Origin: Lachnospiraceae bacterium
Lineage (GTDB): Bacteria > Bacillota > Clostridia > Lachnospirales > Lachnospiraceae
Assembly (NCBI GenBank): GCA_011960625.1
Contig: BLMJ01000009.1
Coordinates: forward strand, 1 to 64,000
Direction: 5' to 3'
DNA length: 64,000 nt
How positions within the stretch are numbered: position 1 is the first letter of the stretch; each line of letters opens with the position of its first letter. The translations under genes and the position numbers were made by a program. This document shows, one piece after another, positions 1 to 64,000 of the stretch. The notes beneath the pieces were generated by a model. It searched no databases. It saw only the letters and a list, made by a program, of their open reading frames with translations, and was not told where the DNA came from.

Positions 1-2
1 CT

Positions 3-2588
3 CCAAAGCCGGCTGAACCGGCCAAGCGTCCGGTAAGCTCCGGAACGGTTGCAGCGACAGAGGCTAAAGAATTAGAGAAGCGTCCAGCGGCTATGGCAGA
101 AAAGAATCAGAATGTACAGCAGACAGAGAGAGCGGCAGAAAAGCCGGCAGACAGAGCAGGAGAGCGTTTGGCAGCTTCTGAGAAGAAACCAATGCAGAGA
201 CGTTCTGAAAGGGGAGAGCGTCCGGAGCGTTTTGAACGTGGGCAGGACAGACGCGGGGATTCCAAAGGACAGCGTCCGCAGCGAGCCGAACGTCCGCAGG
301 AAGGCCGTGATAATCGTTTTCAGGGCGGCGACCGAGATCGGAACCGCGACCGAAACCGCGGACGTGATAGAGACAATCGAGAGAGAGACGGCGAGCGTAA
401 CCGCGATAATCGCTTCCAGCGAGGTGAAAGAGGTGACCGCGATAATCGTTTCCAGGGCGGCGACCGAGATCGGAACCGTGACAACCGTTTTCAAGGAGGA
501 GAGCGCGACCGAGACAGGGAGCGTGACCGAGACAACCGTTTTCAGGGAAGCGATAGGGAGCGAGATAAAGATAGAGATCGCGGACAGGGACGCAGACCTG
601 GCGAGAGAGGCGATCGCCGCGGAGGCGATAAGAGAGGCGCCAATTCTAGTATTCCAGCTCCGGCTGTAGAAGGGCAGAAGCCGCAGCGCAGCAAGGGCAA
701 AGGGAAAGAAGACCATAAGAAGAAGGATTATCGCCGGGAGGAAGAGGAAGGCAGGAACGCAAAGGGCAAGAAAAAGAATGAGCCGAAGCAGCAGTTCCAG
801 AAACCCCAGCAGCGGGAGCAAAAGGTGGAGGAAGAGATTAAGTCCATCGTTCTTCCAGAGGTTCTCACGATCAAAGAGCTGGCAGATAAGATGAAGATTG
901 TACCTTCTGTGATTGTCAAGAAGCTGTTTATGCAGGGCAAGATTGTGACTGTGAACCAGGAGATTGACTATGAGACTGCCGAGGGAATTGCACTGGAGTT
1001 TGAGGTTCTCTGTGAGAAGGAAGAGGTCGTAGATGTGATTGAAGAACTTCTCAAGGAGGACGAGGAAGACGAAAGCACCATGATGAAGAGACCGCCGGTG
1101 GTCTGTGTTATGGGGCATGTTGACCATGGTAAGACTTCACTTCTGGATGCCATCCGTCATACCAACGTCATTGACAAAGAGGCAGGGGGAATTACCCAGC
1201 ATATCGGCGCCTATGTGGTTGATGTGAACGGGGAGAAGATTACCTTCTTAGATACGCCGGGACATGAGGCGTTCACGGCTATGCGTATGCGTGGGGCAAG
1301 TTCTACGGATATCGCAATCCTTGTGGTTGCGGCGGACGACGGAGTGATGCCTCAGACCGTAGAGGCCATTAATCATGCAAAGGCTGCAGGCGTCGAGATT
1401 GTGGTTGCGGTAAATAAGATTGATAAGCCAAGCGCGAATATCGAGCGCGTGAAACAGGAGTTGACCGAGTATGAACTGATCCCGGAAGACTGGGGCGGAA
1501 GTACGGTATTTGTGCCGGTGTCTGCAAAAACCGGCGAAGGGCTTGAGGACTTGATGGAAATGATCGTTTTGACTGCGGAGGTGTTGGAGCTTAAGGCCAA
1601 TTCTAACCGTCGTGCAAGAGGTCTTGTCTTGGAGGCACAGCTTGATAAGGGAAGAGGTTCGGTGGCAACCGTTCTGGTACAGAAGGGCGTTCTGCATGTA
1701 GGCGATTCTATTGCCGCAGGTTCTGCCTACGGTAAGGTTAGGGCCATGATGGATGACAAGGGAAGACGGGTGAAAGAGGCTGGTCCTTCCATGCCTGTGG
1801 AGATTCTTGGTCTGAATGACGTGCCGAATGCGGGAGAAGTATTCGTTGCATGTAAGAATGATAAGGAAGCGAGAAGCTTTGCAGAGACGTTTATCTCACA
1901 GAGCAAAGCGAAGCTGATTGAAGATACAAAGTCAAAACTGTCTCTGGATGATCTGTTCAGCCAGATTCAGGAAGGTAACTTAAAAGAGTTGGGAATCGTC
2001 GTAAAGGCAGATGTACAGGGTTCTGTGGAGGCCATGAAGCAGAGTCTTTTGAAACTGACTAACGAAGAGGTTGTAGTGAAGATTATCCATGGCGGCGTAG
2101 GCGCAATTAACGAGTCTGATGTAAGCCTTGCATCCGCCTCCAATGCCATTATCATCGGCTTTAATGTGCGGCCTGATGTGACGGCCAAGGAGACGGCGGA
2201 CAGGGAAGGCGTGGATATCCGTCTGTACCGTGTAATCTACAATGCCATTGAAGATGTAGAAGCGGCTATGAAGGGTATGCTGGATCCGATTTTTGAAGAG
2301 AAGGTACTCGGTCATGCTGAGGTGCGCCAGACTTTCAAGGCCTCCGGTGTCGGCACGATTGCAGGTTCTTATGTTCAGGACGGAACTTTCGAAAGAGACT
2401 GTTCTGTGCGTCTGACAAGAGATGGAATCGTAATCTTTGAAGGGCCTCTTGCATCCCTTAGACGATTCAAGGATGATGTAAAAGAAGTTAGAGCGGGATA
2501 TGAGTGCGGATTTGTGTTTGCCAATTTTAATGATATTAAGGAGGGCGACCTTGTGGAAGCGTTCAAGATGGTAGAGATCCCGAGATAG
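3..2588 (+). CDS. infB: Translation initiation factor IF-2, 5' truncated by window edge
   Basis: Frame is open from base 3 through the listed ORF; G-domain motifs [24 protein letters not shown]; Arg/Gly-rich N-terminal region. Confidence 0.97.
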
Positions 2589-2604
2589 GTTAGGGTGTAA
2601 GAAA

Positions 2605-2985
2605 ATGAGAAAAAGAAGCATAAAGAATACCAGGGTCAACACAGAGGTTCAGAGGGAACTTAGTGATATTATACGGAATATGAAGGACCCCCGCGTCGCG
2701 CCATGGACTTCTGTGGTAGCGGCTTCTGTGGCCCCGGATCTTAAGACCTGCAAGGCGTATATCAGTGTGCTGGGCGGAAATAAAGAACAGGAGGACACCA
2801 TTGCGGGTCTTGAGAATGCGGAAGGGTTCATCCGGCGTGAGCTTGCCCGTACACTGAATTTAAGGAATACGCCGGAGATACGTTTCATACTGGATCAGTC
2901 GATTGAGTATGGAGTAAATATGTCTAAGAAGATTGATGAAGTGACCAGGAATATTTCAACGGAAGGGGATGCTGATGCTGAATAA
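2605..2985 (+). CDS. rbfA: 30S ribosome-binding factor A
   Basis: RbfA-like sequence (VQRELSDIIRNMKDPRV), position directly after infB. Confidence 0.95.
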   Translation: MRKRSIKNTRVNTEVQRELSDIIRNMKDPRVAPWTSVVAASVAPDLKTCKAYISVLGGNKEQEDTIAGLENAEGFIRRELARTLNLRNTPEIRFILDQSIEYGVNMSKKIDEVTRNISTEGDADAE

Positions 2986-3928
2986 GATTCTGAACAATGC
3001 CGTGACAATCGCAATCGGCGGTCATATCCGTCCGGACGGGGACTGTGTGGGCTCCTGTATGGGATTGTATCATTATATCAGGGATAACTACAGTGATAAG
3101 AAGGTAGATGTTTATCTGGAAGAGATGCCGGATAAATTCTACTGTCTGAAATCAACAGAATTTATACGACATGAGATTCCAAAGGATGAGGAGTATGATT
3201 TGTTTATCAGTCTGGACTGTGGGGATAAGGAGCGTCTAGGATTCTCCGCGCCCCTGTTTGATCAGGCGAAGAGAACTTATTGTATCGACCATCACATCAG
3301 CAATACAGGCTTTGCGCAAGACGAGTATACTGTGCCGGATGCTAGCTCCACCTGCGAGCTGGTCTACCAGTTTATGGAGGAGGATAACATTTCTCTTAAT
3401 ACGGCGGAGGCGCTTTATCTGGGGATTGTGCATGATACTGGTGTATTCCAGTATACATGCGCGACACCCTCCACATTTCGCATGGCGGCGAAGCTTCTTG
3501 AGAAAGGCGTGGACGGGGCAAGGATTATACAGGATACGTATTATGAGAAGACGTACGCCCAGAATCAGATTCTGGGACGTACCCTCCTTGAGAGTATTCT
3601 GTTTATGGATAAGACCTGTATTGCCTCTTATGTAACCAAAAAGACTATGGACTTCTATGGTGTAAAGATTAAGGATTTGGACGGGATTGTGAGCCAGCTT
3701 CGAGTCACCAAGGATGTCGAGGTGGCAATCTTTATGTACGAGTTGGAGACGAATGTTTTTAAAGTAAGTCTGCGCTCCAAGGAGAGGGTGGATGTGAGCA
3801 AGGTAGCAAAATATTTCGGCGGCGGCGGTCATAAGAAGGCTGCCGGACTTACTATGGCGGGGACTTACTATGATGTGCTGAACAATCTGTCCAGGCAGAT
3901 TGAGGCGCAGCTTTTGGGGCAGAAATAG
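2969..3928 (+). CDS. nrnA: DHH-family phosphoesterase / NrnA-like oligoribonuclease
   Basis: HIRPDGDCVGS, DHH motif (IDHHISN), GGGHKKAAG C-terminal DHHA1 motif; overlaps rbfA end. Confidence 0.9.
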   Translation: MLMLNKILNNAVTIAIGGHIRPDGDCVGSCMGLYHYIRDNYSDKKVDVYLEEMPDKFYCLKSTEFIRHEIPKDEEYDLFISLDCGDKERLGFSAPLFDQAKRTYCIDHHISNTGFAQDEYTVPDASSTCELVYQFMEEDNISLNTAEALYLGIVHDTGVFQYTCATPSTFRMAAKLLEKGVDGARIIQDTYYEKTYAQNQILGRTLLESILFMDKTCIASYVTKKTMDFYGVKIKDLDGIVSQLRVTKDVEVAIFMYELETNVFKVSLRSKERVDVSKVAKYFGGGGHKKAAGLTMAGTYYDVLNNLSRQIEAQLLGQK

Positions 3929-3953
3929 ACTGATAATAATATGGGGGATACAT

Positions 3954-4886
3954 ATGATACACGGCATTCTGAATGTGCAAAAGGAGAAGGGCTATACGTC
4001 TCATGATGTGGTGGCAAAGCTTAGAGGAATTACTCATCAGAAGAAGATTGGTCATACAGGGACCCTGGATCCGGATGCAGTAGGGGTTTTGCCAGTGTGT
4101 CTTGGACGAGGCACCAGGCTGTGCGATATGATTACGGACCGAAATAAGACTTATGAGACAGTGCTGCTGCTGGGACGAGTGACGGATACCCAGGATACCA
4201 GCGGACACACCATTAAGATGGGAGATACGTCTAAGCTTCAGGAAGCGGAGGTTCGAGAGGTAATCCGGGGATTTGTGGGAGATTATGCACAGATACCGCC
4301 CATGTACTCAGCCCTTAAAGTGAATGGTAAGAAGCTTTACGAGCTTGCCCGAGAGGGAAAAGAGGTGGAACGTAAGGCAAGGAAGGTTACGCTCTTTGAG
4401 ATTGAGCTGCTTAAAATAGAGCTTCCCAGGGTACATATGAGAGTGACCTGCTCTAAAGGGACTTATATCCGTACCCTGTGCCATGATATTGGAAATCAGC
4501 TTGGTTGCGGCGGCTGTATGGAAGAGTTAATTCGTACCCGTGTGGGACGATTTTCCCTAAAGGACAGTCTGACCCTTGAGGAGATTGAGGCAAGATATAA
4601 GGCGGGAAACCTGGCAGAGGTATTGATTCCCATGGATGAGATGTTTCGGGATTATGTTGGGCTGACCGTGAGCGGAAGATGGGATTCTCTGGCAAAGAAC
4701 GGGAATCCACTGCCAAAGAAGGCGTTTCTAAAGCTTCCAGATCCCAGGGGATGGAAGGATAAAAAAGCAGGAGAGCCCTTTGAGTACGTCCGAATTTATG
4801 ACGAGAAGGGGCAGTTTATTGCAGTCGGCCGCCTGCAGGAGAAAGAATGTCGGATTGTGAAGATGTTCTATGTAAATGAGGATTGA
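3954..4886 (+). CDS. truB: tRNA pseudouridine(55) synthase TruB
   Basis: KIGHTGTLDPDAVGVLPVCLG catalytic motif; start placed at internal Met (MIHGILNV). Confidence 0.95.
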   Translation: MIHGILNVQKEKGYTSHDVVAKLRGITHQKKIGHTGTLDPDAVGVLPVCLGRGTRLCDMITDRNKTYETVLLLGRVTDTQDTSGHTIKMGDTSKLQEAEVREVIRGFVGDYAQIPPMYSALKVNGKKLYELAREGKEVERKARKVTLFEIELLKIELPRVHMRVTCSKGTYIRTLCHDIGNQLGCGGCMEELIRTRVGRFSLKDSLTLEEIEARYKAGNLAEVLIPMDEMFRDYVGLTVSGRWDSLAKNGNPLPKKAFLKLPDPRGWKDKKAGEPFEYVRIYDEKGQFIAVGRLQEKECRIVKMFYVNED

Positions 4887-4933
4887 CGATGGGCAATTAT
4901 GGGGATATATATGTAGAGTAAAGAGGAACAGAT

Positions 4934-5860
4934 ATGCAATACATCAACAGACTGTCTGACTATGAGAGCAGGAAAGAAGCGGCGGTAACTTTTGGGAAAT
5001 TTGACGGCCTGCACACAGGGCATCAAAAACTGGTGGAGCAGGTCCAGAGGTTGGGGAAAGAAAAAGGACTTTCTAGTATCGTGTGCGCATTTGATATGCA
5101 TCCTTTATGGAAGCGAATTGGGAAGACTCCGCAGATGCTTATGACAGGAGAAGATAGACAGAGAAATCTCAAGGAGAAGGTGGACGTTCTGGTGGAATGT
5201 CCCTTTACCCTTGAGTTCAGCCAGATTCATGCAGAAGAATTTATTCGGGACATTGTATGCCGCAGGTTTCATGCAAGGTACGTGGTAGTTGGAACGGATT
5301 TTCAGTTTGGCTATGAGAAACAGGGGGATATCCATGTCCTTATGCAGTTTGCAAAGGCCTATGGATATGAGCTGATTGTGATAGAGAAAGAACGGTATGA
5401 GGACCGTGTTATCAGCAGTACCTATATCAAGGAGCTTTTAAGGGAGGGAAATCTACTCCTTGCAAATCGTCTCTTGGGATATTCGTATGGAGTTACCGGG
5501 CAGGTGGAACACGGGAAAAAACTTGGGAGAACGCTGGGTTTTCCAACCCTTAATGTGACATGGCCTTTATATAAGATCGTGCCGCAAAGAGGTGTGTATC
5601 TGAGCAATATACAGGTGGACGGGCAATGGTTTCACGGGATTTCAAATATAGGCGTGAAGCCCACTGTGAGTAAAGAGGAAAGGGTATTGATAGAAAGTTT
5701 TCTGTTTGGTTACAATGGGGATGCCTATGGAAAGAACGTGACCATAGAGCTCCTTGCATTTCGCAGGCCAGAGTGCGTATTTGAAAGCGTTTCAAAGCTG
5801 AAAGAGTGCATTGACAGGGATATTGAGTACGGAAAACATTTCTTTGGGAATGTAGAGTAA
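4934..5860 (+). CDS. ribF: Bifunctional riboflavin kinase/FAD synthetase
   Basis: TFGKFDGLHTGHQKL, C-terminal flavokinase motif (GRTLGFPTLNV). Confidence 0.95.
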   Translation: MQYINRLSDYESRKEAAVTFGKFDGLHTGHQKLVEQVQRLGKEKGLSSIVCAFDMHPLWKRIGKTPQMLMTGEDRQRNLKEKVDVLVECPFTLEFSQIHAEEFIRDIVCRRFHARYVVVGTDFQFGYEKQGDIHVLMQFAKAYGYELIVIEKERYEDRVISSTYIKELLREGNLLLANRLLGYSYGVTGQVEHGKKLGRTLGFPTLNVTWPLYKIVPQRGVYLSNIQVDGQWFHGISNIGVKPTVSKEERVLIESFLFGYNGDAYGKNVTIELLAFRRPECVFESVSKLKECIDRDIEYGKHFFGNVE

Positions 5861-5872
5861 AGGAGAATACGA

Positions 5873-7522
5873 ATGAGGATCACGACAATTTTTATGCTGC
5901 TTGGAGGACTGGGATTCTTCCTGTACGGGATGAAGATGATGAGTGAGGGACTCGAGAAGGCAGCCGGAGCAAAGATGCGCAGTATATTGGAATTTTTTAC
6001 CCAGAACCGTTTTATCGGAATGATTGTAGGAATTGTATTTACTGCCATCATCCAATCTTCCAACGCCACGACGGTTATGGTGGTCAGCTTTGTTAATTCG
6101 GGGCTAATGACTCTAATGCAGGCGTCAGGAGTTATCTTAGGGGCCAATATCGGTACGACCATTACGGGACAGTTGATTGCATTTAACCTGTCGGATATCG
6201 CGCCGCTGATCGTAATCATCGGTGTAGTTATGGTTATGTTTTGCAAAAAGCAGAGTATCAAGAAAATCGGGGAGGTTATATTAGGCTTCGGTATTTTGTT
6301 CATGGGGCTTAGTATTATGGGAGACAGTATGGAGGCGGTCAAGGAATCCCCAAGGATTATTGATTTCCTTTCATCATTGACGAATCCGTTTGCAGCGATT
6401 CTGACAGGCTTCGCAATTACGGCGGTGCTGCAAAGCTCCTCTGCCACTGTGGGTATTATTCTGCTGATGGTGTCCCAGAATCTTCTGGATTTTGCAATCT
6501 GTCCGTTTATGATACTTGGCTGCAACATCGGCTCCTGCGTGTCTGCATTGGTGGCAAGTTTAAGCGGCAAGAAGGATGCAAAGCGGGCTGCACTGATTCA
6601 TTTGCTGTTTAATGTGATAGGGTCAGCCGTGATGTTCCTTATATTGCTGCTTGCCATTGCGCCGTTTACAGACATGATGCTCTACATCTCAGGCGGCAAT
6701 TTAGCCAGGGCGGTCGCGAATGTACATACATTGATGAAGGTATTCGAGGTGGCCATGCTGTTCCCATTCATGGGATGGATTGTGAAAGCAACCTACCGGA
6801 TTGTGCCGGGCGAGGATGTGACGACAGAGGACGAGTATGAGCTGCCGTATATCGGAACAGGAAAAATTCTCTCTGCAACAACGGCTGTAGTAAATGTAAT
6901 TGCAGAAATCGAGCACATGGGAAGGGTTGCGACGGAAAACCTGCAGGTTGCCATGGAGGTACTGTGTAATCCCAATGAAGAAAAGATCGAGGAAGTTTAC
7001 CAGCGGGAGAAATACATCGATTATATGAACAGTAAGATTACGGATTATCTGGTACAGGCTAATGAGCTGGTACTACCCATTGCGGATGAACGGCTTATCG
7101 GCGGACTGTTCCATGTGGTCAATGATATCGAGCGAGTGGGAGATCATGCAGAAAATTTTGCGGACTCTGCAAAGACAAGAATCGAGTGGGGAATTGATTT
7201 CAGCGATAAGGCGAAACGGCAGCTTCAGGAAATGAACGATAAGGCTGTGATGATCTTAGAGTATTCCTTGGAAATGTTCAAGAACCGGAATTACAAGCAT
7301 ATGGCGGAGATCTTGCGGTTGGAGGACGAGATTGATGAGATGGAGAAGAAGCTGCAAAATTCTCATGTAAAACGGTTGACGAAGAATAAATGTACCCCGA
7401 AAGCGGGAATGATGTTTTCAGATACGGTTTCTGGTCTGGAGAGAGTGGGAGATCACGCGACGAATATCGCTTTCGCAATTCTGGAGCCTGCGGACGCCGG
7501 AGATGACGAGGAGGATGAATAA
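5873..7522 (+). CDS. Na/Pi cotransporter family protein with PhoU-like C-terminal domain
   Basis: Two QSSNAT/QSSSAT repeats typical of NptA-type transporters; helical PhoU-like tail. Confidence 0.9.
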   Translation: MRITTIFMLLGGLGFFLYGMKMMSEGLEKAAGAKMRSILEFFTQNRFIGMIVGIVFTAIIQSSNATTVMVVSFVNSGLMTLMQASGVILGANIGTTITGQLIAFNLSDIAPLIVIIGVVMVMFCKKQSIKKIGEVILGFGILFMGLSIMGDSMEAVKESPRIIDFLSSLTNPFAAILTGFAITAVLQSSSATVGIILLMVSQNLLDFAICPFMILGCNIGSCVSALVASLSGKKDAKRAALIHLLFNVIGSAVMFLILLLAIAPFTDMMLYISGGNLARAVANVHTLMKVFEVAMLFPFMGWIVKATYRIVPGEDVTTEDEYELPYIGTGKILSATTAVVNVIAEIEHMGRVATENLQVAMEVLCNPNEEKIEEVYQREKYIDYMNSKITDYLVQANELVLPIADERLIGGLFHVVNDIERVGDHAENFADSAKTRIEWGIDFSDKAKRQLQEMNDKAVMILEYSLEMFKNRNYKHMAEILRLEDEIDEMEKKLQNSHVKRLTKNKCTPKAGMMFSDTVSGLERVGDHATNIAFAILEPADAGDDEEDE

Positions 7523-7530
7523 AATAATTC

Positions 7531-7559
7531 TTTACATGTGTCATGCTCTGTGATATACT
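7531..7559 (+). promoter_or_regulatory. Putative sigma-A promoter for rpsO
   Basis: TTTACA - 17 bp - TATACT with extended -10 TG. Confidence 0.6.
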
Positions 7560-7649
7560 TGACAGGTGTGAAAGCCGATGTTCGGTAAATGGAGGCTCCA
7601 ACCCTTACTTAATATCAGGCGTTTGATTGAAGAAAAGGAGGATAAGAAC

Positions 7650-7916
7650 ATGATTTCCAAAGAGAGGAAAGAACAGATTGTAGCAGACTATGGAAGGACA
7701 CAGGGTGATACTGGTTCACCAGAGGTACAGATTGCAATCCTGACAGCAAGGATTAACGACCTGACCGAGCACTTCAAGAGCAACCCAAAGGATCATCACT
7801 CAAGAAGAGGACTTCTTAAGATGGTTGGACAGAGAAGAGGACTGCTTGCATATCTGAAAAAGACGGACATCGAGAGATACCGTACACTGATCGAGAGATT
7901 AGGACTTAGAAAATAG
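7650..7916 (+). CDS. rpsO: 30S ribosomal protein S15
   Basis: [26 protein letters not shown]...[11 protein letters not shown] aaaggagg upstream of ATG at 7650. Confidence 0.98.
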
Positions 7917-7923
7917 TTATCTG

Positions 7924-7955
7924 GAAGGGCGCAGGGTGATTTTGCTGCGTCCTTC
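7924..7955 (+). other. Hairpin in the rpsO-pnp intergenic region
   Basis: gaagggcgcag / ctgcgtccttc, 11-bp stem with one G-U; no clear U-tract. Confidence 0.5.
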
Positions 7956-8035
7956 ATTAAAAACTGTCGGAAAATAGCTGGTATATTTGTATCGGCTGTA
8001 TTTCGGCAGTTAATTAGTGGGTGGAAGTTTTATGC

Positions 8036-8095
8036 CCGAGACCACTGAAAAGCATATTTGTATTTTGGAGAAAATGTGTTTTTCAGTAGTTTCGG
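8036..8095 (+). promoter_or_regulatory. Long imperfect stem-loop in pnp 5' leader
   Basis: ccgagaccactgaaaagcatat / atgtgtttttcagtagtttcgg: 22-nt arms, three G-U pairs and one mismatch, 16-nt loop. Confidence 0.6.
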
Positions 8096-8141
8096 CGGCT
8101 TTTATCCACAGGAAATGTATAATTTAAGAAGGAGAAAATGT

Positions 8142-10229
8142 ATGTACAAACAATTTGAGATGGAGTTAGCCGGAAGAAAGCTCTGTGTGGACGTGGACAG
8201 AGTGGCAAAGCAGGCCAATGGAGCCGTATTGATGCACTATGGAGACACGACGGTTCTGTGTACGGCGACGGCTTCTGAGAAACCAAGAGAGGGAATCGAT
8301 TTCTTCCCATTAAGTGTAGAGTATAATGAAAGACTGTATTCCGTTGGGAAGATTCCGGGAGGCTTTAACAAACGAGAGGGCAAGGCTTCCGAGAATGCAA
8401 TTCTTACCTGCCGTGTGATTGACCGTCCTATGCGTCCTCTGTTCCCGAAGGATTACCGGAATGATGTTACGCTTGAGAATCTTGTGCTGTCTGTGGATCA
8501 GGACTGTTCCCCTGAGCTTACGGCCATGTTAGGTGCGGCCATTGCCACGAGTATTTCAGATATCCCATTTGACGGGCCTATTTCCACGACGCAGGTAGGT
8601 CTGGTTGAGGGAGAGTTCGTGTTCAATCCCACGGCGGCCCAGAAGGAAGTGTCTGACCTTGCACTGACGGTGGCTTCCACCAAGGAGAAGGTCATTATGA
8701 TTGAAGCGGGAGCCAACGAGGTTTCAGAGCAGAAGATGATTGAGGCGATTTTTGCAGCACATGAGATGAACCAGAAGGTGATTGCATTTATCGATACCAT
8801 TGTGGCTGAGTGCGGCAAGAAGAAACATGAATATGAGAGCTGCGCAGTTCCAAAAGAGCTGTTTGAGGCTATTTGTGAGATTGTTCCTCCAGAGGCAATG
8901 GAGGAAGCGGTATTTACGGATGAGAAGCAGGTACGCGAGGAGAATATCCGCCAGATTACAGAAAAGTTAGAGGAAGCATTTGCGGAGAAAGAGGAATGGT
9001 TAGCTGTGCTTGGAGAAGCGGTTTACCAGTATCAGAAGAAGACTGTGCGCAAAATGATTCTTAAGGATCATAAACGTCCGGACGGAAGAGCCATTGACCA
9101 GATCCGCCCATTAGCGGCAGAGATTGACTTAATTCCGCGGGTTCACGGTTCTGCAATGTTTACCCGAGGACAGACGCAGATTTGTACAATTACCACGTTG
9201 GCGCCCCTTGCGGAGGCTCAGAGATTGGATGGGTTGGATGAGTCGGAGACTTCTAAGAGATATATGCACCACTATAACTTTCCGTCTTATTCTGTGGGAG
9301 AGACAAGACCTTCCAGAGGGCCGGGACGCCGTGAGATTGGACATGGCGCGTTGGCAGAGCGGGCGTTGATTCCAGTGCTTCCAAGTGAGACAGAGTTCCC
9401 TTATGCGATTCGTACCGTATCGGAAACCTTTGAGTCTAACGGCTCTACGTCACAGGCGAGTATCTGCGCCTCCTCTATGTCGCTGATGACGGCAGGCGTG
9501 CCGATAAAGGCAGCAGTTGCAGGCATTTCAGCAGGTCTGGTGACAGGAGATACGGATGAGGATTATCTGGTGCTTACGGATATCCAGGGGCTTGAGGATT
9601 TCTTTGGAGATATGGACTTTAAGGTTGCAGGAACCCACAAAGGAATCACGGCGATTCAGATGGATATCAAGATCCATGGCCTGACAAGACCAATTATTGA
9701 GGAAGCGATTGCCGCGACGAAGAAGGCGAGAACATACATCCTCGACGAGGTGATGGCAAAGACCATTGATGCGCCAAGGCCAGAGGTAGGCCCCTATGCG
9801 CCTAAGATTATTCAGATGCAGATTGACCCGCAGAAGATTGGCGACGTAGTTGGACAGCGTGGTAAGACCATTAATGCCATTATTGACCAGACTGGCGTGA
9901 AGATTGACATTACGGATGATGGTTCTGTGTCTATCTGTGGAACAGATGCAAAGAGCATGGAGGAAGCAAAGAAGCTTATCTATATTATCGTGACCGATTT
10001 CGAGGCAGGACAAGTTCTGGAAGGAAAGGTTGTCAGCATTAAGGAGTTTGGTGCGTTCATTGAATTTGCACCAGGCAAGGAGGGAATGGTACACATTTCC
10101 AAGATTGCAAAGGAAAGAGTAAGACAGGTGGAGGACGTACTGACGCTGGGAGATGTGGTGAAGGTAGTCTGCCTGGGTAAGGATAAAATGGGACGGATTT
10201 CATTTAGTATGAAAGACGTTGCTGAGTAA
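8142..10229 (+). CDS. pnp: Polyribonucleotide nucleotidyltransferase
   Basis: RNase PH repeats, KH (VGQRGKTINAIIDQTG) and S1 domains; start at MYKQFEMELAGRKL after ggagaaa. Confidence 0.97.
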   Translation: MYKQFEMELAGRKLCVDVDRVAKQANGAVLMHYGDTTVLCTATASEKPREGIDFFPLSVEYNERLYSVGKIPGGFNKREGKASENAILTCRVIDRPMRPLFPKDYRNDVTLENLVLSVDQDCSPELTAMLGAAIATSISDIPFDGPISTTQVGLVEGEFVFNPTAAQKEVSDLALTVASTKEKVIMIEAGANEVSEQKMIEAIFAAHEMNQKVIAFIDTIVAECGKKKHEYESCAVPKELFEAICEIVPPEAMEEAVFTDEKQVREENIRQITEKLEEAFAEKEEWLAVLGEAVYQYQKKTVRKMILKDHKRPDGRAIDQIRPLAAEIDLIPRVHGSAMFTRGQTQICTITTLAPLAEAQRLDGLDESETSKRYMHHYNFPSYSVGETRPSRGPGRREIGHGALAERALIPVLPSETEFPYAIRTVSETFESNGSTSQASICASSMSLMTAGVPIKAAVAGISAGLVTGDTDEDYLVLTDIQGLEDFFGDMDFKVAGTHKGITAIQMDIKIHGLTRPIIEEAIAATKKARTYILDEVMAKTIDAPRPEVGPYAPKIIQMQIDPQKIGDVVGQRGKTINAIIDQTGVKIDITDDGSVSICGTDAKSMEEAKKLIYIIVTDFEAGQVLEGKVVSIKEFGAFIEFAPGKEGMVHISKIAKERVRQVEDVLTLGDVVKVVCLGKDKMGRISFSMKDVAE

Positions 10230-10281
10230 ACACAGAACGTTTGCCCATTAGCTGCTTTTTCTGTATACAGTAGTATGAATA

Positions 10282-10326
10282 AACCGAGACACAGCAGAGA
10301 ATTAGCTGCTATGTCTCGGTTTTTTT
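10282..10326 (+). terminator. Rho-independent terminator after pnp
   Basis: accgagaca...tgtctcggt stem extended by cagcag/gctgct, followed by TTTTTTT. Confidence 0.85.
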
Positions 10327-10385
10327 ATATTTTATTCATAAATCCAAAGCCTGTACATATATTGGAAAAGAAGAGGTGGACAGAT

Positions 10386-11333
10386 ATGCGAAATGACAGA
10401 GTAATGAGGGTTCTGCCCCGCAATGTCCGAATTGCCCTAAGTCGGGAACAACTGAATGATTCCTATGTACAGGAGCTTCGACTTCGCGTGGGTAAGCCGC
10501 TTCTGATGGTTTACGGCGGCAGAGAGCGGATGATTCGAAATGAGAGGGACGGACCTTATATTGTGACCAAAGAGGACGTAAGGGAGATGCTGGAATATGT
10601 CAGTAATTTTTCCTTATATGCGTACGAGCAGGAAATGAAACAGGGATTTATAACAATTGAGGGAGGACACAGAGTGGGGATTACAGGTCAGGCAATCATA
10701 GAGAAGGGCAGGGTGAAGAACCTGCGCTATATCTCTTCCATTAATCTAAGGATGTCCCATGAGGCTTTGGGATGCGCGGATTCGGTATTTCCATATCTCA
10801 CGCAGGAAGGGCAGCTTTGCCATACGCTGATTGTCTCCCCGCCAGGCTGCGGAAAGACAACCTTGCTCCGTGATATGATACGTCAGATTTCCGATGGAAA
10901 CCGATGGGTAAGAGGAATGGCTGTGGGGGTAGTAGATGAACGTTCAGAGATTGGGGGCTGTTACAAAGGCGTGGCGCAAAACGAATTGGGCATCCGTACC
11001 GATATCCTGGACGGCTGTCCAAAGGCAGAAGGGATGACGATGTTGATTCGTTCCATGAGCCCGGCAGTTGTAGCTGTGGACGAGATCGGATCGGCGGAGG
11101 ATGTACATGCCATAGAGCACGCCATGCACTGCGGCTGCCGGCTGCTTGCCACAATCCATGCGGCTTCTATTGAGGAATTGAAAAAGAAGCCTCTCATTAA
11201 CCGCATGGTGGCAGAAAAACAATTTGAGAGATATATACTGCTTGGAAAAAGAGAACGTATCGGGCAGATAAAGGGATTATTTGATAACCGGGGAAGCCTC
11301 CTTTACAGTGAGACAGGAAGCGGCTCATGTTGA
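10386..11333 (+). CDS. spoIIIAA: Stage III sporulation protein AA (ATPase)
   Basis: Walker A SPPGCGKTTLLRDMIRQIS; first gene of an eight-gene spoIIIA cluster. Confidence 0.95.
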   Translation: MRNDRVMRVLPRNVRIALSREQLNDSYVQELRLRVGKPLLMVYGGRERMIRNERDGPYIVTKEDVREMLEYVSNFSLYAYEQEMKQGFITIEGGHRVGITGQAIIEKGRVKNLRYISSINLRMSHEALGCADSVFPYLTQEGQLCHTLIVSPPGCGKTTLLRDMIRQISDGNRWVRGMAVGVVDERSEIGGCYKGVAQNELGIRTDILDGCPKAEGMTMLIRSMSPAVVAVDEIGSAEDVHAIEHAMHCGCRLLATIHAASIEELKKKPLINRMVAEKQFERYILLGKRERIGQIKGLFDNRGSLLYSETGSGSC

Positions 11334-11848
11334 TGAAAATCATCGGCGGCGTGCTCGTCATTGCAGCCACCTCTATGTGGGGTCACGCTGCGGCAGAGAG
11401 AGAGAAAAATCGTTATGACCAGCTTCAATATCTTCAAAAGCTCCTATATATGTTAAGGAGTGAGATATTGTACGCAAGGTCCTATTTAGGAGAGGCATTT
11501 TTGCAGATTGGCCAAAGGGCAAAAAGTCCATACCAGGAATGGCTGCTTAAGCTGTGTATGCAGATGGAGGAAAAGCGCGAAGGAGCATTTGCAGGCATGT
11601 GGGAAGAGAGTATCTATGACTTTCTGAAGGATTCCGGACTTCCGAAAAAAGAACTTTTGCGCCTTGCCGCCTTTGGAAGCCAGCTTGGGAGCGCAGATGC
11701 CGAGATGCAGGTAAAGACTCTGGATTTGTATCTGGAGGAGCTTCGCCTTTCTATGGAGGAGCTGAGGGAGGAAATGCGGACGAAGATAAGACTATGCCAT
11801 TGCCTTGGCGTAATGAGCGGAATCTTTATTACAGTCCTGTTGATATAG
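11327..11848 (+). CDS. spoIIIAB: Stage III sporulation protein AB
   Basis: Size, position and GSQLGSADAE...MQVKTLDLYLEEL motif. Confidence 0.92.
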   Translation: MLMKIIGGVLVIAATSMWGHAAAEREKNRYDQLQYLQKLLYMLRSEILYARSYLGEAFLQIGQRAKSPYQEWLLKLCMQMEEKREGAFAGMWEESIYDFLKDSGLPKKELLRLAAFGSQLGSADAEMQVKTLDLYLEELRLSMEELREEMRTKIRLCHCLGVMSGIFITVLLI

Positions 11849-11857
11849 GAGGAATAC

Positions 11858-12052
11858 ATGAGTGTGAACCTGATATTCAAAATTGCGGCTGTGGGAATTT
11901 TGGTCTCCGTATTAAGCCAGGTCTTAAAACACAGCGGAAGGGAAGAGCAGGCGTTTTTGACCAGTCTTGCAGGACTTTTGCTGGTGCTGTTCTGGATTGT
12001 GCCGTATATCTATGAATTGTTTGAATCCATTAAACAGCTATTTTCATTATAA
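11858..12052 (+). CDS. spoIIIAC: Stage III sporulation protein AC
   Basis: 64-aa two-TM protein in operon position. Confidence 0.92.
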   Translation: MSVNLIFKIAAVGILVSVLSQVLKHSGREEQAFLTSLAGLLLVLFWIVPYIYELFESIKQLFSL

Positions 12053-12082
12053 AATGTCTGACGGTAGAAAGAAGGGATTGTC

Positions 12083-12469
12083 ATGGACATGTTGCAGATC
12101 GGAATCATGGGGGTAGCCGGGACACTTCTGGCCGTACAGTTTAAAAGTGGGAAAACGGAATATGGGATTTATATAACGGTGACGCTGAGCCTGATTATTT
12201 TTATCAGCGTCTTGGGAAGGCTTGGAACGATTGTAGAGGCTATGAAGGGAATCGGCAGATTTATCCGGCTGGACCAGGCGTACATAGGGACCTTGATTAA
12301 GATGCTCGGCATCACATATGTGGCGGAATTTTCAGCAGGAATCTGCAAAGATGCGGGATATCAGACGATTGCCTCACAGATTGAAATCTTTGGGAAGTTG
12401 GCTGTGATGCTTTTAAGTCTTCCGATTCTCATGACTCTGTTGAACACGATTCGGGAATTTCTGTCATGA
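12083..12469 (+). CDS. spoIIIAD: Stage III sporulation protein AD
   Basis: Membrane protein with YVAEFSAGICKDAGYQTIASQIE motif. Confidence 0.92.
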   Translation: MDMLQIGIMGVAGTLLAVQFKSGKTEYGIYITVTLSLIIFISVLGRLGTIVEAMKGIGRFIRLDQAYIGTLIKMLGITYVAEFSAGICKDAGYQTIASQIEIFGKLAVMLLSLPILMTLLNTIREFLS

Positions 12470-13635
12470 GGAAATGGAAACGTATTTTATTGGTATCGTC
12501 TTTGGCCGTCATGCTTGTGTTTTCATTTCTGCCGCTAAATGCATCGGCAGAGGAGCAAGAGCCTATGGACATGTTTCCGGAAATGAAAGATGCTCTCTTA
12601 AGTCAATATGATTTTAATGAGATAGACCGATCCCTTAAGGAGATGTTTCCCGAAGAGCAGCTTGCGTTTAAGGAGACGCTTATGGGACTTTTGTCCGGGG
12701 ATCTGACGTTTTCCGTAGGGTTACTGGGACGGCTTGTGAAGGATCAGCTTGGATATGCCTTTCGCAGCAGCCGTGACAACCTAATCCATATGTTGATTAT
12801 CGCATTGCTGGCCGCTGTTTTCAGTAATTTTTCCAAGGTATTTCAGAGCCGCCAGATTTCCGACATCAGTTTCTATGCCCTGTACCTGCTTCTTATTGCC
12901 CTTGCTATCAGCTCCTTTGAAGCTGTGGCAGACTGGGTAAGAGGAGGGATTGAAGCTCTGACCGCCTTTATGGGTGTGTTCTGCCCCTTATATTTTCTTG
13001 CAGTTTCTATTGCAAGAGGGAGCGCCACCTCCGTTGCATTCTACCATCTGGTGTTGTTCCTGATTTTTTTAACGGAGGTTCTTATTTTGGACTTTCTGCT
13101 GCCCCTGCTCCATATCTATATGATGGTACGGGTTTTAAATTACCTGTCAGATGAAGACTATTTAAGTAAATTTGCAGAGCTGATTGAAATGGCTGTATCT
13201 TGGATTCTCAAAACGGTACTTGCCTGTATTGTGGGGCTTAATGTAATTCAAGGGTTGATTAGCCCTGCAATCGACGGCATAAAACGAAGCGTAATTACCC
13301 GCAGTGCAGAGGCAATCCCAGGAATTGGGGATGCCCTAGGCGGCATGGCGGAGGTTGCAATCGGAACGGCAGTCCTTGTGAAAAATGGAATCGGTATGGC
13401 AGGCGCCATTGTTTCCATTGCCCTGTGTGTGGTTCCCCTGGTTCAGGTGGCCTGTATTGCTCTTCTCTACAAACTGGCTGCCGCGGTCATACAGCCAGTC
13501 TCCGATAAAAGGATTGTCGGGTGCATCGAGACTGTGGGGGAAGGCTGCAGGCTGTTGCTGGGCGTAATCTTTACTACAGGGTTTCTGTTCCTTCTGACCA
13601 TTGTTGTCGTGGCGGCTGTCACAGGAAATGTGTGA
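12466..13635 (+). CDS. spoIIIAE: Stage III sporulation protein AE
   Basis: Signal peptide plus multi-TM; ATGA overlap with spoIIIAD. Confidence 0.93.
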   Translation: MRKWKRILLVSSLAVMLVFSFLPLNASAEEQEPMDMFPEMKDALLSQYDFNEIDRSLKEMFPEEQLAFKETLMGLLSGDLTFSVGLLGRLVKDQLGYAFRSSRDNLIHMLIIALLAAVFSNFSKVFQSRQISDISFYALYLLLIALAISSFEAVADWVRGGIEALTAFMGVFCPLYFLAVSIARGSATSVAFYHLVLFLIFLTEVLILDFLLPLLHIYMMVRVLNYLSDEDYLSKFAELIEMAVSWILKTVLACIVGLNVIQGLISPAIDGIKRSVITRSAEAIPGIGDALGGMAEVAIGTAVLVKNGIGMAGAIVSIALCVVPLVQVACIALLYKLAAAVIQPVSDKRIVGCIETVGEGCRLLLGVIFTTGFLFLLTIVVVAAVTGNV

Positions 13636-13644
13636 GGTGTGAGA

Positions 13645-14016
13645 ATGTTTTCTTATTTGTACGAATGGATCAGGAGCATATCCTTTTACATGATCATGGT
13701 AACGGCGGCCATACATGTGATTCCAAACTCTGACTACAAGCGGTATATCCGCTTTTTTACCGGTCTGGTGCTTGTGGTCATGCTGACGGACCCATTTCTT
13801 AGGCTTCTGGGGATGGGGGATTTGTGGCAGAAGCTTTATGAAAGCCCCATATATCAGGAGCAGGTAGAAAAAATGGAACAGGCGGCCCAGATTCTAGGCG
13901 AAATGTCTGAAGCTTTTGAAGAACAGGCGAACCATGGCCAGAATGTAGAAACAGATTTTGAGCAGGAGGCGGAAGAAACCAGGATAGGAGTGGAGGAGAT
14001 TAAAATCGGAAGATAG
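13645..14016 (+). CDS. spoIIIAF: Stage III sporulation protein AF
   Basis: Operon position, two N-terminal TM segments; start ATG 13645 (or GTG 13639). Confidence 0.88.
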   Translation: MFSYLYEWIRSISFYMIMVTAAIHVIPNSDYKRYIRFFTGLVLVVMLTDPFLRLLGMGDLWQKLYESPIYQEQVEKMEQAAQILGEMSEAFEEQANHGQNVETDFEQEAEETRIGVEEIKIGR

Positions 14017-14035
14017 TGTGGGGAGGGGGATACAT

Positions 14036-14638
14036 GTGGAAGACTTAAAGAAGAGGTTATTTGAGATTCCCAAGAAGATTTCTTTGAAAAAGCTGAAAAA
14101 GGACCAGCTTCTGATACTTGTGCTGGCAGGAATCCTTTTGTTGGTCATAGCTCTTCCTACGGAAAAGAAAGGAGTTGAGAAAGGGAAGACCGAAACGGGG
14201 TTAAGCCCTACGGAAGGGCGGGAGGAAGTCAGTCAGAACGAATATCTATACAATCTGGAAAGCCGTCTTAAGGAGGCGCTCTCCCAGATGTCCGGGGTTG
14301 GGGATGTGACTGTGATGATTACACTGAAATCTTCGGCGGAGAAAGTGGTGGAAAAAGATGTGGCAGTCACGAATGAGGCGGTCTCAGAATCGGACAGTCA
14401 GGGTGGAGCACGAACGACCCATAACAGCACCCACGGGGAGGCAACCGTGTACAATGACGGCAGCTCCCAAAGCCAGCCCTATGTCAGCAAAGAGTTAAGT
14501 CCTCAGATTGAGGGGGTAGTGGTCATTGCCGAAGGCGGCGCAGATTCCGTAGTTAAACAGAATATAACTGAAGCAGTTCAGGCATTATTTGGGATAGACA
14601 CGCATAAGATTAGGATAATGAAGAAGAGTTCAAAATAA
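14036..14638 (+). CDS. spoIIIAG: Stage III sporulation protein AG
   Basis: LESRLKEALSQMSGVGDVTVMITLKSS; GTG start at 14036 follows ggaggggg; the ORF track starts at 14018. Confidence 0.9.
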   Translation: MEDLKKRLFEIPKKISLKKLKKDQLLILVLAGILLLVIALPTEKKGVEKGKTETGLSPTEGREEVSQNEYLYNLESRLKEALSQMSGVGDVTVMITLKSSAEKVVEKDVAVTNEAVSESDSQGGARTTHNSTHGEATVYNDGSSQSQPYVSKELSPQIEGVVVIAEGGADSVVKQNITEAVQALFGIDTHKIRIMKKSSK

Positions 14639-14639
14639 T

Positions 14640-15296
14640 GTGGCAAAAGTAGGAGGAAGAACAGTGAAACAAATAGTGAAGAAGAACCAGATCATTATTG
14701 CAGCTTTGGCTGTCATGATTGCGGCAGCAGGATATCTGAATTATTCCGGAAAGATTTTCGGGGACAAGAAAGAGGCTGAGACTGCAAACGCAGAGCTTGC
14801 AAACCAGGAGCTTCTGGATATCTCAGAGGAAGATCTTGCCAGTGCGTCAGACGACATTGAGAGTCAGGACGGCGAAGGATCTGACGGAAGTGTAGACGGC
14901 ACGCCAGGCGAAGCTGTGCTGACGGGCGGCGAGGCAAGTGCAGTAGTTGCGGAGGCGAAGGTAGCTAGAGAACAGGTGAGGGCTAAGAATAAAGAATCTT
15001 TGCTTGAGATTATCGACAATGATACACTGAGCGAAGCGCAGAAACAGGATGCAATAAACCAGATGGTGGCAATGACAGATTTGGCAGAGAAGGAAGCGGC
15101 GGCCGAGACCCTGTTGGCATCTAAGGGATTTGACGAGGTGGTCATAAGCTTATCGGCGGATACGGCAGATGTGGTGGTAAATGCAGCTGACTTAAGTGAT
15201 GCTAACCGTGCGCAGATTGAAGATATTGTGGCGCGTAAAACAGGGGTGGCGGCTCAGAATATTGTGATTACGCCTGTGAGTACGGAAGGAAAATAG
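14640..15296 (+). CDS. spoIIIAH: Stage III sporulation protein AH
   Basis: One TM segment plus C-terminal YscJ-like domain; last gene of operon. Confidence 0.92.
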   Translation: MAKVGGRTVKQIVKKNQIIIAALAVMIAAAGYLNYSGKIFGDKKEAETANAELANQELLDISEEDLASASDDIESQDGEGSDGSVDGTPGEAVLTGGEASAVVAEAKVAREQVRAKNKESLLEIIDNDTLSEAQKQDAINQMVAMTDLAEKEAAAETLLASKGFDEVVISLSADTADVVVNAADLSDANRAQIEDIVARKTGVAAQNIVITPVSTEGK

Positions 15297-15320
15297 ATGT
15301 GTGAAATTCCTGAATGGATG

Positions 15321-15364
15321 TGGAGACTTAGAAGTAAGGGAGAAGCCTTACTTCTAAGTCTCCA
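15321..15364 (+). other. Perfect 19-bp hairpin after spoIIIAH
   Basis: tggagacttagaagtaagg - gagaag - ccttacttctaagtctcca; no U-tract on either side. Confidence 0.85.
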
Positions 15365-15426
15365 TAAGTATTTTAGACATTGGGAGATATTTTCAGACGT
15401 TTTAGAGCGTTTCCAACAGAAAAATA

Positions 15427-15455
15427 TTTACATTGAATTAGAAGTTTATTATAAT
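15427..15455 (+). promoter_or_regulatory. Putative sigma-A promoter for FtsA-like gene
   Basis: TTTACA - 17 bp - TATAAT. Confidence 0.65.
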
Positions 15456-15516
15456 AGTCTATAGTGAAAATTTATGGGCGGGAGATTAGCCGCCTATATT
15501 ACGCAGGAGGAGCGAC

Positions 15517-17955
15517 ATGGCAAAGGGACAAGTTAAGAAGGCGCAGGTTCAGAAGGTTCAAAAGGTGCAGGTTCAGGCTGAGAATGCGATATTTGCTTTG
15601 GATATCGGAACACGGAGCATTATCGGAATGGTAGGCGTTGTGGAAGAAGAGAAGGTCAGGATCATTGCCATTGAGAAGATAGAGCATACAGAGCGCGCGA
15701 TGATAGATGGACAGATCGAGAATATAGAGAAGGTAACCACACTGGCGAGAAAGGTGAAGACGCGTCTGGAAGAAAAGGTGAATTTCCAGTTGAGCCGTGT
15801 CTGTGTTGCGGCGGCGGGGCGCGCCCTTCGTACAAAGCGGGCGGAATATGAGATCAACCTGCCAGGCAAGCAGTTGATTGACGACGAGGTAATCAGCCGT
15901 TTGGAAGCAGGCGCAATCAGTAAGGTGGAGGAAGCCTTTGATGCAGAGAACAGTGCCAAGGAGGACATGCGCCGTTTCTATCTGGTAGGCTATACGGTTT
16001 GCCAGTATTACCTGGATGATTATAGAATTTCCAGCCTCAAAGACCACCGAGGTCAGGAGGTGAAGGTAGATTTAATCGCTACCTTTCTTCCCAGTGAGGT
16101 GGTGGAGAGCCTGTATACAACCATGAATAAGATTGGGTTAGAAGTAGTCAGTGTGACATTGGAGCCAATTGCGGCAATCAATGCAGCGATTCCAGAGAAT
16201 TTAAGGCTGCTGAATTTGGTCATGGTAGATATTGGAGCCGGCACCTCGGATATTGCTGCCTGCACCGGCGGAAGTGTGACGGGTTACACCATGGCTACCG
16301 TGGCTGGCGATGAGATTACGGAGGCAGTTATGCGTGAATATCTGGTGGATTTTGCAACGGCAGAATCCATGAAGGCGCAGATTGAACAGGAGGAAGTCAT
16401 TACATTTACGGACATCCTGGGATTTGAAAGGAAGGCTTCACGGGAAGAGGTTCTCCAATGTATCCAGAGTACCTGCGAGCTTCTTTGTAAGGAGATTGCG
16501 GCAAAAGTACTGGAAGTCAATGGCAGCGCGCCCTCTGCATTATTCCTTGCCGGAGGCGGCAGTAAGCTGGCCGGACTTCGTGAAGGGATCACTGCCGCAC
16601 TTCAGATGGATGCCAACCGTGTGGCAGTAGCCGGAAATAATTTCCGAATCAGTGCTTTCTCCGATGAGTATGACCTGAATAATCCTGAGTTTGCCACACC
16701 GCTGGGTATTACGATTTCCTCTGGACTGAATCTGATTAACGACAGTTTTCGTGTGACGTTAAACGGCAGACCGGCCAAGTTATTCCGCAGCGGAAGTTTT
16801 ACGGCCCTGAATCTTCTGATGATGAACGGGTATAATTTCCAGGATATCTTGGGACGTCCAGGCTCTAGCCTGCCTGTGATGGTCAACGGAAAACGCAAGG
16901 TATTCTATGGTACGGCAGCGCAGGCTGCTTCACTGTTTATTAATAAGAAGGAAGGCAAGCTTTCTACGGTAATCAATGCAGGGGATTGTATTGATTTTGT
17001 TCCTGCTGTCCCAGGGATTCCTGCCAGTGCATGTCTTGGAGACATTGAGGGAGCCGATGAATGTTTAGAGATTACGCTGAACGGAGTCTTTATGCCCTTA
17101 GAGACGCCTCTTAAGATTGGGGATGTGATTCGTATTCGGATGCCGAAAAAAGAAGAAGAGAAGGAAGACCTCCAGGAAGATGCTGCCGTTGAAGCAGACG
17201 GCGCAGAACATTTGATGTACGATGAAGATACTGAGGTTGACGACGCCGCGGCAGAAGATTTCTGGATTGATGATACGGACGCAGTAGAAAATGTACCCAG
17301 CGAAGCGTTGCTTAAGAAAAATCCTGAGACAGACGGCAGGGCTTTGAAAGAAGAACAGAAGTCTGCACAGTTTATAGAGGAGGTAAGACCGGTGAAACCG
17401 GCGGCCTTAGAGCCTGAGAGTACAGCAAGGCGGATGCAGGTTACGGATGCAGTGGCGGATATCAAAAACAGGGTCGAACATGCGAAGAATGAGGCGGAAG
17501 CGGCGGTAACAGAGCCAGTAGCTCTAAAAAGGAACACGATACCTCCGTCACAGCCGCCCCAGTTTGTGACTGAAAAGGACAGGCAGGAGGACCATAGTAT
17601 AGGGGATGGTCAGCTAGAGTTGGATCTTGGTATGGGGAGGCTAGAAAGACCCGCAGAGCCAAAGCCGCCGTCTACTAAAGAAGCAACGCCTCCATATGTG
17701 CCACAACCCACGCCGGCGCCAACGCCTGCAATGCCGGTAGGAAACATCCTCTTTCAGCTCAACGGCTCCCCGCTTAGGCTGCCGCGTAAGGAAAACGGAG
17801 GCTCTTATTACCTGATGGATTTGCTTCAGTATTCTGGAATTAATCTGAATAATCCGAAGGGCACGATTGAGTTGACAGTGAATGGAGAGCCGGGAATGTT
17901 CCAGCAGAAGCTGCGTGAAGGGGATTCCATTACAATTGAAGAAAAAAGGCTGTAA
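15517..17955 (+). CDS. FtsA/PilM-like actin-family protein with long C-terminal extension
   Basis: IFALDIGTRSIIGMVGV, VMVDIGAGTSDIAA, LFLAGGGSKLAGL motifs; 812 aa. Confidence 0.85.
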   Translation: MAKGQVKKAQVQKVQKVQVQAENAIFALDIGTRSIIGMVGVVEEEKVRIIAIEKIEHTERAMIDGQIENIEKVTTLARKVKTRLEEKVNFQLSRVCVAAAGRALRTKRAEYEINLPGKQLIDDEVISRLEAGAISKVEEAFDAENSAKEDMRRFYLVGYTVCQYYLDDYRISSLKDHRGQEVKVDLIATFLPSEVVESLYTTMNKIGLEVVSVTLEPIAAINAAIPENLRLLNLVMVDIGAGTSDIAACTGGSVTGYTMATVAGDEITEAVMREYLVDFATAESMKAQIEQEEVITFTDILGFERKASREEVLQCIQSTCELLCKEIAAKVLEVNGSAPSALFLAGGGSKLAGLREGITAALQMDANRVAVAGNNFRISAFSDEYDLNNPEFATPLGITISSGLNLINDSFRVTLNGRPAKLFRSGSFTALNLLMMNGYNFQDILGRPGSSLPVMVNGKRKVFYGTAAQAASLFINKKEGKLSTVINAGDCIDFVPAVPGIPASACLGDIEGADECLEITLNGVFMPLETPLKIGDVIRIRMPKKEEEKEDLQEDAAVEADGAEHLMYDEDTEVDDAAAEDFWIDDTDAVENVPSEALLKKNPETDGRALKEEQKSAQFIEEVRPVKPAALEPESTARRMQVTDAVADIKNRVEHAKNEAEAAVTEPVALKRNTIPPSQPPQFVTEKDRQEDHSIGDGQLELDLGMGRLERPAEPKPPSTKEATPPYVPQPTPAPTPAMPVGNILFQLNGSPLRLPRKENGGSYYLMDLLQYSGINLNNPKGTIELTVNGEPGMFQQKLREGDSITIEEKRL

Positions 17956-18043
17956 AAAAATTACAGATAATACTCATAAAGGAAGGGCAGGGTATAAATC
18001 TTAAGTAAAAAATAGTTGAAACAAGGATGGAAGTGTGACGAAT

Positions 18044-19474
18044 ATGGGAAAGCGAAAACGAAAGAAAAAGAAAAATATGACTACGGCAGCTATTATGATT
18101 GGAGGAAGCCTTGGCTTTGTTGCCTTAGCATACATAGGAGTTTCTTTATTCTTTACCAGTCATTTTATGTTTAATACAGAGATTAATGGGAATGACTTTT
18201 CCAGGAAGAGTGCATCAGAAGCAGAGAAGTTTTTTAAAGAACAGGTAGGGGAATATACCCTGACGATCAATGATGTCAACGGCGGGAAAGAAACCATCAA
18301 TAGTGGAGAGATTAGTCTGGCATATAAAGAGAATGAAAAACTGGACAAAATTTTAGAAAAGCAGAATCCGTTTATGTGGCCACAGGCTATTTTCAAAAAA
18401 AGCAGCCAGGAGGTTACCTTTGATTTATCCTATGACGAGGCAAAACTTGCGGAAAAGGTCAATTCTCTGGCCATTGCACAGGCAGGGCAGACGCCTGCTC
18501 AATCTGCTTATCCGTCCTATGACGGCAGCCAGTTTGTCATAAGTCCGGAGGCCTATGGAATCGCCGTGACGCCGGAGGCTTTGCAGGAGAAGGTTGCGAC
18601 CTGCATTAAGCAGCTTACGCCAGAGATGAATTTGGAAAAAGAGGGCTGTTACGAGGCGCCGCGTTTTCTTTCAGATTCTGAGGAGGTGAAGCAGGCATGT
18701 GACAAGATGAATGAATATTGTAAAGCAAGAATCACTTACAATATGGATGTTCCTGTAGTCATTGATCAGAATGTCATCTCTACATGGCTGTCTGTGGATG
18801 AAAACATGAACGTAATTGTGGATGAGAATGGAATTAGAGGATGGTTAGAGCAGTTCGGAGAACAGTATGATACAACTGGGAAGACCAGGACATTTACCAC
18901 GCCCACAGGGAAAAACGCTTCTGTGTCAGGGGGAACTTATGGATGGTCAATCAACGAAGATTCTGAGTTTCAGACGATTCTGAATGCATTGAATAATAAA
19001 GAGGTCATTGAAAAAGAGCCAGAATACTATGTCAGCGGAGTCGCAGCGTCACATTCCATGCCGGATTGGGGAGATACCTACGCGGAGGTAGATTTAAGCG
19101 CGCAGCATATGTGGTATGTTGTGGGCGGTTCGGTAGCTCTTGAGACGGATGTGGTGACCGGGGAGCCAATTCCAGAGAAGGTTACGCCGGAGGGTGTGTA
19201 CAGCATTGTGGAAAAGAAATTGGACAAGGTGCTGGTGGGTGCGAAGGATCCCGTTACCGGTAAACCGGAGTATGAGACGCCGGTTAGTTACTGGATGCGG
19301 ATTACCTGGCAGGGCGTGGGCTTCCATGATGCAACCTGGCAAAGTAATTTTGGCGGTTCTTTGAACCAGATTACGGGCATCGGTTCACATGGATGTGTGA
19401 ATATGCCGCTAAATAAAGCTGCAGAGTTGTATAATATGATTGAGATGGGCACGCCGGTTATCATCCACTATTAA
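18044..19474 (+). CDS. L,D-transpeptidase (YkuD domain) with peptidoglycan-binding-like N-terminal domain
   Basis: Catalytic GSHGCVNMP; N-terminal TM; the ORF track starts at 18035. Confidence 0.92.
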   Translation: MGKRKRKKKKNMTTAAIMIGGSLGFVALAYIGVSLFFTSHFMFNTEINGNDFSRKSASEAEKFFKEQVGEYTLTINDVNGGKETINSGEISLAYKENEKLDKILEKQNPFMWPQAIFKKSSQEVTFDLSYDEAKLAEKVNSLAIAQAGQTPAQSAYPSYDGSQFVISPEAYGIAVTPEALQEKVATCIKQLTPEMNLEKEGCYEAPRFLSDSEEVKQACDKMNEYCKARITYNMDVPVVIDQNVISTWLSVDENMNVIVDENGIRGWLEQFGEQYDTTGKTRTFTTPTGKNASVSGGTYGWSINEDSEFQTILNALNNKEVIEKEPEYYVSGVAASHSMPDWGDTYAEVDLSAQHMWYVVGGSVALETDVVTGEPIPEKVTPEGVYSIVEKKLDKVLVGAKDPVTGKPEYETPVSYWMRITWQGVGFHDATWQSNFGGSLNQITGIGSHGCVNMPLNKAAELYNMIEMGTPVIIHY

Positions 19475-19591
19475 CGGGAAGGTAAAATATTCATTATAAA
19501 CGTTAAGTATGTTTCGGTGAAGCCGATATAAATATATAGAATACATTTGAAAGGTAGTATACCCTGATGTGAGAAAGGAGCGGACGAATAT

Positions 19592-19789
19592 ATGGATATT
19601 GCAGGATTATCATCAGTTATGTCTATGGAAAAGCTGCAGATGAATGTGAGCTACGCTATGATGTCCAAAGTCATGGATGCCATGGAGATGTCAACCGAAG
19701 CGATGGCTGAGATGATGGACGCGGCGGCGCAGATTTCAGGCGGTGCGGCAATACCGGGCTTGGGAGAAAATATTGATATACTGGTCTAA
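19592..19789 (+). CDS. YjfB-family putative motility protein
   Basis: 65-aa MDIAGLSSVMSMEKLQMNVSYAMMSKVMD, ag-gag RBS upstream. Confidence 0.75.
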   Translation: MDIAGLSSVMSMEKLQMNVSYAMMSKVMDAMEMSTEAMAEMMDAAAQISGGAAIPGLGENIDILV

Positions 19790-19989
19790 CGCCTCGTGTA
19801 TCAGGAGGAGAAGGTCTTATATAGAGATAAGCCGGACAGGGAACGGATCTGAAGATTATGGGAATAATGTTCAGGTTCGTTTTTCTTTTAGAACACGAAA
19901 TTTGTAGAAAATTGCGAACTGTTTTACTATATTCCGACAGTAAAATCTTGTACAATAGATACAGAATTACTTAAGGGGGGATAAAAAAG

Positions 19990-20316
19990 ATGCGTGAGAA
20001 AGAATTATCAATTTGTATCGGGATTCATCATATAGCTACACTAATCGGAATATCAGAAGGAATCTATTATCTGTTGGCAGGAAGACAGCGGTTTTTTAGA
20101 AGCTGCGCCGTATTCCTTCTTACGGCGTTTCAGTCATGGGCAGGCTTCAAGATACTAGTGGACTTGCAAAAGGGAAAGTCAAGGCTTACAGAAAGCTTCC
20201 GAAATCTGGAAAAGCTAAAAGGAAGTAAGAAGCAGAGAAGAGGGATTTTGTGGGGGATGGCGCTGTCATCGGCATTGTTTAAGATTCTGCCGGTACGTTT
20301 GCTGGGACAATCCTAG
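19990..20316 (+). CDS. Hypothetical small protein with hydrophobic segments
   Basis: ORF with aaggggg RBS; no family recognised. Confidence 0.6.
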   Translation: MREKELSICIGIHHIATLIGISEGIYYLLAGRQRFFRSCAVFLLTAFQSWAGFKILVDLQKGKSRLTESFRNLEKLKGSKKQRRGILWGMALSSALFKILPVRLLGQS

Positions 20317-20420
20317 TGTACTGCATTACATTCAGTTAAATGTGTCGCTGGAAGTATACATATTCCTGCTCTCATGCATAATCCTCTGCTTCGCTGCATA
20401 AACTACTGTAAAATCCATGA

Positions 20421-20732
20421 ATGGCATTTTTTATGAGACCGAAAAGACAGAGACAGGAGGACGAGAGTCGCCCTTTCAGGAATAAAATTGCGGAATTGTC
20501 AGAGCTGCCAAAAGACGTGGCTCTAGGTATGCCGATTCTGACGGTTACCGGGCAGATGGAGCTGTGCCTTGAAAATTACAGAGGGATTCTGGAATACACA
20601 GATTCCCTAGTGCGTATCCAGACTCGGACCGGACAGATACGCATCACCGGACAGAAGCTTGAGGTGGTCTATTATACCAATGATGAGATGAAGGTGAACG
20701 GCCATATACATTCTATTGAATATCAGCGTTAA
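20421..20732 (+). CDS. yqfC: Sporulation protein YqfC-like
   Basis: Size, sequence (NYRGILEYTDSLVRIQTRTGQIRITGQKLEVVYYTNDEMKVNGHI) and position before yqfD. Confidence 0.88.
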   Translation: MAFFMRPKRQRQEDESRPFRNKIAELSELPKDVALGMPILTVTGQMELCLENYRGILEYTDSLVRIQTRTGQIRITGQKLEVVYYTNDEMKVNGHIHSIEYQR

Positions 20733-20747
20733 TGAGGAGGTACGACT

Positions 20748-22019
20748 TTGCTGTTAAAGATCATCCGATACATCAAAGGATACATCCGTATTCGGATTAC
20801 GGGATACTCGACGGAGAGATTCTTAAATGCGTGCAGCCATAAGGGGGTTGTATTGTGGGGACTTACGCCAGTGAACCGGGCATACGAGATGAATATCCAG
20901 GCCAAGGGATTTCGGCAGTTAAAACCGATCATCAGGAAGACGGGAACGAAAGTAGTGATTGTAGGGCGGTTCGGTCTTCCTTTTTTTTTACATAAATACC
21001 GAAAGCGAAAATTATTTTTTGCAGGGGCAGTCCTTTTTGTGGCTCTGGTATTTCTCATGTCCAGATATATCTGGAACATTGATATTCGGGGGAATCTCTC
21101 CTATACGGACGAAACACTTCTTAGATTTCTTGCAAGTACCCAGGTTACCAATGGGATGCCTGTGGCTGAGGTGGACTGTGCAAGGATTGTAAAGGATATC
21201 CGAAAGGAATATAACGACATTATATGGGTTTCTGCCTCCATCAAGGGAACACGGCTGATTATACAGGTAAAGGAGAATGAGGATTCCCTTCCCGCCATGG
21301 ATGCAGTAAATCAGGAGACTGAAGAGCCGACAGACGATGCGTCCCAGGCCATGGATATTGTTGCCGACCAGGACTGCACCATCACCCGAATTGTACCACG
21401 TAAGGGAATCCCAATGGTAAAGGAAGGCCAGGAGGTGAAAGCAGGAGATATTCTGGTGTCTGGCCAGGTGCCTGTACTAGACGACGCAGGAACCGTCATT
21501 GCCTATCAGTATCATAAGGCAGACGCAGATATTGAGGGACGGACGTCCATGGAGTATCAGGATGAGATTGGGCTGACCTATGAGGTGAAGGAATATGCCA
21601 GCGTTGAAAAGATAGAATATACGCTGAAAATCGGGGATTACTATCTTAGGTTTGGTTCGATTCAAAATTCCTACGACACATGGGAAATGTATGGCTCCCA
21701 GAAGCAGCTTTGCATCGGTGAAAATTTTTATCTTCCGGTTATCTGTGACCGAAGAATTGCGAAACCCTATCAAGCTTCGGAGAAAAAATACTCAAAAAAG
21801 GAGCTTCAGAGGATATTAAGTTCAAGTTTTCAGCGATATTGTAAAGATTTGGATAAAAAGGGGGTAGAAATTATTGAGAATAATGTTAAAATATACACAG
21901 GGCCTAAAAAAGCCGAGGCAAAGGGAAGACTGTCAGTCTTAATGCCAATTGGAACATTGGCCCAATCTCAATTACTGGACGTTCCGGTAATCGAAGAACA
22001 AGATGAGACAGGAGAGTAG
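20748..22019 (+). CDS. yqfD: Sporulation protein YqfD
   Basis: One TM segment, POTRA-like region; yqfC-yqfD-phoH-ybeY order. Confidence 0.9.
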   Translation: MLLKIIRYIKGYIRIRITGYSTERFLNACSHKGVVLWGLTPVNRAYEMNIQAKGFRQLKPIIRKTGTKVVIVGRFGLPFFLHKYRKRKLFFAGAVLFVALVFLMSRYIWNIDIRGNLSYTDETLLRFLASTQVTNGMPVAEVDCARIVKDIRKEYNDIIWVSASIKGTRLIIQVKENEDSLPAMDAVNQETEEPTDDASQAMDIVADQDCTITRIVPRKGIPMVKEGQEVKAGDILVSGQVPVLDDAGTVIAYQYHKADADIEGRTSMEYQDEIGLTYEVKEYASVEKIEYTLKIGDYYLRFGSIQNSYDTWEMYGSQKQLCIGENFYLPVICDRRIAKPYQASEKKYSKKELQRILSSSFQRYCKDLDKKGVEIIENNVKIYTGPKKAEAKGRLSVLMPIGTLAQSQLLDVPVIEEQDETGE

Positions 22020-22022
22020 CGG

Positions 22023-23039
22023 ATGGGATTAATGGAGGCAGTCATCGATATACCGGCCGAGCATGAGGCGAATGTGTTCGGCCAGTTTGATATATTTGCA
22101 AAGAAGATAGAGCGCACGCTTCATGTTACATTTATCGCAAGGGGCGACAGCGTGAAGATTATGGGGGAAGCGGCCAATGTAGAGAAAGCGAAAAAGGTTC
22201 TCGCTCAATTAGTAGGACTGTCGAGAAAGGGCAGTACAATTCAGGAGCAGAATGTGGATTACACACTTGCCCTTGCCATGGAGGACAGTAAAGAGAGTAT
22301 CCTAGAGATTGATGGAGATATTATCTGTCACACTCTTCAAGGAAAGCCTATTAAGCCAAAGACACTGGGGCAGAAGGAATATGTGGACGCCCTGCGCCGG
22401 CAGATGATTGTGTTCGGCCTGGGACCTGCAGGTACAGGAAAGACTTACCTTGCCATGGCCATGGCGATTACAGCCTTCCGTAACAACGAGGTGGGCAGGA
22501 TTATTCTGACAAGACCCGCTATAGAGGCGGGAGAGAAGCTTGGTTTCCTGCCTGGGGATCTGCAGAGTAAGATTGACCCCTATCTTCGTCCCTTGTATGA
22601 CGCGTTATACCAAATTATGGGAGCGGAGAGTTTTCTAAAAAATTCGGAGAGAGGGTTAATCGAGGTGGCGCCGCTGGCGTATATGAGAGGAAGGACGCTG
22701 GATAATGCCTATATCATTCTGGACGAGGCGCAGAATACCACCCCTGCTCAGATGAAGATGTTTCTGACGAGAATTGGATTTGGATCAAAGGTAGCTGTAA
22801 CGGGCGACACCTCCCAGAAGGATCTCCCCGTTGGGCAGGTATCTGGACTTGACGTGTCAATTTCTGTCCTTAAAAATATTGATGATATCGCAATCTGTAA
22901 CTTAACCAGCAAGGATGTTGTGCGCCATCCCCTGGTACAGAAGATTGTGAAGGCGTACGAGGACTACGAGAATCGAAGCCGAACCAAAAACCGAGTCAGA
23001 GATGGTAAGGTAAGGCGTGAAAGAGGCCAAAAGAGATAG
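22023..23039 (+). CDS. phoH: PhoH family ATPase
   Basis: FGLGPAGTGKTYLAMAMA, LDEAQNTTPAQMKMFLTRIG. Confidence 0.95.
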   Translation: MGLMEAVIDIPAEHEANVFGQFDIFAKKIERTLHVTFIARGDSVKIMGEAANVEKAKKVLAQLVGLSRKGSTIQEQNVDYTLALAMEDSKESILEIDGDIICHTLQGKPIKPKTLGQKEYVDALRRQMIVFGLGPAGTGKTYLAMAMAITAFRNNEVGRIILTRPAIEAGEKLGFLPGDLQSKIDPYLRPLYDALYQIMGAESFLKNSERGLIEVAPLAYMRGRTLDNAYIILDEAQNTTPAQMKMFLTRIGFGSKVAVTGDTSQKDLPVGQVSGLDVSISVLKNIDDIAICNLTSKDVVRHPLVQKIVKAYEDYENRSRTKNRVRDGKVRRERGQKR

Positions 23040-23084
23040 GATTACGCCATATTTAAAAATAAATAGATACAAAAGGAGAAGAGT

Positions 23085-23579
23085 ATGACACTTTATTTTG
23101 ACGAAGAGGGAGAAATCACCCTCCCTTTAAAGTGCCTAGAGCTTGCAGAGAAGGTGGTTGAGACAGCCCTTGATGCGGTGAACTGTCCTTACGAGGCGCA
23201 GGTAAGCCTTCTGCTTACGATGAATGCACAGATCCAAGATATGAATACAGAGTTTCGGGGAATAGCAAAGCCTACGGACGTGCTTTCTTTTCCTATGCTT
23301 GAATATCCTGTGCCAGGTGAATTTGATTTCCTTGAGGAGAGGGACGACTGCTTTGACCCGGAGACCGGCGAGCTTACCTTGGGGGATATCATTATTTCCA
23401 AAGAGAAGGTCATAGCACAGGCGAATGAATACGGACATTCTATCCTGCGGGAATATGCATTTCTGATTGTACATTCTATTCTGCACCTTGTGGGGTATGA
23501 CCATATGGAAGAAGATGAACGCCGGACCATGGAGACAAAGCAGGATGAGATCATGGATGTGCTTAATATAATACGATAA
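23085..23579 (+). CDS. ybeY: rRNA maturation RNase YbeY
   Basis: FRGIAKPTDVLSFP, HSILHLVGYDH zinc motif. Confidence 0.95.
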   Translation: MTLYFDEEGEITLPLKCLELAEKVVETALDAVNCPYEAQVSLLLTMNAQIQDMNTEFRGIAKPTDVLSFPMLEYPVPGEFDFLEERDDCFDPETGELTLGDIIISKEKVIAQANEYGHSILREYAFLIVHSILHLVGYDHMEEDERRTMETKQDEIMDVLNIIR

Positions 23580-23592
23580 GAGGGAGCAATTT

Positions 23593-25263
23593 ATGGCTGA
23601 ACGACGAAAAAAGAGAGACAAGAATTTTCTGGTCCAGGGGTCCATACTGGCGTTTGCAGGTGTGATTACCAAGATCATAGGAGCCGTTTACAGAATTCCG
23701 CTTACCAATACTGTAGGTACAGAAGGAATGGGGTACTATAACGTGGCCTTTTCCATCTATACGATTGCTTTGATGCTTACCTCCTACAGCCTCCCATTAG
23801 CTGTCTCCAAATTGGTTTCAGCGCGGGTGGCGATTGGAGAGTACCGGAATGCTTACAAGGTGTTCAAATGTGCCTTGATGTTTGCAATAGTAGCAAGCGG
23901 TGTGGTTTCGTTGGCGATATTTTTCGGGGCGAATTTTATTGCAGATACACTTATGTCCATGGACTTAAGCGTCTATGCACTGCGTGTCCTTGCACCCTGT
24001 ATTTTTGTAGTGGCGCTGCTTGGAGTAATCAGAGGATTTTTTCAGGGGAATGGTTCCATGATGCCGACTGCGTTTTCGCAGGTAATCGAGCAGATTGTGA
24101 ATGCGGTTGCTTCTATTGTGGGCGCGTATTTGCTGCTTCAGATGGGGAAGGAGATAGCAAATACCAGGGGAGACGACTCCTATGGCCCGGCTTATGCGGC
24201 GGCAGGCGGTACGATAGGAACGATTATGGGGGCATTTGTCGCATTGTTATTTGTGATTGTGGTCTTTATCGCTTACTACCAGCTATTTCGCAAGAAGATG
24301 CGGCGGGACAGAAGCCGAAAAAGAGAAAGCTACCGGAGGATTTACAGAATACTGTTTCTGACGATTGCGCCGGTTATTTTGAGTGCGACGGTTTATAATA
24401 TCAGCGATTTTCTGGACACTGCTATTTTTAACAATATTATGGCGGCGCAAGGATATAAGAAGACAGAGTACGCCAGCCTTATGGGTATCTTTGGAAGCCA
24501 GTTTAACACACTGATTAATGTGCCGCTGTCTGTGGCTACGGCTTTAGCCGCCTCGCTGATTCCAAGTCTGGTGGCAACGGTGCAGACAGGGAGCCGTAAG
24601 CAGGTACATAATAAAATTAACACGGCTATTCGTTTCAATATGATGATTGCCATCCCCTGTGCCGTAGGTCTTACGATTCTGGCGAAGCCCTTGATGGATC
24701 TTCTGTTCTATACGGAGGATAACACAACGGCGGCTCTCATGATGCAGCTTGGGGCTGTTTCCGTGGTATTTTACTGTCCGTCTACCCTGACCAATTCAGT
24801 GCTTCAGGGCTTGGATGATATGATGACGCCAGTAAAAAATTCTTCGATTGCACTGGTAGTCCATGTGCTTTCGCTGCTTGTGATGTTGGTTGCTTTCAAA
24901 TGGAACATTTATGCCGTGGTAATGAGCAGAACCATTTTTGCCGCTACGGTGTATATGCTGAACTGCCATGCACTGCGTGAGCGGATTGGTTATGTACAGG
25001 AACGAAAACGAACTTTTATCATCCCCACGATTGCGGCAGGAATCATGGGCGCGGTTGCCGTACTTGTGCACTTGCTTTTTGAGTTGTTTGCGGGTACTAG
25101 AATTGCGACCATATTTGCAATTCTTGCGGCGGTTCCGGCCTATGGTTTTGCTTTAGTGCTGCTTGGCGGCGTGACGGAGGATGAGATAGAGAGCATGCCT
25201 AAGGGAACATTGCTTCTGTCCATTTGTCGGAAAATGCACCTGTTCAGGGATGTTTATCGTTAA
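23593..25263 (+). CDS. Polysaccharide biosynthesis / SpoVB-MurJ-type MOP flippase
   Basis: Multi-TM; GVITKIIGAVYRIPLTNTVGTEGMGYYNVA. Confidence 0.88.
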   Translation: MAERRKKRDKNFLVQGSILAFAGVITKIIGAVYRIPLTNTVGTEGMGYYNVAFSIYTIALMLTSYSLPLAVSKLVSARVAIGEYRNAYKVFKCALMFAIVASGVVSLAIFFGANFIADTLMSMDLSVYALRVLAPCIFVVALLGVIRGFFQGNGSMMPTAFSQVIEQIVNAVASIVGAYLLLQMGKEIANTRGDDSYGPAYAAAGGTIGTIMGAFVALLFVIVVFIAYYQLFRKKMRRDRSRKRESYRRIYRILFLTIAPVILSATVYNISDFLDTAIFNNIMAAQGYKKTEYASLMGIFGSQFNTLINVPLSVATALAASLIPSLVATVQTGSRKQVHNKINTAIRFNMMIAIPCAVGLTILAKPLMDLLFYTEDNTTAALMMQLGAVSVVFYCPSTLTNSVLQGLDDMMTPVKNSSIALVVHVLSLLVMLVAFKWNIYAVVMSRTIFAATVYMLNCHALRERIGYVQERKRTFIIPTIAAGIMGAVAVLVHLLFELFAGTRIATIFAILAAVPAYGFALVLLGGVTEDEIESMPKGTLLLSICRKMHLFRDVYR

Positions 25264-25329
25264 AATATGAATCATTCTGCATAAAAATCGAAAAATTACC
25301 GATACTGTACTAAAAAAGGAGTTGTCCTT

Positions 25330-25740
25330 ATGAGAAATAAGTTAGGTATCGGTTTTTTTGGTGTTATGATTGTGGCGTTGATGTTGGTCACGGGAGCTTA
25401 TCAGTTAAGCTACCAGCGGGCCAAGGAGCAGAGGGAGGTTAAGCTGCAGGTTGCAGAGGAAACCCGGGCAGAAGGGCAAAAGAAGGAGGAGACGACAGCG
25501 GCCACTCCGGACCCGGCTACTGTAGCGGCGGACGGACAGGCGCTGAAGGAAGACTGCTATTACCTGATGGAGGTAAACGGTTATGTTGTGGTTTATCTAA
25601 GTGACAAGAAAACGCCCTATGAGTATACAGATATTAAGTATGACGACCTTCCTGCCGAGCTTAGGGATGAGATTCGGAATGGAAAATATGTGGAGGATGC
25701 AAAGTCTCTATATGGTTTCCTGGAAAATTATTCCAGCTAA
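25330..25740 (+). CDS. Hypothetical secreted/anchored protein, possible BofC C-terminal-like domain
   Basis: N-terminal TM plus YYLMEVNGYVVVYLSDKKTPYEYTDI; domain suggestion is tentative. Confidence 0.5.
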   Translation: MRNKLGIGFFGVMIVALMLVTGAYQLSYQRAKEQREVKLQVAEETRAEGQKKEETTAATPDPATVAADGQALKEDCYYLMEVNGYVVVYLSDKKTPYEYTDIKYDDLPAELRDEIRNGKYVEDAKSLYGFLENYSS

Positions 25741-25912
25741 AGATTGATAAATTTTTTTCAATTATTGAAATCATCGGTAGACTTTCAAGGGAAGATAGTG
25801 TAAGATAAGATGAAGATTCAGGCAGTCTCAAATAAGATACGTGTAAGTGTTATGGAGTGGTTTAACGGAAGGGGAAGTTACCGTATAACACGTTGAGGGA
25901 GGAAAGTGAGCT

Positions 25913-26134
25913 ATGGACAGTCAGAAAATTGAGAGGATCAATGAATTGTACCATAAGTCGAAGGCGGAAGGGCTGACGGATGAGGAGCGTAAAGAGCAGC
26001 AGATCCTACGGCGGGAGTATGTGGATTCCTTTAAGCGGAATCTGCGCGGCCAACTGGATCAGATTTCGATTCAAGAAGAGGATGGTTCAATTACAAATCT
26101 GGGAGAAAAGTTTGGAAACAAAGAAGGAAATTAG
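25913..26134 (+). CDS. DUF896 (YnzC-like) protein
   Basis: KIERINELYHKSKAEGLTDEERKEQQILRREYVDSFKRNLRGQLD. Confidence 0.9.
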   Translation: MDSQKIERINELYHKSKAEGLTDEERKEQQILRREYVDSFKRNLRGQLDQISIQEEDGSITNLGEKFGNKEGN

Positions 26135-26663
26135 ACAAAGAATCCGGATGGAACGAGAGAAGTTTGAGAAGGCCTGCTTTATTGAGGCTACAAACAGGAT
26201 TGCCGCCGCTGTAGTCAGCCATCCCTGGTTTCTTGGCGAGAGGGAGCTTTATATTTACGCGGACTGTAAAGGCGAGGTGGGGACAGGCAAGATTATGGCA
26301 AAGGCATTTCAGAGAGGGATGAATGTATGGGTTCCCCGTGTGACGGGGGATACCATGCTTTTTTGCCGTGTTCGGGGAATGGATGAGTTAAAGCCCGGTA
26401 CATATGGGATTCTGGAACCCACGGGGAATGAATTTTCGGAGGGGGAAGAAGGGCTTATGATTATGCCGGGGGTAGCGTTCGACGAAGCCTGCCATCGAAT
26501 TGGATACGGCAAAGGGTTTTATGACAGGTATCTTGAAAAGCACAGGAAGCTTCGCAGAATGGCCCTTGGGTTTGAGTACCAGGTGTTGGCAGAGGTTCCG
26601 TATGATGAGTATGATATCTGTCCTGAGATTGTGGTTACAGAGCGAAGGGTGATTGGGATGTGA
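26112..26663 (+). CDS. 5-formyltetrahydrofolate cyclo-ligase
   Basis: CHRIGYGKGFYDRYL motif; probable TTG start at 26112 overlapping the previous CDS. Confidence 0.88.
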   Translation: METKKEIRQRIRMEREKFEKACFIEATNRIAAAVVSHPWFLGERELYIYADCKGEVGTGKIMAKAFQRGMNVWVPRVTGDTMLFCRVRGMDELKPGTYGILEPTGNEFSEGEEGLMIMPGVAFDEACHRIGYGKGFYDRYLEKHRKLRRMALGFEYQVLAEVPYDEYDICPEIVVTERRVIGM

Positions 26664-26692
26664 ACCAGTCATGGGCAGCGAAAGGAGTACAT

Positions 26693-26875
26693 ATGCAGAC
26701 AGGATTACCGAAAGATGCTGTGATGAGGTTAAGTGTGGTGAATACGAAACTGAGGGATGTTTATCATACATTGGAGGATTTGTGCGAGGATATGGACGTG
26801 GACAAAGAGGAAATTGTGAGTAGTTTAAGAGCTATTGGTTACGAGTATGACGAGGGAATACGGCAGTTTGTCTGA
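26693..26875 (+). CDS. DUF4250-like small protein
   Basis: GLPKDAVMRLSVVNTKLRDVYHTLEDLCEDMDVDKEEIVSSL; RBS aaaggag before ATG 26693. Confidence 0.8.
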   Translation: MQTGLPKDAVMRLSVVNTKLRDVYHTLEDLCEDMDVDKEEIVSSLRAIGYEYDEGIRQFV

Positions 26876-26940
26876 GAATAGCACATGACAGAGCTTGTTA
26901 ATTTTGAGTATGTGACAGAAAGGGAGAAAAGTCAAGAGAA

Positions 26941-28398
26941 ATGTATCAGGAAATTGATTTAAATAAAATAGACATTCATGCAGAGCCTCCCGTAGAGGAA
27001 CCCGCCCGTCAATATTACTTTATGGCAAGATGCAAGGAGTGGGTGAAGGATTTTGAGCAAAAAAATGGCCGCTTACCCAGCTTCTGCGTAACGACATTTG
27101 GATGCCAGATGAACGCCCGTGATTCCGAGAAGCTAAGAGGAATTTTAAAAGAGATTGGCTATGTGGAAGAAGCGGAGGATAAGGCGGACTTTGTCATTTA
27201 TAACACCTGTACTGTCCGGGAGAATGCAAATACCCGTGTATATGGAAGGCTTGGACAGTTGAAGCCTCTGAAGAAAAAGAATCCCCATATGATGATTGGA
27301 CTTTGCGGCTGTATGATGCAGGAGCCGGAAGTAGTAGAGAAGTTAAAGAAGAGTTATCGGTTTGTGGATATTATTTTTGGGACCCACAATATCTATAAGT
27401 TTGCGGAATTGGTTGCGACTCGCCTTGAGTCAGAGCGGATGGTAATTGATATCTGGAAAAATACAGACAAAATTGTGGAAAATCTTCCGAATCAGCGGAA
27501 ATATAGTTTTAAGTCAGGAATTAATATTATGTTCGGATGCAATAATTTCTGCAGCTATTGTATTGTCCCTTATGTGCGGGGCCGTGAGCGAAGCCGTGAC
27601 CCTCAGGCGATTATCCAAGAAATCCGGCGGCTTGTGGCGGACGGTGTAAGCGAAGTGATGCTTCTTGGGCAGAACGTAAATTCCTATGGAAAGACGCTCA
27701 ATACGCCTATGACATTTGCGAAGCTTCTCAGGGAGATTGAAAAGATTGACGGGCTTTTGCGGATTCGATTTATGACCTCCCATCCAAAGGATCTTTCTGA
27801 CGAACTGATTGAGGTGATGGGAAATTCGCAGAAGATTTGTAAGCATCTGCATCTTCCCGTCCAGTCGGGAAGTACGGATATTTTAGCGAAGATGAACCGC
27901 CGTTATACGAAGGAGCAGTATCTTGAGCTGGTGGAGAAGCTTCGTAAGGCTGTGCCGGATATTTCCCTGACAACGGACATCATTGTGGGATTTCCGGGAG
28001 AGACGGAAGCAGATTTTGAAGAGACGCTTGATGTGGTCAGGAAAGTGCGGTATGACAGTGCATTTACATTTATCTACTCAAAACGGACGGGAACGCCTGC
28101 TGCTGTGATGGAGAATCAGGTATCGGAAGAAGTAATTAAGAACCGGTTTGATCGGCTGCTTCGGGAGGTACAGACGATTGCAGCAGAAGCTTGTGCAGTC
28201 CATGAGGGAACTGTGCAGGAGGTATTAGTAGAGGATATATGCAGCCATGACCCTAAGATGGTGACAGGGCGGCTTGGCAATAACCTGCTGGTGCATTTCT
28301 ACGGGGGTCAGGAATTAATCGGTCAGTATGTGGAGGTAAAGCTTACGGAGTGCAGAGGATTTTATTATATAGGGGAGATGGCAGGAAAAGCTTCCTAG
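26941..28398 (+). CDS. miaB: tRNA-2-methylthio-N6-dimethylallyladenosine synthase MiaB
   Basis: TFGCQMNARDSE, radical SAM CNNFCSYCIVPYVRG. Confidence 0.95.
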   Translation: MYQEIDLNKIDIHAEPPVEEPARQYYFMARCKEWVKDFEQKNGRLPSFCVTTFGCQMNARDSEKLRGILKEIGYVEEAEDKADFVIYNTCTVRENANTRVYGRLGQLKPLKKKNPHMMIGLCGCMMQEPEVVEKLKKSYRFVDIIFGTHNIYKFAELVATRLESERMVIDIWKNTDKIVENLPNQRKYSFKSGINIMFGCNNFCSYCIVPYVRGRERSRDPQAIIQEIRRLVADGVSEVMLLGQNVNSYGKTLNTPMTFAKLLREIEKIDGLLRIRFMTSHPKDLSDELIEVMGNSQKICKHLHLPVQSGSTDILAKMNRRYTKEQYLELVEKLRKAVPDISLTTDIIVGFPGETEADFEETLDVVRKVRYDSAFTFIYSKRTGTPAAVMENQVSEEVIKNRFDRLLREVQTIAAEACAVHEGTVQEVLVEDICSHDPKMVTGRLGNNLLVHFYGGQELIGQYVEVKLTECRGFYYIGEMAGKAS

Positions 28399-28400
28399 TG

Positions 28401-28446
28401 TAGTGTGCCGACACATTTGTCTGAAAGCAAATGTGTCAGCACACTA
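28401..28446 (+). repeat. Hairpin overlapping near the miaB stop
   Basis: tagtgtgccgacacatttg / caaatgtgtcagcacacta, 19-bp arms with one mismatch. Confidence 0.8.
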
Positions 28447-28455
28447 GATAGAGGG

Positions 28456-28493
28456 ATCGCATCAGGCACAGAAATGCTTGATGCGATTTTTCT
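28456..28493 (+). terminator. Rho-independent terminator after miaB
   Basis: atcgcatca...tgatgcgat followed by ttttt. Confidence 0.75.
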
Positions 28494-28508
28494 ATATTTA
28501 TCAATGAA

Positions 28509-31500
28509 TTAAGTAAGGTTAATTTTAAAATAGGTATGGTACGGTTGGTTATGCACCGCATAAGACGGAATAAATTCCAAATCGTCATACCAAAGTGTAG
28601 GTCTGCCCTCCCAGCAAATCTTGAAGGAATCCTCCAGAACTTTAGGAAGATTCAGTGTAATCCAGTCAGTCCTGCTGCTTAGTGCGGTCATGACGAGAGG
28701 CCCGTACATCAGACTTGCGGCAGGGTATCCCTCGTAGGCGTCGTTGGTATAACATAGATGGAGGGCATAGGGAGTGGAGACGGTAATCCAATCACCGTCG
28801 GCAAAGGTCTGGTTAATCGTATAATATCCAACCTGGTCTGTATGCTTTGGAAGTATTCCGTTCTTATCTGATACCTGGAAAGTCTGGCGGCACCAATAAG
28901 GAATCCGAATTTTCAGTTTCAGGGAAACCGTCCCGCCCGCCGTCTCGGTATGTATAGACAGACGGAAAGACTGGGATGGGAAAGCTTGGTCAAGGGAAAT
29001 AGTTACGCCCTTCTCCTGCCAGTGATAGACAGATGGAAGAAAGAGGTTTAAGTAAAGGCTTCCATCCGTCCCGTGGTGATAAATATGCTCCGTATACCGA
29101 ACATGATTCTCCATGCCGGTTCCATGACAGCAGGTAAAATCGTCGTAATTATTGCTGTACTCCTTCTGTGCGCCTGGTCCAATGGGAAGCATATAGGTGA
29201 CGCCGTGGAGCGCCCCTTCTTTTGCGTCTGGATTCTGGCTGGCGGCAATATGGTTCAAAAGAGCCCGCTCGTAATAGTCCATATAAGCGCTGTGTTCTGG
29301 AGCATACTGATATAACATTCCGGTTAGCTTCAGCATATTGTAGGTGGCGCAGGTTTCACAGTTTCGTCCGCCCTCGATGTGGTTGGCCAAAAGGTCCGCC
29401 TCCCGAAAGTTTTCCCCTCGGCCCACGCCGCCGATGGAGTACATATACCGATTAACCACAATCTCCCAGAAATTCTTTGCCAAATGGTAATAGGAACGCT
29501 CTTTCGTTGCACGAAACATTTCCATAGCCCCGATAATTTGGGGGATGTGCTGGTTGGCATGTATCCCGCTCAAAGGATCTCGTCCGTGTTTCAACCCCTC
29601 AAACAGGGGCGGATTGTCGAACATCTCGGCTGCAGCCAGATAGTCTGTGCAGCCGGTAACTCTATACAAAGCGGCAAGGGATTCGTTTATCCCTCCATAT
29701 TCACCTGCAATGTACAGTTTCCACATGGCGGTACGCTGCTTTTTCGTTGTAGCCGAAAGGCGTCCGTAAACCCAGTCTCCGATGCCGCAGGCGCAGGAAA
29801 GGGCGGCCTCACTTTGAAGAAGGCGATGGCAGTCCAAAAGTCCCGCAAGAATTTTGTGGAGTGTATAATAGGGCGCCCAAATGGTGGCATAAGGCGTAAA
29901 CTCTTCCAGAAGAGCAAACTGATCGGGGGAATAAGCGCTTAAAAAACCCTTCCCCCAGGTATCAGGATTACGGCTCCAGAGGGACTGTACCGCATTGTTC
30001 GGCGTACAGGCTGTCTGGAAACCGGCAGGTTCTCCGTTCGATATCTGCTGTAGTTTTCGAAGCTCTCCAATCATGTAATCTGCCTTCTGGTGAAAGCGCT
30101 CATCACCTGTGGAGACGAATGCATGGGCAAGGGCAGACAGGTAGTGTCCCGTGGAATGTCCTCTAAGCAGTCCGGCGGGCTCTTCCCAGCCCCCTGGCGG
30201 CACGGCTTCATTGGTATCGAAGCCAAAGGCTTTGCGGAAATTGTAGAGCATACGGTCAGCGTCTAGGAAGAGCAGGTAGTGAAGGCACCGCTTCTGATTT
30301 TCAAAAAATACGCCGTTTTCTGTTAGACAAAGATGCTCCATGGCAGCAGGTTTTGCTTGAAGCTTAGGCGTTTCATATGAATCTGCGGCAGCAGGAATGT
30401 ACGCTCTTACAGGAAGGCTGCGACAGCAATCTGCAAGGATTGTGACCGGAAAATTTCTTGTGACTGACGCAGTGTTGTAGGAGGAAGTCAACGTCAGCGT
30501 CAGTTTTTCAGGCTTATCCGTCGGCCTTTTCTGGATATGTCCCTGATGGTCCATCCATTCTGGGCTGCTGCTTCTCCATTGGAAGGAGGCTCCGTTGCTT
30601 CCAGTAAGAGGAAGATCTAGGTCTTCTGTAACGTGTCCCGGAAATGGAAGAGCAACCTCCTGTGCATCCTTGTGGGCGATAACAGAAGCTTCTGGCATAG
30701 GCTCAATCTGGCACTGGTAAGTCTTAATTAACTGGCAGTCTCCGAAGGTAAGAGCGGCCTCCAATGTGCCGGTAAGCAGCTCTTTTCCGGCTTGGGGTCG
30801 GGTGAAGGCTCCGCTGTCCGAGATGGTATCCAAAGTCAGGCTTTTCCAGCGAATTTTTGCACCTGTCTTTCCCATCACCGGAAGCGTCAGTGGTTTCACT
30901 AGCGGCTTCGAAAACAGAGGTAAAAGCTGTTGCGCTTCAATCTGAAGGCGCATGTTGGGCGTAATTTGAAACAGGGAGGCAATCTCGCTGCCATCCAGTA
31001 TTCGGGAGAATATCCGTATATCGGAAAAAACTGCCGAAAGTGGGAGGGAGGCAAAAGTACCGTATCCGAAATAACAGTCACTACAATGCTTGAGAGTCTG
31101 GGCATCCATTCGCGGATGTTCAAAAGCGCCGCAGAGCTTTCCGTCTATATAGAGGGTTACATGGGAAGGGCTTCCCACGGAAAAAGAGACGGCGATATGG
31201 AACCATTGATCAGAGGGCGCCTGAAACCATGACTTTAGACTTCGCTCCTGGCTGCGTCCGCCTCCTGTTGCACAGGGAGACAAAAGGATGTAATCCGGAT
31301 TGCCGGCATCTGGCATCACAGAAAGATAGAAGCAATAGTCCCTGCCGAAGGAAAATAGATTTCCGTACTCAGATAAAGGGGATAGCTTAGCGTAAAAACT
31401 GACGGTAACGCCATCCTCTACTTTTAGTATGCCGTCTGGCAGATGAAGGAATCCCCCGTCCGTCCCTCCAGAGAGAACGAGAGTCGGGAGCGTCTGCCCG

Positions 31501-31646
31501 AAAACAGCGTCCATACCTATATTTGCTCCGCCGCGATCACAGCCTCGAATAACGCCCGCATATCCGTTCCCTGTAAGGTCAGGCACAATGGTGCTGCTGA
31601 CCTCAGAGAAATCATAGCGGGCAAGCTCATTTGCTATCGTAGTCAT
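28509..31646 (-). CDS. GH127-like (DUF1680) beta-L-arabinofuranosidase-type enzyme with N-terminal LamG-like and Ig-like domains
   Basis: ETCATYNMLKLTGMLYQY and FTCCHGTGMENH (Glu/Cys cluster), GHSTGHYLSALAHAF; LamG-like N-terminus; start at 31646 has aggagg RBS on the minus strand. Confidence 0.85.
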   Translation of the reverse strand: MTTIANELARYDFSEVSSTIVPDLTGNGYAGVIRGCDRGGANIGMDAVFGQTLPTLVLSGGTDGGFLHLPDGILKVEDGVTVSFYAKLSPLSEYGNLFSFGRDYCFYLSVMPDAGNPDYILLSPCATGGGRSQERSLKSWFQAPSDQWFHIAVSFSVGSPSHVTLYIDGKLCGAFEHPRMDAQTLKHCSDCYFGYGTFASLPLSAVFSDIRIFSRILDGSEIASLFQITPNMRLQIEAQQLLPLFSKPLVKPLTLPVMGKTGAKIRWKSLTLDTISDSGAFTRPQAGKELLTGTLEAALTFGDCQLIKTYQCQIEPMPEASVIAHKDAQEVALPFPGHVTEDLDLPLTGSNGASFQWRSSSPEWMDHQGHIQKRPTDKPEKLTLTLTSSYNTASVTRNFPVTILADCCRSLPVRAYIPAAADSYETPKLQAKPAAMEHLCLTENGVFFENQKRCLHYLLFLDADRMLYNFRKAFGFDTNEAVPPGGWEEPAGLLRGHSTGHYLSALAHAFVSTGDERFHQKADYMIGELRKLQQISNGEPAGFQTACTPNNAVQSLWSRNPDTWGKGFLSAYSPDQFALLEEFTPYATIWAPYYTLHKILAGLLDCHRLLQSEAALSCACGIGDWVYGRLSATTKKQRTAMWKLYIAGEYGGINESLAALYRVTGCTDYLAAAEMFDNPPLFEGLKHGRDPLSGIHANQHIPQIIGAMEMFRATKERSYYHLAKNFWEIVVNRYMYSIGGVGRGENFREADLLANHIEGGRNCETCATYNMLKLTGMLYQYAPEHSAYMDYYERALLNHIAASQNPDAKEGALHGVTYMLPIGPGAQKEYSNNYDDFTCCHGTGMENHVRYTEHIYHHGTDGSLYLNLFLPSVYHWQEKGVTISLDQAFPSQSFRLSIHTETAGGTVSLKLKIRIPYWCRQTFQVSDKNGILPKHTDQVGYYTINQTFADGDWITVSTPYALHLCYTNDAYEGYPAASLMYGPLVMTALSSRTDWITLNLPKVLEDSFKICWEGRPTLWYDDLEFIPSYAVHNQPYHTYFKINLT

Positions 31647-31760
31647 AATTAAGAAAACCTCCTGTGTATCTTTTTCTCCTATTTTATCAAAAAAGGAAAA
31701 GATTGTATATAGACTGAGAAGGAAGTATAATAATGGAAAATACATTTCAAAGGCAGGAAT

Positions 31761-32386
31761 ATGGGGATGGGATCAGAGAATAAGAAATCAGAAAAATCTA
31801 AGAAACAGGAAACAAAACAGGTAGAAATCAAAGAGTATATTAGAGGAGCGGGAGGCAGCATTGTCAGCAAGTCCATTTTGAACGGGACATCAAAACTGAA
31901 ATGGTTGTTTCGGGACGACAGCGGACATGGGAACGGATGGATTGCGTTTGGCGATACCGATACCCAGGAATACGTAAACAACGCGGAAAATATGGCGGTT
32001 GTAGATTTTAATATCCTTGCAAATATTGAGCCAACAGTATTGAATGTATATTACATGCCAGTAGGAAGCGATTTGGAATTTCGTTCGGACAAGACACGGA
32101 AGCAGAATACCGAGAATTTTTTGAGCAATGGCAGGGGGAGAATCCGGATAAGAATAAGTATATAGACTATTTTGCAATGCTTTTTAAAAACAGCTATAAA
32201 AAATATCCTGAGGTTCAGAATGAGTGCGCGAATTTTCTGCAATGGGAGATTCCGGGAACGGGAAGTAAACTGACGCTCTTTTCCAGCGGAATGGGAGATG
32301 GGGTTTATAGCGGATATTGGGGGTTGGATGAACAAGGCGAACCTGTGTCTCTGGTAGTTCCGTTTATGAATCCTGCATATTTTTAA
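31761..32386 (+). pseudogene. DUF2185 (Imm33-like) immunity-type protein split by an apparent frameshift
   Basis: 31761 ORF (LKWLFRDDSGHGNGWIAFGDTDTQEYVNNAENMAVVDFNILANIEPTVLNVYYMPVGSDLEF) continues in the -1 frame from about 32087 as GQDTEAEYREFFEQWQGENPDKNKYIDYFAMLFKNSYKKYPEV... into the 32177-32386 ORF. Confidence 0.7.
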
Positions 32387-32467
32387 AAGGAGAAATAAAT
32401 ACCACCTATAATATGAGCAGAAAACGTTCACACTATGTATGAGTAACATAAGTGAGGATGTTTTTAC

Positions 32468-32884
32468 ATGAAGAAACTGAGCGAATATTTATTATTATGG
32501 ACACTTGGCGGAGGTCTCTATTACTTTTTTGAAATATTTTTCCGTGGATTTTCTCATTGGTCTATGTTTGTGCTTGGCGGTACCTGTATGGTTTTTTTCA
32601 CAATTCAGGGACAGATGGTCCATTGGGAGGATCCTCTGTGGAGGCAGATATTACGGTGTATTATTTTTGTGACGGCCATGGAGTTTATTACAGGCATTAT
32701 TGTCAATAAGTGGCTGCATCTGGCTGTGTGGGATTATAGTAATCAGCCGTTTCAGCTGTTTGGCCAGATCTGCCTGCCATTTATGGTCATTTTTTCCGGA
32801 CTGTGCGCGCTTGGGATTTTTCTTGGCGGGTATCTGCCTTATTGGCTGTACGGGGAAGAGAAGCCTCATTATCATGTGTTATAA
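32468..32884 (+). CDS. Putative ABC transporter permease-like (CmpB-type) membrane protein
   Basis: Four TM segments; EFITGIIVNKWLHLAVWDYSNQPFQLFGQICLPF. Confidence 0.8.
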   Translation: MKKLSEYLLLWTLGGGLYYFFEIFFRGFSHWSMFVLGGTCMVFFTIQGQMVHWEDPLWRQILRCIIFVTAMEFITGIIVNKWLHLAVWDYSNQPFQLFGQICLPFMVIFSGLCALGIFLGGYLPYWLYGEEKPHYHVL

Positions 32885-32885
32885 A

Positions 32886-32932
32886 AACCTTATTTAGGGG
32901 ATGTGCTAAAAAGGCATCCCTTAAATAAGGTT
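32886..32932 (+). other. Hairpin downstream of the permease-like gene
   Basis: aaccttatttaggggatg / catcccttaaataaggtt, 18-bp arms with one G-U; no U-tract. Confidence 0.75.
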
Positions 32933-33018
32933 CATAACGATATCAAAGCATAGAAACAAACTTTGAGCGGTTTATCAAAGAGATATTTAAGTATATCAAG
33001 GAGAGCGGAGGAACGAAG

Positions 33019-33435
33019 ATGTCATTTACCATTTATGTGAGAATGAAGAAGCCGGGTAAGGGAATGAGTAGGGATTTAGAGCCAACGCCTTTCGTCCTGG
33101 ACAAAAAACCGGAAACTTTGCGGGAGCTGTTGACGGGGCTTACTGAGGTTGGAGTAAGGGATTTTAACGCCAGAAAAGACGAGGGGCAGCTTCTTCCTTT
33201 CCTTACGAAGGAGGAGATTGCAGGGCAGGCATTAAGGGGCAAGGTGGCTTTTGGCGTCCATGGCGGGGAAGCGGCAGAGCCTAAGAAGGCTGTGGCCAAC
33301 ACGCTTCAGTGTTTTGAGGACGGTATTTACCGTGTGTTTGCCGGGGATGAAGAATTAACAGAGCTTGAAGGAGAGATCTTGTGGAAGGAAGAGCTGGTAT
33401 TTACGCTGGTTCGGCTTACCATGTTGGCGGGTTAG
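33019..33435 (+). CDS. Uncharacterised 138-aa protein, possible ubiquitin-like/beta-grasp fold
   Basis: RBS ggagg; N-terminus FTIYVRM...PFVLDKKPETLRELL and C-terminus YRVFAGDEELTELEGEILWKEELVFTLVRLTMLAG. Confidence 0.75.
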   Translation: MSFTIYVRMKKPGKGMSRDLEPTPFVLDKKPETLRELLTGLTEVGVRDFNARKDEGQLLPFLTKEEIAGQALRGKVAFGVHGGEAAEPKKAVANTLQCFEDGIYRVFAGDEELTELEGEILWKEELVFTLVRLTMLAG

Positions 33436-33494
33436 CTGGTGAGTTGGTGCAAGGGTGAGTTTTGTGCATTTTTTAAGATAAGAAAGGAAAAATC

Positions 33495-36400
33495 ATGGCG
33501 GAATTTACATATGAGTCAAGGAAGAAAATAAGTGAAACCTGGGTGTATGGCCTGAGAGAGAAGGGGACGCATCTTTCCGGGCATGAGAAGAAGCTGCTGC
33601 CGGAAATCTATGGTACGATTATACCTTCGGAGGTATGCATTTATATGCGGAAACTTCTGGAAAATGGGACTTATCGTACGCTTAGCGGCCTATACAAGGG
33701 CGAGTTTTCCGGCGCGGTAAAGCTCTGTGTGCCGGATGGGTGCAGGGAGGAATTTTATGAGGCGCTGGATGGGATGAACCAGTACCAAATGACGGCGGGG
33801 TGGTACAGGAGAAGCCTGCGCTCTAAAAGTTATATCCCTTTTGCGGAGCAGAGTATCCGGCTTCTGAGGGCCTATGCGCTTTTGGATTTTTATAAAGCAA
33901 GCCTTTCGGAGGTACTGACCGGGAAGGTGCCGCCGGAGATTTTCGACCATGCAAGGAATGAATGTTTTTCTTATGCGGAAATGCTGGCGGCGCAGATTGA
34001 CCGAGGAAACAAAGAAGCCCTCCAGGCGGTAAAGGACATTCTGCTTGGGGAGGGAAACACGATGATGATAAGCCATGAGCTGATCCGCGGAATCGTGATG
34101 TGCAGGAACGAAGATTTGTATGACCTCCTTGGCAGGTTCCTTTTGGCGGCAAGGCTTCAGGAGGGGGCGAGACAGGCGGTCTGTGAGACCATGGACGCCG
34201 GTCGGCCGGAGGCTTTTTTGCATCTGTTTGAAGTCATTGAGGAGCATAATCTGATTCGTTTTTCTTCGGTCAGACGTGCGGCTGCAACCTGGATCGGTAT
34301 TTTTAATGAGAAAAGCGTAGATCGGATGAGTGAAAAACTGCTTAGGCTGATGGGACAATGCCTGCGTGACGAAGATTTCTGTAACGCCCAGCTTTCTTCG
34401 GAGGATTCTGTGGGGATTAGCTGTGCTTTGTGGGCGAAGGGGTTCTATGATGCCAGTAATGCCGTGGACGCCGTATGCCGCCTGATTGCCCATGGGACCA
34501 GGCATCAGAAGATGACGGCTTCGTATTTTGTCCGTTCGCTGCAAGACGAAGGGTTAAACATGAGGGTTTCAAAAGAGGTGATTTTAAATTGTTCGGAGGA
34601 TTTGGAGCTGACGGCTTGTTTCATGCCGGGATTCATGGGGACGGTGAACAACTATTTTTACAGCCTTGTGAAGCCGGAAAACAGCAATTCCTATTCTTTC
34701 CGCGAGAATAAGGTGGTAGAGCCGAGAAAGCTTCCTGTGGAGGAGTTTTTTGTCAATCGGGATGAGGCTTTGCGGTATTATAATATTTTAAAGGGAATTT
34801 TGAAGAAACTGCCTAAGAAAGGGCTGGTTATCTCCCCCTGCATTTTCCCGTGGCATCAGGTGTCTCTGGGACCGTCGGGGATTGCCGCGCGGCTTTGCCT
34901 GATAGCCTGGATGCTTAAGGATGATGTGGTGTTGGATGAAGCGGCCGGGTTTATTCCTCTTATAGGGCAGGGAGAAGGCTACAATTACTATAACATGTCA
35001 CGGGCTGCGGCCGCGCGGCTTTTGCTTTACCGGCCTAAGTCCGCGGCAAGAAAAAAGGTCTTGTTTGAGCTTTTGCACAATGCGGAGGAATATACCAATG
35101 AGGAGGCGTATCGTCTGGCGGAGGATATGGAGCTTTTGGCGGAGGACTTCGCTGCGATTGAGAAGAATCTTAAGTATAAGAAAGGCCGGCAGGGGACTCT
35201 TGCCCTGCTTCGGAAACAGGATAAGAAGGAGCTTTCGGCCTGTATTGCCAGACTTCTTGGGGCAAAGTCGGAGGAGTGCCGGATGGGGGCCCTTGACCTT
35301 GCCTTATTCTTGAAAAAAGAGGATGGGGAATGTTTTGAGGAAATCCGTCCCTGTCTTCGGGAATTGTCTTCCCCCAACAAGAAGGAGCAGGTGATTTTAG
35401 AGGAGCTTTTAGGAGGAGCAGGCGCGGCGCAGGATATTTTGAATACGCCGGGATTTGGATTATATGACACAGAGCGCAAGTGGAGCCTGCCCCCCATGAC
35501 CGCGGCTTGTGATAGGGCGGAGGGGTTGTTTGTCTACGGAGAGAAGGCGTGCAGCCGTGTGTGTCAAAAGCTTGACCGCTTGATTGAGGAACATGCCACC
35601 CTTTCTTATAAGACGGCTTGGGGCGCTGACAGGCTGCTTGGCAATGGACTGCAGAACTCGCGGTATATCCATGAAGATGCAGATGCCCAGCCCTTAGATG
35701 CGTATCCGTTCCGGGAAATGTGGGAAGAGTTTTATAAAAAAGAGATTGGGTCGCCGCAGCTGCTTCTGGAGATAGAGCTTTACGGGCAGTGCCGCCGGCA
35801 GCGGGATGATTATGTGCAGAACTATAAGTTGTACCGGAAGGTTTTCGGAGACGAAAAGAAGCTGATGTCTCAAAATTCTTTCTCCGAATTGTCTTATGCC
35901 AGCCAGGTCTGGACTGTGATTTCCGTGCTGGCAGAGCAGTTTATTACGGATAGCGAAAGGGCTGAGTTTGCCCTTTCGGGGATGGCAAAGTTTCTTGACG
36001 TGCTGGATACGTCCAGTGATATTTTCACGGTTCAGTACACACAAAGGGACGGCGAGGTGACTACCTATACAAAGCGTACGGCGGATCTGCCGGTCTTTGC
36101 CGATATGACAAGATGGCTTGCCCTTTCGGGGAATGTGGACTGGGGGAGTGCATTTACCTTACGGTTCTGGCTGCAGGAGCATTATCGAAATCAGGCGGAC
36201 CGGGAAGTGAAACGGCAGTATTCTTATGGGGGTTCTAAGGAGGTTTATCTTGAGCTTTCGGACTATGTGGAGTGCTTCGCAAGGGGCGTTTGGGACAAGG
36301 AGTTGTTCTATAAGGCTGTGTTCTTGTTTGCGGATTTGGGGTGTCTTTTAGATTCGGTCAGCACAGTAGAGCAAAGAGGGGCGGTTTCTTCGCGGACGGC

Positions 36401-38639
36401 GCGGGTGTATGCGCTGAATAATTTCTTTGGAAATCAGGTAATTAAGCCTGTGGACGGAAAATACTGCTTTGATTCTTTGAGGGATGAGATGCCGAAGATG
36501 GCGTTTGCCCACGAACTGTATGGGGAGCTGATTCCTCTGGTCTTGGAAGTGGAGTTAAAGCGCGGGGAGCAGCCGACGCCGTTTTCAGCGTATGTACATA
36601 AGATTCGGGTGGTGTACGGGATTGATTATATGGTTCAGATTTTGACGGCGTTGGGGAAGGAGCCGCTTAAGCGTGGATGTTATTATTATTCTTCTGCAAC
36701 GGACCGGCAGTCTGTGCTGAGCCATCTGCTGAAGGTCTGTGCGCCGGGGTCAAAAGAAACGGCGGCAGATTTAAAGCGGGCGCTTAAAGGGACGGATATT
36801 ACAAAGAAGAGGCTTGTGGAGCTTGCCATGTACGCCCAGCAGTGGATTCCCTTGGTGGAGGAGTATCTGGGTCTTCAAGGTTTTGCAAGCACCTGCTATT
36901 ATTTTATGGCGCACACCAGCGAAAGGTTTGACGAGCAGGTGACTTCTGTGATTGCGAAGTACACGCCCCTTTCTCCGGAGGAGCTTTCAGACGGGGCTTT
37001 CGATATTCACTGGTTTTTTGAGGCTTACGAAAATGTAGGGGAGAAGGATTTTAAGCTGCTTTACGATGCGGCGAAATATTCTTCCGGCGGAACGGCTCAC
37101 AGCAGGGCAAGAAAGTATGCGGATGCCGCGCTTGGCAAGGTTGAGCTTAAGTCTCTTATGACAGAGATTGATGCGAAGCGTAATAAGGACCTGCTGATGA
37201 GCATCAGCCTTCTTCCGCTTTCCAAAGGGAAGGCAAAGCGTGAGAGCGAGCTTTTAGAGCGTTATCAGTTTATCCAGAAGTTTAAGAAGGAAAGCAGGCA
37301 GTTTGGGGCCCAGCGTCGGGCGAGCGAGGGACGCGCTGTAGAGATTGCACTGCAGAATCTCAGCGTCAATGCAGGTTTTACGGATGTGACCCGTCTTGTG
37401 CTTCGGATGGAAGGGAAACTTACGGAGATGTCGTCTGCGTATTTTGACTGGCAGAGTGTGGATGGGCTTGAATTGATGGTTTCTGTAGATGAGTGGGGGA
37501 AGAGTTCGCTGAAATGCAGGAAGGACGGCAGGCTTTTGAAGTCTGTCCCGGCGAAGTATAAGAAGAATGAGATTGTACAGAGATTTCAGGAGGTTCATAA
37601 GAAATTAAAGGAGCAGTACAGCCGGACGAAGCTGATGATGGAGCAGGCCATGGAGGACCGGACGGTGTTTGAAGTGTGGGAGCTTCGGGAGCTTGGGAGG
37701 AATCCTGTAGTGCGGCCGATTGTGGAGTTTTTGGTCTTTCGGACTGCGAAAGATACGGATACCTTTCAGATGGGCTTTCTGACAAAGGATGGCCTTTTAG
37801 ATGCGGCGGGGAAGGTGCTGCCGGTAAAGCCGGAGGAGAAGGTATGGATTGCCCATCCCTTTGATTTGTATCGGAGCGGACAATGGCAAGAATACCAGAA
37901 AGTCTTGTTTGAGAGGCAGATTAGGCAGCCCTTTAAGCAGATTTTTCGGGAATTGTACCTGAAACTTGACGAGGAGTTAGAGTTATGTGAGTCCAGACTG
38001 TTTTCGGGCAACCAGATTCAGCCTCAGAAGACGGTGGGGGCGCTTAGGAGCCGCCGATGGGTCGCGGACTACGAGGATGGGCTTCAGAAGGTCTATTATA
38101 AGGAGAATATTGTTGCCTGCATCTATGCTATGGCTGACTGGTTTACGCCAAGCGACGCGGAGGCGCCGACGCTTGAGTGGGTGGTGTTCTCTGATCGGAA
38201 AACCGGAGAGCGGCTGCGGATTCAGGAGATTCCGGAGGTCATTTACAGTGAAGTGATGCGGGATGTAGATCTGGCTGTGAGCGTGGCCCATGCGGGCGGC
38301 GTGGATCCGGAGACGAGCCACTCCACTGTGGAGATGCGCAAAGCAATCGTTGCCTGCAATTTGGAGTTGTTTAAGTTGAAAAATGTTCAGTTGGAGGGAA
38401 ACCATGCGGTGATTGACGGGAAACTTGGACGGTATTCGGTGCATCTAGGCAGCGCGGTGGTGCATCAGATAGGGAGTTCTATGCTGTTTGTGGTTCCTGT
38501 ACACTCCCAGCATCGGGGGCGGATGTTCCTGCCGTTTATTGACGACGACCCTAAGACAGCGGAGATTCTGTCGAAGATTCTTCTTTTTGCGGAGGATACG
38601 AAAATAAAGGACCCGAATATTTTGGCGCAGATTCGGTAG
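33495..38639 (+). CDS. Giant 1714-aa DUF4132-type (MolR/YehI-like) protein
   Basis: C-terminal WIAHPFDLYRSGQWQEYQKVLFERQIRQPFKQIFRELY, GRYSVHLGSAVVHQ, FLPFIDDDPKTAEILSKILLFAED; RBS aaagg upstream. Confidence 0.8.
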   Translation: MAEFTYESRKKISETWVYGLREKGTHLSGHEKKLLPEIYGTIIPSEVCIYMRKLLENGTYRTLSGLYKGEFSGAVKLCVPDGCREEFYEALDGMNQYQMTAGWYRRSLRSKSYIPFAEQSIRLLRAYALLDFYKASLSEVLTGKVPPEIFDHARNECFSYAEMLAAQIDRGNKEALQAVKDILLGEGNTMMISHELIRGIVMCRNEDLYDLLGRFLLAARLQEGARQAVCETMDAGRPEAFLHLFEVIEEHNLIRFSSVRRAAATWIGIFNEKSVDRMSEKLLRLMGQCLRDEDFCNAQLSSEDSVGISCALWAKGFYDASNAVDAVCRLIAHGTRHQKMTASYFVRSLQDEGLNMRVSKEVILNCSEDLELTACFMPGFMGTVNNYFYSLVKPENSNSYSFRENKVVEPRKLPVEEFFVNRDEALRYYNILKGILKKLPKKGLVISPCIFPWHQVSLGPSGIAARLCLIAWMLKDDVVLDEAAGFIPLIGQGEGYNYYNMSRAAAARLLLYRPKSAARKKVLFELLHNAEEYTNEEAYRLAEDMELLAEDFAAIEKNLKYKKGRQGTLALLRKQDKKELSACIARLLGAKSEECRMGALDLALFLKKEDGECFEEIRPCLRELSSPNKKEQVILEELLGGAGAAQDILNTPGFGLYDTERKWSLPPMTAACDRAEGLFVYGEKACSRVCQKLDRLIEEHATLSYKTAWGADRLLGNGLQNSRYIHEDADAQPLDAYPFREMWEEFYKKEIGSPQLLLEIELYGQCRRQRDDYVQNYKLYRKVFGDEKKLMSQNSFSELSYASQVWTVISVLAEQFITDSERAEFALSGMAKFLDVLDTSSDIFTVQYTQRDGEVTTYTKRTADLPVFADMTRWLALSGNVDWGSAFTLRFWLQEHYRNQADREVKRQYSYGGSKEVYLELSDYVECFARGVWDKELFYKAVFLFADLGCLLDSVSTVEQRGAVSSRTARVYALNNFFGNQVIKPVDGKYCFDSLRDEMPKMAFAHELYGELIPLVLEVELKRGEQPTPFSAYVHKIRVVYGIDYMVQILTALGKEPLKRGCYYYSSATDRQSVLSHLLKVCAPGSKETAADLKRALKGTDITKKRLVELAMYAQQWIPLVEEYLGLQGFASTCYYFMAHTSERFDEQVTSVIAKYTPLSPEELSDGAFDIHWFFEAYENVGEKDFKLLYDAAKYSSGGTAHSRARKYADAALGKVELKSLMTEIDAKRNKDLLMSISLLPLSKGKAKRESELLERYQFIQKFKKESRQFGAQRRASEGRAVEIALQNLSVNAGFTDVTRLVLRMEGKLTEMSSAYFDWQSVDGLELMVSVDEWGKSSLKCRKDGRLLKSVPAKYKKNEIVQRFQEVHKKLKEQYSRTKLMMEQAMEDRTVFEVWELRELGRNPVVRPIVEFLVFRTAKDTDTFQMGFLTKDGLLDAAGKVLPVKPEEKVWIAHPFDLYRSGQWQEYQKVLFERQIRQPFKQIFRELYLKLDEELELCESRLFSGNQIQPQKTVGALRSRRWVADYEDGLQKVYYKENIVACIYAMADWFTPSDAEAPTLEWVVFSDRKTGERLRIQEIPEVIYSEVMRDVDLAVSVAHAGGVDPETSHSTVEMRKAIVACNLELFKLKNVQLEGNHAVIDGKLGRYSVHLGSAVVHQIGSSMLFVVPVHSQHRGRMFLPFIDDDPKTAEILSKILLFAEDTKIKDPNILAQIR

Positions 38640-38698
38640 TGTTGGAGCAATGTGTTTTTGTAGAGGATATAAAAAGTTTAGAGCTGTAAAATTTTACG

Positions 38699-38727
38699 TT
38701 GAATTTTGCATCATTATTTCATATAAT
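38699..38727 (+). promoter_or_regulatory. Putative sigma-A promoter for the toxin-antitoxin pair
   Basis: TTGAAT - 17 bp - TATAAT. Confidence 0.6.
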
Positions 38728-38776
38728 ATATTTTAATGATAAAGTTTAAAAACGTTTTTATGGAGGAGATTTGGTT

Positions 38777-39025
38777 ATGGCAAGTATTTTACCGGTTTCA
38801 GATTTGAGAAATTATAATGAAGTATTGAAAAAATGCCAGATAGGTGAGCCTGTATTTCTTACTAAAAATGGAAGGGGTCGTTTTGTAGTAATTGACATAG
38901 CTGATTATGAACACGAACAGGCTGAGAAAAAGCTTTTGATGAAGCTAAAAGAAGCGGAAGATGCTGTGAAGGATGGTGAAGGATGGCTGAGCCTTGACGA
39001 AGTGAAAACTATGATGGGAGAATAG
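38777..39025 (+). CDS. Phd/YefM-family antitoxin
   Basis: ILPVSDLRNYNEVLKKCQIGEPVFLTKNGRGRFVVIDIADYE; ggagg RBS. Confidence 0.9.
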   Translation: MASILPVSDLRNYNEVLKKCQIGEPVFLTKNGRGRFVVIDIADYEHEQAEKKLLMKLKEAEDAVKDGEGWLSLDEVKTMMGE

Positions 39026-39028
39026 TTT

Positions 39029-39328
39029 ATGGTAAAATTGCGGATTAATCCATTTGTGGTAGGCGATTTAAAAAGTATACGCAATTATATTGCAGAGGAT
39101 AATGAGGAATATGCGGCAAGGACAATTGAAAAAATTTATGGTAGATTTGAGTATATCCAAATGTTTCCTAGTATCGGTGCGCCGCTTTCAAAAAGAGTTC
39201 ATTTTCAAACGGATTATAAGTATGTAGTTTGGGAGAATTATGTAATTATATATAAGGCCGGAGAAGAGTATGTAGAAATTTGCCGGGTTCTAAATCGGTA
39301 TCAGGATATTGGAAGACTCTTTGATTGA
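39029..39328 (+). CDS. RelE/ParE-family toxin
   Basis: INPFVVGDLKSIRNYIAEDNEEYAARTIEKIYGRFEYIQMFPSIG...YVVWENYVIIYK; 3 bp after the antitoxin. Confidence 0.9.
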   Translation: MVKLRINPFVVGDLKSIRNYIAEDNEEYAARTIEKIYGRFEYIQMFPSIGAPLSKRVHFQTDYKYVVWENYVIIYKAGEEYVEICRVLNRYQDIGRLFD

Positions 39329-39592
39329 TATTAAATCTGCAAATTCTAAATTGAGAACAGTTCTGGCGCTTTTTTGGATTTTTGTGCTGACTGCAGCTGC
39401 GGTTTGGCAGTGGAATTCGGGTTTGAAACGACTCCGGACAAATATCAGCTAAACCGGAAAGAATAGAAAAATTCTGTCTTTTTTATTTATAAGAGAAATG
39501 ATATAATAGAAATACGCCGATTTTGTTATAGGTTGTCTAAATACGGCGTTTTCATATATAGTGTAAAATTTAAGAATAAGAGAGGTAAAACT

Positions 39593-42244
39593 GTGGCGGA
39601 ATTAACACCGATGATGCAGCAATATATGGAGACGAAGAAGGAGTATCCGGACTGCATTTTGTTTTATAGACTGGGAGATTTTTATGAGATGTTCTTTGAC
39701 GATGCCCTGACTGCGTCGAGGGAGCTTGAGATTACGCTGACCGGAAAGAATTGCGGGCTTGAGGAACGCGCACCGATGTGCGGCGTTCCTTTCCATGCTG
39801 TGGACGGTTATCTGAACCGTCTGGTCTCTAAGGGGTATAAGGTGGCAATCTGTGAGCAGATGGAGGATGCGGCCAGCGCGAAGGGGTTAGTGAAGCGGGA
39901 TGTGGTCCGTATCGTGACGCCGGGGACTAATCTGGATGTGCAGGCGTTGGATGAGACGAAGAACAATTATATTATGTGCGTGGTCTATATTGCGGACCGC
40001 TATGGGCTTTCGGTGGCGGACGTGACGACGGGGGAATATATGGTCACGGAGCTTTCGGAGGCGGAGAAGCTGTTTGACGAGATTTATAAGTTTATGCCGT
40101 CAGAGCTTATATGCAACGAGGCTTTTTATATGAGCGGCATGGATCTGGAGCTTTTGAAGGAGAAGCTGGGGATTACGGTGTATTCTCTGGACGCGTGGTA
40201 TTTTGATGATTCCATCTGTCAGAGAACCCTTTCGGAGCATTTTCATGTAAATGGCCTTGAGGGTCTTGGCCTTTCGGATTTTGACTGCGGCGTGATTGCG
40301 GCCGGGGCGCTGCTTAAATACCTGCTTGAGACGCAGAAGCGGGATCTGTCCCACATTACCAAGCTTTCGGTCTATGCCACGGGGAAGTATATGCTGCTTG
40401 ACAGCTCTACACGCCGGAATTTGGAGCTTTGCGAGACGCTCAGGGAGAAGCAGAAGCGAGGGTCGCTTCTCTGGGTGCTGGATAAGACGCGCACAGCTAT
40501 GGGGGCGAGGGCGCTGCGCAAGCATATTGAACAGCCGTTGATTGACCGGGCGGAGATTGAGCGGCGTCTGGATGCGGTGGAAGAGCTTAGAGACAATGCG
40601 ATTTCCAGAGAGGAAATCAGAGAGTATCTTTCTTCGATTTATGACTTGGAGCGTCTGGTGTGCAGGATTACTTACCAGTCTGCGAATCCTAGGGATCTGA
40701 TTGCCTTTGAACATTCCCTTGCCATGCTGCCCCATATTAAGTATATTTTGCGGGAAATGAAGGCTCCGCTGCTGGTGGAATTGTACGAGAGTCTGGATAC
40801 CTTAGAGGATCTCTGCACTCTGGTGAAGTCTGCCATTAAGGAGGAGCCTCCCATTGCCATGAGGGAGGGCGGCATTATCCGAGAGGGATATGATAAGGAG
40901 GTGGACAGGCTTCGTTCAGCCAAGTCGGACGGGAAGGAGTGGCTTGCAAAGCTTGAGACACAGGAACGGGAGAAGACGGGGATTAAGAATTTAAAGATTC
41001 GGTTCAATAAGGTGTTCGGGTATTATCTGGAAGTGACCAATTCTTTTAAGAATCTGGTGCCGGATTATTATACCCGTAAGCAGACCCTTGCAAATGCGGA
41101 GCGTTTTATTATTCCGGAGCTTAAGGAATTGGAGGATACCATTCTTGGGGCGGAGGATAAATTATATGCGCTGGAATATCAGTTGTTCTGCGATGTGCGG
41201 GATAAGATCGGGGCGGAGATTTTAAGGATTCAGTCAAGCGCCCGGGCCGTGGCGCAGCTGGATGCCTTTTCTTCTTTTGCGCTGGTGGCGGAGCGGAATC
41301 AGTATGTGCGCCCGGGGATGAATGAGAAAGGGGTCATTGACATTAAGGATGGCCGGCATCCCGTGGTGGAGCGGATGATTCCCAATGATATGTTTATTGC
41401 CAATGATACCTTTTTGAATGACAAAAAGAATCGGATTTCCGTAATTACAGGCCCGAATATGGCGGGGAAATCTACATATATGCGCCAGACTGCGCTGATT
41501 GTTCTGATGGCGCAGATTGGCTCTTTTGTTCCGGCTTCCAGTGCGGATATCGGTCTGGTGGATCGGATTTTTACCAGGGTCGGCGCATCGGATGATCTGG
41601 CGAGCGGCCAGAGTACGTTTATGGTGGAGATGACGGAGGTTGCGAATATCTTACGGAATGCCACCAGCCGGAGTCTGCTGATTCTGGATGAAATCGGGCG
41701 GGGAACCAGTACCTTCGACGGGCTGAGTATTGCGTGGGCTGTGATTGAGCATATCAGCAACAGCAAGCTTCTTGGGGCGAAGACACTGTTTGCCACCCAT
41801 TACCATGAGCTGACGGAGCTTGAGGGGAAAATCCACAATGTGAATAATTATTGTATCGCCGTGAAGGAGAAAGGGGACGATATTATTTTCCTGCGCAAGA
41901 TTGTAAAAGGCGGCGCGGATAAGAGTTACGGGATCCAGGTCGCAAGGCTTGCGGGGGTGCCGGAGTCGGTCATTATGCGGGCCAAGGAGATTGTGGAGGA
42001 ACTGGTGCAGGCGGATATTACGGACAGGATTAAGGATATCGCGTCCCATGGGAACGAGCAGCCGGCGGCGAAGCCAAAGCATTACGACGAGGTGGATTTG
42101 GCCCAGATGTCCTTGTTCGATACGGTGAAGGATGACGATGTGATTGAGGAGATTAAGGGGTTGGATCTTGGGAACCTGACGCCGATTGACGCTCTGAATA
42201 CGTTGTATCAGTTACAGAATAAGCTGAAGAACCGCTGGGGATGA
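39593..42244 (+). CDS. mutS: DNA mismatch repair protein MutS
   Basis: TPMMQQYMETKKEYPDCILFYRLGDFYEMFF, TGPNMAGKSTYMRQ; likely GTG start at 39593. Confidence 0.97.
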   Translation: MAELTPMMQQYMETKKEYPDCILFYRLGDFYEMFFDDALTASRELEITLTGKNCGLEERAPMCGVPFHAVDGYLNRLVSKGYKVAICEQMEDAASAKGLVKRDVVRIVTPGTNLDVQALDETKNNYIMCVVYIADRYGLSVADVTTGEYMVTELSEAEKLFDEIYKFMPSELICNEAFYMSGMDLELLKEKLGITVYSLDAWYFDDSICQRTLSEHFHVNGLEGLGLSDFDCGVIAAGALLKYLLETQKRDLSHITKLSVYATGKYMLLDSSTRRNLELCETLREKQKRGSLLWVLDKTRTAMGARALRKHIEQPLIDRAEIERRLDAVEELRDNAISREEIREYLSSIYDLERLVCRITYQSANPRDLIAFEHSLAMLPHIKYILREMKAPLLVELYESLDTLEDLCTLVKSAIKEEPPIAMREGGIIREGYDKEVDRLRSAKSDGKEWLAKLETQEREKTGIKNLKIRFNKVFGYYLEVTNSFKNLVPDYYTRKQTLANAERFIIPELKELEDTILGAEDKLYALEYQLFCDVRDKIGAEILRIQSSARAVAQLDAFSSFALVAERNQYVRPGMNEKGVIDIKDGRHPVVERMIPNDMFIANDTFLNDKKNRISVITGPNMAGKSTYMRQTALIVLMAQIGSFVPASSADIGLVDRIFTRVGASDDLASGQSTFMVEMTEVANILRNATSRSLLILDEIGRGTSTFDGLSIAWAVIEHISNSKLLGAKTLFATHYHELTELEGKIHNVNNYCIAVKEKGDDIIFLRKIVKGGADKSYGIQVARLAGVPESVIMRAKEIVEELVQADITDRIKDIASHGNEQPAAKPKHYDEVDLAQMSLFDTVKDDDVIEEIKGLDLGNLTPIDALNTLYQLQNKLKNRWG

Positions 42245-42257
42245 TAGAGGATAAGGT

Positions 42258-44321
42258 ATGAGTAAGATACAGGTTTTGGATACGGTTACGATTGATAAGA
42301 TTGCGGCGGGCGAGGTGATTGAGCGTCCGGCTTCTGTGGTCAAGGAGCTGGTGGAGAATGCCATTGACGCCGGGGCGACCGCGATTGTCGTGGAGATTCA
42401 GGAGGGCGGGACGTCGCTTATCCGGATCGCGGATAATGGGTGCGGGATTGAAAAAGAGGAAGTTCCCAATGCTTTCTGGCGGCATGCTACCAGTAAGATT
42501 CGCTCTGTGGAGGATTTGGTTCATATTGGCTCTCTGGGATTTCGGGGGGAGGCTTTGTCTAGTATTGCGGCGGTCTCTCAGGTGGAGCTGATCACGAAGA
42601 CGAAGGGACAGGTATTTGGGACGAGATATCGGATCAATGGCGGGACGGAAGTAGATATTGAGGATACGGGGGCGCGGGATGGAACCACATTTCTGATTCG
42701 CCAGTTGTTTTATAACGTTCCGGCCAGACGGAAGTTTTTAAAGACGCCGATGACGGAGGCAAGCCATGTGGGAGATCTGATGACCAGGCTTGCCCTGTCC
42801 CATCCGGAGATTTCCTTTCAGTTTATTAATAATGGACAGTCGAAACTGCACAGCTCGGGGAACGGGAGCCTTCGGGATGTGATTTATCATGTCTATGGGC
42901 GGGATATTGCTTCGAATCTGCTTAAGGCCCAGTTAGAGGCCCCGGGGATGCGCATTTCTGGTTTCCTTGGGAAACCCATTGTTTCCAGAGGAAATCGGAA
43001 TTTTGAAAACTATTTTATTAATGGACGGTATGTGAAGAATCAGATTGTGTCAAAGGCGATTGAGGATGCTTATAAGGATTTTTCCATGCAGCATAAGTAT
43101 CCCTTTGTTGCGCTCCTTATGGAGATTGACGGCGAGGGTGTGGATGTAAATGTGCATCCGGCAAAGCTGGAGATTCGTTTCCATAACCAGCAGGAGATCT
43201 ATAACCGGGTGTTTGAGGCGGTGAGTCAAGGGCTGCACAGGGAGGAGCTGATCCCACATGTAGAGCTGGATGTGCCGGAAGGGAAGTTTAGGAAGGAATC
43301 CGGCGATGATAAGAGGCAAGAAGGCAGTACGTCAAGCAAACACCTTCCCTTTGAGGGGCTAAAGCGCACAGCTGACACAGCCTTGGCAGACTGCCAAAAA
43401 AGTGTGCCAAAACCGGCAAAACAAACGCTTCCACCTCCGTCTGAGCGGAATCTGGACTATTTTATGGAACAAATGCAAAAGCGGGTTTTGGCGTACCACA
43501 GTCAGCGTTCGTCTGCTGAGGTGGCGGACCGAAATGGGCTTTTTAAACCTGAGCTTCAGTCTGACCGTATCCGTGAAACTGTGAAGTTTGCAAAGAAGTT
43601 GAACGAGACGCGGCCAAGTGCGGCGGAAAATGGCGGACAGCCTTCAAAAGAGTCGGAAGCGGTAAAAAGTGGCGGACAAGCTCTGGATGAGCCAAAGCAG
43701 TTGGATTTATTTGAAGAGAAGCTTCTGACAAGGGAAGCGAAGGATGAATATCACTTGATTGGACAGGTTTTTGAGACATACTGGCTGGTGGAGTTCCATG
43801 AGAAGCTCTATATTATCGACCAGCATGCCGCCCATGAGCGAATTTTGTATGAGAGGACGCTTAGGAGTATGCGGATGCGGGAGTTTACTTCGCAGATGAT
43901 CACGCCTCCGATTATTCTGGAGCTGAGTATGCAGGAGGCGGAGCTTCTTAAGCAGTTTATGGAGCATTTTACCCGAATAGGGTTTGAGTTCGAGGATTTT
44001 GGGCAGGAATCCTTTGTCGTGCGGGCAGTACCGGATAATCTGTTCAGTATTGCCAAGAAGGAGCTGCTTTTGCAGATGCTTGACAGCCTGTCGGATGAGG
44101 TGAACCGGAATCTGTCGCCGGATTTGATTGATGAGAAGGTGGCGTCTATGTCCTGTAAGGCGGCTGTGAAGGGGAATATGAGATTGTCGGCCGCGGAGGT
44201 GGATGCGTTGATTGGTGAACTTTTGACGCTTGAGAATCCTTATCACTGTCCTCATGGCAGACCGACGATTATTGCAATGAGCCGGCGGGAGCTGGAAAAA
44301 AAGTTTAAAAGGATTGTGTAA
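42258..44321 (+). CDS. mutL: DNA mismatch repair protein MutL
   Basis: KIAAGEVIERPASVVKELVENAIDAGA, GFRGEALSSI. Confidence 0.97.
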   Translation: MSKIQVLDTVTIDKIAAGEVIERPASVVKELVENAIDAGATAIVVEIQEGGTSLIRIADNGCGIEKEEVPNAFWRHATSKIRSVEDLVHIGSLGFRGEALSSIAAVSQVELITKTKGQVFGTRYRINGGTEVDIEDTGARDGTTFLIRQLFYNVPARRKFLKTPMTEASHVGDLMTRLALSHPEISFQFINNGQSKLHSSGNGSLRDVIYHVYGRDIASNLLKAQLEAPGMRISGFLGKPIVSRGNRNFENYFINGRYVKNQIVSKAIEDAYKDFSMQHKYPFVALLMEIDGEGVDVNVHPAKLEIRFHNQQEIYNRVFEAVSQGLHREELIPHVELDVPEGKFRKESGDDKRQEGSTSSKHLPFEGLKRTADTALADCQKSVPKPAKQTLPPPSERNLDYFMEQMQKRVLAYHSQRSSAEVADRNGLFKPELQSDRIRETVKFAKKLNETRPSAAENGGQPSKESEAVKSGGQALDEPKQLDLFEEKLLTREAKDEYHLIGQVFETYWLVEFHEKLYIIDQHAAHERILYERTLRSMRMREFTSQMITPPIILELSMQEAELLKQFMEHFTRIGFEFEDFGQESFVVRAVPDNLFSIAKKELLLQMLDSLSDEVNRNLSPDLIDEKVASMSCKAAVKGNMRLSAAEVDALIGELLTLENPYHCPHGRPTIIAMSRRELEKKFKRIV

Positions 44322-44323
44322 AT

Positions 44324-45265
44324 ATGAAAAAACCATTAGTAGTCCTGACCGGACCTACGGCTGTTGGGAAGACAAAGGCTTCCCTTGGACTTGCCAAGGC
44401 CCTTGGCGGTGAGATCATTTCCGCAGATTCTATGCAGGTCTATCAGTATATGAATATTGGTTCCGCCAAGATTCGTACAAAGGAGATGCAAGGGGTTCCC
44501 CATTTCCTGGTGGATGTGCTGAAACCTTGGGAAGAGTTTCACGTCGTGCGTTTTCAGCAGATGGCAAAAGCTGCGCTGGAGGGGATTTATGCCCGCCGTC
44601 ATATCCCGATTGTGGTTGGCGGGACTGGATTTTATATCCAGGCATTGCTTTATGATATTGATTTTTCGGAAAATGACGGGGATGCTTCGTACCGTCAAAA
44701 GCTTGAGCAGATTGCCAAGGAGCGAGGGGAAAGAAATCTTCATGAACGTCTTAAGGCGATCGATCCAGCGGCGGCTTTAAAGATTCATGAGAACAATGTG
44801 AAACGTGTCATTCGTGCGCTGGAGTTTTACCATCAGACAGGGCAGCGGATCTCGGAGCATAATGAGCGGGAGCGGCAGAAGGAGTCTCCCTACCAGTTTG
44901 TTTATTTTGTGTTGAATGATGACAGAAAGCGACTGTATGAGCGGATTGACGATCGGGTGGATCAGATGCTTAAAGAGGGGCTTGTGGACGAGGTGGCCGC
45001 TTTGCGGGATATGGGCTGTACGCGGGATATGGTGGCAATGCAGGGACTTGGCTACAAGGAGATTTTTGCTTTCCTGGAAGGGGAGTTAAGTCTTGACGAG
45101 GCTGTTTACAGGCTTAAGCGGGATACGAGACATTTTGCTAAAAGGCAGATTACCTGGTTTAAGAGGGAGAAGGAGGTAATCTGGATAAATAAGGATGAAT
45201 ATGGTTACGATGAGGATAGAATCTTACACGATATGATAAGATATGTAAGGGGCGAACTGGGTTGA
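44324..45265 (+). CDS. miaA: tRNA dimethylallyltransferase MiaA
   Basis: LTGPTAVGKTKASLGLAKALGGEIISADSMQVY. Confidence 0.96.
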   Translation: MKKPLVVLTGPTAVGKTKASLGLAKALGGEIISADSMQVYQYMNIGSAKIRTKEMQGVPHFLVDVLKPWEEFHVVRFQQMAKAALEGIYARRHIPIVVGGTGFYIQALLYDIDFSENDGDASYRQKLEQIAKERGERNLHERLKAIDPAAALKIHENNVKRVIRALEFYHQTGQRISEHNERERQKESPYQFVYFVLNDDRKRLYERIDDRVDQMLKEGLVDEVAALRDMGCTRDMVAMQGLGYKEIFAFLEGELSLDEAVYRLKRDTRHFAKRQITWFKREKEVIWINKDEYGYDEDRILHDMIRYVRGELG

Positions 45266-45552
45266 GAAAATTATTTCGGAGTAGGTTTATTAAGAAAATG
45301 AATACTTTGCTGATGGTCTATGCCCGTTCTCAGAATGCGGAGGCTACTTACCGAGAGTTGATGGCCCTTAAGCCGTTGATTCGAGATAAGGGGGAGGAGG
45401 CTTTGTTTGAACTGAACCGGGCGTCATTGCTTTATGATATGAAAAAGTATAAGGAGGCGGCGGAGGTGATTATGCAGATTCAACCGCTGAATCCTGTATT
45501 TGATGCGAAGTGTGCGGTCGTCCGGACTAAGATTTTGGATGCGTGGCTGTGA
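45262..45552 (+). CDS. Hypothetical protein, possible TPR-like helical repeat
   Basis: TTG start overlapping the miaA stop; LFELNRASLLYDMKKYKEAAEVI. Confidence 0.55.
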   Translation: MRKLFRSRFIKKMNTLLMVYARSQNAEATYRELMALKPLIRDKGEEALFELNRASLLYDMKKYKEAAEVIMQIQPLNPVFDAKCAVVRTKILDAWL

Positions 45553-45597
45553 GGACGTCGGATTTTATGAAAAATATGGAAAAGGGAAATTTATTTT

Positions 45598-46902
45598 ATG
45601 TCTAAAGAAAAAAACTGTGATTTTGATATCATTTCATTATATAGAGAGTTAGGGATTCGCAGAGAGGTGCTGGATTTTGGCAGAGAGATTGAAGCAGGGC
45701 TTGAAAAGCGGTTTGCAGCGATAGATGGAGTAGCGGAGTATAACCAGCTCAAGGTGATTCAGGCCATGCAGAAGAATCAGGTTAGCGAGGGGTGCTTCCA
45801 TTATGCCAGCGGATATGGCTATAACGACGTGGGACGTGATACGCTGGAGGAAGTATATGCTTCTGTGTTTCATACGGAGAGTGCGTTGGTGCGTCCCCAG
45901 ATTACTTGCGGCACCCATGCGCTTGCGCTTGCGCTGAGTGCAAATTTGAGACCTGGGGACGAGCTTTTGTCCCCTGTGGGCAAGCCTTATGATACGCTGG
46001 AGGAAGTGATCGGTATCCGTCCATCTAAAGGATCCCTTGCGGAATATGGAGTTTCCTATTCTCAGGTCGAGCTTCTTGAGGATGGGACTTTTGATTTTGA
46101 CGGGATACGAGAGGCGCTTCGGGAAAACACAAAGCTGGTGACGATTCAGAGGTCGAAAGGATATCAGACCAGACCAAGCTTTTCTGTGGGGCAGATTGGT
46201 GAGTTGATTCGTTTTGTCAAGGATATCAGACCGGATATCATCTGCATGGTGGATAATTGTTATGGAGAGTTTGTGGAAACAATAGAGCCAAGCGACGTTG
46301 GGGCAGATTTGGTGGTGGGTTCTCTAATTAAGAACCCAGGCGGCGGTCTTGCTCCTATTGGGGGCTATATTGCAGGCAGAAAGGATTTGATTGACGCCTG
46401 TGGTTTTCGTTTGACTTCTCCGGGACTCGGAAAAGAGGTGGGCGCATCTCTTGGGGTAATGCAGTCTTTTTATCAGGGCTTATTCCTTGCTCCGACGGTG
46501 ACGGCCAGCGCATTGAAAGCAGCCATTTTCGCGGCTAATATTTATGAGAAGCTTGGCTTTGCTGTGGTGCCAAAGGGCAGTGAGAGCAGGCATGATATTA
46601 TTCAGGCTGTGACCTTTGGAAAACCTGAGGGGGTCATTGCATTCTGTAAGGGGATTCAGGCGGCGGCGCCTGTGGATTCGTTTGTGACCCCGATTCCGTG
46701 GGCGATGCCTGGGTATGACAGCGATGTGATTATGGCGGCTGGCGCTTTTGTACAGGGGTCGTCCATCGAGCTGAGTGCAGATGGTCCCATTAAGCCGCCT
46801 TATGCCGTATATTTTCAGGGCGGGCTGACTTGGCACCATGGGAGGCTTGGTATTTTGATGTCGCTTGAGCATCTTGTGCGGGAGGGAGTGGTCGTATTAT
46901 GA
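45598..46902 (+). CDS. Methionine gamma-lyase family / YnbB-like PLP protein
   Basis: HYASGYGYNDVGRDTLEEVYA, GSLIKNPGGGLAPIGGYIAG. Confidence 0.9.
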   Translation: MSKEKNCDFDIISLYRELGIRREVLDFGREIEAGLEKRFAAIDGVAEYNQLKVIQAMQKNQVSEGCFHYASGYGYNDVGRDTLEEVYASVFHTESALVRPQITCGTHALALALSANLRPGDELLSPVGKPYDTLEEVIGIRPSKGSLAEYGVSYSQVELLEDGTFDFDGIREALRENTKLVTIQRSKGYQTRPSFSVGQIGELIRFVKDIRPDIICMVDNCYGEFVETIEPSDVGADLVVGSLIKNPGGGLAPIGGYIAGRKDLIDACGFRLTSPGLGKEVGASLGVMQSFYQGLFLAPTVTASALKAAIFAANIYEKLGFAVVPKGSESRHDIIQAVTFGKPEGVIAFCKGIQAAAPVDSFVTPIPWAMPGYDSDVIMAAGAFVQGSSIELSADGPIKPPYAVYFQGGLTWHHGRLGILMSLEHLVREGVVVL

Positions 46903-46930
46903 GGAATGATTCAGTAATTGGGCGGTTATC

Positions 46931-48199
46931 ATGAGAAAGATTGGGATTATCGGCGGCGGCGCCGCAGGGCTTGCGGCGGCGATCGCGGCGGCAAGAAATG
47001 ACAGGCAGGCAAAGGTTTTTATTCTGGAGCGTAATGAGCGCATTGGAAGGAAGCTTCTTGCGACAGGGAATGGACGGTGTAATCTGACGAACCGTCAGGC
47101 TGTTGGTTCTTGTGTGGAAACATTCTACCGAGGTGAGGATACGGCGTTTGCTCAAAATGTCCTTGCCCAGTTCGGATATGAGGATACCCTGGATTTTTTT
47201 ACGTCTCTGGGGCTTGTGATGCGAATGAGGGGGGATTATGTATATCCTCGCTCTGATCAGGCGTCGGCTGTGCTGGAGGTTCTGGAGCTGGAATTAAAAC
47301 GTCTTGGGGTCAAGATTTTCTATGGCGCCAAAGTGGAGTCCGTTGTTCGAAATCAGAAGGGCTTCTGTATCAGAGCGGCTGAGATTTTGCAGGAGGGAAA
47401 GCAAGGCCCTTTGCAGAGGTTCCAGGCAGACCGGGTGATTCTAGCCTGCGGCGGGATGGCTGCTTCTACTTTTGGCTCAGATGGCAGTGGTTTTCCACTT
47501 GCCAAATCTCTTGGACATAGTGTGACTTTGGTTGTACCGGCGTTGGTGCAGCTTAGAGTAAGGAAGCATCCCTTAGCCAAGGCGTCGGGCGTGCGCACAG
47601 AGGCTGGTGTGACAGCGCTGATTGACGGTAAGGCGGTTTTTTCGGATTCCGGCGAAGTACAGATTACTGCCTATGGGATTTCCGGGATTCCAGTGTTTCA
47701 AATCAGCCGATTTATTGCATACGGGCTGTTTAAGAAGAAACGCTCGGAGGTCTTGCTGGATTTTCTTCCGGAATATTCAGAGGATGCGGCGTATGAATTA
47801 CTTATGAAGATTGCGGCCAATCGGAGAGATTTGACTGCGGATGCATGGCTATCGGGGATATTTAACCGGAAATTAGTTCCTCGGATATTGGAGCAGGCAG
47901 GAGTGCGGCTTCAGACCCCTGTATCGGGGTTGGACCAACAAAAGCTTCGGGAAGTAGCGAAGAAATGTAAGGGGATTGTGCTGGAGATTCAGGATACCAA
48001 TGGGTTTGAGAATGCGCAGGTCAGCGCCGGAGGTGTTCGGACGAAGGAGCTCTGTCCGCAGACCATGGAATCTTTGCGCACCAAAGGACTGTATCTTGCG
48101 GGGGAATTGCTGGATGTGGATGGAATCTGCGGAGGGTTCAATCTACAATGGGCATGGTCTACTGGATGTATTGCGGGAAAGGCGGCTTCGAACCATTAG
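46931..48199 (+). CDS. HI0933/BaiN-like FAD-dependent oxidoreductase
   Basis: IGIIGGGAAGLAAAIAAA, GRKLLATGNGRCNLTN, VDGICGGFNLQWAWSTG. Confidence 0.9.
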   Translation: MRKIGIIGGGAAGLAAAIAAARNDRQAKVFILERNERIGRKLLATGNGRCNLTNRQAVGSCVETFYRGEDTAFAQNVLAQFGYEDTLDFFTSLGLVMRMRGDYVYPRSDQASAVLEVLELELKRLGVKIFYGAKVESVVRNQKGFCIRAAEILQEGKQGPLQRFQADRVILACGGMAASTFGSDGSGFPLAKSLGHSVTLVVPALVQLRVRKHPLAKASGVRTEAGVTALIDGKAVFSDSGEVQITAYGISGIPVFQISRFIAYGLFKKKRSEVLLDFLPEYSEDAAYELLMKIAANRRDLTADAWLSGIFNRKLVPRILEQAGVRLQTPVSGLDQQKLREVAKKCKGIVLEIQDTNGFENAQVSAGGVRTKELCPQTMESLRTKGLYLAGELLDVDGICGGFNLQWAWSTGCIAGKAASNH

Positions 48200-48201
48200 A
48201 C

Positions 48202-49038
48202 ATGATTACAAATGAAGTTATCAACCAGGCGATTGATTATATTTTGCAGCATATTGAAGAAGAGCTTACTCTTGGGGAGGTGGCGGGGCACTGTCATTTC
48301 TCGAAGTTTTATTTCAGCCGCCTTTTTAAGGAGCAGACGGGTGAGAGTGTTTACGGGTTTATTAAGAGGGTAAAACTTGAGCAGAGTGCCTTTCGGCTTA
48401 AGACGGAGCAGAAGCGACGAATTACAGAGATTGGCGCTGATTATGGGTATAGTTCTTCTAATTACAGCTCTGCATTCCGTCAGCATTACCGCATGGCTCC
48501 TGTTGATTTCCGCAGACAGAGTTATTCTTCTTCTATGGCCCATCCCTTCTTCCATCATGAAAACTGGAAGGTGGAAAGCTTTGAAGCCTGTGACAGTAAG
48601 ATTTCCCTTAAATATATTCCAGATTACTTTGTAATCTATGAGAGACGATTCGGCAGTTATGAGAATTTGTGCAGAGACTGGGACGGATTTATCGAAAAAT
48701 ATCGGGAGTTTATCACAGAGGAAACCCTTCTTTTCGAGCGGACGTACGACGACCCTGCTGTGACGTCTTATGGACACTGTCTGTATGATATCTGTATGAG
48801 TGTCCAGGAAAATTGTCCTCTTAAAAATACTGCGAAAATCCAGGGCGGAAAGTGTATCGTATATCATTTTAAGGGGCACGCCAAACATATTTATGCGGCG
48901 TATCAGACTATATTTCTGGTGTGGCTGCCAAGAGTATCCTATGAATTGGATGCAGCCAAAAGCCTATTTGATATTTACCATGAAGTGGACAGTGAGACAA
49001 AGTATATGGAGATGGATATCTGTGTACCTGTGAAATAA
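48202..49038 (+). CDS. AraC-family transcriptional regulator with GyrI-like effector domain
   Basis: LTLGEVAGHCHFSKFYFSRLFKEQTGESVYGFIKRVKLEQSAFRL; start ATG 48202. Confidence 0.88.
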   Translation: MITNEVINQAIDYILQHIEEELTLGEVAGHCHFSKFYFSRLFKEQTGESVYGFIKRVKLEQSAFRLKTEQKRRITEIGADYGYSSSNYSSAFRQHYRMAPVDFRRQSYSSSMAHPFFHHENWKVESFEACDSKISLKYIPDYFVIYERRFGSYENLCRDWDGFIEKYREFITEETLLFERTYDDPAVTSYGHCLYDICMSVQENCPLKNTAKIQGGKCIVYHFKGHAKHIYAAYQTIFLVWLPRVSYELDAAKSLFDIYHEVDSETKYMEMDICVPVK

Positions 49039-49114
49039 GCAATAATTCAGAAGTATATATTTCAATTCCTTCTTATAATGAATGGGTATTACATGCTTGT
49101 AAGGAGGTATTTTT

Positions 49115-50440
49115 ATGAATTTGGAACAGATGAAACAGGACACGGCAAAGATGATAGGGCAGTTCTCTATACCTGCAATCATTTCCATGCTTCTCACTTC
49201 TCTGGTTACGATTGCGGACGGGTTCTTCATCGGGAACTATGTGGGAAAGGAAGGGATTGCGGCGGTCAATTTGGGACTTCCGATTATCTATCTGTATCTG
49301 GGCGTAGGCTTAATGGTTTCAATCGGAGGCGTTTCGATTGCCGGGAGGGTCCTGGGCGCTGGGGATAGAAACACCTGTAACCAGGTGTTTCGGCAGACGA
49401 TTGTAACTACGTTGGTATCCTCCACACTGCTTGGCGGCGTCATGCTCCTTTTCTTCCAGCCTATGATGTCTGTGCTTCGTGCGGATGGAAGGGTGATAGG
49501 GTATTTTCAGGATTATTATGAAATAATGCTTCTGACGCTTCCTGTCATGGTGGTTAATTCTTCGTTCGGGATGTTCATCCGGAGCGAAGGGTATCCTAGA
49601 TACTACATGAAAATTAGTATGCTTGATGTGCTGTTGAATATTTTTCTGGATTATGTCTTTGCGGATTGGTTTCATATGGGTGTTGCTGGAATTGGATTGG
49701 CTTCCCTTCTGGCAGCGTTGGTTTCGCTTATCTGTATCTTGTATTTTTTTATGAGAAAGGCAAAAGTTTACCGTCTGGGAAGGTTCCGATTTTCCGGCAA
49801 AATGTGTGTGCAGTCAATCTTAAATGGGAGTTCGGAATTTATTGGGGAGATGTCTACAGGAATTGCCATGTTTGCCTATAATTTTGTAATTATGAGGAAG
49901 GTTGGAACGGACGGAGTGACTGCATTTACGATTGTGGGGTATGTGGCTTATGTATTCAGTATGGTCGTTGTAGGCTTCGGACAGGGGACAAGCCCTCTGA
50001 TTAGTTTTGTCTATGGCGCTCGGGAGAAGATGCTGGCTTCGGACATTCGAAAGCGGACGAACCGGTATGTTTTTGGTGTTGGCCTGGCTGTGTTCCTTCT
50101 GATGGCAGCAGGAGTTAAATGGTACAGCGGGGTATTCGTGCAGAATGATAGGGTAGAAGGGATGATTCAATCGGGGATGCTTATCTTTATGACTTCATTT
50201 TTCTTCTCGGGCGTAAATGCTATCACTTCCTTTTACTTTACTGCGACAGGGCAAGCCTTTCCGTCGGCTGTGATCTCGGCGTCGCGGGGATTGGTCATTC
50301 TGCTTGTGTGTATCTTTACACTGCCGTATTTGTTCGGAATGACGGGGGTATGGCTGGCGGCTCCTGTGACGGAATTGGTGACGCTTGGAATTACGTTATT
50401 CTTTTTACGTATTGAAAATTTTTCTTTTAGAGAATTATGA
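49115..50440 (+). CDS. MATE-family efflux transporter
   Basis: Twelve-TM-type sequence, SIPAIISMLLTSLVTIADGFFIGNYVGKEGIAAVNLGLP; taaggagg RBS. Confidence 0.9.
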   Translation: MNLEQMKQDTAKMIGQFSIPAIISMLLTSLVTIADGFFIGNYVGKEGIAAVNLGLPIIYLYLGVGLMVSIGGVSIAGRVLGAGDRNTCNQVFRQTIVTTLVSSTLLGGVMLLFFQPMMSVLRADGRVIGYFQDYYEIMLLTLPVMVVNSSFGMFIRSEGYPRYYMKISMLDVLLNIFLDYVFADWFHMGVAGIGLASLLAALVSLICILYFFMRKAKVYRLGRFRFSGKMCVQSILNGSSEFIGEMSTGIAMFAYNFVIMRKVGTDGVTAFTIVGYVAYVFSMVVVGFGQGTSPLISFVYGAREKMLASDIRKRTNRYVFGVGLAVFLLMAAGVKWYSGVFVQNDRVEGMIQSGMLIFMTSFFFSGVNAITSFYFTATGQAFPSAVISASRGLVILLVCIFTLPYLFGMTGVWLAAPVTELVTLGITLFFLRIENFSFREL

Positions 50441-50450
50441 GGTGAATTTT

Positions 50451-50933
50451 ATGGGTTTAAAATTTGTCCCTGCTTACGATTTTCCTTCGGAAGTGGGGGA
50501 GCTTTTTTCGGAGTATACAGAACTGTTGATTGCCGGGGATTCCTCGTTCAAGGAATATCTTGCGATTCAAAATTATGATGAAGAATTAGACCATTTGGAG
50601 AGTAAATATGGATTTCCTTACGGAAGGTTATATTTGGCCTATTATGACGGTGAGCTGGCGGGATGTATTGGGCTGAGAAAGATTGATGAAAAAAACGGCG
50701 AGATGAAACGGCTGTATGTAAGACCTGCATTTCGCGGGAAACGTATTGGGAATCAGTTGGTTCAAAAAATCATAGAAGATGCGCGTAAGATTGGATATTC
50801 CAGTATACTGTTAGATACGCTGCCATTTCTTAGAAATGCAATCCATCTTTATGAGACCTATGGGTTCTATGAGATCGATAGCTATAATGACAGTCCGATG
50901 GATACTTCTATTTATATGAAGCTGGACTTATAA
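50451..50933 (+). CDS. GNAT-family N-acetyltransferase
   Basis: GEMKRLYVRPAFRGKRIGNQLVQKIIEDARKIGYSSILLDTL. Confidence 0.9.
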   Translation: MGLKFVPAYDFPSEVGELFSEYTELLIAGDSSFKEYLAIQNYDEELDHLESKYGFPYGRLYLAYYDGELAGCIGLRKIDEKNGEMKRLYVRPAFRGKRIGNQLVQKIIEDARKIGYSSILLDTLPFLRNAIHLYETYGFYEIDSYNDSPMDTSIYMKLDL

Positions 50934-50966
50934 GGGTGAAATGATTGAATAGGGAGGGATTTGACT

Positions 50967-51143
50967 CTAACAATCTCCCTCCCAGTCCGTTACCTCTACA
51001 ACAATTTTTAATGGCTGCTTTGTTCTATTTCTATTATCGTTATAATTCTTTTTCATCCCTATCGTTAAAAAATTTCCGGTTTTTAAATCAGCCTTTGTTC
51101 CATGAAAAAATGAACCTGGACTAAATATCATCTTATCATGCAT
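50967..51143 (-). pseudogene. Internally deleted rifampin ADP-ribosyltransferase (Arr-family) remnant
   Basis: Minus-strand 58-aa frame MHDKMIFSPGSFFHGTKADLKTGNFLTIGMKKNYNDNRNRTKQPLKIVVEVTDWEGDC*; Arr N-terminal (FFHGTKADLK.G..L..G...NY) and C-terminal (PL.IV.EVTDWEG) signatures fused; RBS-like aaaggaga. Confidence 0.75.
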
Positions 51144-51429
51144 GTGATGTTCTCCTTTACCATTCCATAATATCTTTTCATAAATTGTTTTTTGGGTTAT
51201 CAGCTTTCGATTTGTTATCGTTCATTTAGTTTAACATTTTTATACAGCGTATACAAACAGAACTATAAGATAGATGCCCACTTTGCTATATCGAGAAGTG
51301 TCACACTTTTGCAGAGCATAGGAAAAGCAAAGCAACGGTGCTTATAGAACCGAAAATTTCTATGGAAATACCACTGCTTAGTTGTTATAATATATACGAA
51401 ATAATCTATAAGGAGACGAGCTAAGGCGG

Positions 51430-53136
51430 ATGGAAGGAGCGTGGAAAGAGATGGAGACGCGAAAGAAGAAACTTCCGATTGGGATTGAAAATTTTGAAAA
51501 ACTTCGTTCCGAGAATTTTTACTATATTGATAAAACAGGATTCATCAGAGCGCTTCTTAACAACTGGGGAGAGGTGAATCTGTTTACCCGTCCCAGAAGA
51601 TTTGGAAAATCGCTGAATATGAGTATGCTGGAACACTTTTTCTCGCTGAATGGAGATAAGAGCATTTTTGAGGGATTGGAAATTTCAAAAGAGACCGCGC
51701 TGTGTGAAGAACATATGGGGAAATATCCGGTTGTCGCGGTTTCCCTAAAGGGGATAGAAGCGCAAAACTATGAAATGGCAATTCAAATGGCAGTTCAGAT
51801 TATAAAAAGAGTTCCTGCGAAAGTACAATATCTTTTGGAGAGTAATGCCTTAAGTGAACAGGATAAAAGGGAATACCGGAAACTTCTGGATGATAATATG
51901 TCTGAAGCAGTACTTTGCAATAGTCTAAGAGTATTATCGGAATTGTTGGAGAAGCATCATCATACAAAGGTTATCCTGCTGATTGATGAATATGACGTCC
52001 CGCTGGCAAAGGCCCATGCGAACGGCTATTATGACCAGATGATTTCCTTTATTCGCAGTCTGCTCGGAGAGACGCTTAAAACAAACAACAGCCTGAAATT
52101 AGCGGTGCTGACAGGCTGTCTTAGGATTTCAAAGGAGAGCGTCTTTACCGGGCTTAATAATTTGAAGGTATTGACGATTGCGGATGAACGGTTTGATGAA
52201 TATTTCGGTTTTACGGACAAAGAAGTAAAAGAACTTCTGAAATATTATGGTGTAACGGAGCATTATGAGGAAGTAAAAAGGTGGTATGATGGATATCAGT
52301 TCGGAAATCAGAAGGTGTACTGCCCGTGGGATGTGCTGAACCATTGCGATAGGATCAGAAGCACTCCAGATGTGCAGCCAGAGAATTACTGGCTCAATAC
52401 CAGCAGTAATGACCCGGTGAAACGTTTTATTCAGGAGTCAGCAAATGCTGCGACCAAGCGGGAGATTGAGCGCCTAGTGGCGGGCGAGGTTATAACAAAG
52501 GAAATCCATCAGGAGCTAACGTATCCTGAGATTTATCAGTCGATAGACAATATCTGGAGCTTGCTCTTTACCACCGGTTATCTGACCCAGCGAGGGAAAG
52601 CAGAAGGAAGGCAGATGAAATTGGCGATTCCCAATCTGGAAATCCAAGATATTTATATGACGCAGATCATGGAGTTTTTTAAGGAGAAGGTCCAAAAAGA
52701 CGGAGATACGCTGAACCGTTTCTGCGATGCCCTGCAAAATGGAGAGCCAGAAAATGTAGAGAAGTTTTTCACAGAATATTTGCGAAGAACCATCAGTATT
52801 CGGGATACCGCCGTAAGAACAGACATGAAAGAGAACTTTTATCATGGTATACTGCTTGGAATTTTAGGCGTAAAGAACCGATGGGGGATTTCTTCTAATC
52901 AGGAAATGGGAGAAGGATATGCTGATATCCTTGCGGAGCCAGATACTAAAGATGTAGGAATTATTATAGAAGTAAAATATGCGCATAATGGAGATCTAGA
53001 CGCGGCATGTAAAGAGGCATTAAAACAAATCGAGTATACCAGATATGAAGACGACCTTTCTGACGACGGGATAGCGAACATCCTTAAGTATGGAATCGCC
53101 TGTTATAAAAAGCGATGCAGGGTTATGCTTGCTTAA
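51430..53136 (+). CDS. AAA-ATPase-like / PD-(D/E)XK nuclease-domain protein (DUF1703 type)
   Basis: LPIGIENFEKLRSENFYYIDKTGFI, RPRRFGKSLNMSMLEHFF, C-terminal GIIIEVKYAHNGDLDAACKEALKQIE. Confidence 0.9.
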   Translation: MEGAWKEMETRKKKLPIGIENFEKLRSENFYYIDKTGFIRALLNNWGEVNLFTRPRRFGKSLNMSMLEHFFSLNGDKSIFEGLEISKETALCEEHMGKYPVVAVSLKGIEAQNYEMAIQMAVQIIKRVPAKVQYLLESNALSEQDKREYRKLLDDNMSEAVLCNSLRVLSELLEKHHHTKVILLIDEYDVPLAKAHANGYYDQMISFIRSLLGETLKTNNSLKLAVLTGCLRISKESVFTGLNNLKVLTIADERFDEYFGFTDKEVKELLKYYGVTEHYEEVKRWYDGYQFGNQKVYCPWDVLNHCDRIRSTPDVQPENYWLNTSSNDPVKRFIQESANAATKREIERLVAGEVITKEIHQELTYPEIYQSIDNIWSLLFTTGYLTQRGKAEGRQMKLAIPNLEIQDIYMTQIMEFFKEKVQKDGDTLNRFCDALQNGEPENVEKFFTEYLRRTISIRDTAVRTDMKENFYHGILLGILGVKNRWGISSNQEMGEGYADILAEPDTKDVGIIIEVKYAHNGDLDAACKEALKQIEYTRYEDDLSDDGIANILKYGIACYKKRCRVMLA

Positions 53137-53186
53137 AAATAAATCAAATAATCATGAAATCTACACAAAAAATCGAAAGGAAACCT

Positions 53187-55052
53187 ATGAGAAAACTAGC
53201 CTTAAATGATGAAATATTACTAAAAATCGAGAAACCCGCCCGCTACATCGGGAATGAAGTCAACAGCGTCATGAAAGACAAGGATAAGATAAATATCCGC
53301 TTCGCTATGTGCTTCCCCGACGTATACGAAATCGGCATGTCCCATCTGGGCATCCAGATTCTCTATGATATGTTTAACCGCTGGGAGGACGTATGGTGCG
53401 AGCGTGTCTACTCTCCATGGGTAGATCTGGACCAGATAATGAGAGAGGAAAACATTCCCTTGTTTGCCTTAGAGTCCCAAGACCCCATCCGTGAATTTGA
53501 TTTTCTCGGAATCACAATCCAGTATGAGATGTGTTACACAAATATTCTGCAGATTCTGGACCTCAGCAAAATTCCTCTTTCTGCCTGTGAGCGATCGGAT
53601 TTTGATCCCATCGTTATCGGCGGAGGTCCTTGCACCTATAATCCAGAACCCTTGGCAGAATTTTTCGACCTGTTCTATATAGGAGACGGGGAGACTGTCT
53701 ATGATCAACTGCTGGATGCCTACAAAGAGAATCGAAGAATCGGCGGGACACGGCAGGATTTTCTTAAGAAAGCGGCAGAGATAGAAGGAATCTACGTGCC
53801 GGGCTTCTATGAGGTCGCCTACAAAGAGGACGGAACCATCGCTTCTTTTACACCAAAGAACCCCCATGCGAAAACAACCATCCAGAAACAGATGGAAAAG
53901 AATCTCACAGATACTTATTATCCCAAGGCTCCTGTTGTTCCATTTATCAAAGTAACGCAGGATAGGATTGTGCTGGAAATTCAAAGAGGATGTATTCGGG
54001 GATGCCGTTTCTGTCAGGCGGGAATGCTGTACCGTCCCACACGTGAGCGGGAGGTAGAAATGCTGAAACAGTACGCCTATGAGATGCTTACGAATACCGG
54101 TCATGAGGAGATTTCCTTAAGCTCCCTAAGCTCCAGCGACTACAGCCAGCTAAAAGAGCTGGTGACATTCCTAATTGAGGAGTTTAAAGATAGGGGAATA
54201 AATATCAGCCTGCCATCTCTGCGAATCGACGCATTTTCACTGGACGTAATGGGAAAGGTACAGGATATCCGAAAGAGCAGCCTGACCTTTGCTCCAGAGG
54301 CAGGCTCCCAGCGAATGAGGGATGTAATAAACAAAGGACTAACCGAAGATATGATTCTAGACGGAGCCGGACAAGCTTTTGAGGGAGGCTGGAATAAGGT
54401 AAAGCTCTATTTTATGTTGGGACTTCCCACAGAAACCCAAGAGGACATGAAAGAGATTCCGCGGCTTGCAGATAAAATTGCCAGAAGATACTACGAAATT
54501 CCCAAGGATAAACGCAACGGGAAATGCCAGATTACCACCAGCACCTCCTTCTTTATCCCGAAACCCTTTACGCCGTTCCAGTGGGCACAGATGTACAACA
54601 ACGACGAATATATTGCCAGGGCGGCGATTGTAAAACATGAGTTTCAGGAACAGCTAAACCGAAAAAGTCTGAAATACCATTGGCATGATGCAGAAGTGAC
54701 CGTGTTAGAGGGCGTATTTGCCAGAGGAGACCGAAAACTTTCGAAGGTAATCTTAGAAGCCTACAAGCTGGGGTGTCTCTATGATTCCTGGACAGAAACC
54801 TTTGACAATGAAAAATGGATGAAAGCATTTGAAAATACAGGTGTGGATATCGGATTTTATAATCTTCGCCAGAGGGATGCCGATGAAATCTTCCCGTGGG
54901 ATTTCATTGATATTGGAGTAACGAAAGAGTTTCTGTATCAAGAGTGGCAGCGTGCGCAAAAAGGAGAGATAACACCCAACTGCAGGGTAAACTGTTCCGG
55001 CTGCGGTGCCATGAAATACAAAGGAGGTGTCTGTATTGAAAGCAAGAATTAA
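53187..55052 (+). CDS. B12-binding radical SAM protein (TIGR03960-type)
   Basis: RGCIRGCRFCQAGMLYRPTRERE; paired with the next gene. Confidence 0.9.
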   Translation: MRKLALNDEILLKIEKPARYIGNEVNSVMKDKDKINIRFAMCFPDVYEIGMSHLGIQILYDMFNRWEDVWCERVYSPWVDLDQIMREENIPLFALESQDPIREFDFLGITIQYEMCYTNILQILDLSKIPLSACERSDFDPIVIGGGPCTYNPEPLAEFFDLFYIGDGETVYDQLLDAYKENRRIGGTRQDFLKKAAEIEGIYVPGFYEVAYKEDGTIASFTPKNPHAKTTIQKQMEKNLTDTYYPKAPVVPFIKVTQDRIVLEIQRGCIRGCRFCQAGMLYRPTREREVEMLKQYAYEMLTNTGHEEISLSSLSSSDYSQLKELVTFLIEEFKDRGINISLPSLRIDAFSLDVMGKVQDIRKSSLTFAPEAGSQRMRDVINKGLTEDMILDGAGQAFEGGWNKVKLYFMLGLPTETQEDMKEIPRLADKIARRYYEIPKDKRNGKCQITTSTSFFIPKPFTPFQWAQMYNNDEYIARAAIVKHEFQEQLNRKSLKYHWHDAEVTVLEGVFARGDRKLSKVILEAYKLGCLYDSWTETFDNEKWMKAFENTGVDIGFYNLRQRDADEIFPWDFIDIGVTKEFLYQEWQRAQKGEITPNCRVNCSGCGAMKYKGGVCIESKN

Positions 55053-55755
55053 GTTTCGTAAATATGGTGTCATGCGCTTCATCGGGCATCTGGATGTGAT
55101 GCGTTTTTTCCAGAAGGCTATGCGTCGTGCAAGGATTCCCATTGCCTTTACAGAAGGCTACAGCCCACATATGATTATGTCTTTTGCCCAGCCATTAGGA
55201 GTCGGCGTCACCAGTGACGGAGAATATTTGGATATCGAATTAAAAGAAGAGATAGCTGCAAACGAAGCAGTCATCCGTTTGAATGAGGTGATGGTGGAAG
55301 GGATAGAGGTCGTCAATTTTGTGAGAATACCAGACGATAAGAAGAGCAGTGGAATGACCCTTGTTGCCGCTGCAAGTTATAGAGTAACACTTTTAGAATC
55401 CGCCAAATCTGCGGAGATTACAAGGGAACTCCCAGACTCCTGGCAGTCAAAAATCGAGGCGTTTCAGAAACAGGAATCTATAGTAGTCCTAAAAAAGACT
55501 AAGCGCAGCGAGGCAGAGGTTGATATTAAGCCAATGATTTATCAGATGCATAAAGAAGCAAATAGCATCTATTTGTTCCTAGCCGCAGGAAGCGAGCAAA
55601 ATCTCAAACCAGACCTTGTAATGGAGGCGTTTACAGAATTTATAGGAGAAAAAGAGGAGAGTGTTCCTTTTCATTACCACCGCTTGGAGGTGTACGCAAG
55701 ACAGTCCAAGGAGAGCCTGGATTTTGTACCTCTTGACCAGTTGAAACTTCCATAA
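55036..55755 (+). CDS. Radical SAM-associated DUF2344 protein (TIGR03936-type)
   Basis: RIKFRKYGVMRFIGHLDVMRFFQKAMRRA; TTG start after aaaggaggtg. Confidence 0.88.
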   Translation: MKARIKFRKYGVMRFIGHLDVMRFFQKAMRRARIPIAFTEGYSPHMIMSFAQPLGVGVTSDGEYLDIELKEEIAANEAVIRLNEVMVEGIEVVNFVRIPDDKKSSGMTLVAAASYRVTLLESAKSAEITRELPDSWQSKIEAFQKQESIVVLKKTKRSEAEVDIKPMIYQMHKEANSIYLFLAAGSEQNLKPDLVMEAFTEFIGEKEESVPFHYHRLEVYARQSKESLDFVPLDQLKLP

Positions 55756-55773
55756 CAAAGGAGCGTCAAAATT

Positions 55774-56256
55774 ATGAGCAAAAAAGAAGTAAAAACCAAT
55801 GCAATGAGAATCCTAGACCGACGGAAGATTCCTTATGAATATGAAGAGTATGACTGCGAGGATTTTATCGATGGCATACAGGTTGCCGATCAGTTAGGAT
55901 ATAGCCATGAGCTGGTCTATAAGACATTGGTGACGACAGGAAAATCAGGGAAATACTATGTGTTTGTAATTCCCATAGAGGAAGAGATTGATTTTAAGAA
56001 AGCGGCAAAGGTCGTCGGGGAAAAATCCTTGGAGATGCTGCACTTAAAAGACTTGACAAAGGTAACTGGCTATATTCGCGGAGGCTGTACGGCTATTGGG
56101 ATGAAGAAACCGTATCCTACCGTCATCCATAAAGCGGCATATAGTTTGGAATATATCCATGTAAGCGGCGGAAAATTAGGAATGCAGTTAAAATTAAGTC
56201 CGCAGCATCTACAGTTGGCGACAGACGCCCAATTTGCAGACGTTACCCATTCATGA
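55774..56256 (+). CDS. ybaK: Cys-tRNA(Pro) deacylase YbaK/EbsC
   Basis: TLVTTGKSGKYYVFVIP, GYIRGGCTAIGMKKPYPT. Confidence 0.9.
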   Translation: MSKKEVKTNAMRILDRRKIPYEYEEYDCEDFIDGIQVADQLGYSHELVYKTLVTTGKSGKYYVFVIPIEEEIDFKKAAKVVGEKSLEMLHLKDLTKVTGYIRGGCTAIGMKKPYPTVIHKAAYSLEYIHVSGGKLGMQLKLSPQHLQLATDAQFADVTHS

Positions 56257-56281
56257 TGAAGATAACAGGAAAGGATTACCT

Positions 56282-56866
56282 ATGAACACAGTGATATTTG
56301 ACGTTGGCAATGTATTGGTAGGTTACGATTGGCAGAGTTACCTGCGCACCTTCCAATATTCGGAAGAAATTTACGAAAGAGTAGCAGATGCCGTATTTCG
56401 CAATGAGGATTGGCTGGAGGGTGATATTGGACGCGTTTCCACAGAAGAATGGCTGAAGCTGTTTATAGAAAACGCGCCTGAGGTGGAGCCGCAGATTCGT
56501 GAGGTATTTGAAGGTTTTGAAGGAACCATTGTACCCCTGTCTTACACAGCAGATTGGATTGCTTATTTTAGAAGCCAAGGATATAAGCTTTACTACCTAT
56601 CTAACTATTCCAAGGAGCTTTATGAGAAATCTAAGGATAAACTGAGCTTTCTTGACAGCTTTGATGGAGGTATTTTCTCCTATCAGGTCAAATGTATCAA
56701 ACCTGACGAAAAGATTTATAAAATCCTGATGGAACGTTATTCTATCCGTCCCTGCGATGCCACATTTTACGACGACCGGCCGGAAAATGTAGAGGCTGCC
56801 GTAAGGCTTGGAATGAAAGGTGTTGTATTTCATCAAGATATTCCATTGCAGTTGATGAAAAAATGA
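56282..56866 (+). CDS. HAD-family phosphatase
   Basis: VIFDVGNVLVGYDW, YYLSNYSKE, FYDDRPENVEAA. Confidence 0.92.
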   Translation: MNTVIFDVGNVLVGYDWQSYLRTFQYSEEIYERVADAVFRNEDWLEGDIGRVSTEEWLKLFIENAPEVEPQIREVFEGFEGTIVPLSYTADWIAYFRSQGYKLYYLSNYSKELYEKSKDKLSFLDSFDGGIFSYQVKCIKPDEKIYKILMERYSIRPCDATFYDDRPENVEAAVRLGMKGVVFHQDIPLQLMKK

Positions 56867-56927
56867 TGTAAGATAGAAAGCGTCTGAAAAAGATACAAAA
56901 ATGTAGTTTGGAGGATTACATAAGAAG

Positions 56928-58259
56928 ATGAATAAGGTCGTAAAATTTGGCGGAAGTTCGCTGGCAAGTGCAGAACAGTTTAAGAAGGCTGCAAGAATTA
57001 TCAACAAGGATGAATCCCGCAGATATGTGGTCCCTTCGGCGCCCGGCAAACGTATGCCAGGTGATACAAAAGTGACGGATATGCTGTACAGGTGTTATAA
57101 TCTTGCGACGATGGAGGATGAGTATGAGGAAGAGTTCGAGGAACAGATGTCGGCAATCAGGGCCCGTTATGATGAGATTATCGCAGGGCTTGGCCTTTCC
57201 ATCGATCTGAGTGAGGAATTTAAGATCATCCGTACAAGGTTCAGCCAGAAGGCAGGCAGAGATTATGCTGCTTCCAGAGGAGAATATCTGAATGGAATCC
57301 TGATGGCAGAATATTTGGGATATGAATTTATTGATGCCGCAGAGGTGATTTGTTTTGATGCAGATGGAAATTTCGACGGTGAACGGACAAACGAGCTGAT
57401 GTCTAAGCGTCTTTCAGATACTCCCCAGGCAGTGATTCCCGGCTTCTATGGTTCGATGCCGGACGGGAAGGTAAAGACCTTTTCTAGGGGCGGCTCGGAT
57501 ATCACAGGCTCTATTGTGGCAAAGGCGGTACATGCGGATATGTATGAGAATTGGACGGACGTGTCCGGCTTCCTGATTGCAGATCCAAGTGTGGTCAAGA
57601 ACCCTAAAGCTATCGACGTGATTACATATAGGGAACTTCGGGAGTTGTCCTATATGGGGGCGACAGTGCTTCACGAGGACGCCATTTTTCCGGTGCGCAA
57701 GGAAGGAATACCAATCAATATCCGCAATACCAATTCGCCTGAGGATAAGGGGACGCTGATTGTAGAAGGTACCTGCCGTAAGCCTCGGTTTGTGATTACA
57801 GGGATTGCCGGTAAGAAGGATTTCGCCTCCATAACGGTGGAGAAAGCCATGATGAACACAGAGGTTGGTTTTTGCAAAAAGGTCCTGGAGGTATTTGAGG
57901 AAAATGAGATTTCTATCGAACACATGCCCTCAGGAATCGATACCATGACGATATTTGTCCATCAGGATGAATTTGAAGAGAAGGAGCAGAAGGTCATTGC
58001 TGGAATCCACAGAAGGGTAGAGCCAGATTTCCTTGAACTGGAATCCGACCTTGCGCTGATTGCCGTTGTGGGCAGAGGTATGAAGGCCACCCGTGGGACT
58101 TCCGGAAGAATTTTTTCTGCCCTTGCACATGCTAATGTTAATGTTAAGATGATCGATCAGGGCTCCAGTGAGCTAAATATCATCATTGGTGTTCGTAACC
58201 ACGATTTTAGCGATGCGATTAACGCAATTTATGATATATTTGTTAATACTATGATTTAG
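56928..58259 (+). CDS. lysC: Aspartate kinase with ACT domains
   Basis: VVKFGGSSLASAEQFKK, FSRGGSDITGSIVA, C-terminal ACT repeats. Confidence 0.93.
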   Translation: MNKVVKFGGSSLASAEQFKKAARIINKDESRRYVVPSAPGKRMPGDTKVTDMLYRCYNLATMEDEYEEEFEEQMSAIRARYDEIIAGLGLSIDLSEEFKIIRTRFSQKAGRDYAASRGEYLNGILMAEYLGYEFIDAAEVICFDADGNFDGERTNELMSKRLSDTPQAVIPGFYGSMPDGKVKTFSRGGSDITGSIVAKAVHADMYENWTDVSGFLIADPSVVKNPKAIDVITYRELRELSYMGATVLHEDAIFPVRKEGIPINIRNTNSPEDKGTLIVEGTCRKPRFVITGIAGKKDFASITVEKAMMNTEVGFCKKVLEVFEENEISIEHMPSGIDTMTIFVHQDEFEEKEQKVIAGIHRRVEPDFLELESDLALIAVVGRGMKATRGTSGRIFSALAHANVNVKMIDQGSSELNIIIGVRNHDFSDAINAIYDIFVNTMI

Positions 58260-58271
58260 GAAGGAGCTATC

Positions 58272-58697
58272 ATGAATATTTTGTTTTTTCTAAAGCCGAA
58301 AAGAGAACTGGCTTATATCTATGATTATCACACAGTCCGTCAGGCTTTGGAGATCATGGAGTACCACAAATATTCCTCTGTGCCGATTCTGAGCAGGAGC
58401 GGGACGTATATCGGCTCCATAACGGAAGGCGATCTGCTCTGGTCCCTCAAACGCTGGAATCTGTTGAATCTTAAGGATATGGAAGAGATCAGCGTGATGA
58501 AGGTTGAACGACGGCTTGACCATCAGTGCGTAACCGCGAAATCTAAGATGGAGGATTTGATCGGGCGGGCGATGGAACAGAATTTTGTGCCGGTCGTTGA
58601 TGATCAGGGACATTTTATTGGAATCATAACCCGACGTGATATTATCGAATACTGTTACAATAGGATGAAAGGATGTGAAGAAAGCCATGATCATTGA
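58272..58697 (+). CDS. CBS-domain protein
   Basis: Two CBS motifs (YSSVPILSRSGTYIGSITEGDLL; NFVPVVDDQGHFIGIITRRDII). Confidence 0.9.
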   Translation: MNILFFLKPKRELAYIYDYHTVRQALEIMEYHKYSSVPILSRSGTYIGSITEGDLLWSLKRWNLLNLKDMEEISVMKVERRLDHQCVTAKSKMEDLIGRAMEQNFVPVVDDQGHFIGIITRRDIIEYCYNRMKGCEESHDH

Positions 58698-59475
58698 TTT
58701 TCATACACACATATTCCCAGACAGGATTGCAAAAAGCACCCTTGATTTTCTGGCTGGCATCTGTGGTGTGAAGCCCTATACAGACGCTACTTACGCAGGT
58801 CTTCTAAGCTCTGCCAAGGAAGCGGGGATTGAGCTTTGCGTCGCGCTCCCTGCAGTAACGAAGGTTTCTCAGGTGGAATCTATTAATCGTTTTGCGGCAC
58901 AGTATCAGGAAGGACCGATTCTTTCCTTTGGCGGTATCCACCCGGCATGTGAGAATTATAAAGAAATTCTGCGGCATGTGAAAGAGCTTGGAATAAAAGG
59001 AATTAAACTGCATCCAGATTATCAGGACATGTACTTTAACGATATTCGTTATAAGAGGCTGGTGGCATATGCTTCGGAATTGGGGCTGATTATCAGCGTC
59101 CATGCAGGCGTGGACCCCAAATGTCCTCAAGATGTTCATTGTACGCCGCAGATGGCCAGGGAGCTGCTTGACGAGGTACAGCCTGAGAGGTTGGTGCTGG
59201 CTCACATGGGCGGAAACTTGATTTGGGATGAGGTGGAGCGTGAACTGGTTGGCCGCAACGTATTTTTTGATACAGGAGTGGTGTTGGATCACATCACTGA
59301 TGAGCAGTTTCTTCGCATCGTTCATACCCATGGAGCAGATAAAATTCTATTTGCAACAGATTCTCCATGGAAAGGACAGAAAAATTTTATAAAACATTTA
59401 TCAGATATGCCTCTTAAGCAAAGTGAAAAAGACTTGATTTTTTCTGGAAATGCCCGCCGTCTGTTAGGGATATAG
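58687..59475 (+). CDS. Amidohydrolase family protein
   Basis: IIDFHTHIFPDRIA, LAHMGGNLIWDEVE, LFATDSPW. Confidence 0.9.
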   Translation: MIIDFHTHIFPDRIAKSTLDFLAGICGVKPYTDATYAGLLSSAKEAGIELCVALPAVTKVSQVESINRFAAQYQEGPILSFGGIHPACENYKEILRHVKELGIKGIKLHPDYQDMYFNDIRYKRLVAYASELGLIISVHAGVDPKCPQDVHCTPQMARELLDEVQPERLVLAHMGGNLIWDEVERELVGRNVFFDTGVVLDHITDEQFLRIVHTHGADKILFATDSPWKGQKNFIKHLSDMPLKQSEKDLIFSGNARRLLGI

Positions 59476-59526
59476 GGGTGTGAGCATAGACCCTGGAAAT
59501 ATAAGCAAATTTTATTGGATTATAGC

Positions 59527-59555
59527 TTGAATTATGAGAAGATATATGTTATACT
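59527..59555 (+). promoter_or_regulatory. Putative sigma-A promoter for rplU operon
   Basis: TTGAAT - 17 bp - TATACT. Confidence 0.6.
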
Positions 59556-59638
59556 TTACCAGTATGCCGCACAACGAGGTTTATAAGTTTCCGATAGGGA
59601 CACCATAGTTGGCGAGTAATGATAATAGGAGGTGCCAT

Positions 59639-59947
59639 ATGTACGCGATTATAGCAACAGGTGGTAAGCAGTACAAAGTAGCCGAAGGCGATATCATTAA
59701 GGTGGAGAAGCTTGGTGTGGAAGCCGGAGAGACGTATACCTTTGACCAGGTGCTTGCAGTCAGTGACAACGGTTTAAAGATTGGGAATCCTACTGTAGCA
59801 GGGGCAACCGTAGAGGCTTCCGTAGTAGAGAATGGAAAAGCCAGAAAAGTCATTGTCTACAAGTATAAGAGGAAAACAGGATACCACAAAAAGAACGGTC
59901 ACAGACAGCAGTATACTGCCGTAAAGATCGAGAAAATTCATGCTTAA
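59639..59947 (+). CDS. rplU: 50S ribosomal protein L21
   Basis: [18 protein letters not shown]; ggaggtg RBS. Confidence 0.97.
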
Positions 59948-59962
59948 TATTGGAGAAAATCC

Positions 59963-60298
59963 ATGATTCATGTAACCATTTACCAGAATGAGAATAAAGA
60001 ATGTGTCGGATTCCGGACAGAAGGACATGCAGGGTACAGCGAAAAGGGTTCAGATATCGTATGTGCAGCTGCTTCTGTATTAGTAATTAATACGATGAAT
60101 GCAATAGAGCGATATGCACAGGATCCATGTTCTGTGATTAGTAATGATGAAGCAGGATTGATTGCCTATTATTTAGTGAATGGGTATCCTTCTAATGATG
60201 CCGGTTTACTGTTGAAGACTATGATTCTTGGTCTGGAAAATATGGCGGATGATGTTAACTATGCAGAATATATTGATTTAACATTCGAGGAGGTGTGA
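59963..60298 (+). CDS. prp: Ribosomal-processing cysteine protease Prp
   Basis: [20 protein letters not shown] between rplU and rpmA. Confidence 0.95.
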
Positions 60299-60303
60299 CA
60301 ACC

Positions 60304-60585
60304 ATGATGCAATTAAACCTTCAGTTTTTCGCTCACAAGAAAGGTGTTGGTTCTACAAAGAATGGAAGAGATTCCGAATCTAAGAGACTTGGCGCTAAGA
60401 GAGCGGACGGACAGTTTGTGAAAGCAGGGAACATCCTTTACAGACAGCGTGGAACGAAGATTCATCCAGGCGTTAATGTAGGGCGCGGCGGTGATGATAC
60501 ATTATTCGCACTTGTTGACGGCGTTGTAAGATTTGAGAGAAAAGGAAGAGATAAGAAACAGGTTTCTATCTATCCGGTAGCTTAA
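60304..60585 (+). CDS. rpmA: 50S ribosomal protein L27 with cleavable N-terminal extension
   Basis: [30 protein letters not shown]. Confidence 0.97.
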
Positions 60586-60603
60586 GCAATTGTGATTCCA
60601 AAG

Positions 60604-60653
60604 AGAGTGTTGTAGGATAACTGGTATCAGTTAGAAGGCAACACTCTTTTTTG
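60604..60653 (+). terminator. Rho-independent terminator after rpmA
   Basis: agagtgttg...caacactct then TTTTTT. Confidence 0.8.
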
Positions 60654-60658
60654 CATAG

Positions 60659-61975
<1,317 letters not shown>

Positions 61976-62026
61976 TTTTCTTTGCAATTTATAGACAAAT
62001 GGATTACAATAAAAAGGAGAAATGAA

Positions 62027-62320
62027 ATGACAACAAAGCAGAGAGCCTACCTAAAGGGTCTTGCGATGAAGCTGGAGCCGATTTTTCAAATTGGAAAGAA
62101 CAGCATGACGCCGGAGTTTACCAAGGCGATAGAAGAGGCGCTGGCAACTCGGGAGCTTATCAAGGTCAGTGTGCTTAAGAATTGTGCAGATGACCCTAGG
62201 GCTTTATCGGAGATGATTGCGGAGCGCACGCATGCAGAGGTGGTACAGGTGATCGGGAAGAAGATTGTCCTGTATCGGGAAGGGAAAGATAAAAATAAGA
62301 AGATTGAACTTCCAAGGTAG
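62027..62320 (+). CDS. yhbY: YhbY-family RNA-binding protein
   Basis: MTTKQRAYLKGLAMKLEPIFQIGKN...IGKKIVLYRE. Confidence 0.92.
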   Translation: MTTKQRAYLKGLAMKLEPIFQIGKNSMTPEFTKAIEEALATRELIKVSVLKNCADDPRALSEMIAERTHAEVVQVIGKKIVLYREGKDKNKKIELPR

Positions 62321-62357
62321 AATTACTTAAGAATTTTGGAACGGAGTTGGATAGACT

Positions 62358-62978
62358 ATGAAGATCGGAATTATGGGCGGAACCTTTGATCCGATACACA
62401 ATGGACATCTAATGCTTGGAAAGGCTGCCCTAGAAGCCTTCGGGCTCGACAGAGTCTGGTATATGCCCAATGGGAATCCGCCTCATAAAGACATTTCCTC
62501 AATTGAAACAGATGTAAAAGACAGGGTGGAGATGGTAAGGCTTGCCATATCCTCCTACCGAGAGTTCCGTCTGGAGCCCTATGAGGCTAAGCGGAAGGAA
62601 GTGTCCTATTCTTATAGTACAATGGAGTATTTCAAAGGAATCTACCCAGAGGATGATTTCTACTTCATCATCGGGGCAGATTCGCTGTTTATGATCGATC
62701 AGTGGGTGCACCCAGAAAGAATTTTTCCCACGTGTACCGTCTTGGCGGCTTACCGGGATGAGATTAACACCAGACATGCGATGGAAGAGAAGATTCGTGA
62801 ACTGAATGACACTTACGGCGCCCGTATTCGGCTTTTGGTGACGCCTCTGGTTCGTATCTCCTCCCATGAACTTAGAAAAGATGTCCGTGAGGGCAGAAGC
62901 ATTGAAAGCCGTGTTCCAAAGGCTGTCAACGATTATATTCTGGATAATCACCTTTATGTAGGAGAGAACAGCATATGA
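62358..62978 (+). CDS. nadD: Nicotinate-nucleotide adenylyltransferase
   Basis: IGIMGGTFDPIHNGHL, RISSHELR. Confidence 0.96.
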   Translation: MKIGIMGGTFDPIHNGHLMLGKAALEAFGLDRVWYMPNGNPPHKDISSIETDVKDRVEMVRLAISSYREFRLEPYEAKRKEVSYSYSTMEYFKGIYPEDDFYFIIGADSLFMIDQWVHPERIFPTCTVLAAYRDEINTRHAMEEKIRELNDTYGARIRLLVTPLVRISSHELRKDVREGRSIESRVPKAVNDYILDNHLYVGENSI

Positions 62979-63565
62979 ACCATAAGATCACCAAGATTCG
63001 ACGGAAATTGATGACGGAATTGGACAAGGAGAGGTATGAACATACTCTAGGAGTTATGTACACAGCGGCAGCCCTGGCTATGTGCTATGGGGAGGATATT
63101 GAGAAGGCGCTGATGGCAGGGCTTCTCCACGATTGTGCCAAATGTTTGCCGGGCGACACGAAGATTAAGCTGTGTAAAAAATACCACCTGAGCGTGTCGG
63201 AGATTGAGAGGAGTAATCCAAGCCTTTTGCATGCGAAGCTGGGTGCTTTCCTTGCCGCGAAGAAGTACCATATAAAGGATAAGGAGATTATGAACGCCAT
63301 TGCAAGCCATACCACTGGATGCCCTCATATGTCGCTTCTGGATAAGATTATCTATATTGCCGATTATATGGAGCCAGGTAGAAAAGAGCTTCCCAATATG
63401 GCAGAGGTGCGAAAATTAGCCTTTACCGATATTGATGCCTGCCTGTATCGGATTCTGGAAGATTCCTTAGAATATTTAAACAACAAGAATGTTCCCGTTG
63501 ACCCAATGACGGAGAAAACATATCTTTATTATAAAAGCAAAAGAGAAGCAGGAGAGGAGGTGTAG
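62975..63565 (+). CDS. yqeK: YqeK-family HD-domain hydrolase
   Basis: RYEHTLGVMYTAAAL, LLHDCAK, IASHTTG. Confidence 0.94.
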   Translation: MNHKITKIRRKLMTELDKERYEHTLGVMYTAAALAMCYGEDIEKALMAGLLHDCAKCLPGDTKIKLCKKYHLSVSEIERSNPSLLHAKLGAFLAAKKYHIKDKEIMNAIASHTTGCPHMSLLDKIIYIADYMEPGRKELPNMAEVRKLAFTDIDACLYRILEDSLEYLNNKNVPVDPMTEKTYLYYKSKREAGEEV

Positions 63566-63566
63566 T

Positions 63567-63920
63567 ATGGAGCAGGTAAAAGAGATGGCACGTATTGTTT
63601 ACCATGCGCTGGAGGACAAAAAGGGCGAGGATATCTGTATTATAGATATCGCCGGAATCTCCCCGCTGGCAGATTACTTCATCATCACGAACGGATCCAG
63701 CGACAGCCAGGTAAAGGCGTTGGTTGACAATGTGGAAGAGAAGATGCATAAAGCGGGACATTCGCAGATCCAACGGGAAGGGCTTAAGACCGGAAACTGG
63801 GTGCTTCTGGATTATGGCGATGTGGTTGTCCATGTATTTGATAAGGAGAACCGAGAGTTCTATCATCTGGAGCGGATCTGGAGTGATGGAAAGCGAATAG
63901 AGAGCATCGAAGAGTTGTAG
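63567..63920 (+). CDS. rsfS: Ribosome silencing factor RsfS
   Basis: DIAGISPLADYFIITNGSSDSQVKALVDNVEE, WVLLDYGDVVVHVF. Confidence 0.96.
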   Translation: MEQVKEMARIVYHALEDKKGEDICIIDIAGISPLADYFIITNGSSDSQVKALVDNVEEKMHKAGHSQIQREGLKTGNWVLLDYGDVVVHVFDKENREFYHLERIWSDGKRIESIEEL

Positions 63921-63975
63921 GGGAAACAAAATGCCCTTTATAGATTTATGGTCTATGAAGGGCGTTTTGTTTCCC
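63921..63975 (+). terminator. Likely terminator hairpin after rsfS
   Basis: gggaaacaaaatgccctt...aagggcgttttgtttccc inverted repeat with internal T-run. Confidence 0.65.
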
Positions 63976-64000
63976 AAAGGTTAGTTTTCATTCAAATACC

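Follow-up and report, generated by a model that had tools for sequence, protein, structure and literature searches.

The DR_A0165 and DR_A0166 genes of Deinococcus radiodurans form an operon regulated by DdrO, with a DdrO motif reported for DR_A0165 (PMC8533742). After mitomycin C treatment, the level of the DR_A0166 protein was reported to increase only when IrrE was present (PMC8533742). Zhou et al. described the peptide DR_A0165 as occurring only in Deinococcus and as having no DdrO motif upstream, and found it to bind the thioredoxin Trx1 (PMC9650054). Its deletion raised survival of H2O2—a phenotype complicated by a complemented strain more sensitive than the wild type—and left DR_A0166 expression, followed by RT-PCR, unaffected (PMC9650054). 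In that study, a structure prediction for DR_A0165, made independently of the present one, was found to resemble MOCS2A/MoaD, SAMP1, and 1WGK.

A DUF4132 domain is also present in the MolR-type protein YehI of Escherichia coli. Unlike DR_A0166, YehI has no small partner encoded upstream; yehL, yehM, yehP, and yehQ, with MoxR AAA, VWA, and SWIM genes, lie alongside yehI instead. With respect to small ubiquitin-like proteins, those of the Hub1/UBL5 type are described as acting by binding and without covalent conjugates (PMC4141198).

The fold type reported below is already known, with a MoaD-like prediction for one family member in print (PMC9650054). In the open-access literature other than bioRxiv, no description was found of the extent of this family, its pairing with DUF4132 proteins, its diglycine (GG) tail, or the repeated loss of GG; of the open-access papers searched, three name DUF4132 and none names DUF5724. 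Although DUF4132 proteins occur widely, no mechanism has been assigned to them, and a dedicated ubiquitin-like partner makes their function directly testable, to which the presence of a GG tail in some phyla and its apparent loss in others contribute. Furthermore, a stress peptide published as "Deinococcus-specific" is recast as a member of a multi-phylum family.

The gene pair and its surroundings

The window, that is, the whole 64,000-nucleotide stretch analyzed (positions 1 to 64,000 of contig BLMJ01000009.1 from a Lachnospiraceae bacterium), contains two ORFs on the plus strand at the positions given in the preliminary description. The first (33019..33435) encodes a 138-residue predicted ubiquitin-like beta-grasp protein, an assignment drawn from the ORF list, a 61-sequence alignment (A1), AlphaFold2, and Foldseek; the second (33495..38639) is co-oriented, begins after a gap of 59 bp (33436-33494), and encodes a giant protein of 1714 residues. 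The giant has the architecture DUF5724-DUF4132-DUF7737, all encoded on the plus strand. The DUF4132-like C-terminus proposed earlier was borne out by Pfam matches to DUF4132 (PF13569, residues 1345-1522, 37527..38060; E 2.2e-42, 145.4 bits against a gathering cut-off of 27) and DUF7737 (PF24879, residues 1612-1713, 38328..38633; E 4.3e-36), and the match to DUF5724 (PF18991, residues 51-1305, 33645..37409; E 0) covers most of the remainder. The small protein gave no Pfam match above cut-off, no NCBIfam or PADLOC match, and no PDB sequence match of note. Its family signature, QCFEDGIYR (residues 97-105; 33307..33333, plus strand), is invariant or nearly so in A1, and its C-terminal tail, MLAG (residues 135-138; 33421..33432, plus strand), aligns with LAGG or LVGG in 27 homologues from other phyla.

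A strong 18-bp inverted repeat (32886..32932, no strand assigned; 94% complementary, 11-nt loop) without a T-run separates the pair from the membrane-protein gene upstream of it, and is a possible transcription boundary; an Rfam search gave no match. As had been observed earlier, neither MoxR nor VWA genes lie beside the pair, whereas both adjoin E. coli yehI. Indeed, MolR/YehI-type neighbors (MoxR AAA, VWA, and SWIM) were found neither here nor as conserved neighbors of related loci. An Imm33 immunity-domain protein (Pfam E 1.5e-14) is encoded upstream of the pair at 31761-32165, and downstream of the giant gene, at 38771-39328, lie genes for a Phd/YefM-like antitoxin and a ParE-like toxin; this toxin-antitoxin pair was not seen as a conserved neighbor in related loci.

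Predicted structures

The AlphaFold2 model of the small protein, built from A1, contains strands at residues 3-10, 23-27, 104-108, 111-113, and 127-132, and helices at residues 34-55, 64-72, and 88-100. The resulting order—strand, strand, helix, two inserted helices, and three strands—is that of a beta-grasp fold in which two extra helices separate the main helix from strand 3. The best Foldseek match is ubiquitin (2gbj; E 0.094, probability 0.92, TM 0.59 by target), and the leading matches are mostly ubiquitin-like proteins: DIX, ISG15, NEDD8, Urm1, RBD, MoaD, and archaeal ubiquitin. 5MPO and 1WGK, the latter named in the DR_A0165 prediction, are also among the matches. Thus, the beta-grasp assignment first made by eye survived structure prediction, and the small protein very probably adopts this fold. 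The strength of the call is moderate, because the mean pLDDT is 74, no Foldseek match falls below E 0.001, and no significant sequence-profile link to ubiquitin was found. The hhalign comparison was not significant with a ubiquitin profile of two sequences, which is too thin to exclude kinship. PDB searches with the single sequence and with two profiles (A3 and A4) returned noise only, and there was a single weak match to ThiS (E 0.15).

The family resembles ubiquitin, MoaD, ThiS, SAMP, and Urm1 in predicted strand order and, in members outside Bacillota, in a GG a few residues past the last strand. It differs from them in the two helices inserted after helix 1 and before strand 3, in having no sequence-level link, in not being linked to E1, MoaE, ThiG, or JAB genes, and, for the window copy, in having no GG. 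Hub1/UBL5 proteins share the predicted ubiquitin-like fold, but their sequences are unrelated and their partners differ.

For the giant, a model of residues 1000-1714 (pLDDT 84) shows an alpha-solenoid followed by an alpha/beta C-terminal region. Foldseek returned only weak alpha-solenoid matches for this segment (AP2, importins, and beta-catenin), with no enzyme match and no convincing solved relative.

Conservation of the pairing

A scan of one genome per species yielded 63 loci with relatives of the small protein, nearly all from Lachnospiraceae or other Clostridia, together with one Armatimonadetes-labelled genome. In 61 of these, the giant starts at most 450 bp downstream of the small gene on the same strand; in the other two (L053 and L059), it lies 7.7 kb and 2.5 kb downstream, respectively, likely as a result of insertions. 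Among 300 genomes sampled from the phylum of the window, the distribution is patchy (8 of the 300), and, the window's own genome aside, all six genomes in which a DUF5724 protein exceeded the cut-off carry the small gene just upstream of it. The adjacency is far beyond chance. Other neighbors vary, and none is common to the whole locus set.

Beyond Bacillota, the pair recurs in Bacteroidota, Deinococcota, Actinomycetota, Alphaproteobacteria, and the Armatimonadota-labelled phylum; records of a plasmid collection place it in Bacteroides finegoldii and four Deinococcus species. A lack of conserved adjacency across genomes had been set beforehand as grounds for dropping the link between the two genes; adjacency was found to be conserved across phyla. 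The Armatimonadota-labelled phylum contains two classes of the pair, one with long DUF5724-type giants and the other with short DUF4132-DUF7737 proteins of about 750-920 residues, the short class also occurring in Novosphingobium and Nonomuraea. The small proteins of both classes align as one family (profile comparison, probability 99.2). Exceptions to the pairing are genomes G481 and G361, with a small protein and no DUF4132 hit, and G030, with a small gene and no adjacent giant. No convincing unrecognized small partner was found upstream of MolR-type DUF4132 genes, and no natural fusion of the two proteins was seen among the fetched loci.

The Deinococcus locus L094, with the order trxC, small gene, and DUF4132 giant, corresponds to DR_A0164-DR_A0165-DR_A0166, and its small protein matches the family profile at E ~1e-29. 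That the pair is DR_A0165 (SEP068184) and DR_A0166 was deduced from two features, the thioredoxin gene alongside and the DdrO motif: the DdrO (RDRM) motif printed in PMC8533742, GGTTATGCTATTTACATAAC, was re-found at L094:5035-5054, 82 bases before the ATG. By these sequence comparisons, the statements in PMC9650054 on the missing motif and the Deinococcus-only range conflict with the evidence obtained here. DR_A0165 and the window protein belong to the same family and both lie directly upstream of a DUF4132 giant; DR_A0165 differs in ending LAGG rather than LAG, in being under DdrO control, and in having been published as Deinococcus-specific. The gap between the two genes is 2 bp in Deinococcus and short in many other loci, and the Deinococcus pair has modA in its vicinity. 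The operon in Deinococcus suggests that the module has a role in the response to stress or DNA damage. A LexA-like box upstream of Bacillota pairs was considered and set aside as too weak, being found in 5 of 55 regions, compared with 1.5% of random 300-mers, and not in the window.

The C-terminal tail and E1 genes

The window protein ends ...VRLTMLAG. Its ending had been described as a small residue plus Gly, which is exact, though a diglycine is absent. Among relatives from Bacillota, the endings are AG, SG, SGW, GRMW, and similar sequences, with GG in none of 71. Outside Bacillota, 27 homologues ending exactly in ...GG were counted, in addition to that of Nonomuraea; GG termini occur in Deinococcota (the Deinococcus proteins ending ...LLLLRLTALAGG), Actinomycetota, Alphaproteobacteria, and most members of the Armatimonadota-labelled phylum, whose tails are mostly ...LRLVALAGG or ...KLVPLVGG, immediately followed by the stop codon. 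Throughout A1, the position of window residue 138 is occupied by Gly. Even a single Gly can be lost, however, as in L115 (ending RSS) and L197 (ending LEEP).

On a tree computed after removal of the last six residues, and with its root not fixed, the GG label required three changes, as low a number occurring in none of 500 shuffles. Since GG members occur in every major branch except the Bacillota/Bacteroides clade, loss is a simpler reading than gain, and the tree implies, with the root left free, about three losses of GG: in Bacillota plus Bacteroides (the window's clade), in G388 plus G359, and in G499 plus G537. A GG-tailed member, L133 (9679-10068), belongs to G481, the genome mentioned above as having no DUF4132 hit, from which the GG form may have a function without a DUF4132 protein.

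In the Armatimonadota-labelled phylum, a strong match to a ThiF/MoeB-type E1 was found in 18 of 19 genomes with GG and in one of four non-GG genomes linked to DUF4132, with none in G388, G499, and G537 (Fisher p 0.009, from genomes that are related, few, and partly incomplete). The p value was 0.018 with G361 added and 0.003 with Bacillota genomes added. The exceptions are G502, which has GG and no strong E1 match, and G359 and G361, which have an E1 and no GG; in addition, four of eight non-GG Bacillota genomes have a strong MoeB/ThiF-type match. The association between a GG tail and an E1 is no more than suggestive, with kinship among the genomes, their small number, and their incompleteness as confounders. 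An E1 search of the window's 63%-complete genome found none, and the five ThiF-type proteins examined in the window's genus score best against TcdA, below the TcdA cut-off. The earlier observation that no E1, E2, or JAB-type gene is located nearby was upheld for the genes adjoining the pair. Across related loci, no protease, E1, or E2 is conserved beside it, and in a Pfam scan of genes around the GG loci, none of the 25 most frequent of 137 families was an E1, E2, or JAB family.

Proposed function and alternative explanations

The preferred reading is that of a conserved two-gene module in which the ubiquitin-like beta-grasp protein would act as a dedicated partner subunit of the adjoining DUF4132-family solenoid protein. 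Direct binding of the two proteins to each other is predicted and considered quite probable. The GG form, taken as ancestral, may be a substrate for a housekeeping E1 of the ThiF/MoeB type whose gene lies elsewhere in the genome; its tail could then become thiocarboxylated or be attached to a target, perhaps the giant itself or a molecule held by it; the predicted E1-dependent use of GG forms is judged to be evenly poised. In Bacillota and Bacteroidota, including the window organism, GG would have been lost and the small protein would serve mainly as a non-covalent subunit, a role that is fairly likely for the window organism. Taken as a whole—partner subunit, ancestrally activatable by an E1, and non-covalent in the window organism—this combined reading is offered tentatively, with its chances slightly short of even. 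The initial interpretation as a two-gene module, in which a beta-grasp protein partners with or modifies the giant, is partly supported. Of these two roles, that of partner fits best, because the window and Bacillota copies have no GG and often run on (GW, GRMW), and because no E1, E2, or JAB gene was seen beside the pair. A further proposal, which we regard as improbable, is that the DUF4132 solenoid is the dedicated platform, either ligase-like or as acceptor, for a minimal ubiquitin-like pathway in bacteria, in which a GG beta-grasp protein would receive its charge from a housekeeping E1 and be passed on through the DUF4132 protein, with no recognizable E2, upon DNA damage or oxidative stress, the covalent step having been lost and the complex retained in gut Bacillota.

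In UFM1, activation takes place at a single conserved Gly, the residues beyond it being trimmed off. By analogy, the small protein could be a genuine modifier or sulfur carrier in every lineage, the window's included, with its trailing residues trimmed, a single Gly activated, and the DUF4132 protein serving as ligase-like platform or target. The invariance of Gly 138, the short, variable, precursor-like tails past it, and the GG found at the equivalent position in other phyla are consistent with such processing; however, the ThiF-type proteins of the window's genus look like TcdA, no protease, E1, or E2 is conserved beside the pair, and L115 and L197 have not even the single Gly, which makes covalent use throughout doubtful. 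It is also rather unlikely that the pair works as a stress-response device whose small protein would only regulate the stability or expression of the giant, by translational coupling or in a chaperone-like manner, the ubiquitin-like fold having no part in signalling. The control of the Deinococcus operon by DdrO (PMC8533742), the higher H2O2 survival of the DR_A0165 knock-out (PMC9650054), and the closeness of the two genes argue for such a device, but DR_A0166 expression did not respond to the deletion (PMC9650054), and a pure chaperone would not need conserved GG termini.

Other bacterial ubiquitin-like systems are defensive, and the patchy distribution and varied genomic contexts of the pair would suit an anti-phage or conflict system; nevertheless, with no PADLOC match, no phage homologue of the giant found, and no consistent defense neighbors (among the 25 most frequent families in the GG-locus scan), such a role is quite improbable. 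A molybdate or molybdopterin function has its basis in the MolR name of DUF4132 relatives and in the MoaD-like fold matches of both the window model and the DR_A0165 prediction, along with modA near the Deinococcus pair. This function appears very unlikely: non-GG forms could not carry sulfur in the way of MoaD, no molybdenum genes recur among the same 25 families, and moeA and moeB of D. radiodurans were unchanged on DdrO depletion (PMC8533742).

Variant gene orders

In B. finegoldii (L095:3617-5371), the small gene is preceded, at a distance of 7 bp, by a gene for a rhomboid protease. At L074 (2123-13312), a single small gene was observed between two tandem DUF4132 giants, and L092 has the same giant-small-giant order.
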